Below are positions 1 to 43,036 of a stretch of 43,036 nt of DNA, in pieces (position 1 is the first letter of the stretch; every line of letters starts with the position of its first letter). Made by a program: the position numbers and the translations under genes. This DNA comes from Ferrithrix thermotolerans DSM 19514 (lineage in GTDB: Bacteria; Actinomycetota; Acidimicrobiia; Acidimicrobiales; Ilumatobacteraceae), in contig CAMASN010000025.1 in assembly GCA_945861025.1 (NCBI GenBank), positions 1-43,036 of the forward strand, in the 5' to 3' direction. The notes beneath the pieces are model-generated. The model was given only the letters and a program-made list of their open reading frames with translations, had not been told where the DNA came from and did no database searches.

Positions 1-165
1 ACCGCTTCGTTGGCGCTCAACGTAGCCGCCCCTACCAACCCGCTTCCGGTTACCGGCTCTGACTCAGCGTCGATTCTGAACTTCGCTGCGCTCGCACTGC
101 TGTTGGGCGTTGGCATGGTCATCGCTGTTGCGATGCGTCGCCGCACGGCAACCGTCGCCAAGTAA
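1..165 (+). CDS. C-terminal end of LPXTG-anchored surface protein (partial)
   Basis: Frame 1 is open from the left edge to a TAA at 163-165, giving 54 residues; the start lies outside the window. The visible part has the three-part sortase signal in order: LPVTG (residues 20-24), a hydrophobic segment of about 20 residues rich in Leu, Ala and Val, and a short basic tail containing Arg-Arg-Arg. In actinobacteria a class of sortase cleaves such a motif between Thr and Gly and links the protein to peptidoglycan. What the exported part does cannot be told from this fragment. A strong hairpin terminator follows within 50 bases, so this is the last gene of its unit. Confidence 0.8.
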   Translation, partial: TASLALNVAAPTNPLPVTGSDSASILNFAALALLLGVGMVIAVAMRRRTATVAK

Positions 166-212
166 GTACTCACGGGCCAGATGTCTGGTCCGACACTGCT
201 ACGAGCTACGAA

Positions 213-251
213 AACGATCCCGCTTGAGCCCAACGCTCAAGCGGGATCGTT
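213..251. terminator. Perfect 17-bp hairpin, probable intrinsic terminator
   Basis: Arms 213-229 and 235-251 are perfectly complementary, with the 5-base loop CCAAC at 230-234. The stem is GC-rich in the middle and ends in AA/TT. It lies 47 bases after the stop of the LPXTG gene and before the end of the minus-strand lipoyl gene, so it could stop transcription from both sides. There is no long T-run, which is usual for high-GC actinobacterial terminators. Confidence 0.8.
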
Positions 252-346
252 CGCGTTTCAGCTACAAACGCTTTGGCGCCTGCCCGACCAATGCCGGCGT
301 CCGCCCGGGTGACCGGTGCTACCTTGCCAACAATTTGCGCTGTGAC

Positions 347-577
347 CTACTCGATTGAACCGATGTGGACACCGACCGCGTAGGTTTCACCCTCAACACC
401 CACGATTCGAATCACACCCGCAATCGGAGACTCAACATCGTTTTCGACCTTGTCGGTTTCGATGCGATACAGCACATCGCCCGCCTGAACGGACTGTCCG
501 TCGCTGACCATCCACTCGACGAGGGTGCCCTCGGTCATCGAAACGCCAAGCTTGGGAATACAGATCGGCAAAGACAT
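347..577 (-). CDS. Stand-alone lipoyl (biotinyl/lipoyl-attachment) domain protein
   Basis: This 76-residue protein is essentially one lipoyl domain. It opens with a PICIPKLGVSMTEG segment typical of E2 N-termini and carries the lipoylation motif Glu-Thr-Asp-Lys-Val-Glu at about residues 41-46, where the Lys would carry lipoate. It then ends at the last strand of the domain. There is no linker, no peripheral-subunit-binding domain and no acyltransferase domain. It probably serves as swinging arm for the E1 alpha/beta pair at 1290-3298, on the same strand but separated by an opposite-strand gene. The start ATG at 577 was chosen because homology begins there; an upstream in-frame ATG (640) would run into the divergent gene. 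A biotinyl domain is an alternative, but ETDKV is the lipoyl form. Confidence 0.8.
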   Translation of the reverse strand: MSLPICIPKLGVSMTEGTLVEWMVSDGQSVQAGDVLYRIETDKVENDVESPIAGVIRIVGVEGETYAVGVHIGSIE

Positions 578-617
578 GACCTGTGTCTTATCAATGAAGC
601 GTGCGAAGCTACGAACC

Positions 618-1274
618 GTGAGTAACGCAACAAATGGCACAGACGACAGTTCAGACGCATCAGCAGAAACAATTGTTCTGCCGTGGTGGCGTCACCGAGG
701 CAACCTGATTTCAGTTCTCATTGCCACGATCATCCTCGCCGCCGGTGCAGGTTTCGTGATCGGCGAGCGCAACGCCACACCCCAGCCCACCGCCGTAGAT
801 ATCGGCTACCTACAAGACATGCGCGCACATCACGAGCAAGCCGTTGAGATGGCCCTGATCTACATCGCGAAGCCTGGGACGCACTCGATCTTTCATCTCA
901 TCGCCAAGGAGATCGCCTTCGGTCAAGCCGTAGACATCGGGCGAATGATCCAACTGCTGCGCGACTACGGCAACGCCGAAGCAAACGAGAGTGGCACCGC
1001 CATGGTGTGGATGGATCACCCCGCAGTACCGCTCGACAATATGCCCGGGCTCGCGACGCCAAGTGAGCTGAAGTCATTCATCGCAGCCAAAGGCGCTGAG
1101 GCCGACAAGCAGTTCGTAGCCTTCATGGTCGCTCACCATGAAGGCGGCATTCACATGGCCGATTTTGCCGCCACGAACGCCGTCACGAGCGAGGTGCGCG
1201 CGATGGCTGTCGCATCGAGCCACGGGCAGCAGGGCGAGATCGCCGAACTGAAGAAGCTGCTCGCCCAGATCTAG
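618..1274 (+). CDS. DUF305 family membrane-anchored protein
   Basis: The 218-residue protein has a short Ser/Thr/Asp-rich N-terminus, one transmembrane helix (about residues 30-48) and an extracytoplasmic four-helix domain of the DUF305/ferritin-like type. The two hallmark His-His motifs are visible: DMRAHHEQAVEMA near residue 71 and FMVAHHEGGIHMA near residue 175. Family members are often linked to copper or other metal stress, but the biochemical role is not established. GTG 618 was chosen as start; ATG at 594 or 576 is also in frame, and none has a clear ribosome site. The gene is divergent from the lipoyl gene and convergent with E1 beta (15-bp gap), so it splits the dehydrogenase genes. 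Confidence 0.75.
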   Translation: MSNATNGTDDSSDASAETIVLPWWRHRGNLISVLIATIILAAGAGFVIGERNATPQPTAVDIGYLQDMRAHHEQAVEMALIYIAKPGTHSIFHLIAKEIAFGQAVDIGRMIQLLRDYGNAEANESGTAMVWMDHPAVPLDNMPGLATPSELKSFIAAKGAEADKQFVAFMVAHHEGGIHMADFAATNAVTSEVRAMAVASSHGQQGEIAELKKLLAQI

Positions 1275-1289
1275 CAAACGCTCGCGGCA

Positions 1290-2285
1290 CTAGCCCTGAG
1301 TTCGTTGAACCGCCGCCACAATGTCGGCCACCGTGGGGATGAAATCGGCCTCAAGGTTTGAGGCATACGGCACGGGTGTATTGGCACTGCCAACTCGCTG
1401 TACCGGGGCAGACAATTGGCCAAACAGTTCTTCGTGGATGCGACTCGAGAGTTCGGCGCCGAACCCGCATCGGGTGACGGCTTCGTGCACAACAACGGCC
1501 CGAGATGTGCGACCGACCGACTGCATGACGGCGGCCTCATCCCACGGCACCAAGGTACGCAGATCGATGACTTCGCACGACACACCGTCGGCCGCCAACA
1601 ACTCGGCGGCGGCTGCGCAATCGTGTACCTGACGTCCGTATGAGATAAGCGTGACATCGGTGCCGTCGCGACGAATTGCCGCCTTGCCAAACGGCACGCG
1701 TACATCGCCCACAGGTACTTCGCCCGCGTACGACTTGTCCCAATACATCATCATCTGCTCAACGAACAGCACTGGATCGTCGTCGAAAATAGCGGTGAGT
1801 AACAAGCCCTTCGCATCGGCCGGCGTTGATGGCACTGCAACCTTTATACCCGGCGAGTGAACCGCAAACGTCTCGAGCATTGCTGAGTGCTGAGCGCCGA
1901 ACCCCATACCGGCGCCCGCCGACGTGCGGATCACCATCGGCACTGTGGTCTGCCCGCCCGACATGTAGCGAATCTTGGCAGCGTGGTTGGTGACCTGATC
2001 GAGACAGACCGCAAGGAAGTCCATAATCATGATCTCGGCAACGGGCCGATAGCCCGCAATGGCTGCGCCGATGGCCGCACCAACGATGGCTTGCTCGGAA
2101 ATTGGGGTCTTACGAACGCGATGCAGTCCGTGCTTCTCGGACAGACCTTTGGTCACCTTGTACACGCCACCCGATGGTTCAGCTATGTCTTCACCCAACA
2201 AGAACACCTTGGGGTCAAGCGTCATCGCAATGTCCATTGCCTCATTGATGGCCATGCCTGTCAGCATGATTCGTGGCTCGCTCAT
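1290..2285 (-). CDS. 2-oxo acid / acetoin dehydrogenase E1 component, beta subunit
   Basis: This is a full-length E1 beta of 331 residues with a TPP-dependent pyrimidine-binding N-terminal domain and a transketolase-type C-terminal domain. Visible signatures include LGEDIAEPSGGVYKVT (about 30-45), the cofactor-activating Glu in TPISEQAIVGAAIGAA (Glu 64), and MDFLAVCLDQVTNHAAKIRYMSGG. The last is closest in style to acetoin dehydrogenase AcoB or pyruvate dehydrogenase PdhB. It would pair with the alpha subunit to decarboxylate a 2-oxo acid (or cleave acetoin) and pass the acyl group to lipoate. The ATG overlaps the stop of the alpha gene by 4 bp (ATGA), indicating coupled translation. The exact substrate is not readable. 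Confidence 0.9.
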   Translation of the reverse strand: MSEPRIMLTGMAINEAMDIAMTLDPKVFLLGEDIAEPSGGVYKVTKGLSEKHGLHRVRKTPISEQAIVGAAIGAAIAGYRPVAEIMIMDFLAVCLDQVTNHAAKIRYMSGGQTTVPMVIRTSAGAGMGFGAQHSAMLETFAVHSPGIKVAVPSTPADAKGLLLTAIFDDDPVLFVEQMMMYWDKSYAGEVPVGDVRVPFGKAAIRRDGTDVTLISYGRQVHDCAAAAELLAADGVSCEVIDLRTLVPWDEAAVMQSVGRTSRAVVVHEAVTRCGFGAELSSRIHEELFGQLSAPVQRVGSANTPVPYASNLEADFIPTVADIVAAVQRTQG

Positions 2286-3298
2286 CGTGACGCCCCGTTC
2301 AACGTGGCGGCAGATTCGTCGCCGAACACATCGGTATACAACTCGCTCGCATCGGGCTGCGGACTATTCAGAGCGAACTCGACGGCATCGTCGATCGCTG
2401 CGGTGACTTGCTCTTCAATCTCAGCCAAGGCGGCCTCGGTTGCGTGGGCGTTGTCGATCAGCCACGCCCGATAGAGCACCACCGGATCGGCCGCCATCGC
2501 TGCCTTGCGCTCGGCTTTGTCCATGTACTCCATCGCGTCGCCCATCAGGTGACCCCAGAACCGATACGTGCGTGCCTCAACCAGTGTTGGGCCACCACCC
2601 GACCGGGCGCGCTGCACAGCCTCACCCATCACCTTCCAGGTGGCAATGGGATCATTGCCATCGACGGTCACGCCAGGCATGCCGTAGGCAGCCGCACGTT
2701 CGCTGATGTAGTCGACACCGGTAGACATGCTCATCGGAGTGTGCTCGCCGTACAGGTTGTTCTGACACACGAAGATCACCGGCAGCTTCCACACAGCGGC
2801 CAAGTTCATACCCTCGTGGAATGCACCGATATTTGTGGCGCCATCGCCAAAGTTCACAACCGTGACCTGATCGGTGCCGCTGAGCTGAGCCGCAAGGCCG
2901 AAGCCGTTCGCGATGGGGATACCAGCGCCGACGATGCCCGTAGTCACCATCAAGCCCGACTCGGGATGGGTCACGTGCATTGGCCCGCCCTTGCCTTTAC
3001 AGGTGCCGGTAGCGCGGCCAAGGAACTCGGCCCACAACTCACGCAGCGGCACACCCTTGGCGAGGTGATCGTGCAAGCCGCGATAAATCGTGACGACGTA
3101 ATCATCTTTGCGAAGATGCACACCCCACCCCGCGCTAATGCATTCCTGACCGCGTGGCGAGTAGTAGATGAGGCGAACCTGGCCGCTCATCAACATGCTG
3201 CGAAGCCGTTCGTCGCACAGTTTGATTCGACTCTGGATTTCGAACATCTGCAACAACGTGTCGCGGTCGGGTGCGTCGGGGCGTTCAACGTCAGACAT
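2282..3298 (-). CDS. 2-oxo acid / acetoin dehydrogenase E1 component, alpha subunit
   Basis: This 338-residue E1 alpha has the TPP/Mg-binding motif intact, starting Gly-Asp-Gly at residues 151-153 and ending Asn-Asn at 180-181. It also has the active-site GKGGPMHV segment (about 102-109), typical of pyruvate and acetoin dehydrogenases rather than branched-chain enzymes. It forms the alpha2beta2 E1 with the downstream beta subunit. No E2 acyltransferase or E3 lies in the window; the only lipoyl carrier nearby is the 76-residue protein at 347-577. It is first gene of its unit, divergent from the lipoprotein metallopeptidase. A perfect palindrome lies just upstream of its ATG. Confidence 0.9.
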   Translation of the reverse strand: MSDVERPDAPDRDTLLQMFEIQSRIKLCDERLRSMLMSGQVRLIYYSPRGQECISAGWGVHLRKDDYVVTIYRGLHDHLAKGVPLRELWAEFLGRATGTCKGKGGPMHVTHPESGLMVTTGIVGAGIPIANGFGLAAQLSGTDQVTVVNFGDGATNIGAFHEGMNLAAVWKLPVIFVCQNNLYGEHTPMSMSTGVDYISERAAAYGMPGVTVDGNDPIATWKVMGEAVQRARSGGGPTLVEARTYRFWGHLMGDAMEYMDKAERKAAMAADPVVLYRAWLIDNAHATEAALAEIEEQVTAAIDDAVEFALNSPQPDASELYTDVFGDESAATLNGASR

Positions 3299-3302
3299 GG
3301 CT

Positions 3303-3312
3303 TAAGTACTTA
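3303..3312. promoter_or_regulatory. 10-bp perfect palindrome upstream of E1 alpha
   Basis: TAAGTACTTA lies 5-14 bases before the E1 alpha ATG, within the 104-bp spacer shared with the divergent lipoprotein gene. It could be a small operator or overlap the E1 promoter. A 10-bp palindrome can also occur by chance, so the call is weak. Confidence 0.25.
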
Positions 3313-3389
3313 CCACCCCCGGTAGGAACCACACGTTGTCGGAGCATCCACACCCCCGTCGGCGACATCCCCCGTGATGCACGCCGTCG

Positions 3390-3395
3390 TATGCT
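3390..3395 (+). promoter_or_regulatory. Leaderless-type -10 box for the lipoprotein metallopeptidase
   Basis: TATGCT is separated by 7 bases from the ATG at 3403, and no ribosome-binding site is present. This supports ATG 3403 as the start; the earlier in-frame ATG at 3391 would lie inside the box. Confidence 0.45.
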
Positions 3396-3402
3396 GCGAC
3401 CC

Positions 3403-4869
3403 ATGCGCAACAGGCTGTCAATAGTGGTGGCTGCAGGTTGTCTTGTGGCCGCCGCATGCAGTTCAACCGACCCCGGCCTCAGTATCAGCCGCTCACGGTC
3501 GCTCGTTACGCCCAGCGCAGACTCGTCTCTCCCTGGAATGACAACTCCAACGGCAACGCCGAGCACCCAAACCGATGCCAATGACGTCACTGTCAACTTC
3601 GGCACAGATCGCACCCCAAAGGAATACGACAGCTACCTGAACAACGTCGTTGCCGATATTCAAGACTTCTGGCGAGCCGAATTCCCGAAAATCTACGACG
3701 AGCCATACCGCGAGTTCAGTGGCGGCTTCTTCGCGATGTATCCATCTCGCTCTGACGATGTCGAAGTGTGCGACAAGAAGCTCGCCTTCGACGAGATCGC
3801 AGACAATGCTCGCTACTTCAGTTGCGGTGACATCATTGCCTGGGACGATGACAAGCTGCTGCCAGATCTCGCTGCGCAGCTCGGCACGAGCGCCGTTGCC
3901 ACCGTCATCGCCCACGAGTTTGGGCATGCGATCCAACAGCGCGCTGGCATCTTGGATGTGCAGCACCCAACGGTGGTCACCGAGCAACAAGCCGACTGCT
4001 TCGCTGGGGCCTGGTCAGCGCACGCAGCCCGCGGCGAATCGAGCCTTGTGACCTTCACCGATTCCGAAGTCAAAGCCGGGCTCGCGGCGATGGTGCTCGT
4101 GCGCGACCCACTCGATCCAACGATTGGCGAGACCGTCTTTGAAGAGGGCGGACACGGCACAGCGTTCGATCGGGTCGGCGCTTTTCAGCACGGTTTCATC
4201 GGTGGAGCCCAAGCATGCAAACCGCTCATCGACACTCCCCTGCCGTTGATCAACCTCACGTTCACGTCAAACGCCGATATCGCTAATCAGGGCAACATGC
4301 CGTACGAAAACCTTCAGAACAGCCTGACCGATGACCTTCAGCGGTTTTGGTCGGCCACGTTCACCGCTAACCAGTTCACCTTTCAAGCGCCCACGGTCAT
4401 TGCCTATAACCACGACGGCCCCTACCCGACATGCGACGGCATCACGGCAGCGCTTTGGAGAGCAAACGTGATCTACTGCCCGAGCATCAACTTGATCGCG
4501 TACGACAACGACTTCGCGATCAATCTCTACAGCAACTACGGAGACTTCTCGATTGGCTACCTCTTCAGCAATGCATGGGGCGATGCCGTGCAGACTCAGC
4601 TCAACAGCACCCTTACGGGCAAAGACCGAGCCTTGATGAACGACTGTCTCACCGGAGTGTGGACCAAAGACATCGTCCCGATCGGCTCACAGAGTCAGCC
4701 GTTTGCAATCTCTCCCGGCGACCTCGACGAAGTCATTACAACGGCGCTGATCATCGACGACATCACTGGCCGGCCGCCAGCGGCCAGCGCGTTCGACAGG
4801 ATCAACACCTTTCGAAACGGCGTGCTCGACGGACTGGGCGAATGCACCAAGCGCCTCGCCGTCGACTGA
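3403..4869 (+). CDS. Lipoprotein, putative zinc metallopeptidase with duplicated, degenerate second domain
   Basis: The 488-residue precursor has a lipoprotein signal with a VAAAC lipobox (Cys 19), then a Ser/Thr-rich linker to about residue 62. The first domain (about 75-275) has the zinc-peptidase motif HEFGH (171-175) and the EQQADCFAGAW segment (194-204) that carries the third ligand in YpfJ-type neutral zinc metallopeptidases. The second half (about 300-483) repeats this architecture without the metal site. NAWGDAVQ stands where HEFGHAIQ is, NDCLTGVW where ADCFAGAW is, and ASAFDRINTFRNG where TAFDRVGAFQHG is. Only the first half can be catalytic; the second may be regulatory or substrate-binding. 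It would act outside the membrane. The natural substrate is unknown. Confidence 0.8.
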   Translation: MRNRLSIVVAAGCLVAAACSSTDPGLSISRSRSLVTPSADSSLPGMTTPTATPSTQTDANDVTVNFGTDRTPKEYDSYLNNVVADIQDFWRAEFPKIYDEPYREFSGGFFAMYPSRSDDVEVCDKKLAFDEIADNARYFSCGDIIAWDDDKLLPDLAAQLGTSAVATVIAHEFGHAIQQRAGILDVQHPTVVTEQQADCFAGAWSAHAARGESSLVTFTDSEVKAGLAAMVLVRDPLDPTIGETVFEEGGHGTAFDRVGAFQHGFIGGAQACKPLIDTPLPLINLTFTSNADIANQGNMPYENLQNSLTDDLQRFWSATFTANQFTFQAPTVIAYNHDGPYPTCDGITAALWRANVIYCPSINLIAYDNDFAINLYSNYGDFSIGYLFSNAWGDAVQTQLNSTLTGKDRALMNDCLTGVWTKDIVPIGSQSQPFAISPGDLDEVITTALIIDDITGRPPAASAFDRINTFRNGVLDGLGECTKRLAVD

Positions 4870-4900
4870 CCGCCCGACCGAGACCCACCGAAACAATTCG

Positions 4901-5848
4901 TTAGAGAACGGTGTCTCGAATGAGATCAGCGAGTTCGCGCGGACGGTCACCTTGGATGCTGTGGCCGGCACCGTCGATAACAACAACCTGCAGTGCGGGC
5001 TGACGCCTCGCAGCCTCTGCCACATCGGCATCATCGACGACCGGAGAAAGTGAACCGCGCACCAACAACATCGGGCAGCGGATCGAGCCGAAGTCGTCCC
5101 ACAGCGGCGACAACGCACTCGTTGCATCTGCAACAACATCGGTAACGACCGCAGCCTCAGGGTCACGCGATCGAGCGTGACTACGACGGTCATAGTTCCA
5201 CTGCCAGCTGCCGTCGGCTGATTGATGAGCGTTATGCAAAATGCCGCGGCGCAGCGACGACTGAGTACGAGTGGGGTTGTGTTCGATGGTGCGAACCAAC
5301 AGATCGTCGAAGCTGGCAAAGGTCTGTGGACCATCGACGAAATCGATCACAGCTTTTGCCTTTTGCTGGTTCACGCCCGGAGTGATGTCGACCATCACGA
5401 GGCGGCGCACCAACTCGGGATGCCGCGCAGCAAGCTCCATGCTCGTGAGGCCGCCGAGCGACATGCCAACAACAGCAACGGCGTGAGGAGCCAATTGAGC
5501 CACCACCACGGCAAGGTCGTCGGCCAAGTTGATGGGCGTGTAGGCGCCATCGTCGCGCCACCCCGAATGTCCGTGGCCCGCAAGGTCTACGGCCACTAGC
5601 GGAACCCCGAGAGCGAGAGCAACGGTGTCCCAGGTGTGAGCGTTCTGTGCCCCACCATGCACGAGAACCAACTGCGGATCGCCGATGCCCCACACCAGCG
5701 CGCTCACGAAACGAGCCGATGACTCGTCGGTGCTCGGCTGCACCTGCACCTCTACCCGGCGAACCGCAGGGGGCGAATTGAGTGCCAGACCGAACTCGGC
5801 CGCATTCTCATGAAACAAACCAAACTCGTCGTAGGGAAGTGAAGTCAC
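4901..5848 (-). CDS. Alpha/beta hydrolase
   Basis: The 315-residue alpha/beta-hydrolase has an HGG oxyanion segment (about 64-66), the nucleophile elbow Gly-Met-Ser-Leu-Gly with Ser 130, and the catalytic His in GAGHS near residue 293. The acid is probably in the SPVVDDAD segment. It resembles esterase/lipase-type hydrolases with no readable substrate. GTG 5848 was chosen as start: the frame stays open upstream to 6091, but that extension overlaps the L,D-transpeptidase gene and reads as a His/Asn-rich run made by its Thr-codon repeats. The gene is convergent with the metallopeptidase and lies 23 bp after the transpeptidase stop. Confidence 0.8.
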   Translation of the reverse strand: MTSLPYDEFGLFHENAAEFGLALNSPPAVRRVEVQVQPSTDESSARFVSALVWGIGDPQLVLVHGGAQNAHTWDTVALALGVPLVAVDLAGHGHSGWRDDGAYTPINLADDLAVVVAQLAPHAVAVVGMSLGGLTSMELAARHPELVRRLVMVDITPGVNQQKAKAVIDFVDGPQTFASFDDLLVRTIEHNPTRTQSSLRRGILHNAHQSADGSWQWNYDRRSHARSRDPEAAVVTDVVADATSALSPLWDDFGSIRCPMLLVRGSLSPVVDDADVAEAARRQPALQVVVIDGAGHSIQGDRPRELADLIRDTVL

Positions 5849-5871
5849 GGGGACATCGTGACACGTTGCGC

Positions 5872-6993
5872 CTACGGGGTTGGAGGCGCAGCCGTAGTAG
5901 TTGCGACGGCCACCGTTGTTGTGGTGGCTACCGGCTTGGCCAGTGTGGTTGTGGTAGCCGGAATGGTGGTGGCAACCGCAACCGTGGTGGTGGTGCTGGT
6001 AGTGGTAGTGGCGTTGGGATCCCTGCGGTTGAACACCGGCAAACTTTCTTCCTTGGTATACGCCTCTGGCTCCTTGCCATCTTGGCCCCACACGAAGACC
6101 CGATCACCGATGTTTACGTAGTTCTGAAAGGTCTCGGAGATTCGTTTGTGAATACGAATACATCCGTGCGAGGCAGGTTCGAGCGGAATATTGATTGCGC
6201 CGTGCACCGCGATTCCCTTGTTGAAATACACCGGGTTCCACATGCCGCCAAGTGAGCCCATGCGCAAGCCGACCACGCGTCGGGTGAACTTGAACACTCC
6301 GCCCGGTGTCTTCGAAACGCCACATTCGGCCGACTCGATCGACGGGAAAACAGGGTTTCCCTTCTCGTCGGTGTCCTTGAGCAAGGTTTCGCACCACTCT
6401 TGATCGTCGCCGCTCGCAATGTGCATGATGAGCGTTGCCTTGTTGGCCGTGAACACAATGGCCACCTGCTCGGGCAGGTAAATCTCCATGTGGGTCTTCG
6501 GCGGATCGATCGCTGCGTCGGCGCGCCGAGGACGGATCACGATGGGATCTTGAATCAACTGCCACATATTGTTGGTGACCTTGCCCGTGGCCTTGGCCCG
6601 CGGGGTCTTCAGTACCAACTTCTCAAACGCCCAAATGGCCTGCTGCGTTTGATCACCGAACGAACCATCGGCCACGCCAGGGGCGAATCCAAGCTCGAAG
6701 AGGCGGGTCTGCAACCGAGCCACATCGTCGCCAGCCAAGCCGATCAGCAGCGTGCGCGAGAGATTGGTCTTCACTACAGACACCGGCGACGACTCGATCA
6801 CCACGCCGGACAGTGTGCTGGCTGGCACCGTGAGACCACCGGCACCACCCGATGGCGAGGTGGTGACTGCGCCATCGCCGCCGCCACCAAACACGCCAAT
6901 AGCGACGACCACAACGAGCACGCCGATCGCCGCAACGGCCGGAAGCCAACGATTTGACGGGTTGATCGCGACCCGGGGTCGGGGGGAATTCAT
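5872..6993 (-). CDS. L,D-transpeptidase (YkuD) with peptidoglycan-binding domain and Thr-rich tail
   Basis: The 373-residue protein has an N-terminal transmembrane helix (about 17-36), a Gly/Ser linker, a peptidoglycan-binding-1 domain (about 84-148, with the VARLQTRLFELGF signature) and a YkuD catalytic domain (about 165-302). The active site is complete: His 264 and SHGCIR at 276-280, with nucleophile Cys 278. Such enzymes make 3-3 cross-links in peptidoglycan or attach proteins to it. Unusually, the catalytic domain is followed by about 45 residues of Thr/Val/Ala repeats. The start ATG 6993 lies 5 bp after the stop of the upstream glycosyltransferase, so the two are probably co-transcribed. 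Confidence 0.9.
   Translation of the reverse strand: MNSPRPRVAINPSNRWLPAVAAIGVLVVVVAIGVFGGGGDGAVTTSPSGGAGGLTVPASTLSGVVIESSPVSVVKTNLSRTLLIGLAGDDVARLQTRLFELGFAPGVADGSFGDQTQQAIWAFEKLVLKTPRAKATGKVTNNMWQLIQDPIVIRPRRADAAIDPPKTHMEIYLPEQVAIVFTANKATLIMHIASGDDQEWCETLLKDTDEKGNPVFPSIESAECGVSKTPGGVFKFTRRVVGLRMGSLGGMWNPVYFNKGIAVHGAINIPLEPASHGCIRIHKRISETFQNYVNIGDRVFVWGQDGKEPEAYTKEESLPVFNRRDPNATTTTSTTTTVAVATTIPATTTTLAKPVATTTTVAVATTTAAPPTP
5893..6009 (-). repeat. Thr/Ala/Val low-complexity repeat inside the L,D-transpeptidase gene
   Basis: This codes for residues 329-367, made of imperfect copies of a Thr4-Val-Ala-Val-Ala-Thr-Thr unit; TTTTVAVATT occurs twice. The DNA is correspondingly repetitive (GTGGTGG/GTTGTGG tracts on the plus strand). 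It could be a wall-spanning or O-glycosylated tail, and is prone to length change by slippage. Confidence 0.7.
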
Positions 6994-6998
6994 CTGCG

Positions 6999-7742
6999 TC
7001 AGACGACCTTGGTGATGCGCAGCAACTCGGACCGTAGTTGGCGCATTTCGCGCAGAATCTTGATGATGATCGATGGACTACTGAGCGTGGATTCGCCGCG
7101 AGTACGTGGGAAGTAATCGACGCCGAACTGCGTGACCGTGTAGCCGAGCTTCTTAGAACGGATCACTAGCTCGGCATCGATGAACGAGCCTTCGCTCTTG
7201 AGCTCAATGCGCTCGAAGATATTTCGCTTGCACAGCTTGAACGCAAAGTTGATGTCGCGCATCTTCACGCCGAACATCATCCGAATGAGCGCATTGTAGA
7301 TCAGGGTGTAGATGGCTCGCGAAGAACCTTCTTCGGTGCGGTCGTGACGATATGCGCTCACGATGTCGCTCTCGTATAAGCGCATAATACGAATTGCCTT
7401 GGTGAGCTCGGCGAAGTCGAACGGCAGGTCGGCGTCGGTGTACAGCACCAAGTCGCCAGTGGCCGCAGCGAACCCAGTCTTGATGGATCCGCCGAGCTTG
7501 CGGTTCACTGGGTGATGTACCACCCGAATGTGGGAATCCTCTTCGGCGAGGCGATCGGCAATCTGCGGGGTGTCGTCAGTAGACGCGTCGTCGACGATGA
7601 TCAGCTCGTAGTCAGCGATCTCGCCAGCAGCAACGAGATCGAGACATGCTTGACGGCCAGCGTTGATTGCGCGACCGATGTATTCCTGCTCATTCCACAT
7701 TGGGAAGAAGATCGATAGTTTCGAGAACGGCACATGGTCCAT
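6999..7742 (-). CDS. Family 2 glycosyltransferase (dolichyl/polyprenyl-phosphate mannosyltransferase-like)
   Basis: The 247-residue GT-A enzyme has the nucleotide-sugar site Asp-Asp-Ala-Ser (51-54) and the metal-binding Asp-Ala-Asp (103-105). FFPMWNE near the N-terminus and a GGSIKTGFAAATGD segment (84-97) are typical of DPM1/polyprenyl-phosphate glycosyltransferases. No transmembrane helix is present, so the sugar transfer is probably to a lipid carrier at the cytoplasmic face. ATG 7742 was chosen because homology begins directly after it; the longer frame upstream is Arg/Gly-rich and overlaps the divergent gene. It is likely in one unit with the L,D-transpeptidase. Confidence 0.85.
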   Translation of the reverse strand: MDHVPFSKLSIFFPMWNEQEYIGRAINAGRQACLDLVAAGEIADYELIIVDDASTDDTPQIADRLAEEDSHIRVVHHPVNRKLGGSIKTGFAAATGDLVLYTDADLPFDFAELTKAIRIMRLYESDIVSAYRHDRTEEGSSRAIYTLIYNALIRMMFGVKMRDINFAFKLCKRNIFERIELKSEGSFIDAELVIRSKKLGYTVTQFGVDYFPRTRGESTLSSPSIIIKILREMRQLRSELLRITKVV

Positions 7743-7829
7743 GAACCCCCAACAGTACCCGTCAACAGGGCACATCGCCCTGCGCGCGGGCGAGAGTTCG
7801 TGATCAATCGAGGCTACGCTGCCCACGAG

Positions 7830-8369
7830 ATGGACCTGCCCACCGACTCCGAACACCCGGCCGCAGAGCCGCTTCCACGGCCGCCGCTGCCGCTGCCAGC
7901 CCCACCGGTCTTCCTGCCTCCGGCGCTGCCGCAAACCTACGATCTCGCTCCGGCCGGCTTCTACACCGCTCGACTGCAGCCACCACCTGATCCCGGACAG
8001 TTCACGCCAGCGTGGCGCACGCTGTTCATCGCCGGGTGGATCGGCGTTTTACTCGGCTTCGCGGCGGTGTGGCAAGCTTGTCGCGTTGCTGGCGTCGCAC
8101 CGTGGTGGCTCGGGCCCGAGACCAACCGACGCTCCTTCATCATTATCTCCATGCCGTTCATGGCCCCTTTCACGGCAGTGGTTGCCGGCATCGCACGGTT
8201 CCGTGTGGCCTGTTACATCGGTGTCGCCGCAGGACTCGTCACGCTGGCCGTTGCATATGCCGATCGCAACCGATTTCCGGGCGTCGCCGTTGTCGAAGCG
8301 TTCATTGGCTGCGCCGGCTTGCTCATCAGCATCGGCGCGTTTGCCGGCCGGATGCGGCGCCCTCGCTAA
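7830..8369 (+). CDS. Uncharacterised membrane protein with Pro-rich N-terminus
   Basis: The 179-residue protein is not recognised. The first 60 residues are Pro/Leu/Ala-rich and presumably cytoplasmic and disordered. About four hydrophobic helices follow, near residues 65-85, 100-120, 125-145 and 150-170, ending in a basic tail Arg-Met-Arg-Arg-Pro-Arg. ATG 7830 is preceded by a TACGCT box 9 bases upstream. GTG 7800 is an alternative start in the same frame. It is divergent from the glycosyltransferase. Confidence 0.6.
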   Translation: MDLPTDSEHPAAEPLPRPPLPLPAPPVFLPPALPQTYDLAPAGFYTARLQPPPDPGQFTPAWRTLFIAGWIGVLLGFAAVWQACRVAGVAPWWLGPETNRRSFIIISMPFMAPFTAVVAGIARFRVACYIGVAAGLVTLAVAYADRNRFPGVAVVEAFIGCAGLLISIGAFAGRMRRPR

Positions 8370-8456
8370 CGCTCACGACGCTCGATGCAGAGAATTGATC
8401 GCGCGATAGGTAATTTCCGAATCGAGCAGTTCGTTTCCACCGGGGAGTACTGATTT

Positions 8457-8678
8457 ATGCGAACGATTCGACACCCACTTTCAGGCGCCACCTACGACCT
8501 CACCGAGCAGGGCACCATCAGCGTCGACAAGAGCGGCGTCATCGGCGAGTTCACCTCGCATGGGGTGTGGCTCAGCGGCGCGCTCAAGCAAGCCGACCCG
8601 CACCTGTGCCTGTGGATCGCTGGCAAACAGTTACCGAATCGATACCAGCAAGCCGCCAAAGCACTCACCTCCGACTGA
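8457..8678 (+). CDS. Small uncharacterised protein upstream of a Rieske oxygenase
   Basis: The 73-residue soluble protein has no recognised family. It starts MRTIRHPLSGATYDL, is predicted mostly beta at the N-terminus, and contains a Trp-Leu-Ser-Gly/Trp-Ile-Ala-Gly pair. A good ribosome-binding site (GGGGAG at 8442-8447, 9 bases before ATG) supports real translation. The stop is 34 bp before the oxygenase ATG, so the two are likely co-transcribed. It could be an accessory factor for the oxygenase, but nothing in the sequence proves this. Confidence 0.65.
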   Translation: MRTIRHPLSGATYDLTEQGTISVDKSGVIGEFTSHGVWLSGALKQADPHLCLWIAGKQLPNRYQQAAKALTSD

Positions 8679-8712
8679 CCACGCCTCTAGATCGCCGCAA
8701 GGAGTTTCAGCA

Positions 8713-10089
8713 ATGACAACGCTCAGCGAACCACCATCACCAGGCGAGGCCCGATCACCCGGCATCTCGTATCAACAGCTGCTCGACACCGACTCGCGCC
8801 CCGAGAACGTGCCGGTGGTGCTGCGTTGGCAGAGCTACCACTTCACCGACGACACCGATATTCCGGTCAGCCGTTACACCAGTCGCGAGTTTCACGAACT
8901 CGAAAAAGAAAAGGTGTGGAATCGCGCATGGCAGATGGCGTGCCGCTCCGACGACATCGCCGAGGTGGGCGACACGCTGAATTACGACATCTGCGGACAA
9001 TCGATTCTGGTTGTGCGCGTCAGCGAGAGTGAGATCAAGGCGTACTTCAACGCATGCTTGCATCGGGGCCGTCAGTTGCGCGAGCACGACGGCAACGCCA
9101 CCGAACTGCGCTGCCCGTTTCATGGCTTTTGCTGGAACCTCAACGGTTCGCTCAAGCAGGTGCCGTGCGAGTGGGACTTTCCCCACATCGATCCAGATAC
9201 GTGGTCGTTGCCCGAGCTCAAGGTTGGCACGTGGGGCGGCTTTGTCTTCGTGAACATGGATCCCAACTGCGAGTCGCTCGAGGCGTTTCTCGGCAACCTT
9301 CCCAGCCACTTCGAAAAGTGGCCACTTGAGAATCGCTACAAGTCGGTGCACGTCGCGCGCATCTTTCCCGCCAACTGGAAGGTTGTGCAGGAGGCATTCA
9401 TGGAGGCGTTTCATGTGGTGGCCACTCATCCACAGTTGCTTGCCGGCATCGGCGACGCCAACAGCCAATACGACTTCGAGGGCAACTTCTCACGCGCCAT
9501 CACGCCCAACGGCACGCCCAGTCCGCACCTGTCGTACATACCCTCCGAACAGGAAATGTTCGATGCCGTCTCCGACCGCCGTCTCGACCAGCCGTCGTTT
9601 CTGGTGCTCACCGAGGGCATGACTTCCCGCTCGGTTACGGGCAACGGTGCACGCATCAACCTGCGCAAGATCATCGGCGACGAAGCCGACAAACTCAGCG
9701 ACGCCGAGCTTTCCGAGAGCATCTACTACACGCTCTTCCCCAACTTTCATCCGTGGGGCGCTTACAACCGCATCACCTATCGATTCCGCCCATACGGCGA
9801 CAACCATGAGATGTCGATCATGGAGTGCATGTTCCTCGAACCCTTCGACCCATCGAAGCCGAAGCCACCATCAGTACCCATTCACTGGCTCGGACCCGAC
9901 GACGATTGGACCGAAGCGCCCGAACTCGGCATGTTGGCGCGAGTGTTTAACCAAGACAGCTTCAACCTGCCCAGGGTGCAGGTGGGTCTGCGCTCGACGC
10001 GCAAGCCGGGCATCACATTGGCCAACTACCAAGAGACCAAGCTGCGCCACTTCCACAACCTGCTCAATGAATGGATCGCGCGACCCTGA
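8713..10089 (+). CDS. Rieske 2Fe-2S aromatic-ring-hydroxylating oxygenase, alpha subunit
   Basis: The 458-residue oxygenase has a Rieske domain with Cys115-Leu-His117 and Cys134-Pro-Phe-His137 binding the 2Fe-2S cluster. Its catalytic domain has the mononuclear-iron motif Glu231-x2-His234-x4-His239. Family members insert oxygen into aromatic or steroid substrates using electrons from a ferredoxin and reductase; no reductase or beta subunit lies here, so it may be a homo-oligomer. The start ATG 8713 has an AAGGAG ribosome site about 9 bases upstream. A monocluster ferredoxin gene is encoded directly downstream on the opposite strand (14-bp gap) and is a plausible partner. The substrate is unknown. 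Confidence 0.9.
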   Translation: MTTLSEPPSPGEARSPGISYQQLLDTDSRPENVPVVLRWQSYHFTDDTDIPVSRYTSREFHELEKEKVWNRAWQMACRSDDIAEVGDTLNYDICGQSILVVRVSESEIKAYFNACLHRGRQLREHDGNATELRCPFHGFCWNLNGSLKQVPCEWDFPHIDPDTWSLPELKVGTWGGFVFVNMDPNCESLEAFLGNLPSHFEKWPLENRYKSVHVARIFPANWKVVQEAFMEAFHVVATHPQLLAGIGDANSQYDFEGNFSRAITPNGTPSPHLSYIPSEQEMFDAVSDRRLDQPSFLVLTEGMTSRSVTGNGARINLRKIIGDEADKLSDAELSESIYYTLFPNFHPWGAYNRITYRFRPYGDNHEMSIMECMFLEPFDPSKPKPPSVPIHWLGPDDDWTEAPELGMLARVFNQDSFNLPRVQVGLRSTRKPGITLANYQETKLRHFHNLLNEWIARP

Positions 10090-10103
10090 TAGGTGCGACG
10101 GCG

Positions 10104-10367
10104 CTATGCCGCCGAGGCGGCGGCGTTGGCGGGAGAGATCTCGATGAAGATGCATTCGCCCGGACACGCCTCGGCAGCGTCGATCACGGCTCTATATTCA
10201 CGCTCGGGCACAAATGCCAAACTGCCTGATCCACCCGGATCGTTGAGCGGTGAACCGGCCTCGGCAACATAGGCGATGCCGTCTTCGAGTTGCACGAACA
10301 CATCGGGGCAATGATCGAGACACAGCCCATCGCCGGTGCACAAGTCTTGGTCGATCCACACCCGCAT
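10104..10367 (-). CDS. Single-cluster ferredoxin, P. furiosus type (Asp at second ligand position)
   Basis: The 87-residue ferredoxin has the pattern Cys10-x2-Asp13-x2-Cys16-x3-Cys20-Pro and a distal Cys68-Pro. The Asp in place of the second Cys is the arrangement known from Pyrococcus furiosus ferredoxin, where Asp ligates a labile iron and the cluster converts between 3Fe-4S and 4Fe-4S. The extra Cys72 could pair with Cys20. An Ala-rich tail ends the protein. ATG 10367 was chosen from homology; ATG 10376 is also possible. A TACTGT box lies at 10378-10383. It is convergent with the Rieske oxygenase and divergent from the oligopeptidase; electron donation to the oxygenase is inferred from position. 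Confidence 0.85.
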   Translation of the reverse strand: MRVWIDQDLCTGDGLCLDHCPDVFVQLEDGIAYVAEAGSPLNDPGGSGSLAFVPEREYRAVIDAAEACPGECIFIEISPANAAASAA

Positions 10368-10435
10368 AACGAACATCACAGTATCCAACGATTCCTTCAC
10401 GCGCTCGGTCGGGACAGCACTACCCTGCTCAGGCA

Positions 10436-12472
10436 ATGAACGCTCCCGTCGCGAAACAGATTCCATTCGAATGGCAACGCCCCACCGGAGCCGTCAGCGA
10501 TCCATGGGCCTGGTTACGCAACCGCGAAGATCCCGACACCATTGCCTACCTCGAAGCCGAGAATCGTTATGCCGACGAGTTCTTCGCAACCCACTCGACA
10601 TTCGTTGAGACTGTGTTCGAGGAGATCAAATCGCGCGTGCTCGAAACCGATCTCGAGGCACCGGTGCGCAAAGACACATGGTGGTACACAAGCCGCACCG
10701 AAGAAGGCAAGAGCTACCCGATTCATTGCCGCGGCGTATCGCGCGAAACAGCCACCGAGAACGTGCTGCTCGACGAAAACATCGAGGCCGATGGTCACGA
10801 GTATTTCTCGCTCGGCGCGTTTGCGGTGAGCCCCGACCATCACCTACTCGCATGGTCCAGCGACATCGATGGCGGCGAGCGCTACACCATGAAGTTTCGA
10901 GACCTGTCTACCGGCGCCGAGCTCGCTGACACGCTCACCGACACAGCGTGGGGCGGCTGTGCTTGGTCCGTTGGCGCAGGGGCCGACCCAGACGCGCTGT
11001 GGGTGCTCTATGTGAAACCCGACGAAGCGATGCGTCCATTTCAAGTGTGGCGCCATCGCATGGGCACCGACCAAGCGGCCGATGCGCTGGTGTTCGAAGA
11101 TCTCGACGAGCGGTTCTTCGTCTCGGTAGACCTCACCCGCAGCGATCAGTGGATCGTGATCGAGTCGTCGAGCAAGCTGTCGTCCGAAGTTGCTCTCATC
11201 GCTGCCAGCGACCCCACCGCGACCCCCGCTATCGTTCGCCCACGCGCCGATGACTTCGAGTACCACCTCGACCATTGGGGCGATCGTTTTGTCATCGTCA
11301 CCAACCTTGAGGCCGAAGACTTTCGAGTGATGACCGCTCCGGTGGACGCTCCGTCGCAGTGGACTGAATTCTTGGCGCACGAGCCCGGGCGCCGCATTGT
11401 GGGCGCCGAGCCATTCGCAACCCATCTCGTAGTTCACGAATGGCACGAGGCTCAGCAACGGCTGCGCGTGTTGTGGGCCGATGGTCGCGAACACGTGATT
11501 GATCTCGGCCTCGAACCGCACGAAGTAGAGCTCGAGTCGAACCCCGAATGGCACACGACCACCGTTCGGTTTTCGTATCAGTCGTTCACCACACCGGCAT
11601 CGGTCTTCGAGGAAGATCTCAACACCGGCGCCCGAACTCTGCTTAAGCAAAAGCTCGTGCCAGGCGTCGACCTCAGCCGCTACACCGCCACCCGCGAATG
11701 GGCGGTCGCGGCCGACGGCACACGAGTTCCGGTAGACATCATGCGACTCAGCGGCGCAGTAGCCAACAGTTCGGCGCCATGTGTTGTCTACGGATACGGC
11801 TCATACGAGATCAGCCTTCCGCCGTGGTTTTCGGTGGCTCGCCTGTCGCTCATCGATCGCGGCTGGACCTTCGCTGTCGTGCACCCGCGCGGCGGTGGCG
11901 AACTCGGTCGCCGTTGGTACCTCGACGGAAAGTTGCTGTCGAAGGTCAACACCTTTAGCGACACCATTGCGTGCTGCGAGCACCTTGTCGCAACCGGTTG
12001 GGCGGCTGTCGGCCGACTCGCCGTGCGCGGTGGAAGCGCCGGCGGTTTGCTCGTTGGCGCGTGCATCAACATGCGCCCCGATCTGTTTGTATCGGCAATC
12101 GCCGAAGTGCCGTTTGTCGATGTTGTCTCCACGATGAGCGACCCATCGCTACCGCTCACCGTGACCGAGTGGGAAGAGTGGGGCGACCCACGCGAAGAGC
12201 CCTCGGCGAGCTACATGCTGAGCTACTCGCCCTACGACAATCTGCGGCCGCACCACTACCCGGCCATCTATGTAACTGCGGGACTCAACGACCCTCGCGT
12301 GAGCTACCACGAGCCGGCCAAGTGGGTTGCGAAGCTGCGCGAAATTCGCGGCAACGATGTGCCACTCGTCTTCAAATGCGAGATGGGCGCCGGCCACGGA
12401 GGGCCAAGCGGGCGCTACGAAATGTGGCGCGATGAAGCTCGGGTCATCGCGTTTCTAGCTGCCACGGCATAA
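10436..12472 (+). CDS. S9A prolyl oligopeptidase family serine peptidase (oligopeptidase B-like)
   Basis: The 678-residue cytoplasmic peptidase has an N-terminal beta-propeller (about 60-400) and a C-terminal alpha/beta-hydrolase domain. The nucleophile is Ser 534 in RGGSAGGLL. The acid is the Asp in TAGLNDPRVSYHEP and the base the His in GAGHGGPSGRYE near the C-terminus. The arrangement and the FEW...DPWAWLR start match oligopeptidase B, which cleaves short peptides, usually after basic residues. A TACCCT box lies 9 bases before the ATG, with no ribosome site. It is full length compared with the usual 680-700 residues. Confidence 0.9.
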   Translation: MNAPVAKQIPFEWQRPTGAVSDPWAWLRNREDPDTIAYLEAENRYADEFFATHSTFVETVFEEIKSRVLETDLEAPVRKDTWWYTSRTEEGKSYPIHCRGVSRETATENVLLDENIEADGHEYFSLGAFAVSPDHHLLAWSSDIDGGERYTMKFRDLSTGAELADTLTDTAWGGCAWSVGAGADPDALWVLYVKPDEAMRPFQVWRHRMGTDQAADALVFEDLDERFFVSVDLTRSDQWIVIESSSKLSSEVALIAASDPTATPAIVRPRADDFEYHLDHWGDRFVIVTNLEAEDFRVMTAPVDAPSQWTEFLAHEPGRRIVGAEPFATHLVVHEWHEAQQRLRVLWADGREHVIDLGLEPHEVELESNPEWHTTTVRFSYQSFTTPASVFEEDLNTGARTLLKQKLVPGVDLSRYTATREWAVAADGTRVPVDIMRLSGAVANSSAPCVVYGYGSYEISLPPWFSVARLSLIDRGWTFAVVHPRGGGELGRRWYLDGKLLSKVNTFSDTIACCEHLVATGWAAVGRLAVRGGSAGGLLVGACINMRPDLFVSAIAEVPFVDVVSTMSDPSLPLTVTEWEEWGDPREEPSASYMLSYSPYDNLRPHHYPAIYVTAGLNDPRVSYHEPAKWVAKLREIRGNDVPLVFKCEMGAGHGGPSGRYEMWRDEARVIAFLAATA

Positions 12473-12479
12473 GCGGCGA

Positions 12480-12857
12480 TCAGCCGATCAGCACCACAAC
12501 GGCGAGGGCAATCAGCACACCGTTGCGCAGCAGGTGACGCCAGCCCAATGGGCGGGCGCTCCATGAGCCAAAACACGCGCACGGAGGTCGCTTGCCTTGA
12601 GCAAGGCGAATCAGAATGAGCGCTGTGAACAGTGTCAGCACTACAAGCGCAATAACCGCAACGATGGCAGGGGCTACGCGTGTGCACAGCAATGCGCCAA
12701 TGACGATTTCGAGCGGCGGCACGACTGCCACTGCGACCTGCGGCGCTCCGATTGCTTGAGCCTGCTGCGCCCACAACGGACCGGCTGCGATCTTGGCCGC
12801 GCCCGCAGCAAGGAACGCAATGCCAAGGACAAGGCCAGCGGCGAATGCGAGTGTCAC
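12480..12857 (-). CDS. MauE/DoxX-like four-helix membrane protein
   Basis: The 125-residue protein has four transmembrane helices (about 3-24, 42-60, 64-88, 108-124) and the Pro-Pro-Cys93-Ala-Cys95-Phe-Gly motif of the methylamine-utilisation MauE family. That family is thought to take part in periplasmic thiol redox or quinone-linked electron transfer. GTG 12857 was chosen because it overlaps the stop of the upstream MBL gene in a GTGA arrangement, indicating coupled translation. No methylamine dehydrogenase genes are nearby, so the MauE name describes the fold only. Confidence 0.75.
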   Translation of the reverse strand: MTLAFAAGLVLGIAFLAAGAAKIAAGPLWAQQAQAIGAPQVAVAVVPPLEIVIGALLCTRVAPAIVAVIALVVLTLFTALILIRLAQGKRPPCACFGSWSARPLGWRHLLRNGVLIALAVVVLIG

Positions 12858-13729
12858 GCGTAGACGGTTAAGCCCTCGGCGGCGGCAAATACCTCGACGC
12901 CGGAAACCTCGCTCAACCGGGCAATGTTGCTGAGAACCAAGTCGAGCGAGTCGTCGCAACGACCGGGATCGTGGTGGAACAACGCAAGCTTCTTGGCGCC
13001 TGCTTCGGCCGCGATCCACGCGGCGTACTCGGCAGTGCAGTGCCCCCACGTGTTCTTGAGGGCGAATTCGGAGGGGAGATACTGCGAATCATGAATCAGC
13101 AGATCGCAACCATCGATGAGCTCAAGAGCTGCCGGTGAAGCGCTCATTGACCCGTCGTAGGGCATCTGATGATCGCTCAAGTAGGCGATTGAGATTCCGT
13201 TCCACGTGACTCGGTAGCCGCACGTGGGGCCGATGTGCGGAACGAGCCGCGCCTTTACATGCACCTCTCCAGCTTCGCCGAGCGTGAAGTCGTTATCGGT
13301 CACATCGTGAAAGCGCAGAGTGCCGGGGAATTGATCGAGTTCAATCGGAAACAACGGCGGCTTGATGGCATCGAGCATGACATCGCTAAAGGTGCGACCA
13401 TCTTCTTGAGGCGGACCATAGATGTCGAACTGCGAGCCCGGATGCAGAATCGGTGTGAAGAACGGCAGGCCTTGGGTGTGATCCCAGTGCAAGTGCGACA
13501 GCAAACAATGCCCACGAAATGTGCCGTCGTTTGGCTGCTCAAGTCCGAAGTACCGCAGGCCTGTTCCAAGATCGAACACGATGGGGTCATTGTCGGGGAT
13601 CGCAAGAGACACACACGACGTGTTGCCGCCGTAGCGCGCCGTGGCTTCACTGTGGCACGGTGTCGAGCCTCGGACGCCTCGAAACGTGACGGCAATTTGC
13701 TTCTGATTCTTCACGTTGTCCCCACTCAT
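12854..13729 (-). CDS. Metallo-beta-lactamase fold hydrolase
   Basis: The 291-residue protein has the MBL metal site His79-x-His81-x-Asp83-His84 (SHLHWDH), further ligands in VPHIGPTCGY, YLSDH and LALFHHDP, and an N-terminal FRGVRGSTP motif with YGGNTSCV. This resembles the phosphodiesterase/PhnP-like branch of the superfamily, which hydrolyses cyclic or aryl phosphodiesters, rather than beta-lactamases. It is predicted to be cytoplasmic with no signal peptide. It is first in a two-gene unit with the MauE-like protein and divergent from the CxxC/UGSC pair. The substrate is unknown. Confidence 0.8.
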   Translation of the reverse strand: MSGDNVKNQKQIAVTFRGVRGSTPCHSEATARYGGNTSCVSLAIPDNDPIVFDLGTGLRYFGLEQPNDGTFRGHCLLSHLHWDHTQGLPFFTPILHPGSQFDIYGPPQEDGRTFSDVMLDAIKPPLFPIELDQFPGTLRFHDVTDNDFTLGEAGEVHVKARLVPHIGPTCGYRVTWNGISIAYLSDHQMPYDGSMSASPAALELIDGCDLLIHDSQYLPSEFALKNTWGHCTAEYAAWIAAEAGAKKLALFHHDPGRCDDSLDLVLSNIARLSEVSGVEVFAAAEGLTVYA

Positions 13730-13783
13730 CAGACCGCGGCGATCAATGTAGACACTCTAGAACCCCACAGAATCACCGGACGC

Positions 13784-13811
13784 TTGTGACGTCCGTCCCA
13801 GACGCTACGGT
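13784..13811 (+). promoter_or_regulatory. Promoter of the CxxC protein / UGSC selenoprotein unit
   Basis: TTGTGA at 13784-13789 and TACGGT at 13806-13811 are spaced by 16 bases. The -10 box ends 6 bases before ATG 13818, and no ribosome site is present, which suggests a leaderless transcript. Confidence 0.5.
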
Positions 13812-13817
13812 CGCATC

Positions 13818-15257
13818 ATGAGCCAGCGCCCAACCCTGCCGAACGGACTCGTTGCGATCGTCAAGCGCGACTGCGCCACATGCCTGATGGTCACGCCGGT
13901 GCTTGCTCGCATCGCGGCCGAAGTTGGACTCACCGTCTACACGCAAGACGACCCGACCTTTCCTGTCGACCCCGCTGCGATCCACGACGCCGACCTCTCG
14001 GTCAGTTGGCACCACGAGATCGAGACAGTGCCCACCTTGATCCGCGTCATCGACGGCCAAGAAGTAGATCGCACCGTGGGCTGGAGCCGCGCTGCATGGC
14101 AGGCGCTCACCGGAATCGATGATCTCGGCAGCGACCTCAGCGTGATGCGTCCCGGATGCGGTTCACTCTCGGTTGATCCCAACCTCGAAGACGAACTCCG
14201 CGCTCGTTTCAGCGGCAGCGTGTTGCGGGCGCGGCGGGTTGAGATTGCCGACGCCGAAGACGAGATCGAGGCATTGTTCAATCGCGGCTGGACCGACGGC
14301 TTGCCCGTAGTGCCGCCAACCGAAGCCCGCGTATTGCGGATGTTGGCCGGCACCAACCGCGCGCCTAGCGACATCGTGGCAATTGTGCCTCCCGATCTCA
14401 TCGAGGTCACGGTCGAGAAAGTTGCAATCAACGCCGTCATGGCAGGCTGTCTTCCCGAGTACTTCCCGTGGGTGCTCGCCGCGCTCGAGGCCGCATGCAC
14501 CAACGAGTTCAACATTCACGGCGTGCTGGCCACCACCATGCCCGTGGGTCCCGTTGTCATCTGCAACGGTCCAGGCACGCGCGACATCGGCATGAACTCA
14601 GGGATGAACGTGCTCGGCCAAGGCAACCGCGCCAACCTCACTATCGGCCGCGCCTTGCAACTCGTCATCCGCAACGTGGGTGGCGGTCGCCCCGGCGAGG
14701 TAGACCGCGCCACACACGGAAATCCTGGCAAGCTCAGCTTTTGTTTCGCAGAAGACGAACTCGGTTCGCCGTGGTCATCGCTGGCGGCCGCTCGCGGGAT
14801 TGCCGATGGCGCCGATGCCGTTACGGTCTTCGCTGGCGAAGGGCCGCGTTGCGTTGTCGATCAACTCGCCCGCGACCCTGACAGCTTGGCCAACACCTTC
14901 GCGAGCTGCCTGCGTACGTTGCATAACCCCAAGCTGGTCTTGGCGTTCGACGCGGTCATCATCATCGGCCCCGAGCATGCCCGCGTGTTCAGCGATGCCG
15001 GATGGGATCGCGAGCGCGTGCTCCAAGAGATCCACTCACGGCTACAGATCAGCGGCACCGACCTCGCACGAGGCGCTCACGGCATCGCCGAAGGCATTCC
15101 TGGCCATCTTGAGCATCTCACCCTGCCCAAGTTCAGACCCGACGGGTTGCTGCTGGTTCACGCGGGCGGCGGGGCCGGCATGTTCTCTGTCATCATCGGC
15201 GGTTGGGCCAATGGCGAGGTCGGCAGCCAACCCGTCACCCACGCCGTGCGATACTGA
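13818..15257 (+). CDS. Two-domain protein: thioredoxin-like CxxC domain plus uncharacterised UGSC-associated domain
   Basis: The 479-residue protein starts with a thioredoxin-like fold (about 1-100): Cys19-Ala-Thr-Cys22 follows the first strand and a Val-Pro-Thr cis-proline loop lies near residue 76. The remaining 340 residues form a domain I do not know functionally. Striking segments are RGWTDGLPVVPPTE (about 157-170), AVMAGCLPEYFPW, NGPGTRDIGMNSGMNVLGQGN and HAGGGAGMFSVIIGGW. I recall similar proteins as neighbours of UGSC proteins, without a known reaction. The stop lies 37 bp before the selenoprotein ATG, so they form a unit. A redox relay between the CxxC and the Sec/Cys centre of the partner is an inference. 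Confidence 0.75.
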   Translation: MSQRPTLPNGLVAIVKRDCATCLMVTPVLARIAAEVGLTVYTQDDPTFPVDPAAIHDADLSVSWHHEIETVPTLIRVIDGQEVDRTVGWSRAAWQALTGIDDLGSDLSVMRPGCGSLSVDPNLEDELRARFSGSVLRARRVEIADAEDEIEALFNRGWTDGLPVVPPTEARVLRMLAGTNRAPSDIVAIVPPDLIEVTVEKVAINAVMAGCLPEYFPWVLAALEAACTNEFNIHGVLATTMPVGPVVICNGPGTRDIGMNSGMNVLGQGNRANLTIGRALQLVIRNVGGGRPGEVDRATHGNPGKLSFCFAEDELGSPWSSLAAARGIADGADAVTVFAGEGPRCVVDQLARDPDSLANTFASCLRTLHNPKLVLAFDAVIIIGPEHARVFSDAGWDRERVLQEIHSRLQISGTDLARGAHGIAEGIPGHLEHLTLPKFRPDGLLLVHAGGGAGMFSVIIGGWANGEVGSQPVTHAVRY

Positions 15258-15294
15258 CCACAACGATTGCTGCAATGACTGAAGGAGCCTGCTC

Positions 15295-15825
15295 ATGAGC
15301 GCAGTTCTGCTCGACCCAACCAACGAACGACGCGTGGCAGAGATCACCCGCTTGACGCGCCCGGCATCGCTCGCTGGCCTCACGATTGGTCTGCTCGATA
15401 TTTCCAAAGCCCGCGGCGACGTGTTCTTGAATCGACTCGAAACGCGCCTCGTCGCAATCGGTGCCGAGGTCAAGCGGTTTCGAAAGCCCACGTTCACCAA
15501 ACCGGCTCCAGTAGACCTTCGCCACGAGATCGCCAGCCAGTGTCACGTGGTCATCGAAGCGCTCGCCGATTGAGGTAGTTGTACGTCGTGCAGTGTGCAC
15601 GACATCGTTGATCTCGAGCGCCGAGGTATACCCGGCGTGTTTGTCGCCTCTGGCGAATTTGTCACTGCTGCCGAATCGCAATCGAAATCATTGGGCTTCC
15701 CAACGGTGGCTCGCGTGTTCACTCCGCACCCCATCCAAGATCGCACCGATGACGAAATGTCGGCCTATGCCGACGCTGCATTCGATGAGATCGTGGCAGC
15801 CATTACAGCCACGCAGGCGCCGTAA
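15295..15825 (+). CDS. UGSC-type selenoprotein (Sec encoded by in-frame TGA at 15571-15573)
   Basis: One continuous frame runs from ATG 15295 to TAA 15825 except for TGA at codon 93. The protein reads Ala-Leu-Ala-Asp-[TGA]-Gly-Ser-Cys-Thr-Ser-Cys-Ser-Val-His-Asp, and the sequence on both sides is coherent, ending Pro-Tyr-free after 176 residues. This is the Sec-Gly-Ser-Cys signature of the UGSC family, whose members carry Sec or Cys there. Sec93, Cys96 and Cys99 form the probable redox centre. N-terminal (15295-15573) and C-terminal (15595-15825) pieces would otherwise look like two orphan genes. A clear ribosome site (AAGGAG, 15282-15287) precedes the ATG. A hairpin sits right after the TGA. 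The function is unknown; a redox role with the upstream CxxC protein is likely. The alternative, a nonsense mutation, is less probable. Confidence 0.85.
15571..15605 (+). promoter_or_regulatory. Sec TGA codon with bacterial SECIS-like hairpin
   Basis: TGA at 15571-15573 is followed after 11 bases by a perfect 7-bp stem (GTCGTGC 15585-15591 with GCACGAC 15597-15603), plus an A-T pair beyond one mismatch. The loop is AGTGT, with G at its second position. The 18 bases between TGA and the loop fall in the range described for bacterial SECIS elements (about 16-37), which also need a G in the first two loop positions. Folding and SelB binding were not tested. Confidence 0.65.
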
Positions 15826-15837
15826 CCCCACGCCCGC

Positions 15838-16677
15838 TTATGGGTGCCGATACCACTGGTTATTGAGCACCACGAGTCCGTCGGCAAGCAACGTTGCTGC
15901 GACGCGGCCAGCCCGCTCGTGTTGATCGGGCCAACCCATCACTTGGGCAAGGCGCTGTGCCGGCACCGGCCCATCTGCAATCGCCCTCATCAGCCGACCG
16001 CGTCCCTGGCGATCGGACCCAACGAACCGGCTCTGGCGCGTACTCACGCCGGCCGACCCAATCGCAGGATCATCGCCAGTGCCCCGCCATGCGCAGCGCG
16101 ACGCGAGCGGGCACGAATCGCACGCCGGATTCAGCGGACGACACAGTGTTGCGCCAAGGTCCATAAGGCACTGGTTCCAAGCCCACGAATGCCCAACTGG
16201 CAACGCTGTATCGGCCGCAACTTGCACCTGTCGCGCTGTGAGCGACACCCCGCCGACGCGCGCATATACGCGCGCGATATTGGTATCGACCACCGCCGCA
16301 TCACGCTCAAAGGCAAACGCCATCACCGCTCGCGCCGTGTACGCGCCGACACCTGGCAAGGCAAGTAGTTCGTCGAGCGTGCTGGGAAATTCGCCCAGTG
16401 CGCAAATCTGCTGCGCAGCAAGCTGCAAGTTTCGCGCCCGTCGGGGGTAACCCAATCCGAGCCACAGTTCAAGCACATCGCCCAATGCAGCGTCGGCGCA
16501 CTGCGAGGGTGTCGCATACGCCGCCATAAACGCGTGCCATTTCGGGATCACCCGATGGGCCTGCGTCTGCTGCAACATGACCTCGCTCACGAGTACTGCC
16601 CACGGGTCACGGGTATGTCGCCACGGCAGGTCGCGCAGCTGCGGCAACCCCCAATTCAGGAGGGCTTGTTGGTCCAC
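15838..16677 (-). CDS. mutY: A/G-specific adenine DNA glycosylase (short form)
   Basis: The 279-residue MutY removes adenine mispaired with 8-oxoguanine. Visible features are the catalytic Glu 32 in SEVMLQQTQ, the helix-hairpin-helix LPGVGAYTARA (107-117), the catalytic Asp 131 in VVDTNIARV, and the 4Fe-4S loop Cys179-x6-Cys186-x2-Cys189-x5-Cys195. The C-terminal region is short (about 80 residues) and shows no clear NUDIX-like 8-oxoG recognition domain, as in many actinobacterial MutY proteins. The start is GTG 16677, which overlaps the end of the upstream MaoC gene by 22 bp, suggesting co-transcription. Confidence 0.9.
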   Translation of the reverse strand: MDQQALLNWGLPQLRDLPWRHTRDPWAVLVSEVMLQQTQAHRVIPKWHAFMAAYATPSQCADAALGDVLELWLGLGYPRRARNLQLAAQQICALGEFPSTLDELLALPGVGAYTARAVMAFAFERDAAVVDTNIARVYARVGGVSLTARQVQVAADTALPVGHSWAWNQCLMDLGATLCRPLNPACDSCPLASRCAWRGTGDDPAIGSAGVSTRQSRFVGSDRQGRGRLMRAIADGPVPAQRLAQVMGWPDQHERAGRVAATLLADGLVVLNNQWYRHP

Positions 16678-17180
16678 ACGTCTTGGCCGTCGTATGGACG
16701 ACGACGTGCCGGGGCGAAGTCACGCTTCCAGACCATCACCCGACGACGGAAGTAGCACACTTCTTTGCCGTCTTGGTTGAAGCCCTTGGTCTCGACGAGC
16801 ACCGTGCCGCGATCATTCTTCGATGAGGACTCTTTCACTTCGAGCACCCGGGTCTCAGCGTGAATGGTGTCGCCATGAAAGGTGGGGAACTTGTGCTGCA
16901 AGGTCTCGACCTCGAGGTTGGCGATAGCTGCCCCGCTGACATCGGGCACGCTCATGCCAAGGCACAACGAGTACACCAAGTTGCCCACAACCACGTTGCG
17001 ACCCTGAACGCTTTCGCTCGCGAACCAATCGTTGGTATGCAACGGGTGGTGGTTCATCGTGATCATGCAAAACAGGTGATCGTCGTACTCGGTGATGGTC
17101 TTTCCAGGCCAATGCTTATAAATGTCGTCAACGACGAAGTCTTCGAGACAGCGACCAAAGGGGCGTTCGTAAATGCTCAT
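16656..17180 (-). CDS. mch: MaoC-like hydratase, probable mesaconyl-CoA hydratase
   Basis: The 174-residue single hot-dog-fold MaoC protein has a TITEYDDHLFCMITMNHHPLH segment (about 28-48) holding the usual Asp/His hydratase pair, then GNLVYSLCLGMS and PTFHGDTIHAETRV. The pattern matches MaoC proteins found with ethylmalonyl-CoA genes in actinobacteria, where the enzyme would hydrate mesaconyl-CoA to beta-methylmalyl-CoA. The other enzymes flanking this step (mcd at 21028, lyase at 23405) are in the window, which strengthens the assignment. A TAGCGT box lies 7 bases before the ATG. A generic enoyl-CoA hydratase remains possible. Confidence 0.75.
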   Translation of the reverse strand: MSIYERPFGRCLEDFVVDDIYKHWPGKTITEYDDHLFCMITMNHHPLHTNDWFASESVQGRNVVVGNLVYSLCLGMSVPDVSGAAIANLEVETLQHKFPTFHGDTIHAETRVLEVKESSSKNDRGTVLVETKGFNQDGKEVCYFRRRVMVWKRDFAPARRRPYDGQDVWTNKPS

Positions 17181-17187
17181 AGGTCAA

Positions 17188-17193
17188 ACGCTA
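17188..17193 (-). promoter_or_regulatory. Leaderless-type -10 box for the MaoC gene
   Basis: TAGCGT (minus strand) lies 7 bases before ATG 17180, overlapping the stop codon of the neighbouring upstream gene. The MaoC gene therefore may have its own promoter despite the 10-bp spacing. Confidence 0.4.
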
Positions 17194-18438
17194 GTAGAGC
17201 CGATGCGAACCCGCATCGTCGTCGCCATCGAGGAACGTTGGGTCGAACAATTGAGCCTGGCGTTCGAGCTCGCGGGTGCGGTCGCCTTTGGGTCGACGCG
17301 GAGCAAAACGCTCGTCGAAGTCGAGTGGGCTCTCTCCAACACTGGCAGCCTCAGTAGCCACCTCGCGCAGAGGTAGAAGCGCTGTGCGCCGCTCGACCGA
17401 CCATGGCCCGAGCCGTAGGCTCAAATAGCTGAGACCTCCGAGCAGGATCGGGAAGAAGTACTGGCTGAGGCGGTACGAAGCAACGCCAAGCGTGGCAGTG
17501 CTGCGGCCCATGCCGAAGCCCACGAGGGTTGAGATCAGCAGGGCTTCGATCACGCCCAGACCGCCCGGCGTAATGGGAATCACCGCCGCGATGTTGGCGA
17601 TACCAAAGGCGATGATCAAACCATCGATGCTGACCGACCCACCGAAGGCCTTGAGAAACACACCGAGCGCAGCGGCATCGAGTAGCCAGTTCGCAGCAGC
17701 CCAACCAATGACCCGACCAAGCAGTGCTCGGTCTTCGGCCAACTCTTCGAGTCGATCGCCGATGTGATGCACGGCGGCGCCCACACGGTCTTCGTTCTGG
17801 TGCGCTCGACGAGCAATCCAACGCAGCACGCGCTCGGCGCGCGCTTGGCCCTCGACAAGTCCGAACACGAGCGCGGCGACAAGCCCCATAATGAGAACGC
17901 CAGCGATTGCAGCCGATGCGTATCCGGGGTTCACCCCGCGCAACGGGATCGAGATAATCAGTCCGGCCCAGAACAGCAAGTTGAGAACCACTGCAGAACC
18001 GAGTCCGGCTGTACCCAGCGCGAAGCCAGCATCAGGCCCGGGGATTCTCGAGAGAGTCATCAACCGATAGCCGAGTGCAGAACCAGCAGCAGTTCCGCCC
18101 GGCACCACGCTGCTGAGGGCACGAGTGCTGAGCTGGATGCGAAACATGCGCCACGAGGAAATCAGCGAACCCGACTCGCCAAGCGCAGCTCGAGTGAGCA
18201 ACGAATACGAATACAGCGCTACGAGCTCAAGTCCGAGGCCAAGCACAAGCAACAACGGCGAGACCCGACGAAGCTCGTTTGCGGCGTTACGAAAGCCGGG
18301 TATCAGCGGCAGCACAAAGAAGTAGATAACCGCAGCGAAGGCCACCATTTTGACGACCGACCGAAGCGGGTGGCGAGCAACATTTGCCGCAGCGGCATCA
18401 GACGCAGCGGTCTGAAGCTCTTGCGGATCGTTGGCCAT
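17191..18438 (-). CDS. Flippase-like (UPF0104/LPG synthase TM-type) integral membrane protein
   Basis: The 415-residue protein has about eight hydrophobic helices between residues 30 and 345 and motifs of the UPF0104/AglD-type lysylphosphatidylglycerol-synthase transmembrane region. These are RALSSVVPGGTAAGSALGYRL (about 109-129) and IPITPGGLGVIEALL (about 290-304). The catalytic transferase domain of full MprF is absent. The last 70 residues are charged and cytoplasmic. Family members are linked to lipid or glycolipid translocation, but the substrate is not readable. It is upstream of the MaoC gene on the same strand. Confidence 0.75.
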   Translation of the reverse strand: MANDPQELQTAASDAAAANVARHPLRSVVKMVAFAAVIYFFVLPLIPGFRNAANELRRVSPLLLVLGLGLELVALYSYSLLTRAALGESGSLISSWRMFRIQLSTRALSSVVPGGTAAGSALGYRLMTLSRIPGPDAGFALGTAGLGSAVVLNLLFWAGLIISIPLRGVNPGYASAAIAGVLIMGLVAALVFGLVEGQARAERVLRWIARRAHQNEDRVGAAVHHIGDRLEELAEDRALLGRVIGWAAANWLLDAAALGVFLKAFGGSVSIDGLIIAFGIANIAAVIPITPGGLGVIEALLISTLVGFGMGRSTATLGVASYRLSQYFFPILLGGLSYLSLRLGPWSVERRTALLPLREVATEAASVGESPLDFDERFAPRRPKGDRTRELERQAQLFDPTFLDGDDDAGSHRLY

Positions 18439-18493
18439 CCCTATTTGATAGCCGATATAGAACCCTGTCCAGCGACTTCACTGCTCATGGCGT

Positions 18494-19522
18494 TCAGCCG
18501 AGCGAAGGAAAAGCGTTGATCAACCGCCGCAGTTTGGCCACCAACGGCGGCCGAAAGGCCGATGGAACTTTGCTGAGTTGCACCACCACGAGGTCACGCT
18601 CGGGGATCACGATCACGTATTGGCCTTCGTATCCGTGTGCGGCGAAGCTGCCAGGCTGATCAGTCCAGATCCACCAGTGAGCTCCGTAGCCAAAGTGTGG
18701 AGGGTCTGGGTCGACCACTCCTAGGGTGCGGGCGTAGTCGACCCAACCGGTCGGCAGCAATCGGCGTCCTGCCCAGAGACCATCGCGCGCATAGAGGTAT
18801 CCGAACCGCGCAAAATCTTGAGCGGTCGCGAACACATACGACGACCCCACAAACGTGCCCGCTGCATCGAACTTCGGCTCAGCACTGGTCATGCCCAGCG
18901 GCGCAAACAAACGATCGTTCAGAAAGTCGCGCATGCCCTGCTCGCCGCCACCCACGATGTCGCCCGCGATTCTGGCCAAGATGTTGGTGGTGCCCGATGC
19001 GTAATTCCACACCGTGCCCGGCGGGTGCAGCAGCAGCTGACTGGCGGCGTAATGCGCATGATCGTTGTTGCCTGCGCCGAATAACATGTCGATGCAATGC
19101 GAGGTCGATTCGTCGACATAGTCCTCGTTGAACTCGAGGCCTGGCTTCATCGCCAACAGATCGCGAACAGTGATTGACGCTTTGTTGGTACCGACAAACT
19201 CGGGCACGGGCGCTAACGCATCGATGTCGATGCGCCCGTCGCCAACCAAAACGCCGAACACCGCGTGCACGATGCTCTTGGCAACGCTCCACGAGATAAA
19301 CGTGCTCGCCGAATCGAAGCCCGGTGCATATTGCTCGTAAACCATGCGGCCGCGATGAACGACCACGGTTGCCAACGGAACGCCCGCATCGTCGGGGGTC
19401 TCGCGAATGGCCTGAAGTGCGGCTTCGGCCGCGACGGCATCAACTTCAGACTCAGGATTGCTCACAGGCCAGGCGTGAGTAGGCCACAGTTCGCCGAGCG
19501 GATGCTTACGTAACTCAATCAC
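18494..19522 (-). CDS. Serine hydrolase, beta-lactamase class C / PBP4 family
   Basis: The 342-residue protein has the serine beta-lactamase-fold motifs Ser79-Val-Ala-Lys82, Tyr-Ala-Ser in WNYASGTTN, and His-Gly-Tyr in FAAHGYEGQ. Family members include esterases and D-amino-acid peptidases as well as beta-lactamases; the motifs do not decide between them. No signal peptide is seen, so a cytoplasmic esterase is likely. The frame is open further upstream, but GTG 19522 is preferred because a TACGTT box stands exactly 6 bases before it and a longer form would overlap the divergent gene at 19555. Confidence 0.8.
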   Translation of the reverse strand: MIELRKHPLGELWPTHAWPVSNPESEVDAVAAEAALQAIRETPDDAGVPLATVVVHRGRMVYEQYAPGFDSASTFISWSVAKSIVHAVFGVLVGDGRIDIDALAPVPEFVGTNKASITVRDLLAMKPGLEFNEDYVDESTSHCIDMLFGAGNNDHAHYAASQLLLHPPGTVWNYASGTTNILARIAGDIVGGGEQGMRDFLNDRLFAPLGMTSAEPKFDAAGTFVGSSYVFATAQDFARFGYLYARDGLWAGRRLLPTGWVDYARTLGVVDPDPPHFGYGAHWWIWTDQPGSFAAHGYEGQYVIVIPERDLVVVQLSKVPSAFRPPLVAKLRRLINAFPSLG

Positions 19523-19528
19523 ATCGCG

Positions 19529-19534
19529 AACGTA
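19529..19534 (-). promoter_or_regulatory. Leaderless-type -10 box for the serine hydrolase
   Basis: TACGTT on the minus strand ends 6 bases before GTG 19522 and decides the start. It lies in the 32-bp spacer with the divergent nucleotidyltransferase gene. Confidence 0.45.
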
Positions 19535-19554
19535 GTCCGTGCGAGACTTTCGAA

Positions 19555-20352
19555 GTGACGCAAACGGCCCAATGGTTCGAGACCATCCGAATGTGGATGA
19601 GCACATACGACGATATTGCTCCCCGATCAATCGAAGGCCTCTACGTAATCGGGTCCATCGCGCTCGACGACTGGCAACCACATTCGAGCGACATCGACAT
19701 CGTGGCCATCACCACTGAACCAGCCGACGAAGAGATGGCCGCCACCTTGCTGACCGCGCATGCCGTATTCGTCGAGCGTTGCCCGTCGGCGCGAGTTGAT
19801 GGACCATTCCTTGCTTGGGGAGACCTCACTTTGTCGCCTCAGGGCGTCACCCGACCGTGGACGCTCGACGGCGATTTCCATCACGACGCCGAGTGCTTCG
19901 AACTCAACCCCGTCACATGGCACACGCTTGCGACACATGGCATCCGAGTCCGCGGGCCCGAAGCAGCCGAGCTAGATATTCCGCTCGACCTCGACGAATT
20001 CGCGCGCTTCATCACGGACAACAGCCGCCATTATTGGAAGCCGGTGCACGATCAGTTCGAGGCCGCTCTGAGCGAAATGCGACCCACTGATACGTTGCCC
20101 AGTTCAGTGCCGGTGTGGTGTCTCCTCGGGGCGTGCCGCATGTTGTATTCAGCAGCAACAGGTGGTGTCACTTCAAAATCGGCAGCAGGTCTGTGGGCAG
20201 CCGACGTTCTTGGCGAGCAACACCGCAAGGTTTGCGAATCTGTGGTGGCGCTGCGCTCCGAGGCAGATCAGCCCGTCGACTTCGCAATGCTGCGCGCATC
20301 ACTTGATGCAATGGCTGAAGCCCTACGTCAGATCAAAACACTCAGCCGGTAG
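19555..20352 (+). CDS. Aminoglycoside adenylyltransferase-like nucleotidyltransferase
   Basis: The 265-residue protein has the nucleotidyltransferase signature Gly33-Ser34 ... Asp46-x-Asp48 (GSIALDDWQPHSSDIDIV) in its N-terminal domain and an all-helical C-terminal domain like AadA/ANT(9) and DUF4111 proteins. AadA-type enzymes adenylate streptomycin or spectinomycin. Here the divergence and the housekeeping context make a native role as likely as resistance. It starts at GTG 19555. The 3' end overlaps the convergent LOG gene by 11 bp. Confidence 0.7.
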   Translation: MTQTAQWFETIRMWMSTYDDIAPRSIEGLYVIGSIALDDWQPHSSDIDIVAITTEPADEEMAATLLTAHAVFVERCPSARVDGPFLAWGDLTLSPQGVTRPWTLDGDFHHDAECFELNPVTWHTLATHGIRVRGPEAAELDIPLDLDEFARFITDNSRHYWKPVHDQFEAALSEMRPTDTLPSSVPVWCLLGACRMLYSAATGGVTSKSAAGLWAADVLGEQHRKVCESVVALRSEADQPVDFAMLRASLDAMAEALRQIKTLSR

Positions 20353-20950
20353 CACCGTCGGGGTCAATCCACTTGCTCACCGTACGAGGCGCCGCAGCAC
20401 TCACGATGTCAAGTGCCTCCTGCACGTTGGTTGCTCGCTGCGCCAATTGAGCGTGCGCCTCACGCACAAACCCGGCCGACACGGCACGGTCGAACATCTC
20501 GAACAACGGCGAATAGAAGCCCTCGACATCGAGCACAGCAACCGGTTTACGAACGAAATCGAGTTGGTTCCAGGTAAGCACTTCGAGCAGCTCTTCGAAC
20601 GTGCCAAAGCCACCCGGCAAGGCGATGAAAGCGTCAGCCAACTCGGCCATGCGCGCCTTGCGGCTATGCATCGTTTCAGCCACCTCGAGCTCGCTCAGCC
20701 CCGTGTGGCCAACCTCGGCGCGCATCAAACTCTGCGGGATCACGCCGATGACATGACCACCGGCGCCAAGCGCTGCGTCAGCTACTGCGCCCATCAGCCC
20801 CAGCTTGCCTCCGCCGTATACGAGCCCAATGCCACGCTCGGCAAGCGCCGTTCCGAGTTCGCGGGCCACACGTTCGTAGGCAAGGACATCACCGAGGTTG
20901 GTGCCGCAGTACACACACACTTTGAGCTGTCGTTGCGGAAGATCGGACAT
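20342..20950 (-). CDS. LOG family protein (TIGR00730 type nucleoside 5'-monophosphate phosphoribohydrolase)
   Basis: The 202-residue Rossmann-fold protein has the family motifs VYGGGKLGLMG (44-54), SRKARM (96-101) and PGGFGTFEE (112-120); the last two form the catalytic Arg/Glu site. Family members release the base from nucleoside monophosphates, as in cytokinin activation; older annotations call them lysine decarboxylases. The length is typical. It is divergent from the acyl-CoA dehydrogenase gene, with a 77-bp spacer. Confidence 0.88.
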   Translation of the reverse strand: MSDLPQRQLKVCVYCGTNLGDVLAYERVARELGTALAERGIGLVYGGGKLGLMGAVADAALGAGGHVIGVIPQSLMRAEVGHTGLSELEVAETMHSRKARMAELADAFIALPGGFGTFEELLEVLTWNQLDFVRKPVAVLDVEGFYSPLFEMFDRAVSAGFVREAHAQLAQRATNVQEALDIVSAAAPRTVSKWIDPDGATG

Positions 20951-21014
20951 CGGCCGAGTTTGTCATCCAACGTGACGTTTGTCCTTCAAATTCAGCGTTT
21001 TACTAGCCAATCGC

Positions 21015-21020
21015 TAATCT
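21015..21020 (+). promoter_or_regulatory. Leaderless-type -10 box for mcd
   Basis: TAATCT lies 7 bases before ATG 21028 (and 1 base before GTG 21022), favouring the ATG as the true start. Confidence 0.45.
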
Positions 21021-21027
21021 TGTGACC

Positions 21028-22641
21028 ATGACCGCTCCCGATCTGCAGGCCGCCCAAGAAGTTATCGAACTCGCCCAAAACGTGGTCGGTAAAGCAATCC
21101 GCCATATCGCTGCGAATGGCGGCCCCGATATCCACCAAGTCGTGGCCTACGACATTGCTCACGCTGCCTCGGCAGTCGCTACTGCGCGCTCCTTGCTCGA
21201 CTACGGCGCCAAGGGTGACACCGAAGGCAAGATCACGTGCGCGTACACCGCCGACATGGCTCACGATCTGATCACTCGCCTCGCCGGCCGCGAGTCGGCG
21301 TGGGGCGTAGAGACGGCTCCGCTGAGCTCGGCTCATTCGTTCCTTGAGACCTACCGCAACCCAGAGTTCTTGGCATCGCTAGCGCGTCTCGCTGGTCCTC
21401 GCCATCTCGACAGCGATTTCGAAATGGTGCAAGACACGTTCCGCGCATTCGCCGACAAGGTCATTGCCCCCGAGGCGGAGCATGTGCATCGCTACAACGC
21501 CGATGTGCCCGAGAAAATCATCAGCGGCCTCGCCGATATGGGCGCATTTGGCCTCAGCGTTCCGGCAGAGTACGGCGGGTTCAGCGAGGGCGGCGATGGC
21601 GAATACATGGCGATGGTTGTTGCCACCGAAGAACTCTCACGTGGCTCGCTCGGCATCGGCGGCTCGCTCATCACCCGCCCCGAAATCCTCACCCGCGCCT
21701 TGGTGAAGGGTGGCACCGAAGCCCAAAAGCAAGAGTGGCTACCCAAGTTGGCAACCGCCGAAGTGATGGTTGCTGTTGCAGTGACCGAGCCCGACTTCGG
21801 CAGCGACGTCGCGGGCGTCACGGTCAGCGCGGTTCCCGCCGACGGCCCAAATGGCGAACCCGGCTATGTGATCAACGGTGTGAAGACCTGGTGCACATTT
21901 GCCGCTCGCGCCAACGTGCTCATGCTTTTGGCCCGCACCGATCCCGACCGCAGCAAGACCCATCGCGGCCTCAGCGTGTTCATCGTGCCTAAGCCACTTG
22001 CCGAAGCCCACGGCTTCGAGTTCAGTCAGCCCACCCGCGGCGACGGCACCGCTGGCCGCATGGAAGGTCGCCCCATCGACACCATCGGCTACCGCGGTAT
22101 GCACAGCTACGAGATCGCTCTCGAAAACTGGTGGGTGCCCGCCGAGAACCTCATCGGCGAAGAAGCCGGCAAGGGCCGCGGTTTCTACTACCAGATGGAG
22201 GGTTTCGAGAACGGCCGTTTGCAGACCGCGGCACGCGCCGTCGGCTTGATGCAGGCCGCATACGAAGCCGCGCTCACCTACGCCCAGAACCGCAAAGTCT
22301 TCGGGTCGAACATCATCGACTACCAACTCACCCAAGCCAAGCTTGGCCGTATGGCTGTGCTCATTCAGGCTGGCCGCCAGTTCTCGTACCACGTAGCCAC
22401 ATTGATGGCCAAGGGCGAAGGCACCACCGAGGCCAGCATGGTCAAGGCCTACGTGTGTCGCGCAGCCGAATGGGTGAGCCGTGAGGCGATGCAGATTCAC
22501 GGCGGCATGGGCTACGCCGAAGAGTACTCGGTGAGCCGTTTGTTCGTTGATGCCCGAGTGTTGAGCATCTTCGAAGGCGCAGACGAGACACTGTGTCTCA
22601 AGGTGATCGCACGCCGCCTTGTCGAGGCAAGCAACGTCTGA
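21028..22641 (+). CDS. mcd: Acyl-CoA dehydrogenase, probable (2S)-methylsuccinyl-CoA dehydrogenase
   Basis: The 537-residue flavoprotein is longer than ordinary acyl-CoA dehydrogenases (about 380) because of an extra N-terminal helical domain of about 130 residues. This is a hallmark of methylsuccinyl-CoA dehydrogenase of the ethylmalonyl-CoA pathway. The core has TEPDFGSDVAGV, GYRGMHSYEIAL, NGRLQTAARAVG, IHGGMGYAEEY and FEGADET, the last near the usual catalytic Glu region. It would oxidise methylsuccinyl-CoA to mesaconyl-CoA, the substrate of the MaoC protein at 16656. ATG 21028 was chosen over GTG 21022 from the promoter box. It is convergent with the HAD gene. Confidence 0.8.
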   Translation: MTAPDLQAAQEVIELAQNVVGKAIRHIAANGGPDIHQVVAYDIAHAASAVATARSLLDYGAKGDTEGKITCAYTADMAHDLITRLAGRESAWGVETAPLSSAHSFLETYRNPEFLASLARLAGPRHLDSDFEMVQDTFRAFADKVIAPEAEHVHRYNADVPEKIISGLADMGAFGLSVPAEYGGFSEGGDGEYMAMVVATEELSRGSLGIGGSLITRPEILTRALVKGGTEAQKQEWLPKLATAEVMVAVAVTEPDFGSDVAGVTVSAVPADGPNGEPGYVINGVKTWCTFAARANVLMLLARTDPDRSKTHRGLSVFIVPKPLAEAHGFEFSQPTRGDGTAGRMEGRPIDTIGYRGMHSYEIALENWWVPAENLIGEEAGKGRGFYYQMEGFENGRLQTAARAVGLMQAAYEAALTYAQNRKVFGSNIIDYQLTQAKLGRMAVLIQAGRQFSYHVATLMAKGEGTTEASMVKAYVCRAAEWVSREAMQIHGGMGYAEEYSVSRLFVDARVLSIFEGADETLCLKVIARRLVEASNV

Positions 22642-22652
22642 GTCTTGTCGCC

Positions 22653-22672
22653 GATCAGCGTCGAGGCTGATC
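22653..22672. terminator. Short hairpin between convergent mcd and HAD genes
   Basis: GATCAGC (22653-22659) and GCTGATC (22666-22672) form a 7-bp stem with a 6-base loop. It sits between the two stops and could end transcription from both sides, but it is short and has no T-run. Confidence 0.35.
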
Positions 22673-23360
22673 AGTGTCTAGGTGGTTCCAGCAGTTCGAG
22701 CAACGACTGAATTCGATCGAAGTCGGCACCCTCGTGGTCACCGAACGGGTCGAGCAATATTGGATATAGGCCAGCGGCTCGTGCCCCTCCTACGTCCATC
22801 GTGACTGAGTCGCCGATGTACGCGATGCGGGCCGGGTCGGTGCCCTCAAAGTGAACCAGCGCGTGATCAAAGATGCGAGCATCTGGCTTGGACACGCCCA
22901 CAACATGGCTATCGATGATGACCCGCACAGAGGTGAGCGGACCATCGCCTACTTGGCACACGCCACTTCGCTGCAACACTTCTTCGATCTGGCCGCTGGC
23001 GTTCGACACCACGCCCACCGGCATACCGCTGTCAACCAGCAGGGCCAGCGCCTTCACTGAGTCGGCCATCGGCCAACGCCACACAAAGGCATTGCGTGTG
23101 CGTTCGAGCACGTGCGCCGCGTAGGCAACATCGTAAGCGGGCACGCCAATCGACTCGACATAGGCAAGGTTGTAGTTGCCCCAGAACCCCTCGGTGGATC
23201 CTGCGGCCGACTTGGCTGCCATGCCGCTGTAGTGCGCTCGCACGTGCGCGTCAATGCTCGGGTCACCGCCGTAGGGCGCGAGCAGCGGAGCCAACACCGT
23301 GGGGTCGGGAAGCAGGAACACGCCACCGGCGTCGAAGAGCATCGCATCAAATTTCGTCAC
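22671..23360 (-). CDS. HAD-superfamily hydrolase
   Basis: The 229-residue HAD-IA type phosphatase-like protein has nucleophile Asp 10 in FDAGGVFLL, motif II Ser in GVVSNASG, motif III Lys in VGVSKPDARIF and motif IV in IGDSVTMDVGGARAAG. The second Asp of the DxD motif is replaced by Gly, a variant seen in several HAD-IA members. The substrate is unknown. GTG 23360 is chosen over an upstream ATG because a TATTGT box lies 6 bases before it and homology begins there. It is divergent from the lyase gene at 23405. Confidence 0.8.
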   Translation of the reverse strand: MTKFDAMLFDAGGVFLLPDPTVLAPLLAPYGGDPSIDAHVRAHYSGMAAKSAAGSTEGFWGNYNLAYVESIGVPAYDVAYAAHVLERTRNAFVWRWPMADSVKALALLVDSGMPVGVVSNASGQIEEVLQRSGVCQVGDGPLTSVRVIIDSHVVGVSKPDARIFDHALVHFEGTDPARIAYIGDSVTMDVGGARAAGLYPILLDPFGDHEGADFDRIQSLLELLEPPRH

Positions 23361-23366
23361 CTCGGC

Positions 23367-23372
23367 ACAATA
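23367..23372 (-). promoter_or_regulatory. Leaderless-type -10 box for the HAD gene
   Basis: TATTGT on the minus strand is followed by 6 bases and GTG 23360. It shares a 44-bp spacer with the divergent lyase gene. Confidence 0.45.
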
Positions 23373-23392
23373 CCGATGGAGGGCTGATCCAT

Positions 23393-23398
23393 TAGCCT
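23393..23398 (+). promoter_or_regulatory. Leaderless-type -10 box for the malyl-CoA lyase gene
   Basis: TAGCCT is followed by 6 bases and GTG 23405. The GGAGG run abuts the GTG and is too close to act as a normal ribosome site. Confidence 0.4.
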
Positions 23399-23404
23399 GA
23401 GGAG

Positions 23405-24454
23405 GTGCGCAGTCCAAGAGATTTCTTCAAACCGCTGGCCGTCGGAGCTCCCGACCCCATCCACGAAATTCCGTTCCGTCCGAGCAGAGTGATCCACTTC
23501 TTCCCGCCGGCCAACGCAAAGATGGTTGCCAAGCTTCCCGACATCGTCCCTACTGTCGACATCTTGCTCGGCAACCTCGAAGACGCTGTGCCGATGTCCG
23601 AAAAAGAGGCAGCCCGCGCTGGCCTCGTCGAGGTCGGCCGCACCGTCGACATGGGCAACACCCAGTTGTGGACCCGCGTGAACAGCCTCGACTCACCATG
23701 GGGTCTCGACGACCTCGTCACGCTTGTCACCGAAATTGGCGACAAGCTCGATGTCATCATGATCCCCAAGGTCGAGGGTCCCGAAGACATTCATTACGTC
23801 GATCGCCTGCTCGCCCAGCTCGAGGCAAAAGCTGGCTTGAAGAAGCCGCTGCTCGTGCATGCAATTCTTGAGACAGCTCGCGGCGTTGCCAACATCGAAG
23901 CCATTTGCGGCGCGTCACCGCGCATGCAAGGCCTTTCGCTTGGCCCTGCCGACCTGGCAGCCAACCGACGGATGAAGACCACCCGCGTCGGCGGCGGCCA
24001 TCCCGACTATTTGGTACGCGCCGATCCCGATGCAGCCAACCCCGAGGCCGCTCGGCCCACATATCAGCAAGACCTGTGGCACTACACAATCGCCCGCATG
24101 GTCGACGCCTGTGTCACGTTCGGGTTGCTGCCGTTCTACGGTCCCTTCGGCGACATCAAAGATGTTGTTGCGTGCGAAGACCAGTTCCGCAATGCCTATC
24201 TGCTCGGATGCGTGGGCGCATGGAGCCTGCACCCAGTGCAGATCGATATTGCCAAGCGCGTGTTCAGCCCACGACCATCCGATGTCGCTCAAGCCCAGCG
24301 AGTCATCGACGCAATGGGCGACGGCACTGGCGCCATCATGCTCGACGGCAAGATGGAAGACGACGCATCGGTCAAGCAGTGCAAAGTGATCGTCGAGCTG
24401 GCCCGCCAACTCGCTTCTCGCGATCCCGAACTCGCCGCCTCGTACGGCTTCTGA
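23405..24454 (+). CDS. mcl1: CitE-like lyase, probable L-malyl-CoA / beta-methylmalyl-CoA lyase
   Basis: The 349-residue TIM-barrel protein belongs to the HpcH/citrate-lyase-beta superfamily. Visible elements are [11 protein letters not shown] (acidic metal site), [29 protein letters not shown] (catalytic Glu region), [16 protein letters not shown] and [17 protein letters not shown]. This set matches Mcl1, which cleaves beta-methylmalyl-CoA to glyoxylate and propionyl-CoA and malyl-CoA to glyoxylate and acetyl-CoA. The protein is somewhat longer than the proteobacterial enzyme. It is followed after 23 bp by a second CitE-like gene, so they form a unit. Confidence 0.8.
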
Positions 24455-24477
24455 AGAACTTCTAACAGGAACTCATC

Positions 24478-25362
24478 ATGACAACTCACTCTGACAACAG
24501 CGCGTCGTTGCGCCCACGCCGTTCGGTGCTCTACATGCCCGCTGCAAACGAGCGGGCACTCGAGAAGGCCAAGACGCTGCCAGCCGACGCAATTATCTTC
24601 GATCTCGAAGATGCCGTTGCCCCCGACGCCAAAGAATCAGCTCGCGTGAATGCATGCGCCGCAGTGGCCTCTGGTGAGTACGGCCACCGCGAATTGACTA
24701 TCCGCTGCAACGGTCTCGACACGCCTTGGGGCGCCGACGATCTCGCCGCAGCCGCAAAGTCTGGCGCTGCAGCGGTCGTCATTCCCAAGGTGTCTTCGGT
24801 AGAGACCATCGATCTTGTGTCATCCATTCTTCGTGCGGCTGGCGCACCCGAAAGCATGAACATCTGGGCGATGATCGAGACCCCAACCGCCATCTTCGAC
24901 GTGCGCCACATCGCCGCACATTCACGCGTGACGGTGCTCGTGATGGGCACCAACGACCTCGCCCGCGAGTTGCGCGCCCGCCTAGTGCCTGGTCGGCAAC
25001 CATTGGTACCACATCTCGCCGTGGCGTTGGCCGCAGCACGCGAGGCCGGCAAAGTCATCCTCGATGGCGTGTACAACGACGTGAAAGATCTCGATGGTTT
25101 CCGCGCCGAGTGCGTGCAGGGCGCCGAGATGGGCTTCGATGGCAAGACCCTCATCCATCCGTCGCAGGTTGAAATCGCCAACGACGTGTGGGCTCCTACG
25201 GCCGACGAGGTCGATCACGCCCGTCGCGTTATCGCAGCGTTCCAAGAGGGCCTCGCCGACGGTCGCGGTGTGATCACCGTAGATGGCCGCATGATCGAAA
25301 ACCTGCACGTCGAGAACGCACAGCGCGCAATCGCTACCGCCGACGCCATCGCCGCCCTCTAA
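24478..25362 (+). CDS. CitE-like protein, possible (3S)-malyl-CoA thioesterase
   Basis: The 294-residue second member of the HpcH/CitE superfamily has RSVLYMPAANERAL at the N-terminus, IIFDLEDAVAPDAK (metal-binding acidic residues), VVIPKVSS, IWAMIETPTAIFDV and GFDGKTLIHPSQV. Paralogues beside malyl-CoA lyases act as malyl-CoA thioesterases (Mcl2), giving free malate; citryl-CoA or citramalyl-CoA lyase are other options. A ribosome site (AGGAA) lies about 8 bases before ATG 24478. Co-transcription with the lyase supports a joint role in glyoxylate/acetyl-CoA assimilation. Confidence 0.75.
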   Translation: MTTHSDNSASLRPRRSVLYMPAANERALEKAKTLPADAIIFDLEDAVAPDAKESARVNACAAVASGEYGHRELTIRCNGLDTPWGADDLAAAAKSGAAAVVIPKVSSVETIDLVSSILRAAGAPESMNIWAMIETPTAIFDVRHIAAHSRVTVLVMGTNDLARELRARLVPGRQPLVPHLAVALAAAREAGKVILDGVYNDVKDLDGFRAECVQGAEMGFDGKTLIHPSQVEIANDVWAPTADEVDHARRVIAAFQEGLADGRGVITVDGRMIENLHVENAQRAIATADAIAAL

Positions 25363-25376
25363 CCATCACCAGCGCG

Positions 25377-25434
25377 CTCGCCCTCACCAACACCCGCGCC
25401 CTCGCCCTCACCAACACCCGCGCCCTCACCAACA
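25377..25434. repeat. 24-bp tandem direct repeat
   Basis: Two perfect copies of a C-rich 24-mer (25377-25400 and 25401-25424) starting CTCGCCCTCACC are followed by a partial third copy to 25434. It lies just downstream of the CitE-like gene, in the non-coding spacer 25363-25632. No open frame with coding character covers it. Confidence 0.85.
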
Positions 25435-25458
25435 TCCGATCACCACTCACCACTTTCC

Positions 25459-25517
25459 TTCAACAAAGCGTTTGTTGAAGACAATTGGTCAACCCCCAAC
25501 CTGAAGTCTTCAACAAA
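25459..25517. repeat. Three alternating copies of TTCAACAAA forming two alternative hairpins
   Basis: TTCAACAAA (25459-25467) pairs perfectly with TTTGTTGAA (25471-25479) over a GCG loop. The second copy extended, TTTGTTGAAGAC (25471-25482), also pairs perfectly with GTCTTCAACAAA (25506-25517). The middle copy cannot pair with both at once, so the two structures exclude each other. The stems are AT-rich in a GC-rich genome. The position between two convergent genes suggests termination, a transcript-stability element or a protein-binding site. Confidence 0.7.
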
Positions 25518-25520
25518 CCT

Positions 25521-25619
25521 GGGAATGGGGGCTGGGAACGCTGGGAACGCTGGGGACGGTGGACGGTGGGGACGGTGGACGGTGGGGGCGGTGGACGCTT
25601 GGGTGCTTGGGTGCTTGGG
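25521..25619 (+). repeat. G-rich minisatellite with G-quadruplex motif
   Basis: Four or more G-tracts occur at 25521-25523, 25527-25531, 25534-25536, 25543-25545 and 25552-25555, separated by 2-6 bases, which fits the classic quadruplex pattern. They are followed by short tandem units (GGAACGCTG, GGACGGTG, GGTGCTTG). The region ends 13 bases before the stop of the dienelactone hydrolase gene. No gene is visible in it. Confidence 0.75.
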
Positions 25620-25632
25620 CGCCGATGCCGGG

Positions 25633-26301
25633 TTAGAGCGTGGTGCGGAACAGGTTGATGGTGCGGTCCCACGCCGTAGCGGATGCCGCTGCGTTATAGA
25701 CCTCGGGGCGCGTGTCGTTGAAGAACGCGTGGTCGCAACCGGCATACACGTGCAGCGTGGCGTCCTTACCCAGATCGCGGAGTTGCGCTTGCAGCGCCGC
25801 TGCGTTGTCGGGCGTGAAGAACGCGTCGTCGGCTGCGTAATGGCCCTCGACCTTGGCAGCCAATGCCGACCAATCGGGCTGAGCGCTTGCCCACGGGATG
25901 AGCCCGTAGAACGGAGCCACGGCTGCAACTGCATCGGGGCGGTGGCACGCGGCAACAAGCGCGAGTCCGCCACCCATGCAGAACCCGACCGCTCCAACCC
26001 TGGCGTTACCCGTGCGCTGCTGCAGCAGGTCGATGGCGCCCGACATATCTTTGGCGGCCTCACCGACGTTCAAGCCCATCATCAACTTGCCAGCGCCATC
26101 GGGCTCGGTGGCCGAGGCTCCGTGATAGAGATCGGGGGCGAGAGCCACGAACCCCGCAGCAGCGACGCGGTCGACAATGTCTTTGATGTGATCGTTAAGA
26201 CCCCACCACTCTTGGATGACAACGACTCCGGGTCCGCTGTTTCCAGCGAGGTACCCCTCGCATGTGCCGCCATTACTCGTGAATGTGATCAGTTCGCCCA
26301 T
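25633..26301 (-). CDS. Dienelactone hydrolase family protein
   Basis: The 222-residue alpha/beta-hydrolase has the DLH-type Cys nucleophile in Gly-Phe-Cys108-Met-Gly-Gly, an acid in HYAADDAF (about 155-161) and the His 191 in AGCDHAFFND. QEWWGLNDHIKD near the N-terminus is a further family signature. Such enzymes hydrolyse dienelactone in chlorocatechol breakdown, but most homologues have other, unknown carboxylic ester or lactone substrates. A TACAGT box stands 7 bases before the ATG. It is convergent with the CitE-like gene across the repeat-rich spacer. Confidence 0.85.
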   Translation of the reverse strand: MGELITFTSNGGTCEGYLAGNSGPGVVVIQEWWGLNDHIKDIVDRVAAAGFVALAPDLYHGASATEPDGAGKLMMGLNVGEAAKDMSGAIDLLQQRTGNARVGAVGFCMGGGLALVAACHRPDAVAAVAPFYGLIPWASAQPDWSALAAKVEGHYAADDAFFTPDNAAALQAQLRDLGKDATLHVYAGCDHAFFNDTRPEVYNAAASATAWDRTINLFRTTL

Positions 26302-26308
26302 GAGCGCG

Positions 26309-26314
26309 ACTGTA
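26309..26314 (-). promoter_or_regulatory. Leaderless-type -10 box for the dienelactone hydrolase
   Basis: TACAGT on the minus strand, 7 bases, then ATG 26301. No ribosome site is present. Confidence 0.45.
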
Positions 26315-26394
26315 GTGCGGCCACCCTGTAGCGAGATTCAACGAATCTTGATGGTGACATGTGATCGAACCTATGCGCATCACGCCGCAGCGAA

Positions 26395-26400
26395 TACGAT
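26395..26400 (+). promoter_or_regulatory. Leaderless-type -10 box for the aminotransferase
   Basis: TACGAT, a near-ideal actinobacterial -10 box, is followed by 6 bases and ATG 26407. No ribosome site is present. Confidence 0.5.
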
Positions 26401-26406
26401 GCAGAC

Positions 26407-27759
26407 ATGACTGCTCTCGAAGCTCCTCTATCAGACGCCTACGTCAACGACCGGAGCCATGTGTTCCACAGTTGGTCAGCGCAGGGCGCACTCAAGCCCA
26501 TCGTGGTTGCTGGCGCCGAAGGCAGCTGGTTCTGGGACGAGAACGGTAAGCGCTACCTCGACTTCTCAAGCCAGCTCGTGAACGTAAACATTGGGCATCA
26601 ACACCCCAAGCTTGTCGCTGCAATTCAAGAGCAGGCCGGCAAGTTGTGCACCATTGCTCCGTTCCATGCCAACGAAGCTCGCAGCGAGGCCGCACGACTC
26701 ATTGCCGAGTTGGCGCCCGGCGATTTGAACATGGTGTTCTTCACCAACGGTGGAGCCGAGGCAACCGACAACGCGATTCGCATGTCGCGGTTGCACACCG
26801 GCCGCCAGAAGGTGTTGGCTACCTACCGCAGCTACCACGGTGCCACCGGCGGCGCTATCGCTGTGACCGGCGACCCACGCCGCTGGAGCGGCGAGACCGG
26901 CGTCTCGGGCGTTGTGCACTTCTGGGGCCCCTTCGGCTATCGCAGCCCGTTCCACAGCACCGACGAGATCCAAGAGTCAGAGCGCGCTCTGCAGCACCTG
27001 CGCGAGACCATCATGGTCGAGGGCCCGGGCACCATTGCCTGCATCATCCTTGAGAGCGTGGTGGGCACTAACGGCATTCTCGTTCCGCCCCCCGGTTACC
27101 TACAGGGCGTGCGTGACATCTGTGACGAGCACGGCATTGTCTACATCGCCGACGAAGTGATGGCCGGCTTTGGCCGCTGCGGCGAATGGTTCGCCGTGAA
27201 CCATTGGAATGTCACACCCGACCTGATCACCTTTGCCAAAGGCAGCAACAGCGGTTACATCCCCCTCGGCGGCGTGATCATTAGCCAGCGCATCGCCGAT
27301 ACGTTCCGCGATCGCCAGTACCCAGGCGGGCTCACCTACAGCGGCCATGTGTTGGCGTGCGCGTCGGCCGTCGCCAGCATCAACATCTTCAAAGAAGAGG
27401 GCCTCATCGAGTACGCCCGCACGCTTGGCTCTGATGTCATCGGACCAGAACTCGCCAAGCTTGCCGCGAAGCATCCATCAATCGGAGAAGTGCGCGGCCT
27501 CGGCGCCTTCTGGGCACTCGATCTGGTGACCAACCGCGAGACACGAGCACCGTTGGTCCCGTTCAACGCCGTGGGTGCCGCGGCGCAGCCAATGGTCGAT
27601 CTCGCTGCAGCATGTAAGCAGCGTGGCCTGTGGCCATTCACGCACTTCAACCGCTTGTACGTGGTGCCGCCAATCAACACGCCAGCCCACGAGGCCCGTG
27701 CGGGCATCGCCATCATCGACGAAGTTCTCGAACTGGCTGATCAGCACTACACCGGCTGA
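26407..27759 (+). CDS. Class III PLP aminotransferase, probable beta-alanine (or taurine):pyruvate type
   Basis: The 450-residue fold-type I aminotransferase has PLP-phosphate residues in TNGGAEATDNAI (113-124), the Asp 249 in IADEVMAGFGR and the Schiff-base Lys 278 in TFAKGSNSGYIPLGG. It resembles taurine/beta-alanine:pyruvate aminotransferases. Nearby genes make beta-alanine from uracil (29265-37912 operon) and oxidise the resulting semialdehyde, so beta-alanine to malonate semialdehyde (and 3-aminoisobutyrate from thymine) is the most likely reaction. It is separately transcribed, on the opposite strand to that operon. The 3' end overlaps the convergent permease gene by 13 bp. Confidence 0.82.
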   Translation: MTALEAPLSDAYVNDRSHVFHSWSAQGALKPIVVAGAEGSWFWDENGKRYLDFSSQLVNVNIGHQHPKLVAAIQEQAGKLCTIAPFHANEARSEAARLIAELAPGDLNMVFFTNGGAEATDNAIRMSRLHTGRQKVLATYRSYHGATGGAIAVTGDPRRWSGETGVSGVVHFWGPFGYRSPFHSTDEIQESERALQHLRETIMVEGPGTIACIILESVVGTNGILVPPPGYLQGVRDICDEHGIVYIADEVMAGFGRCGEWFAVNHWNVTPDLITFAKGSNSGYIPLGGVIISQRIADTFRDRQYPGGLTYSGHVLACASAVASINIFKEEGLIEYARTLGSDVIGPELAKLAAKHPSIGEVRGLGAFWALDLVTNRETRAPLVPFNAVGAAAQPMVDLAAACKQRGLWPFTHFNRLYVVPPINTPAHEARAGIAIIDEVLELADQHYTG

Positions 27760-28652
27760 CGAGTGGTCAACCACACTCCTGCAAGCGCCACCACAAATCC
27801 GATCAGCGCAAGCAGACCAAGGCGTTCGCCAAACAAGACTGCGCCCTCGATAGTGCTGAGCGCTGGCGTGAGAAAGAACAGGCTGCTCACTCGAGCCGCT
27901 GCATGACGCTGCAACAGCACCATCATGATCAGCACTGCTGCAATGGACAACACCAGCAACGCCCACGCCAGCGAGAACCACAGGCGCGGCGTCGAGTGGA
28001 ACTGCCAGTGCTCGTTGCCGATGGCCCCGACGGACACGACAACAGCAGCGGCCGCGTACTGCACTGCTGTGCCGCGCAGCAACGGCATCCGTGCGCCACG
28101 AGCCCGCTGCACCAACGTTCCGCCGGCCATGCCAACAACCGCAACGACCATTGCGCACAGGGTGAAGGTGGTGATGCCGCCCGAATGGGCGCGCAAGCGA
28201 TCGACAACCACGGCGAGCACGCCGACCATGCCTAGCGACACGCCAAGCCATTGGCCACGCCAAAGACGCTCGCCGAGCAACAGACGCGCCGCCACTGATG
28301 TGACGACCGGGTGCAGCCCAGCGATGAGTGCGCCGAGACCCGACGGCAGGCCATGATCGACGGCTACAAACACGCCACCCAGATACATCGCGTGCATTCC
28401 GAGACCGGTAACTGAAGCCCAAGTAACCTGGCGTCGATCAATCGCTGGAGCGCGGGTGGCGGCGGCAACGATCCACAGCAAAGCGGCGGCGACGCTGAGG
28501 CGCACCGTCAAGAAGGTCAGCGGGCCAGCGTCTTGGGTGCCGTAGCGGGCAGCAATAAATCCGGTGCTCCAGAACACCACGAAGAGCCACGGCGCAATGC
28601 GTTCAAGCGCAGCCCCGTTGGTGGCGGGTAACTCTGTACGAGCGAGAGTCAC
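27747..28652 (-). CDS. EamA/DMT family transporter
   Basis: The 301-residue protein has ten predicted transmembrane helices arranged as two EamA repeats, with WSTGFIAARYG near residue 28 and LTPALSTIEGAVLFGERLG in the second repeat. This is typical of drug/metabolite transporters exporting small metabolites or amino acids. GTG 28652 overlaps the stop of the upstream coiled-coil gene (GTGA), so translation is coupled. The substrate is unknown. Confidence 0.85.
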   Translation of the reverse strand: MTLARTELPATNGAALERIAPWLFVVFWSTGFIAARYGTQDAGPLTFLTVRLSVAAALLWIVAAATRAPAIDRRQVTWASVTGLGMHAMYLGGVFVAVDHGLPSGLGALIAGLHPVVTSVAARLLLGERLWRGQWLGVSLGMVGVLAVVVDRLRAHSGGITTFTLCAMVVAVVGMAGGTLVQRARGARMPLLRGTAVQYAAAAVVVSVGAIGNEHWQFHSTPRLWFSLAWALLVLSIAAVLIMMVLLQRHAAARVSSLFFLTPALSTIEGAVLFGERLGLLALIGFVVALAGVWLTTRQPV

Positions 28653-29158
28653 TCGGAGGTGGGTGCCGAGTCGTCGCCAATCGAGTTGTCGTCGGCTGAC
28701 TCGGAGGAGTCGTCGTGCGAATCAGATTCGATGTCGGTGTCACCTTCAACGTCGACGACTGCCGGTGCCCATGCTGGACGCTCGCCGGTTTCGAACTCTT
28801 GTAGTTCGGCGAGAGCAACGCGATACGCGGCTTCGGCTTCGACACGGCGTTGACGGGCGCGATCTTGGCCGCGCAGTTGCTTGATGAGATCGGCAGCGCG
28901 CTGCTTGTTTGCTTTGAGCTGTTCGTGGCGCTGCATCTGCTCGGTCTCGAGCCGCACTCGTTCACGTTCGGCTTGGTCGGCTGCCTCGTGTGCGCTGAGG
29001 CTCTCGGCAAACATCTTCGCTGCGCGGGTGGCGACGTCGTCTACAGGTTTCGCCACAACTACTGGAGCAGCATCGACCTTCGCCGCAGCGACAACCGGCG
29101 TCACGGCCGCTGTTCCGAACTGTTTGCGCTGTTCATTTGCCCTGTTGCGTTTTGGCAT
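28649..29158 (-). CDS. Uncharacterised coiled-coil protein with acidic tail
   Basis: The 169-residue soluble protein is not recognised. Its N-terminus is basic (MPKRNRANEQRKQF), followed by an Ala/Val-rich stretch. A strongly charged helical or coiled-coil region spans about 50-125, with many Glu, Arg and Gln. The last 35 residues are almost all Asp, Ser and Glu and presumably disordered. A GGGAGA ribosome site lies a few bases before ATG 29158. The stop overlaps the transporter GTG, so the two form a unit, although no functional link is evident. Confidence 0.6.
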   Translation of the reverse strand: MPKRNRANEQRKQFGTAAVTPVVAAAKVDAAPVVVAKPVDDVATRAAKMFAESLSAHEAADQAERERVRLETEQMQRHEQLKANKQRAADLIKQLRGQDRARQRRVEAEAAYRVALAELQEFETGERPAWAPAVVDVEGDTDIESDSHDDSSESADDNSIGDDSAPTSE

Positions 29159-29210
29159 TGCCGTCTCCCGATGGTGGTGGCTGTCTGTTCATAACTGTTT
29201 GACGAAACGA

Positions 29211-29238
29211 AGGGCGGGCAGCTTGCGCTGCCCGCCCT
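29211..29238 (-). terminator. Strong terminator of the pyrimidine-degradation operon
   Basis: A perfect 12-bp GC-rich stem (29211-29222 with 29227-29238), loop TTGC, extends through a bulge with AACGA/TCGTT. On the minus strand a T-rich stretch follows. It lies 27 bases after the stop of the substrate-binding-protein gene and before the next minus-strand gene. Confidence 0.85.
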
Positions 29239-29264
29239 CGGCTCGTTCTTGTCTGACCGGTTGG

Positions 29265-30452
29265 TCAGTTACCGCCCTCGGCCAACTCGACCGTGAGAGG
29301 AACAAAGCTGCTTCCGGTGACATCAACGCCGGCATCCTTCAACTGCTGAAGTGCTTCGTTGACGATGTCGTTCGTGAATGCACCAGCGTCAGGGGCCTTG
29401 GTGAGCACTGCTGCGCCCTCAAGGTTCTTGGTCTCCTGAGCAATCTTGGCGGTGCGATCCCATGCTGCCTGATCGATGACGCCAATGCCGCCGGTGGCTG
29501 GCCACACGAGCTTGTTGACTTCATTCATCTGCCACAGCTGGTGGCTTGCGCCGAGCTTTGAGCCCTTGGCAACAACGATGTCGCGGCATGATGCTGCATT
29601 GTCGCGGCAGTAGATCCAGCCTTGGATCGAGGCCTTCACGAACTTGACTGCGGTCTCTTTGTAGGTGGCATCGCTGGCGAGCTTCTTGGCATCGGCCCAG
29701 ATGGCGTCCTGCAACATGCCAACACCCTCGGCCTCGTACGAAACAACGTTGAGGTCATCGGCGGTGTAGAGCTTGCCAGTGGCTTCGTTCTTCGACTCGA
29801 GCACCTGTGCGTACTCGTTGTAGGTCATTGCCTCGGCAGCATCGATGTCGCCGCTCAAGAGCCCGGCCATGTCGAACTGCTGAGCCAACAAGGTCACGTC
29901 GGTGGCTGGGTCGAGGCCGTTCTTCGACAAAGCGGCGAAGATCTCGTACTCGTTGCCGAAGCCCCAGTTACCAATCTTCTTGCCCTTGAAGTCGGCAGCG
30001 GTCTTGATGCCCTTGTCCTTGAACGACACCTGCAGGGTGCCTGAACGCTGGTAGATCTGGGCGATGTCGACGATGTCGGCGCCAGCTTCGCGCGATGCGA
30101 GAGCCTTTGGAACCCACGACAATGCGAAGTCAACCTGGCCGTCGGCGAGTTGCTTCTGTGGCACGATCTCAACGCCACCCTCGATGATCTCGACATCGAG
30201 ACCCTCGGCTGCGTAGCAGCCCTGGTCAGCCGCGGCGAAGTAGCCGGCGAACTGAGCCTGGGTGAACCACTGCAACTGCAGCTTAACCTTGGTCAAGGTG
30301 GCAGGTGCCTTGCTGGCATCGCAGCCCGCCGCGGCGACGCCCGATGTTGGTGTTGTTGCTGGTGTTGCTGTGTCGTCACTGCCGCACGCTGCGACCGCGA
30401 GGCCGGCGACTGCAAGCAGCACCGCGCCCTTACTGAGTCGATTGATTTTCAT
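29265..30452 (-). CDS. ABC transporter substrate-binding lipoprotein, NMT1/THI5-like
   Basis: The 395-residue precursor has a lipoprotein signal ending LAVAAC (Cys 23) and a Thr/Ala linker. An NMT1/SsuA-type binding domain follows: KVKLQLQWFTQAQFAGYFAAADQGCYAAEGLDVEI is typical of the pyrimidine-precursor-binding branch. It would capture the substrate outside the membrane for the two permeases and ATPase encoded upstream. Because the operon carries uracil/thymine degradation enzymes, a pyrimidine or dihydropyrimidine/hydantoin-like substrate is most likely. An AAGGGGAGA ribosome site precedes ATG 30452. It is the last gene of the operon. Confidence 0.88.
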   Translation of the reverse strand: MKINRLSKGAVLLAVAGLAVAACGSDDTATPATTPTSGVAAAGCDASKAPATLTKVKLQLQWFTQAQFAGYFAAADQGCYAAEGLDVEIIEGGVEIVPQKQLADGQVDFALSWVPKALASREAGADIVDIAQIYQRSGTLQVSFKDKGIKTAADFKGKKIGNWGFGNEYEIFAALSKNGLDPATDVTLLAQQFDMAGLLSGDIDAAEAMTYNEYAQVLESKNEATGKLYTADDLNVVSYEAEGVGMLQDAIWADAKKLASDATYKETAVKFVKASIQGWIYCRDNAASCRDIVVAKGSKLGASHQLWQMNEVNKLVWPATGGIGVIDQAAWDRTAKIAQETKNLEGAAVLTKAPDAGAFTNDIVNEALQQLKDAGVDVTGSSFVPLTVELAEGGN

Positions 30453-30484
30453 TATCTCCCCTTACTGTTTGCTGGTTTTGGATT

Positions 30485-31270
30485 TCACCCAGAGTTACGC
30501 GAACGCTGCCAAGGCACCGCTACGTACTCAAGGACGTTAGCCGCAATGAAGAACCCGAGGCCGAGCACACACGCAGCGCCCACGTAAGCCCAACCCAATG
30601 GGTCCTTTGAGTTCGCCATTGCGGCGGGAATCTTTTGGCCAAGACCATCTTGTGTGCCTCCAAAATACTCGGACACAAACGCAGTAGTTACGGCCAGCGG
30701 CGCAGCGATCTTGATAGCTGTAAACAAGAACGGCAGCGCGTTTGGAAAGCGAACTTTCTTCATCACTTGTGACGGCGACGCAGCATACGAACGCATCAGT
30801 TCCATCTGAGTGGAGTTGCTCTGACGAAGGCCGCGAGCCACGTTGACGAAGACCACGAAGAACACGACGATGGTCACCATCAAGCGGCGGGGCACCTCGG
30901 AGCCGATGCGGAACATGTTGTTCAGAATCGAGACGATAACCACGATGGGAATGGCGCTGATGGCGGCCGACAACGGCGTGACCAGCTCGGCAAGTATCTT
31001 GAATCGGTTGGCAATCATCGCAACGGCGCAGCCGATGATGATGCCGCACACCAATCCGACCAACGCATTGGTGCCGCTCACGGTGGCCGCAGATCGCAGG
31101 AAGCCAGCGTTGTTCACGGCCTCCTTCCAGATCATCGACGGCCTCGGCAAAATGAACTGCTTGATGTCGCGCCAGCGAACCAAGAACTCCCACAGCACAA
31201 CGAAGCCGACACCGAATGCCACTGGCACCGCAGCGTTGGCTACCTTGCGTTGCAGCGAAGCGCCGTTCAC
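30485..31270 (-). CDS. ABC transporter permease (SsuC/TauC type)
   Basis: The 261-residue binding-protein-dependent permease has about six transmembrane helices. The EAA-like coupling motif is in MRSYAASPSQVMKKVRFPNALPFLFTAIK (about 160-187). GTG 31270 overlaps the stop of the ATPase gene (GTGA). Together with the second permease at 32103 it would form a heterodimeric channel. Confidence 0.88.
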   Translation of the reverse strand: MNGASLQRKVANAAVPVAFGVGFVVLWEFLVRWRDIKQFILPRPSMIWKEAVNNAGFLRSAATVSGTNALVGLVCGIIIGCAVAMIANRFKILAELVTPLSAAISAIPIVVIVSILNNMFRIGSEVPRRLMVTIVVFFVVFVNVARGLRQSNSTQMELMRSYAASPSQVMKKVRFPNALPFLFTAIKIAAPLAVTTAFVSEYFGGTQDGLGQKIPAAMANSKDPLGWAYVGAACVLGLGFFIAANVLEYVAVPWQRSRNSG

Positions 31271-32106
31271 CGATCTTCGATTCCGCGAGCGCCACCAACG
31301 TGTTCGATGCCGCGCAATGCCTCGCGCACTTCGGTGATCTTGCCGTAGAACTCTGACGCCTCACGGGTGTCGTCGTTTCGGTTGCCACCAAGGTTCACGT
31401 CGATGGTGGCAGTGATGCGGCCCGGGCGCGGGCTCATCACGACGACACGATCGCTGAGATACACGGCCTCGGGAATTGAGTGGGTGACGAAGATAACTGT
31501 GGTCGATGTGCTGGCGCAGATGCTGAGCAATTCGGCCTGCATGTGCTCGCGGGTCATCTCGTCGAGCGCACCAAAGGGTTCATCCATCAGCAGCAGCGGC
31601 GGGTGTGCCGCCAACGCGCGGGCGATGGCAACGCGCTGCTGCATGCCGCCCGACAATTGCCACGGCATATGGGATGCAAACTCTGAAAGCTTCACGAGTT
31701 CGAGCATCTCAGCCGAACGCTCGCGTCGCTTGGCTTGGTCCCATCCGCGAATCTCAAGTGGTAGCTCGATGTTCTTGGCGACGTTGCGCCAATCGAACAA
31801 GCCGGCCTGCTGAAACGCCATGCCGTAGTCCTGATCGAGGCGAGCCTGCGCTGCCGGCTTTCCGTTAACCACCAGCGACCCAGACGACACCGAGAGCAGA
31901 TCGGCAATCAGCCGCAGCAACGTTGACTTGCCGCAACCTGACGGGCCAATGAGCGACACAAACTCGCCGGGTTGCACCGTGAGCGAGATGTCGAGCAAGG
32001 CATCGACCTGTTGGCGACCACCGGCGTTGAAGACCTTCGACACGTTGTCGACAACGACCGCTGGCTGGCCCAACGATTGGTCGGGTGAATGGGACTCGTG
32101 TTTCAC
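31267..32106 (-). CDS. ABC transporter ATP-binding protein (SsuB/TauB type)
   Basis: The 279-residue ATPase has Walker A GPSGCGKSTLL (about 58-68), the signature LSGGMQQRVAIARAL (about 155-169), Walker B LLLMDEPFGALDE and an H-loop VTHSIPEAVYLSDR. It energises the NMT1-type uptake system. The ATG overlaps the upstream permease stop by 4 bp. Confidence 0.93.
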   Translation of the reverse strand: MKHESHSPDQSLGQPAVVVDNVSKVFNAGGRQQVDALLDISLTVQPGEFVSLIGPSGCGKSTLLRLIADLLSVSSGSLVVNGKPAAQARLDQDYGMAFQQAGLFDWRNVAKNIELPLEIRGWDQAKRRERSAEMLELVKLSEFASHMPWQLSGGMQQRVAIARALAAHPPLLLMDEPFGALDEMTREHMQAELLSICASTSTTVIFVTHSIPEAVYLSDRVVVMSPRPGRITATIDVNLGGNRNDDTREASEFYGKITEVREALRGIEHVGGARGIEDR

Positions 32107-33026
32107 GCTTGTGCCTCCGCAGGCCGATTCTTCGAGAGCGTCCGGTCGACCAATGACACCAAAGCAGCCATAGCGAGGCCGAGCACAGCAGCCCCAACGA
32201 CCGCCGTGTACACCTTGGCCGGATCGCCGGTGGCTTCTTGGCTATACGACAAAATGAGTCGCCCAATTCCGAAACGAAGACCGATCGAGATCTCTGAAAC
32301 AACAACGCCGACAACTGCGGCCGCGGCTGCGAGTTTGAACGCAGGCATGAGATATGCGAGCGCAGCAGGGAACCGCAGTTTGCGAAATCCCTGCCACCAT
32401 GTGGCCGCATACGAATCCATCAACTCAAGCGAGGCAGCGGGCGGCGACGCGAAGCCACGAATGGCTCCGACAGCAACCGGAAAGAACGCCAAGAACGCGC
32501 TGAGCATCGCAGCCGACATCCATTTCTGCCATTCGAAACTGCCCAGCTTGAGCCGGCCTCCCCAGCTCACTGTGAGCGGGGCGAGCGCGATGAGCGGAAC
32601 CGTCTGCGAGATGATGAGGTACGGCATGAGGCCCTTGCGCAGCAGGTTGAAGCGAGCCATCAGCATTGCAATGAGTAGCCCGAAGCACACGCCCAACACC
32701 AAGCCGAGCAGCGCGACGCGAAACGAGTACCAGGTTGCCGCGAAGACGGCATCGAACACGGTGCGACTGCTGCCACCGCCAACCTCGGGACGTCCAAAGC
32801 GGCGCAGCATTTCGACCACGTGCGGCATTGCCCGATCGCTGGTGCGCGGGATCAAGCGAACGCCAAACACGTCGGCGCCGTTCTCGGGCCCGATGGCTTT
32901 ATAGCCCTCCCACAACACGATCATCAGCACCAGCGCGCCGGGCACCATCAGTGCTCGACGAATTGAATGGCTACGAGCCGGGGACTCGATTGTTGCGTTC
33001 AAACTTGCGGCGGTGTCAGCGCTCAC
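32103..33026 (-). CDS. ABC transporter permease, second subunit
   Basis: The 307-residue permease has about six transmembrane helices after a 25-residue cytoplasmic N-terminus. The coupling helix is in MDSYAATWWQGFRKLRFPAALAYLMPAFK (about 205-233), parallel to the motif in the other permease. It starts at GTG 33026, 9 bp after the LLM oxidoreductase stop, with GAGG upstream. The pairing of two distinct permeases with one ATPase is usual for thiamine-precursor/pyrimidine-type systems. Confidence 0.87.
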   Translation of the reverse strand: MSADTAASLNATIESPARSHSIRRALMVPGALVLMIVLWEGYKAIGPENGADVFGVRLIPRTSDRAMPHVVEMLRRFGRPEVGGGSSRTVFDAVFAATWYSFRVALLGLVLGVCFGLLIAMLMARFNLLRKGLMPYLIISQTVPLIALAPLTVSWGGRLKLGSFEWQKWMSAAMLSAFLAFFPVAVGAIRGFASPPAASLELMDSYAATWWQGFRKLRFPAALAYLMPAFKLAAAAAVVGVVVSEISIGLRFGIGRLILSYSQEATGDPAKVYTAVVGAAVLGLAMAALVSLVDRTLSKNRPAEAQA

Positions 33027-33035
33027 AAACTGGCC

Positions 33036-34064
33036 TCACGATTTCGCTTTCACGGTTTCGGCAATTGCTGGAATCACGGACTCACCGTAGGCACGCAATG
33101 TTTCGTCTTTCGCGTCGTGTTGTAAATACACCGCGAACTGATCGACGCCAAGGGCCTCGAGCTCGCGAAGTCGACGCACGTGTTCTTCGACTGGGCCGAT
33201 GATGCAGAAACGATCGATGACTTCGTCGGGGACAAAGGTGGTGTGGGTATTGCCGGTTTGTCCGTGCTCGTTGTAGTCGTAACCCCGACGATCTTTGATG
33301 TAGTCGGTGAGCGATACTGGAAGGTCAGAGCCTTGGCCGTAGCGGCCCACGAGATCGGCAACGTGGTTACCCACCATGCCGCCGAACCACCGCAACTGGT
33401 CGCGGGCGTAGGCGAGATGCTCGGGGGTGCCGTTGGTTACGTATGCCGGCGCCGCGACGCACATGGTGACATCGCTGGCCGCACGACCGAGCGCCAAGGC
33501 AGCGTCGCGGACCGCAGCCATTGTCCACTCTGCGATCGCGGGATCGGCCAACTGCAAGATGAAACCATCGCCGATCTCGCCCGCAAGCGCCAACGCCTTG
33601 GGTCCGTAGGCAGCAACCCACATTTCGCAACGACTCTTCGAGGCCCACGGAAAGCGGATTTCGGAGCCGTTGTACGGCGCGCTGCGGCCGTTAGCCAACT
33701 CGCGAATGACATGAATGCTCTCGCGCAGTGTCTTCAAGGTTGATGGGGCACCGTTGGTGAGACGCACTGCGCTATCGCCACGACCAATGCCGCACACCGT
33801 GCGGTTGCCGTACATTTCGTTGAGCGTTGCATACGTACTGGCAGTAACGGTCCAGTCGCGAGTAGCTGGGTTCGTAACCATCGGCCCAACAATGACATTG
33901 CGAGTCTCGGCCAAGATCTGGCTAAAGATCACGTAGGGCTCTTGCCACAGGATGTGGCTATCGAAGGTCCACACATGGCTGAACCCATATGTCTCGGCCT
34001 TCTTGGCGAGATCGATCACCCGCGCCGATGGCGGGGTGGTTTGCAGTACGACGCCGAAGTCCAT
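33036..34064 (-). CDS. LLM-class flavin/F420-dependent oxidoreductase of a pyrimidine-degradation operon
   Basis: The 342-residue luciferase-like (TIM-barrel) oxidoreductase begins MDFGVVLQTTPPSARVIDLAKKAE and contains GPMVTNPATRDWTVTAS and VCGIGRGDSAVRL (about 95-107), typical of F420-dependent branches near methylene-tetrahydromethanopterin reductase. I recall a family of this type (CPS_4043 group) occurring with hydantoinase-like genes. It is fused tightly into the operon, 3 bp after the dehydrogenase gene. No dihydropyrimidine dehydrogenase is present in the operon, so it could supply the missing reduction step or act on another pyrimidine. This role is inferred, not known. Confidence 0.82.
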   Translation of the reverse strand: MDFGVVLQTTPPSARVIDLAKKAETYGFSHVWTFDSHILWQEPYVIFSQILAETRNVIVGPMVTNPATRDWTVTASTYATLNEMYGNRTVCGIGRGDSAVRLTNGAPSTLKTLRESIHVIRELANGRSAPYNGSEIRFPWASKSRCEMWVAAYGPKALALAGEIGDGFILQLADPAIAEWTMAAVRDAALALGRAASDVTMCVAAPAYVTNGTPEHLAYARDQLRWFGGMVGNHVADLVGRYGQGSDLPVSLTDYIKDRRGYDYNEHGQTGNTHTTFVPDEVIDRFCIIGPVEEHVRRLRELEALGVDQFAVYLQHDAKDETLRAYGESVIPAIAETVKAKS

Positions 34065-34067
34065 GGG

Positions 34068-35552
34068 TTACCGGTTAGTGGGGAAGCCGAGGTCGACGGT
34101 TGATGTGGCCGGGTCGGGCCAACGCGACGTGATCACCTTTGAGCGGGTGAAGAAGTTGATGCCGTCGGGGCCATACATGTGCTGGTCGCCAAACAGGCTG
34201 GCCTTCCATCCGCCAAAACTGTAATAGCTCACTGGCACTGGAATGGGCACGTTGATACCGACCATGCCCACCTGCACGTCGAACTGAAACTGCCGGGCCA
34301 CGCCGCCATCGCGGGTGAAGATTGCCGTGCCGTTGCCGTACTGGTTGTCGTTGATGAGGGCCAGGCCTTCGGCATAGGTCTTGACCCGAGTGACCATGAG
34401 CACTGGGCCGAAGATTTCGTCGTCATAGCACTTCATGCCTGGACGGGCGTTGTCGATGAGGCTTGGCTTCAAGAAGAAGCCGCCGCCCGGAGCGCCATCG
34501 CGGCCGTCGACGACGAGGGTGGCACCCTCGGCTGCTGCTCCAGCGATGTAGCCAGCGACCTTGTCGCGATGCTCGCCGGTGATGAGCGGGCCCATCTCGT
34601 TAGCAGCGTCTGCGGCGCTACCGACCTGGATGTTGGGGATGCGCGCCTTCACCTTTTCGATGAGTGCGTCGGCAACCGAGTCGATGGCGAGCACAACGCT
34701 GATGGCCATGCACCGCTCGCCCGCCGAGCCGTATGCGGCGCTGACCGCAGCATCGGCGGCCATGTCGAGATCGGCATCGGGCAACACGAGCATGTGGTTC
34801 TTGGCGCCACCGAGTGCCTGCACACGCTTGCCATTCGCAGTGCCTGTTTCATAGACGTATTTCGCGATCGGGGTTGAACCCACGAAGCTGACCGCAGCGA
34901 TGTCGGGGTGATGCAAGATCGCATCGACCGCAACCTTGTCGCCGTTGATTACGTTGAAACAGCCGTCGGGAAGGCCAGCCTGCTTGAGCAGTTCGGCGAT
35001 GAACATGCTCGCCGATGGATCCTTCTCGCTTGGCTTGAGCACGAAGGTGTTGCCGCATGCCAATGCGTTCGCGAACATCCACATCGGCACCATTGCTGGG
35101 AAGTTGAAGGGCGTGATGCCGGCAACAACACCAAGCGGCTGCTTGATGCTGTACACATCGACACCGCTGCTGGCCTGCTCGCTGTAACCGCCCTTGAGCA
35201 AGTTCGGAACGCCACACGCGTACTCGATGTTTTCGAGACCGCGGGCCACCTCGCCAAGTGCGTCGCCGAGCACCTTGCCGTGTTCGGACGAGAGCAACGA
35301 AGCGATCTCTTTGCGGTTCGCATCGACCAGTTCGCGCATGTGGAACATGACCTCGGCGCGGCGCGACAAGTTGGTCGAGCGCCACGAAGCAAACGCCGCC
35401 TTGGCCACCGCGATCGCATGACCAGTTTCTTCGACCGAGGCGAAGTCGACGCTTGCCTGCTGCTCACCTGTGGCGGGCTGCCACACAACGCCTGAGCGGC
35501 CAGAGGTACCCTCGACGACTTTGCCATCGATCCAATGCGAGATCTTCTTCAT
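34068..35552 (-). CDS. mmsA: CoA-acylating methylmalonate-semialdehyde dehydrogenase
   Basis: The 494-residue aldehyde dehydrogenase has the nucleophile Cys 281 in GSAGERCMAIS, TPFNFPAMVPMWMF (148-160) and the GGAKNHMLVLPDAD segment. That segment replaces the usual general-base Glu motif and marks the MMSDH family. It converts methylmalonate semialdehyde to propionyl-CoA and malonate semialdehyde to acetyl-CoA, with CO2 loss. In this operon these are the last steps of thymine and uracil breakdown. A GGAAGAAG ribosome site precedes ATG 35552. Confidence 0.93.
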   Translation of the reverse strand: MKKISHWIDGKVVEGTSGRSGVVWQPATGEQQASVDFASVEETGHAIAVAKAAFASWRSTNLSRRAEVMFHMRELVDANRKEIASLLSSEHGKVLGDALGEVARGLENIEYACGVPNLLKGGYSEQASSGVDVYSIKQPLGVVAGITPFNFPAMVPMWMFANALACGNTFVLKPSEKDPSASMFIAELLKQAGLPDGCFNVINGDKVAVDAILHHPDIAAVSFVGSTPIAKYVYETGTANGKRVQALGGAKNHMLVLPDADLDMAADAAVSAAYGSAGERCMAISVVLAIDSVADALIEKVKARIPNIQVGSAADAANEMGPLITGEHRDKVAGYIAGAAAEGATLVVDGRDGAPGGGFFLKPSLIDNARPGMKCYDDEIFGPVLMVTRVKTYAEGLALINDNQYGNGTAIFTRDGGVARQFQFDVQVGMVGINVPIPVPVSYYSFGGWKASLFGDQHMYGPDGINFFTRSKVITSRWPDPATSTVDLGFPTNR

Positions 35553-35627
35553 AACGTGACTTCTTCCATTATTCGAGGGGATTCGGGGTTGACGTGAAAA
35601 CTAGGTGCTGCGGCGCTCTGGCGCAGG

Positions 35628-37052
35628 TCAGACCAAGTACTGCGACAGGCCGCGGCGCACGAATTGGCCGTGACCCTTGCGACCGAGATATGCGTTGTTC
35701 TGGATGATGATGGATCCACGCGAGAGCACCGTGTCGACGCTGCCGTCGATGACGTAGCCCTCCCACGACGAGTGATCGATGTTCATGTGGTGCTTGTCGT
35801 TGATGCCGATCCTGGTCTGGGTCTTGGGGTCCCACACCACGATGTCGGCGTCGGCACCCGGAGCGATGATGCCCTTCTTTGGATACATGCCGAACATGCG
35901 CGCTGGTGTGGTGCAACACGTTTCGACCCAACGCTCGAGCGAGAGCTCGCCGTTGACAACGCCCTGATACAGCAGCTCCATACGGTGTTCAACGCCGCCC
36001 ATGCCGTTGGGAATCTTTGAGAAATCGCCAATGCCGAGTTCTTTTTGATCCTTCATGCAGAACGGGCAATGGTCGGTACTCACGATGGCCAGGTCGTTGG
36101 TGCGCAGGCCCTTCCAGAGATCGCCGTGGTGGTTGTGCGTGTCGTGCGCCGAACGCACCGGCGGCGAGCAGACCCACTTGGCGCCTTCGAAACCGGGCTT
36201 GGCCAAGGTCTCCTCGAGCGTCATATAGAGGTACTGCGGACACGTTTCGGCGAACACGTTTCGGCCAGCATCGCGAGCGGCCGCGATCTCGAGCAGTGCA
36301 TCGGAGGCCGACACGTGCACGATGTAGAGCGGCGCGTTACCGGCAACCTTGCTCAGCGCGATGGCGCGATGCGTAGCCTCACCCTCGAGCAGCGACGGCC
36401 GCGTGTAGCTGTGGTACTTGGGATCGGTCTCGCCACGAGCCAACGCCTGCGACACGAGTACATCGATGGCGATGCCATTTTCGGCATGCATCATGATGGT
36501 GGCGCCGATGTCGCCGGCTGTTTGCATCGCGCGAAGAATCTGACCATCGTCGCTGTAGAACACGCCCGGGTAGGCCATGAACAACTTGAAGCTGGTGACG
36601 CCCTCGTTCTCGGTGAGGTAGCGCATTGCTTTCAATGCTTCGTCATCGATGCCGCCAACGATCTGATGAAACGCATAGTCGACTGCGCACTGACCGGCAG
36701 CCTTTTCGTGCCACGCACCAAGGCTGTCGATCACGTTCTCGCCATAACGCTGCACGGCGAAGTCGACAATGGTGGTGACGCCACCCCACGCCGCTGCACG
36801 AGAGCCCGTCTCGAAGGTGTCACTGGCGTTGGTGCCGCCAAATGGCAACTCCATGTGCGTGTGCACATCGATGCCGCCAGGAATGACGTACTTGCCAGTG
36901 GCGTCGATGACTGTCTCGGCGGTGATGCCCTGCGCCTGCACCTGCCCCGGTGCATACATCGCGACGATGGTTTCGCCGTCGACAAGAACGTCGATGAGTT
37001 GGCGACCGGTTGGGCTGATAACCGTGCCGTTGGTGATGAGTGTGCGTGCCAT
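35628..37052 (-). CDS. pydB: Dihydropyrimidinase (D-hydantoinase)
   Basis: The 474-residue amidohydrolase has His64-x-His66 in GIDVHTHMELPFGG, the carboxylated Lys 156 in SFKLFMAYPG, His 189 in MMHAENG, a further His in YIVHVSAS and the Asp in IVSTDHCPF. All the binuclear-zinc ligands are therefore present. It opens dihydrouracil and dihydrothymine to the N-carbamoyl-beta-amino acids. ATG 37052 was chosen because homology begins there and a GGAG site lies upstream; the frame extends further to 37127 without support. It is between beta-ureidopropionase (17 bp) and MMSDH (75 bp). Confidence 0.93.
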   Translation of the reverse strand: MARTLITNGTVISPTGRQLIDVLVDGETIVAMYAPGQVQAQGITAETVIDATGKYVIPGGIDVHTHMELPFGGTNASDTFETGSRAAAWGGVTTIVDFAVQRYGENVIDSLGAWHEKAAGQCAVDYAFHQIVGGIDDEALKAMRYLTENEGVTSFKLFMAYPGVFYSDDGQILRAMQTAGDIGATIMMHAENGIAIDVLVSQALARGETDPKYHSYTRPSLLEGEATHRAIALSKVAGNAPLYIVHVSASDALLEIAAARDAGRNVFAETCPQYLYMTLEETLAKPGFEGAKWVCSPPVRSAHDTHNHHGDLWKGLRTNDLAIVSTDHCPFCMKDQKELGIGDFSKIPNGMGGVEHRMELLYQGVVNGELSLERWVETCCTTPARMFGMYPKKGIIAPGADADIVVWDPKTQTRIGINDKHHMNIDHSSWEGYVIDGSVDTVLSRGSIIIQNNAYLGRKGHGQFVRRGLSQYLV

Positions 37053-37069
37053 GGTGTGCTCCAGTGTGG

Positions 37070-37912
37070 TCAGCGTGCGGTGAGTTCTGAATACGCGTCG
37101 GGACGACGGTCGCGATAAAACGCCCACCGGTCACGGATCTCGGACAGCTTGGTCATGTTGAGATCGCGAACGACAATTTCGGGCTTGTAGGCGTCGGCCA
37201 CCTCGCCGACGAACTTGCCCTCGGGATCGACGAAGTAGCTCTGGCCATAGAAGTCGTTCTCGCCAAGCTCTTCGATACCGACTCGGTTGATCGCTCCCAC
37301 GTAGAAAATGTTCGCCACCGCAGCAGCTGGCTGCTCGAGGCGCCACAGGTACTCACTGAGGCCGCGGTGTGTCGCCGATGGGTTGAACACGATCTGCGCA
37401 CCATTGAGGCCAAGCGCGCGCCAACCCTCAGGGAAGTGGCGGTCGTAACAGATGTACACGCCCACCTTGCCAACGGCGGTGTTGAACACGGGATAGCCGC
37501 CGGTGCCGGGCGTGAAATAGAACTTCTCCCAAAACCCCTTGGTCTGGGGAATGTGCTGCTTGCGGTACTTGCCGAGATACGTGCCATCGGCATCGATGAC
37601 AGCTGCGGTGTTGAAGTACAGGCCCGGCTGCACGATTTCGTACATCGGCAGCACCATCACCATGCCCAACTCTTTGGCAAGTGCCTGGAACCGCTTGGTG
37701 GTGGGGCCGTCAGGGATGTACTCGGTGTAGCCGTAGTACTCGATCTCTTGAACTTGGCAAAAGTAGGGGCCGTAGAACAGTTCCTGGAAGCAGATCACCT
37801 TCGCTCCCTGGGCAGCCGCCTCACGCGCGGCGATCTCGTGCTTGTCGATCATCGCCTCTTTTGACCCAGCCCAATCGGTCTGGACTAGGGCTGCTCTGAC
37901 GATCTCTGCCAC
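37070..37912 (-). CDS. pydC: Beta-ureidopropionase (N-carbamoyl-beta-alanine amidohydrolase)
   Basis: The 280-residue nitrilase-superfamily enzyme has a complete Glu-Lys-Cys triad: Glu 44 in CFQELFYGPYF, Lys 118 in YRKQHIPQ and Cys 155 in VYICYDRHFPEG. The sequence is close to N-carbamoylputrescine/beta-ureidopropionase enzymes; the dihydropyrimidinase next to it favours N-carbamoyl-beta-alanine. The products are beta-alanine (or 3-aminoisobutyrate), CO2 and ammonia. It is the first gene of the eight-gene operon, with a promoter about 50 bases upstream. Confidence 0.9.
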   Translation of the reverse strand: MAEIVRAALVQTDWAGSKEAMIDKHEIAAREAAAQGAKVICFQELFYGPYFCQVQEIEYYGYTEYIPDGPTTKRFQALAKELGMVMVLPMYEIVQPGLYFNTAAVIDADGTYLGKYRKQHIPQTKGFWEKFYFTPGTGGYPVFNTAVGKVGVYICYDRHFPEGWRALGLNGAQIVFNPSATHRGLSEYLWRLEQPAAAVANIFYVGAINRVGIEELGENDFYGQSYFVDPEGKFVGEVADAYKPEIVVRDLNMTKLSEIRDRWAFYRDRRPDAYSELTAR

Positions 37913-37958
37913 GTTTCCCCCTTGGGAAGTCCCGTCGACAACCGACAGGTGTGCTGTG

Positions 37959-37988
37959 ATCGTAGATCGCCTCGGCTCATGCCGCCAA
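37959..37988 (-). promoter_or_regulatory. Promoter of the pyrimidine-degradation operon
   Basis: On the minus strand, TTGGCG (37988-37983) and TACGAT (37964-37959) are separated by 18 bases. Transcription would start near 37952, leaving a leader of about 40 bases with a GGGGG tract before ATG 37912. GATC-nta-GATC around the -10 box is a small imperfect dyad that could bind a regulator. Confidence 0.45.
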
Positions 37989-38016
37989 CGATGCTGGGGC
38001 TGTACGAGGTGAGGGG

Positions 38017-38484
38017 CTAGTAGCCGCCGCCGAGCTTGCCGTGGTCCCAGCTCACGACGCGTTCGACATCGAATACGACGCCTAGACGCTTATGCGCTTG
38101 CGCCTCAAGAAACGGCAGCGCCGCATCGCTCAAAATGTCGGCGCCGTTGTATTTCACACCGACTGCTTTGCCGATGGCCAAGATTTCGTCGAAGTCTTCG
38201 ATGATGCGACCACTGCCAACCAGTTCGACACCGCGCAATTCGTTATACGTCTCGCCGCTCTCGATCAGCGCTGTCATCTTTGCATCGCGACGCAGGTTGA
38301 TGATCTTTTGGCTCTTGCCGAACGTCCAAAAAACAATCTTGCCGTCGACGACCTCGTACCACATGGCCACCACATGAGGGTGTCCAGATGGGCCGATGGT
38401 GGCGACGTTAAGCACCTTTTGATCGGCAAGATACGCCGTCACTTCTTGGTCGGTCATCGTGATGTTGCCGCGCTTGCTTGCCAT
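38017..38484 (-). CDS. Pyridoxamine 5'-phosphate oxidase-like split-barrel protein (FMN/F420-binding)
   Basis: The 155-residue protein has the PPOX-like fold: LNVATIGPSGHPHVVAMWYEVVDGKIVFWT (about 25-54), then KIINLRRDAKMTALIESG. In actinobacteria such small split-barrel proteins commonly bind F420 or FMN and reduce diverse substrates; the cofactor cannot be told here. A TAGTGT box stands 7 bases before the ATG. It lies just upstream of the pyrimidine operon on the same strand, but has its own promoter region, so a functional link is only possible. Confidence 0.78.
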   Translation of the reverse strand: MASKRGNITMTDQEVTAYLADQKVLNVATIGPSGHPHVVAMWYEVVDGKIVFWTFGKSQKIINLRRDAKMTALIESGETYNELRGVELVGSGRIIEDFDEILAIGKAVGVKYNGADILSDAALPFLEAQAHKRLGVVFDVERVVSWDHGKLGGGY

Positions 38485-38491
38485 GACGGCG

Positions 38492-38497
38492 ACACTA
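38492..38497 (-). promoter_or_regulatory. Leaderless-type -10 box for the split-barrel protein
   Basis: TAGTGT on the minus strand, 7 bases, then ATG 38484. Confidence 0.42.
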
Positions 38498-38508
38498 ATA
38501 GCAGGTGC

Positions 38509-39312
38509 CTACATTGCGCTCATGCGGAGCAACTCGTAGGCCATTGCGCATTCGGCGGCCATGCTGGTTACGTCGGCTGGCATCAGCCCGGTCGGACCAA
38601 CCACGGCCGAACACAAGGCCAACGGCACGACCTCAACATCGTGATGCCACGCTTGGCCGGCACTGGCCAAACGCTCGCCCATTGCTTTCCACATCGGCTC
38701 GGGCAAGCGGCGCGCACGCCCAGCCACCAACCACACCGGCACCTCTGAGCAATACGCCACCGCCGCGATTGGATGCGAACCCAACGCGCACAACGCCGCA
38801 TCGGGGCCGCCAGCGGCGGCCTCGATGAGCACAAGATCGGATGCAGCCACTGCTGCCGCCATACCAGCCGCAGGCACCGCCTCTGCTTGAAGGTCGGCCT
38901 GCTGCAGTCGACGTGCGAGGCGCGAACCTTCGTCGTTGGCGTCGATGACCAGCACCGTGGTGTCGCCTCGGCGCATCACGGCTTCTCCAGCAAGGTCGGG
39001 CCAACCAACCACGCACACCGTGGCATCGTCGGGAAGCAGTTGCATGAGTTGGCCCGGAGTTGGATCATCGTCGACGTAATCGGCCATACCCCACGCTTCA
39101 CGAAACGGGTCGTTGGCCGCGAGCAGACTTGCGCAGAGCCACCACAACGCCCCGGCCGTGGGGTGCCGTTCGACAATGCGTCGACATGCAACGACAAGGC
39201 CAGCGGGATCGAGATCGAGGCCGGCGATGGCCGACGCGGTCTCGCGAACGAGCATCCGTTGGTCGCCACTTGAGGCGCGGGCCACATAGCGGAGCCGTTC
39301 AATTGGGTGCAT
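38509..39312 (-). CDS. IF-2B-like (eIF2B/MtnA-fold) protein, uncharacterised
   Basis: The 267-residue protein has a helical N-terminal third and a Rossmann-like C-terminal half. The segment DLVLIEAAAGGPDAALCALGSHPIAAVAYCSEVPVWLVAGRARRLPE (about 158-204) resembles the IF-2B domain of eIF2B-alpha and methylthioribose-1-phosphate isomerase. The characteristic isomerase Cys/Asp pair is not clearly visible, so an enzymatic role is uncertain. A TAGGTT box is 6 bases before the ATG. It is divergent from the thioredoxin-fold gene across 51 bp. Confidence 0.6.
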   Translation of the reverse strand: MHPIERLRYVARASSGDQRMLVRETASAIAGLDLDPAGLVVACRRIVERHPTAGALWWLCASLLAANDPFREAWGMADYVDDDPTPGQLMQLLPDDATVCVVGWPDLAGEAVMRRGDTTVLVIDANDEGSRLARRLQQADLQAEAVPAAGMAAAVAASDLVLIEAAAGGPDAALCALGSHPIAAVAYCSEVPVWLVAGRARRLPEPMWKAMGERLASAGQAWHHDVEVVPLALCSAVVGPTGLMPADVTSMAAECAMAYELLRMSAM

Positions 39313-39318
39313 CTGGCC

Positions 39319-39324
39319 AACCTA
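39319..39324 (-). promoter_or_regulatory. Leaderless-type -10 box for the IF-2B-like gene
   Basis: TAGGTT on the minus strand, 6 bases, then ATG 39312. It is back-to-back with the box of the divergent gene 39364. Confidence 0.42.
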
Positions 39325-39350
39325 GCTGTGCCAGTTGCAGCATGCTGCGC

Positions 39351-39356
39351 TAGCGT
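39351..39356 (+). promoter_or_regulatory. Leaderless-type -10 box for the thioredoxin-fold gene
   Basis: TAGCGT is followed by 7 bases and GTG 39364. It supports this GTG over the earlier in-frame ATG 39307, which lies inside the divergent gene. Confidence 0.42.
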
Positions 39357-39363
39357 CGAAGCC

Positions 39364-39852
39364 GTGGCAAGCAATCCATCGCTCGATGTCGTACTCACCT
39401 CTCTCGACGGCGAAAGCCGGCCCCTTGAGGATTGGCTCACCATGTTCAACTTGGCGAGCGTGGTTCTCGACCCCTTCACCAACGAGAGTTCGTGGATTCT
39501 CAAGACCGCCGCTCGCATCCTCGCCGGGTTCCGTGGCGCCGACGCACGATGCAACTTCGTCGTCACCTGCACCGCCGACGAGGCCAAAGCATTTCTTGGC
39601 CCGCTAGCCGATCAGTTGTTGGTGTTCTGCGATCCTGACCGCTCGTTCGTGAAGTCGCTTGGCCTTGCTGAGCTGCCTGCGTTTGTGTTCGTTGCGATGG
39701 ACGGCACCATTGCTGCATCGGCCGAGGGCTGGAACGGCGCCGAGTGGCGCAAGGTTTCCGACAGGATCGCAGTGGCTACGGCATGGGCGAAGCAGAGCAT
39801 CCCGGCTGCCTCCGACCCAGTGCCGTTCAAGGGCACGCCAGCGCTGGCGTGA
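39364..39852 (+). CDS. Thioredoxin-fold protein lacking the CxxC active site
   Basis: The 162-residue protein looks like a thioredoxin/peroxiredoxin fold. A strand SVVLDPFTNESSWILKTA occupies the place where the redox CxxC normally follows the first core strand, and LAELPAFVFVAMDG holds the cis-proline loop. The active-site cysteines are replaced (Thr-Asn-Glu-Ser-Ser), so a non-redox binding role is more likely. The cysteines present (CNFVVTC, VFCDPD) are not in catalytic positions. The helicase gene follows after 13 bp, so the two are probably co-transcribed. Confidence 0.65.
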   Translation: MASNPSLDVVLTSLDGESRPLEDWLTMFNLASVVLDPFTNESSWILKTAARILAGFRGADARCNFVVTCTADEAKAFLGPLADQLLVFCDPDRSFVKSLGLAELPAFVFVAMDGTIAASAEGWNGAEWRKVSDRIAVATAWAKQSIPAASDPVPFKGTPALA

Positions 39853-39865
39853 TCAGCGCCACCTG

Positions 39866-42388
39866 TTGAGTCGCACTTCTGAACCAGGCGACGATCTTCC
39901 CGTCGCCGAGGTCATCGCCGACGTTGCAGCGGCACTCGAATCCCGTGGCTCGGCCGTGCTTGTGGCTCCGCCCGGTGCTGGCAAAACCACATTGGTACCG
40001 CTGCGTTTGATCAACGAGCCGTGGTTGCACGGCCAAAAAATCGTGATGCTCGAGCCTCGCCGATTGGCCACTCGCGCTGCGGGCCACCGAATGGCTTTTT
40101 TATTGGGCGAAGACATCGGCGACACCGTTGGCTATCAGACCCGCGACGAACGCCGCATCGGGCGCAACACCCGCATCGAAGTCGTCACCGAAGGTGTCCT
40201 CACTCGCCGCTTGCAGAACGATCCCGAATTGCCCGGCACGGGCTTGGTGATCTTCGACGAGATACACGAGCGCAACCTGCCCACCGATGTAGGCCTCGCG
40301 TTCGCCCTCGATGCGCGGCGCACTTTGCGACCCGACCTGAAGATCTTGGCGATGTCGGCAACCCCTCAGGCCGGCACGCTGGCCGCGCTGCTCGGCAACG
40401 AGAACGGCCCCTGTCCAATCATCAGCAGCGAAGGTCGCACGCATCCCATCGAGATTCGCTGGTCGCCACCGGGCAAGGGCCAGCGACTTGAGCAGGCAAT
40501 CACCGAGACCGTGCTGCTTGCGTTGCGCAACGACAGCGGTGATGTACTCGTGTTCTTGCCTGGCATCGGCGAGATCACCCGCGTGTATCAAGCGCTCGAT
40601 CCACTGGTCGCTGCCAACGTCGATCTCTATCCGCTCGCGGGTGCGCTGTCGCTAGCCGATCAAGACCGCGCGCTCGCGCCCTCACCCGCAGGTCGCCGGC
40701 GGGTGGTGCTCAGCACCGACATCGCCGAGACCTCGCTCACTGTGGCGGGCGTGCGCATCGTGGTCGACGCGGGCCAGGCCCGTGTGCCGCGCTACGACAT
40801 CCGCACAGGCATGACCCGACTCACCACGGTCGCTACCAGTCGTGCCTCGGCCGACCAACGAGCCGGTCGCGCTGGGCGCACCGAGCCGGGCGTGGCCTAT
40901 CGGGCGTGGAGCAAGCTCGAACAGTCCACTCGCCGCGCCCACCTTGAGGCCGAGATCACTCAGGTAGATCTTGCCGGACTTGCGCTCGAACTCGCGGCAT
41001 GGGGAACCTCTGCAGCCGAGCTCACATTTCCCGATCCTCCCCCGCCGCGAACCTTGGCCCAAGGCGCCGAACTGCTCGAACTACTCGGCGCGTTCGATGC
41101 CAGCCAACGCATCACCGAAGTGGGCCGCGCAATGCTCAAGGTTCCGGCGCATCCTCGCCTCGCGCGAATGGTTGTCGACGCCGTTGGTGCGGCCGACCAA
41201 TCGTTGGCCTGTGTAATCGCCGCGTTGCTCGACGACCGCGACATTCTGCGTGGGCGCGCCGACGAGCTGCCCAGCGATATGTCGTTGCGCATCCGCGTGG
41301 TGATGGGACGCGAGCGCCACGAGCGAGCCGACCGTGGCGCCGTCGATCGCTTGATCCGCCGGGCGCGCGATATAGCTCAACGAGTGGGCATCAGCTTCGA
41401 CCTCGACGCAATCAACCCCGATCGCGCTGGCGCAGTGTTGGTGCTGGCATATCCCGACCGGCTTGCTGTGCGGCGCAGCCAGCCCGGTCAGTTTCAGTTG
41501 CGCACTGGCGTGGGCGCGTGGGTTGCCAAAGACGATCCGTTGGCCAACGAAGCGTTCGTCGTGGCGGCCGACGTAGATGGCGATCGCAAGAACACCCGCT
41601 TGCGCCTTGCGGCAGGCATCGATGCCGACGAAGTGGCCGCAACACTCGGTGCAGCCGTAGAGACCCGACACACTCTCGTGTGGGACCGCGAGCGAGGCGA
41701 CATCGTCGAGCGACTCGAACGCCGACTCGGCAACATGAAACTCGACGAGCGCGTGCGTCGCCCGGGGGCCTCGGCAGAGACCACCGCTGCGCTCATCGAT
41801 CGCGTTCGAATCACCCGGCTTGGTCCCCTTTCGTGGAGCGACACCGCAACGCAACTTCGCCAACGGGTCGAGTTCGTTCGCCGCGCCAAGCACACCGCCG
41901 ACGAGACCACTCACGTGTGGCCAGATTGGTCCGACTCGGGCCTTGTGCGGTCGCTCGACGACTGGCTGGCTCCCTATGTCAACGGCATGACCAGCATCAC
42001 CGATGTTGCCTCGCTGAATCTGGCAACCGTGTTGCGCGCAGGGTTGCAGTGGCCACTCGGGGCGCAACTCGACGAACTCGCGCCAACTCACCTTGAACTT
42101 GCATCGGGCCGATCACTGATGCTCGATTACAGCGGCGATCAGCCCGCTGCATCGGTTCGGGTTCAAGACCTGTTTGGCACCAACGTGCACCCCACCGCGG
42201 CCGGAGTCGCCGTGGTGTTGCACCTGTTGTCACCCGCCGATCGTCCCATTCAGATCACCGCCGACATTGTGGGCTTCTGGGCCGGATCATGGACCGAGGT
42301 TCGCAAAGAAATGGCGGGCCGCTATCCAAAGCATCAGTGGCCCACCGACCCAGCCAACGCTGCACCAAAGCGAATGAAGGATCGATGA
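39866..42388 (+). CDS. hrpB: ATP-dependent helicase HrpB (DEAH-box)
   Basis: The 840-residue DEAH/DExH helicase has Walker A APPGAGKTT (34-42), motif Ia LEPRRLATR, Walker B Asp-Glu-Ile-His (131-134), motif III SAT (164-166), STDIAETSLTV and motif VI QRAGRAGRTEPG. HA2 and HrpB C-terminal domains follow, with YPKHQWPTDP near the end, a typical HrpB ending. Its cellular role is poorly known; RNA helicase activity is expected. TTG 39866 is the most sensible start: no ATG or GTG is available between the upstream stop and the Walker A region, and the earlier frame overlaps the thioredoxin-fold gene. The length matches the family (about 820). Confidence 0.9.
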   Translation: MSRTSEPGDDLPVAEVIADVAAALESRGSAVLVAPPGAGKTTLVPLRLINEPWLHGQKIVMLEPRRLATRAAGHRMAFLLGEDIGDTVGYQTRDERRIGRNTRIEVVTEGVLTRRLQNDPELPGTGLVIFDEIHERNLPTDVGLAFALDARRTLRPDLKILAMSATPQAGTLAALLGNENGPCPIISSEGRTHPIEIRWSPPGKGQRLEQAITETVLLALRNDSGDVLVFLPGIGEITRVYQALDPLVAANVDLYPLAGALSLADQDRALAPSPAGRRRVVLSTDIAETSLTVAGVRIVVDAGQARVPRYDIRTGMTRLTTVATSRASADQRAGRAGRTEPGVAYRAWSKLEQSTRRAHLEAEITQVDLAGLALELAAWGTSAAELTFPDPPPPRTLAQGAELLELLGAFDASQRITEVGRAMLKVPAHPRLARMVVDAVGAADQSLACVIAALLDDRDILRGRADELPSDMSLRIRVVMGRERHERADRGAVDRLIRRARDIAQRVGISFDLDAINPDRAGAVLVLAYPDRLAVRRSQPGQFQLRTGVGAWVAKDDPLANEAFVVAADVDGDRKNTRLRLAAGIDADEVAATLGAAVETRHTLVWDRERGDIVERLERRLGNMKLDERVRRPGASAETTAALIDRVRITRLGPLSWSDTATQLRQRVEFVRRAKHTADETTHVWPDWSDSGLVRSLDDWLAPYVNGMTSITDVASLNLATVLRAGLQWPLGAQLDELAPTHLELASGRSLMLDYSGDQPAASVRVQDLFGTNVHPTAAGVAVVLHLLSPADRPIQITADIVGFWAGSWTEVRKEMAGRYPKHQWPTDPANAAPKRMKDR

Positions 42389-42401
42389 TGCGGCCCTACG
42401 C

Positions 42402-43036
42402 ATGATCTTCGGATTCTCGATCTGGATAGTCGTTACATGCTTTGTTTTAGCAGCCATCGGCGCGTCGGTGCAGGGCGCAATGGGCTTCGGTATGGGCATG
42501 CTCATCTCGCCGATTCTCAAAATGATCGATCACGGCTTTGTACCTGGGGCCGTCTTAATTGCTGTCATTCCGCTCTCGGCCGGGGTCGCCATTCGCGAAC
42601 GGCAGTACATCAATTGGCGCGGCTTCGGATGGGCAATCACCGGCAGAATTCCCGGCATCTTCGCAGCGTCGGCGGCCTTGGCATACCTCAGCGAACGCGG
42701 TCTCTCCATCGCTGTCGGTTGCGCCGTGCTCGTTGCTGTTGCGGTATCACTCACGAGTTGGCGTATCCACCCCACGTATCCCAACCTCGCCGTAGCTGGT
42801 CTTGGCAGTGGTTTCATGGGCACAATCACCTCGGTCGGTGGACCCCCGATGGCCATTGCGTACCAACACGCTGACCCTCGCGAACGTCAGGCCACGCTTG
42901 CGGCATTCTTCGGAGTGGGGTCGGTCATCAGCGTTTGTGTGCTGGCGTTCACCGACAAACTCGGGGGCCGCCAACTCACGCTGTCGGCGTTTTTGTTGCC
43001 GGGTGTAGTGGTTGGCATCGTGGCCTCACGGTGGCT
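42402..43036 (+). CDS. TauE/SafE family permease (partial, runs off right edge)
   Basis: ATG 42402 opens a frame that continues to the end of the window (211 codons visible). It codes for about six hydrophobic helices and the repeated TauE/SafE-type segments QGAMGFGMGMLISP (about 25-38) and SGFMGTITSVGGPPMAIAYQ (about 137-156). The family exports sulfite, sulfoacetate or other organic anions. It starts 13 bp after hrpB and has no clear ribosome site; ATG 42388 directly at the hrpB stop gives only a five-codon frame. The C-terminal end is outside the window. Confidence 0.82.
   Translation, partial: MIFGFSIWIVVTCFVLAAIGASVQGAMGFGMGMLISPILKMIDHGFVPGAVLIAVIPLSAGVAIRERQYINWRGFGWAITGRIPGIFAASAALAYLSERGLSIAVGCAVLVAVAVSLTSWRIHPTYPNLAVAGLGSGFMGTITSVGGPPMAIAYQHADPRERQATLAAFFGVGSVISVCVLAFTDKLGGRQLTLSAFLLPGVVVGIVASRW

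Follow-up and report, generated by a model that had tools for sequence, protein, structure and literature searches.

At positions 15295 to 15825 of the window (the whole 43,036-nucleotide stretch of contig CAMASN010000025.1 that was analysed) we identified a single reading frame that runs from an ATG at 15295 to a TAA at 15823-15825 and is interrupted only by the TGA at 15571-15573 (Table 1). The sequence-only reading of this DNA had taken the two apparent small genes on either side of the TGA for one split gene, and the window sequence bears this out, with one frame of 176 residues and the TGA at codon 93. That reading also placed the second ORF in the same frame, which holds, and nine codons beyond the TGA, which does not: GTG 15595 is the eighth codon after it, so seven lie between. 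This GTG is codon 101 (Val101) of the read-through frame and falls partly within the loop of a predicted hairpin. An ordinary gene finder splits the gene at its TGA.

The read-through product has U93 in the context ...EALAD-U-GSCTSC... and matches the profile NF041046 "UGSC family (seleno)protein" with 163.7 bits (cut-off 125) over positions 2-146 of 147, and PF24696 with 156.5 bits (cut-off 25) over positions 2-171 of 172. Both matches extend across residue 93, and the [U/C]GSC motif stands at the family position as AD-U-GSCTSC, in agreement with the proposed assignment to the UGSC family. The sequence-only reading had further asked whether Cys homologues align across residue 93; two Cys-containing paralogues (L071, with CGSCTAY, and L080, with CGSCTSW) do. 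Judged from sequence, 15295-15825 is almost certainly one intact UGSC selenoprotein gene in which UGA93 would be read as selenocysteine (Sec). The near-full profile match, the UGSC motif with TGA and a SECIS-type hairpin are common to this protein and the UGSC-containing selenoprotein family (NF041046, PF24696; PMC2398784), and the gene is thus a further case of a family already in print since 2008.

Table 1. Features of the UGSC locus and of the second predicted selenoprotein gene in the genome
Feature	Coordinates	Strand	Remarks
Partner gene, 479 aa; N-terminal thioredoxin domain (Cys19-Ala-Thr-Cys22) and ~370-aa region	13818..15257	+	Ends 37 nt 5' of the UGSC gene
AAGGAG, likely ribosome-binding site of the UGSC gene	15282..15287	+	7 nt 5' of ATG 15295; read from sequence
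UGSC family selenoprotein gene, 176 aa, predicted Sec at residue 93, stop TAA	15295..15825	+	NF041046, PF24696, TGA of orthologues
In-frame TGA, codon 93; predicted Sec93, first position of the UGSC (UxxC) motif	15571..15573	+	TGA in 123/123 orthologous rows, Cys codon in none
Predicted bacterial SECIS-type hairpin; 8-bp stem 15585-15592/15596-15603, loop GTG 15593-15595	15585..15603	+	Folding, conservation, compensatory changes
MaoC-like hydratase (PF01575, PF19315)	16656-17180		Near the UGSC gene in 48/80 loci (best 80 of 551 relatives)
FdhA-like second predicted selenoprotein	G000:C17:5314-7185 (in L173), this genome		TGA in Sec motif NIDSCNRT-U-HAPSVVG

As orthologous rows we counted tblastn matches with an E-value of at most 1e-30 that span residues 80-115. 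They come from two sets of sequences, one being genomes of the same bacterial family and the other 80 named contigs, which are the best 80 of 551 relatives obtained via two short patterns. The titles of these 80 contigs mostly indicate Ilumatobacteraceae and other Acidimicrobiia, and L115 and L135 are the orthologues of the cultured relatives Ilumatobacter nonamiensis and Desertimonas flava. Some genomes are counted twice among the 123 rows, which comprise 103 distinct windows at the motif, and every row matches the pattern TGA-GGN-(Ser/Ala)-TGY. In the search of 150 genomes of the bacterial family, each listed row with at least 64% identity that covers residue 93 has at least one internal TGA. 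One row without a stop (G078, 58% identity) is part of a copy split over two frames, with the TGA in its other part. A second Sec was considered for rows listed with two TGAs and rejected after 12 such loci were fetched: in six (L021, L050, L051, L053, L054 and L056) the second TGA, at position 170-174, is the normal C-terminal stop, and in the other six (L003, L028, L052, L055, L057 and L058) the sequence shown contains a single TGA and breaks off ahead of any second. Viral contigs yielded no relative with two short patterns, one of which requires a Cys codon where the UGSC gene has TGA.

No further stop occurs in codons 94-167 among the 122 sequences long enough to cover them. Compared with the closest relative (L002, 92% DNA identity), codons 94-170 differ by 15 synonymous and no non-synonymous changes, and seven more distant relatives give dN/dS values of 0.02-0.13 for the part behind the TGA, with dS saturated for an eighth (L089). 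The median ratio over 3451 pairs is 0.24 for the codons preceding the TGA and 0.26 for those following it, which means that both halves are similarly constrained. By these codon comparisons, the stretch downstream of the TGA is under strong purifying selection.

The predicted hairpin, GUCGUGCA-GUG-UGCACGAC in RNA, extends from +14 to +32 after the TGA. Its complete stem can form in 88 of 94 distinct orthologous windows of 54 nt and the inner 6 bp in all 94. The pair +17/+29 is GC in 86 of these windows, AT in six and GT in two, and +15/+31 is an A-A mismatch in six. The hairpin codons show a compensatory change from TCG/CAC to TCA/CAT. Among 96 orthologous genes (from 105 distinct full-length windows, after nine not above 60% identity were dropped), codons 92, 97, 99, 100, 101 and 103 are invariant, five of them within the hairpin region, and the mean excess codon identity is 0.51 in codons 97-103 versus 0.06 elsewhere.

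These codons bear on the explanation that a Cys gene was hit by a nonsense mutation or by a sequencing or assembly error, which would make the locus a pseudogene. Such an error could be suspected in this fragmented draft of 104 contigs (95.6% completeness), but the orthologues share the TGA across many assemblies, selection has purified the codons behind it and the hairpin codons are nearly frozen. Together these observations refute the explanation, to which we assign a negligible probability.

Paralogues were also informative about the hairpin. Sec paralogues in which Cys99 is replaced by Trp (TGC to TGG) have a codon 101 that ends in C, not G, and the pair +20/+26 is flipped from CG to GC in five of seven paralogue windows, which were picked from 19 listed because they keep the stretch S-[VLI]-H-D. 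The main-group stem is absent in eight UGSCTSG paralogues (L075, L076, L078, L082, L083 and L086-L088), in L081 and L084, and in the Cys paralogues L071 and L080. The eight retain TGA, and another form of SECIS is therefore expected in them. L080 can form an alternative 8-bp stem in a different register though it codes for Cys, so a stem as such is no proof of Sec. Nor would folding energy alone prove the hairpin, as it is unremarkable (z of -1.27 against dinucleotide shuffles, 20 of 200 of which fold equally well). Synonymous resampling produced the stem in 1771 of 200000 trials. The case is made by conservation and compensation, which support the hairpin as a putative SECIS element of the kind expected in bacteria.

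The sequence-only reading had pointed to selA, selB, selC and selD as genes to be looked for. We found selB (289.5 bits, over its cut-off) at C28:36664-37725, directly behind selA (373.1 bits, over its cut-off). The selA gene is cut by the end of contig C28 and lacks profile positions 1-83. A selD gene is present but split over two contig ends, in pieces of 96.3 and 77.5 bits that each fall below the cut-off of 125: the first 86 profile positions lie at the end of C5 (...TEWTSCGGCAAK...) and positions 220-310 at the end of C59. We take the start fragment on C5 to be the Cys form. The fourth gene, selC, is absent from this draft assembly; the best RF01852 (tRNA-Sec) match scores 46.8 bits against a cut-off of 47 and is tRNA-Gly according to ARAGORN, and the six best matches in the genome are all ordinary tRNAs. 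The Sec pathway is therefore incomplete in this assembly, given the missing tRNA-Sec and the truncation of selA and selD at contig ends. A tRNA-Sec is found in six of the nine genomes of the genus, and ARAGORN agrees for the three checked (G068, G021 and G040). Of two pieces of G068, the closest relative, the 6 kb around its selC find no counterpart in this assembly whereas a control piece with the UGSC gene does, which makes a gap in the draft assembly the likely cause of the missing tRNA-Sec. On one contig a tRNA located between UGSC and selB (L089:5699-5794) scores 63.6 bits as tRNA-Sec in Rfam and is called tRNA-Phe(aaa) by ARAGORN.

The second predicted selenoprotein of this genome resembles formate dehydrogenase FdhA (TIGR01591), a molybdopterin enzyme unrelated to the UGSC protein. 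Its frame aligns to TIGR01591 from profile position 52 onward and scores 628.5 bits, short of the 666.25 that the profile requires. FdhA-like matches with one TGA and more than 600 bits occur in six of the nine genus genomes, none of them over the family cut-off.

A conserved read-through TGA is by itself silent on the residue inserted, and with tRNA-Sec absent from the assembly the codon might instead be decoded as Trp or Cys, either because the genetic code is altered or by simple readthrough. A change of code was rejected, as TGA is the ordinary stop of nine of the 12 listed ORFs of the window. More generally, the genome has SelA, SelB and an FdhA-like frame with TGA at the Sec motif, the TGA of the UGSC gene is followed by a SECIS-type hairpin, and the homologues without TGA (L071 and L080) carry Cys at this position. 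We consider insertion of another residue very improbable and retain the reading of UGA93 as Sec.

UGSC matches were detected in 109 of 150 genomes of the same bacterial family, four of which have a distant paralogue only. In a sample of 80 genomes across the phylum the family was found in five, three of them from the same bacterial family, and all six matches have TGA. The expectation that such selenoproteins are rare in actinobacteria thus fits the phylum sample and fails within this bacterial family. By the criterion of selB over its cut-off or tRNA-Sec of at least 55 bits, a threshold set in this analysis (Rfam's own 47 bits for tRNA-Sec would pass 107 of the 150 genomes), one or both of these genes are present in 107 of the 109 genomes that match UGSC versus 10 of the 41 that do not, the other 31 having neither (Fisher p = 4e-21, uncorrected for kinship).

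Directly upstream of the UGSC gene lies a gene for a larger protein, here called the partner. At its N-terminus the partner resembles thioredoxin structures by sequence and also by predicted fold (VIA Z 9.3, rmsd 2.3, 85 residues), and TIGR01068 matches this domain with E=2.3e-4, below the cut-off of that profile. The CxxC motif is present in 67 of 69 aligned partner sequences, the remaining two being gapped there. For the region of about 370 residues that follows, Pfam gave no match with an E of 10 or less. The whole partner has a single Pfam match in that range, TraF (E=0.37, under its cut-off), which falls in the thioredoxin part and was rejected. A likeness of the second domain to class I fumarate hydratases was also discarded, as the weak Foldseek rows behind it (best E=1.8e-3) had a target TM of ~0.2-0.3 and an rmsd above 11, which is too poor.

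Among the 80 named loci (best 80 of 551 relatives), 73 have the partner upstream of UGSC on the same strand. In 70 of the 71 loci that were measured, the two genes are spaced by -7 to +203 nt. In four of the seven loci without a partner match, the contig has fewer than 700 bases upstream of the TGA. It may be that the upstream gene is a mere neighbour, and that the UGSC selenoprotein acts alone or with a general cellular thioredoxin. Consistent with this, three of the 80 loci (L112, L127 and L139) have no partner upstream despite more than 2 kb of sequence there, the partner is 1.1 kb away in L103, and other genes are also kept near UGSC, if in fewer loci (MutY in 49 of these 80; for the MaoC-like hydratase see Table 1). 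Yet the partner stays in place as other neighbours drop out, and a domain related to its second part adjoins UGSC paralogues elsewhere in genomes and is fused to UGSC in one of them. We regard this alternative as a real possibility on the improbable side.

Eight contigs with close UGSC orthologues are titled Bifidobacterium breve, Ferrithrix thermotolerans, Myxococcota or Acidobacteria (L096, L112, L119, L120, L122, L127, L157 and L158). They look mislabelled, because of these close orthologues and since most of them share other neighbours with the window.

At the paralogous loci L070-L088, we found 19 matches to the partner-type second domain beside UGSC in 18 of the 19 loci; L085, which holds a UGSC fragment only, has no such match. 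In L081 (G012:C1, UGSC match 2579-2319, minus strand) the protein has a UGSCTP motif, and the partner-type domain is fused behind UGSC in one frame. Comparable frames of 600-601 aa in G099 and G034 also contain UGSC matches. L073 (G079:C44) has two UGACTSW paralogues, at 1207-1695 and 4354-4839, each with its own partner-type domain. The partners of paralogues can be aligned only from about residue 120 onward, and the four that were scanned gave no thioredoxin match, so the thioredoxin domain of the partner is not general.

CoA-transferases, luciferase-like monooxygenases, enoyl-CoA hydratase, acyl-CoA dehydrogenase and methylmalonyl-CoA mutase are encoded around the UGSC paralogues L175, L176 and L180, and AMP-binding enzymes are likewise among paralogue neighbours. 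These neighbourhoods hint at acyl-CoA metabolism, a lead only, given that the scan covered 20 hand-picked ORFs in six loci with a crude ORF call.

The AlphaFold2 model of the UGSC protein (pLDDT 89.8, pTM 0.85, 51 sequences) is built of five strands that alternate strictly with five helices, and Sec93 is placed between strand 3 and the helix 94-109. When the model was compared with the PDB, many of the top rows were Rossmann-like, flavodoxin-like or receiver proteins (VIA Z 8.7-10.9, 50 rows listed), and in neither PDB comparison does any of the 50 listed rows carry a thioredoxin title. No single row stands out, and therefore no function can be deduced from the fold; a search of solved structures with the UGSC profile gave none with an E of 1 or less. 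The family was suggested to be probably thioredoxin-like in fold in the part of the GOS selenoproteome paper on which we draw (PMC2398784), whereas the predicted model is Rossmann-like with five strands and speaks against a thioredoxin-like fold.

The same portion of PMC2398784 reports a fusion of UGSC to a domain named Unknown_1, comparable with the fusion to a partner-type domain in L081; Unknown_1 is likely the second domain of the partner. It lists UGSC among the most abundant selenoproteins in the GOS water samples (255 sequences) and as the family most used in non-marine samples. That portion gives no known reaction for UGSC proteins, and it holds no mention of a frequent pairing with a separate thioredoxin-domain partner. 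Neither the partner gene nor a Rossmann-like fold is mentioned in the corresponding parts of PMC2398784, PMC13188914, PMC9312934, PMC5029168, PMC1794560 and PMC7176365. The pairing with the upstream gene and the predicted fold are what the present analysis adds.

We propose that Sec93, just before the helix that follows the third strand of the predicted Rossmann-like domain, would form a reversible selenenyl-sulfide with Cys96. The partner protein would bind the UGSC protein, its thioredoxin domain would reduce the Se-S bond through the CxxC motif, and its second domain would complete the active site, the pair acting as a small-molecule oxidoreductase, possibly in organic-acid or acyl-CoA metabolism. 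The idea that the partner binds and reduces the UGSC protein comes from the order of the genes, a single fusion and the presence of CxxC. A Sec93-Cys96 redox pair that is reduced by the thioredoxin domain of the partner seems to us about evenly balanced between right and wrong, and a two-subunit enzyme with a built-in thioredoxin reductant has a chance of half or slightly below.

Selenoprotein subunits that act with other subunits are known from proline and glycine reductase (PrdB/GrdB, PF07355). PrdB has a UxxC motif in the table of PMC2398784, as has the UGSC protein. In a Pfam scan that admitted E-values up to 10, the protein of the window did not match PF07355, which leaves room for distant kinship.

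As a whole, the locus is very probably best explained by a UGSC selenoprotein in which UGA93 is read as Sec, aided by the SECIS hairpin in a SelA/SelB/SelD host, with a partner mechanism that we infer. More tentatively, and with slightly more doubt than trust, we suggest that UGSC is the selenol-carrying subunit of an undescribed class of two-subunit oxidoreductases with a constant partner domain that belongs to no Pfam family and to which, in this bacterial branch, a thioredoxin domain that re-reduces the Se-S bond is fused, and that paralogous pairs, in which the partners differ, may act on different, perhaps acyl-CoA-linked, substrates. The frequent thioredoxin-domain partner makes the function of UGSC testable. 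UGSC closely tracks Sec decoding in this bacterial family, and the gene may therefore help to explain, next to FdhA, why the family has retained the trait.
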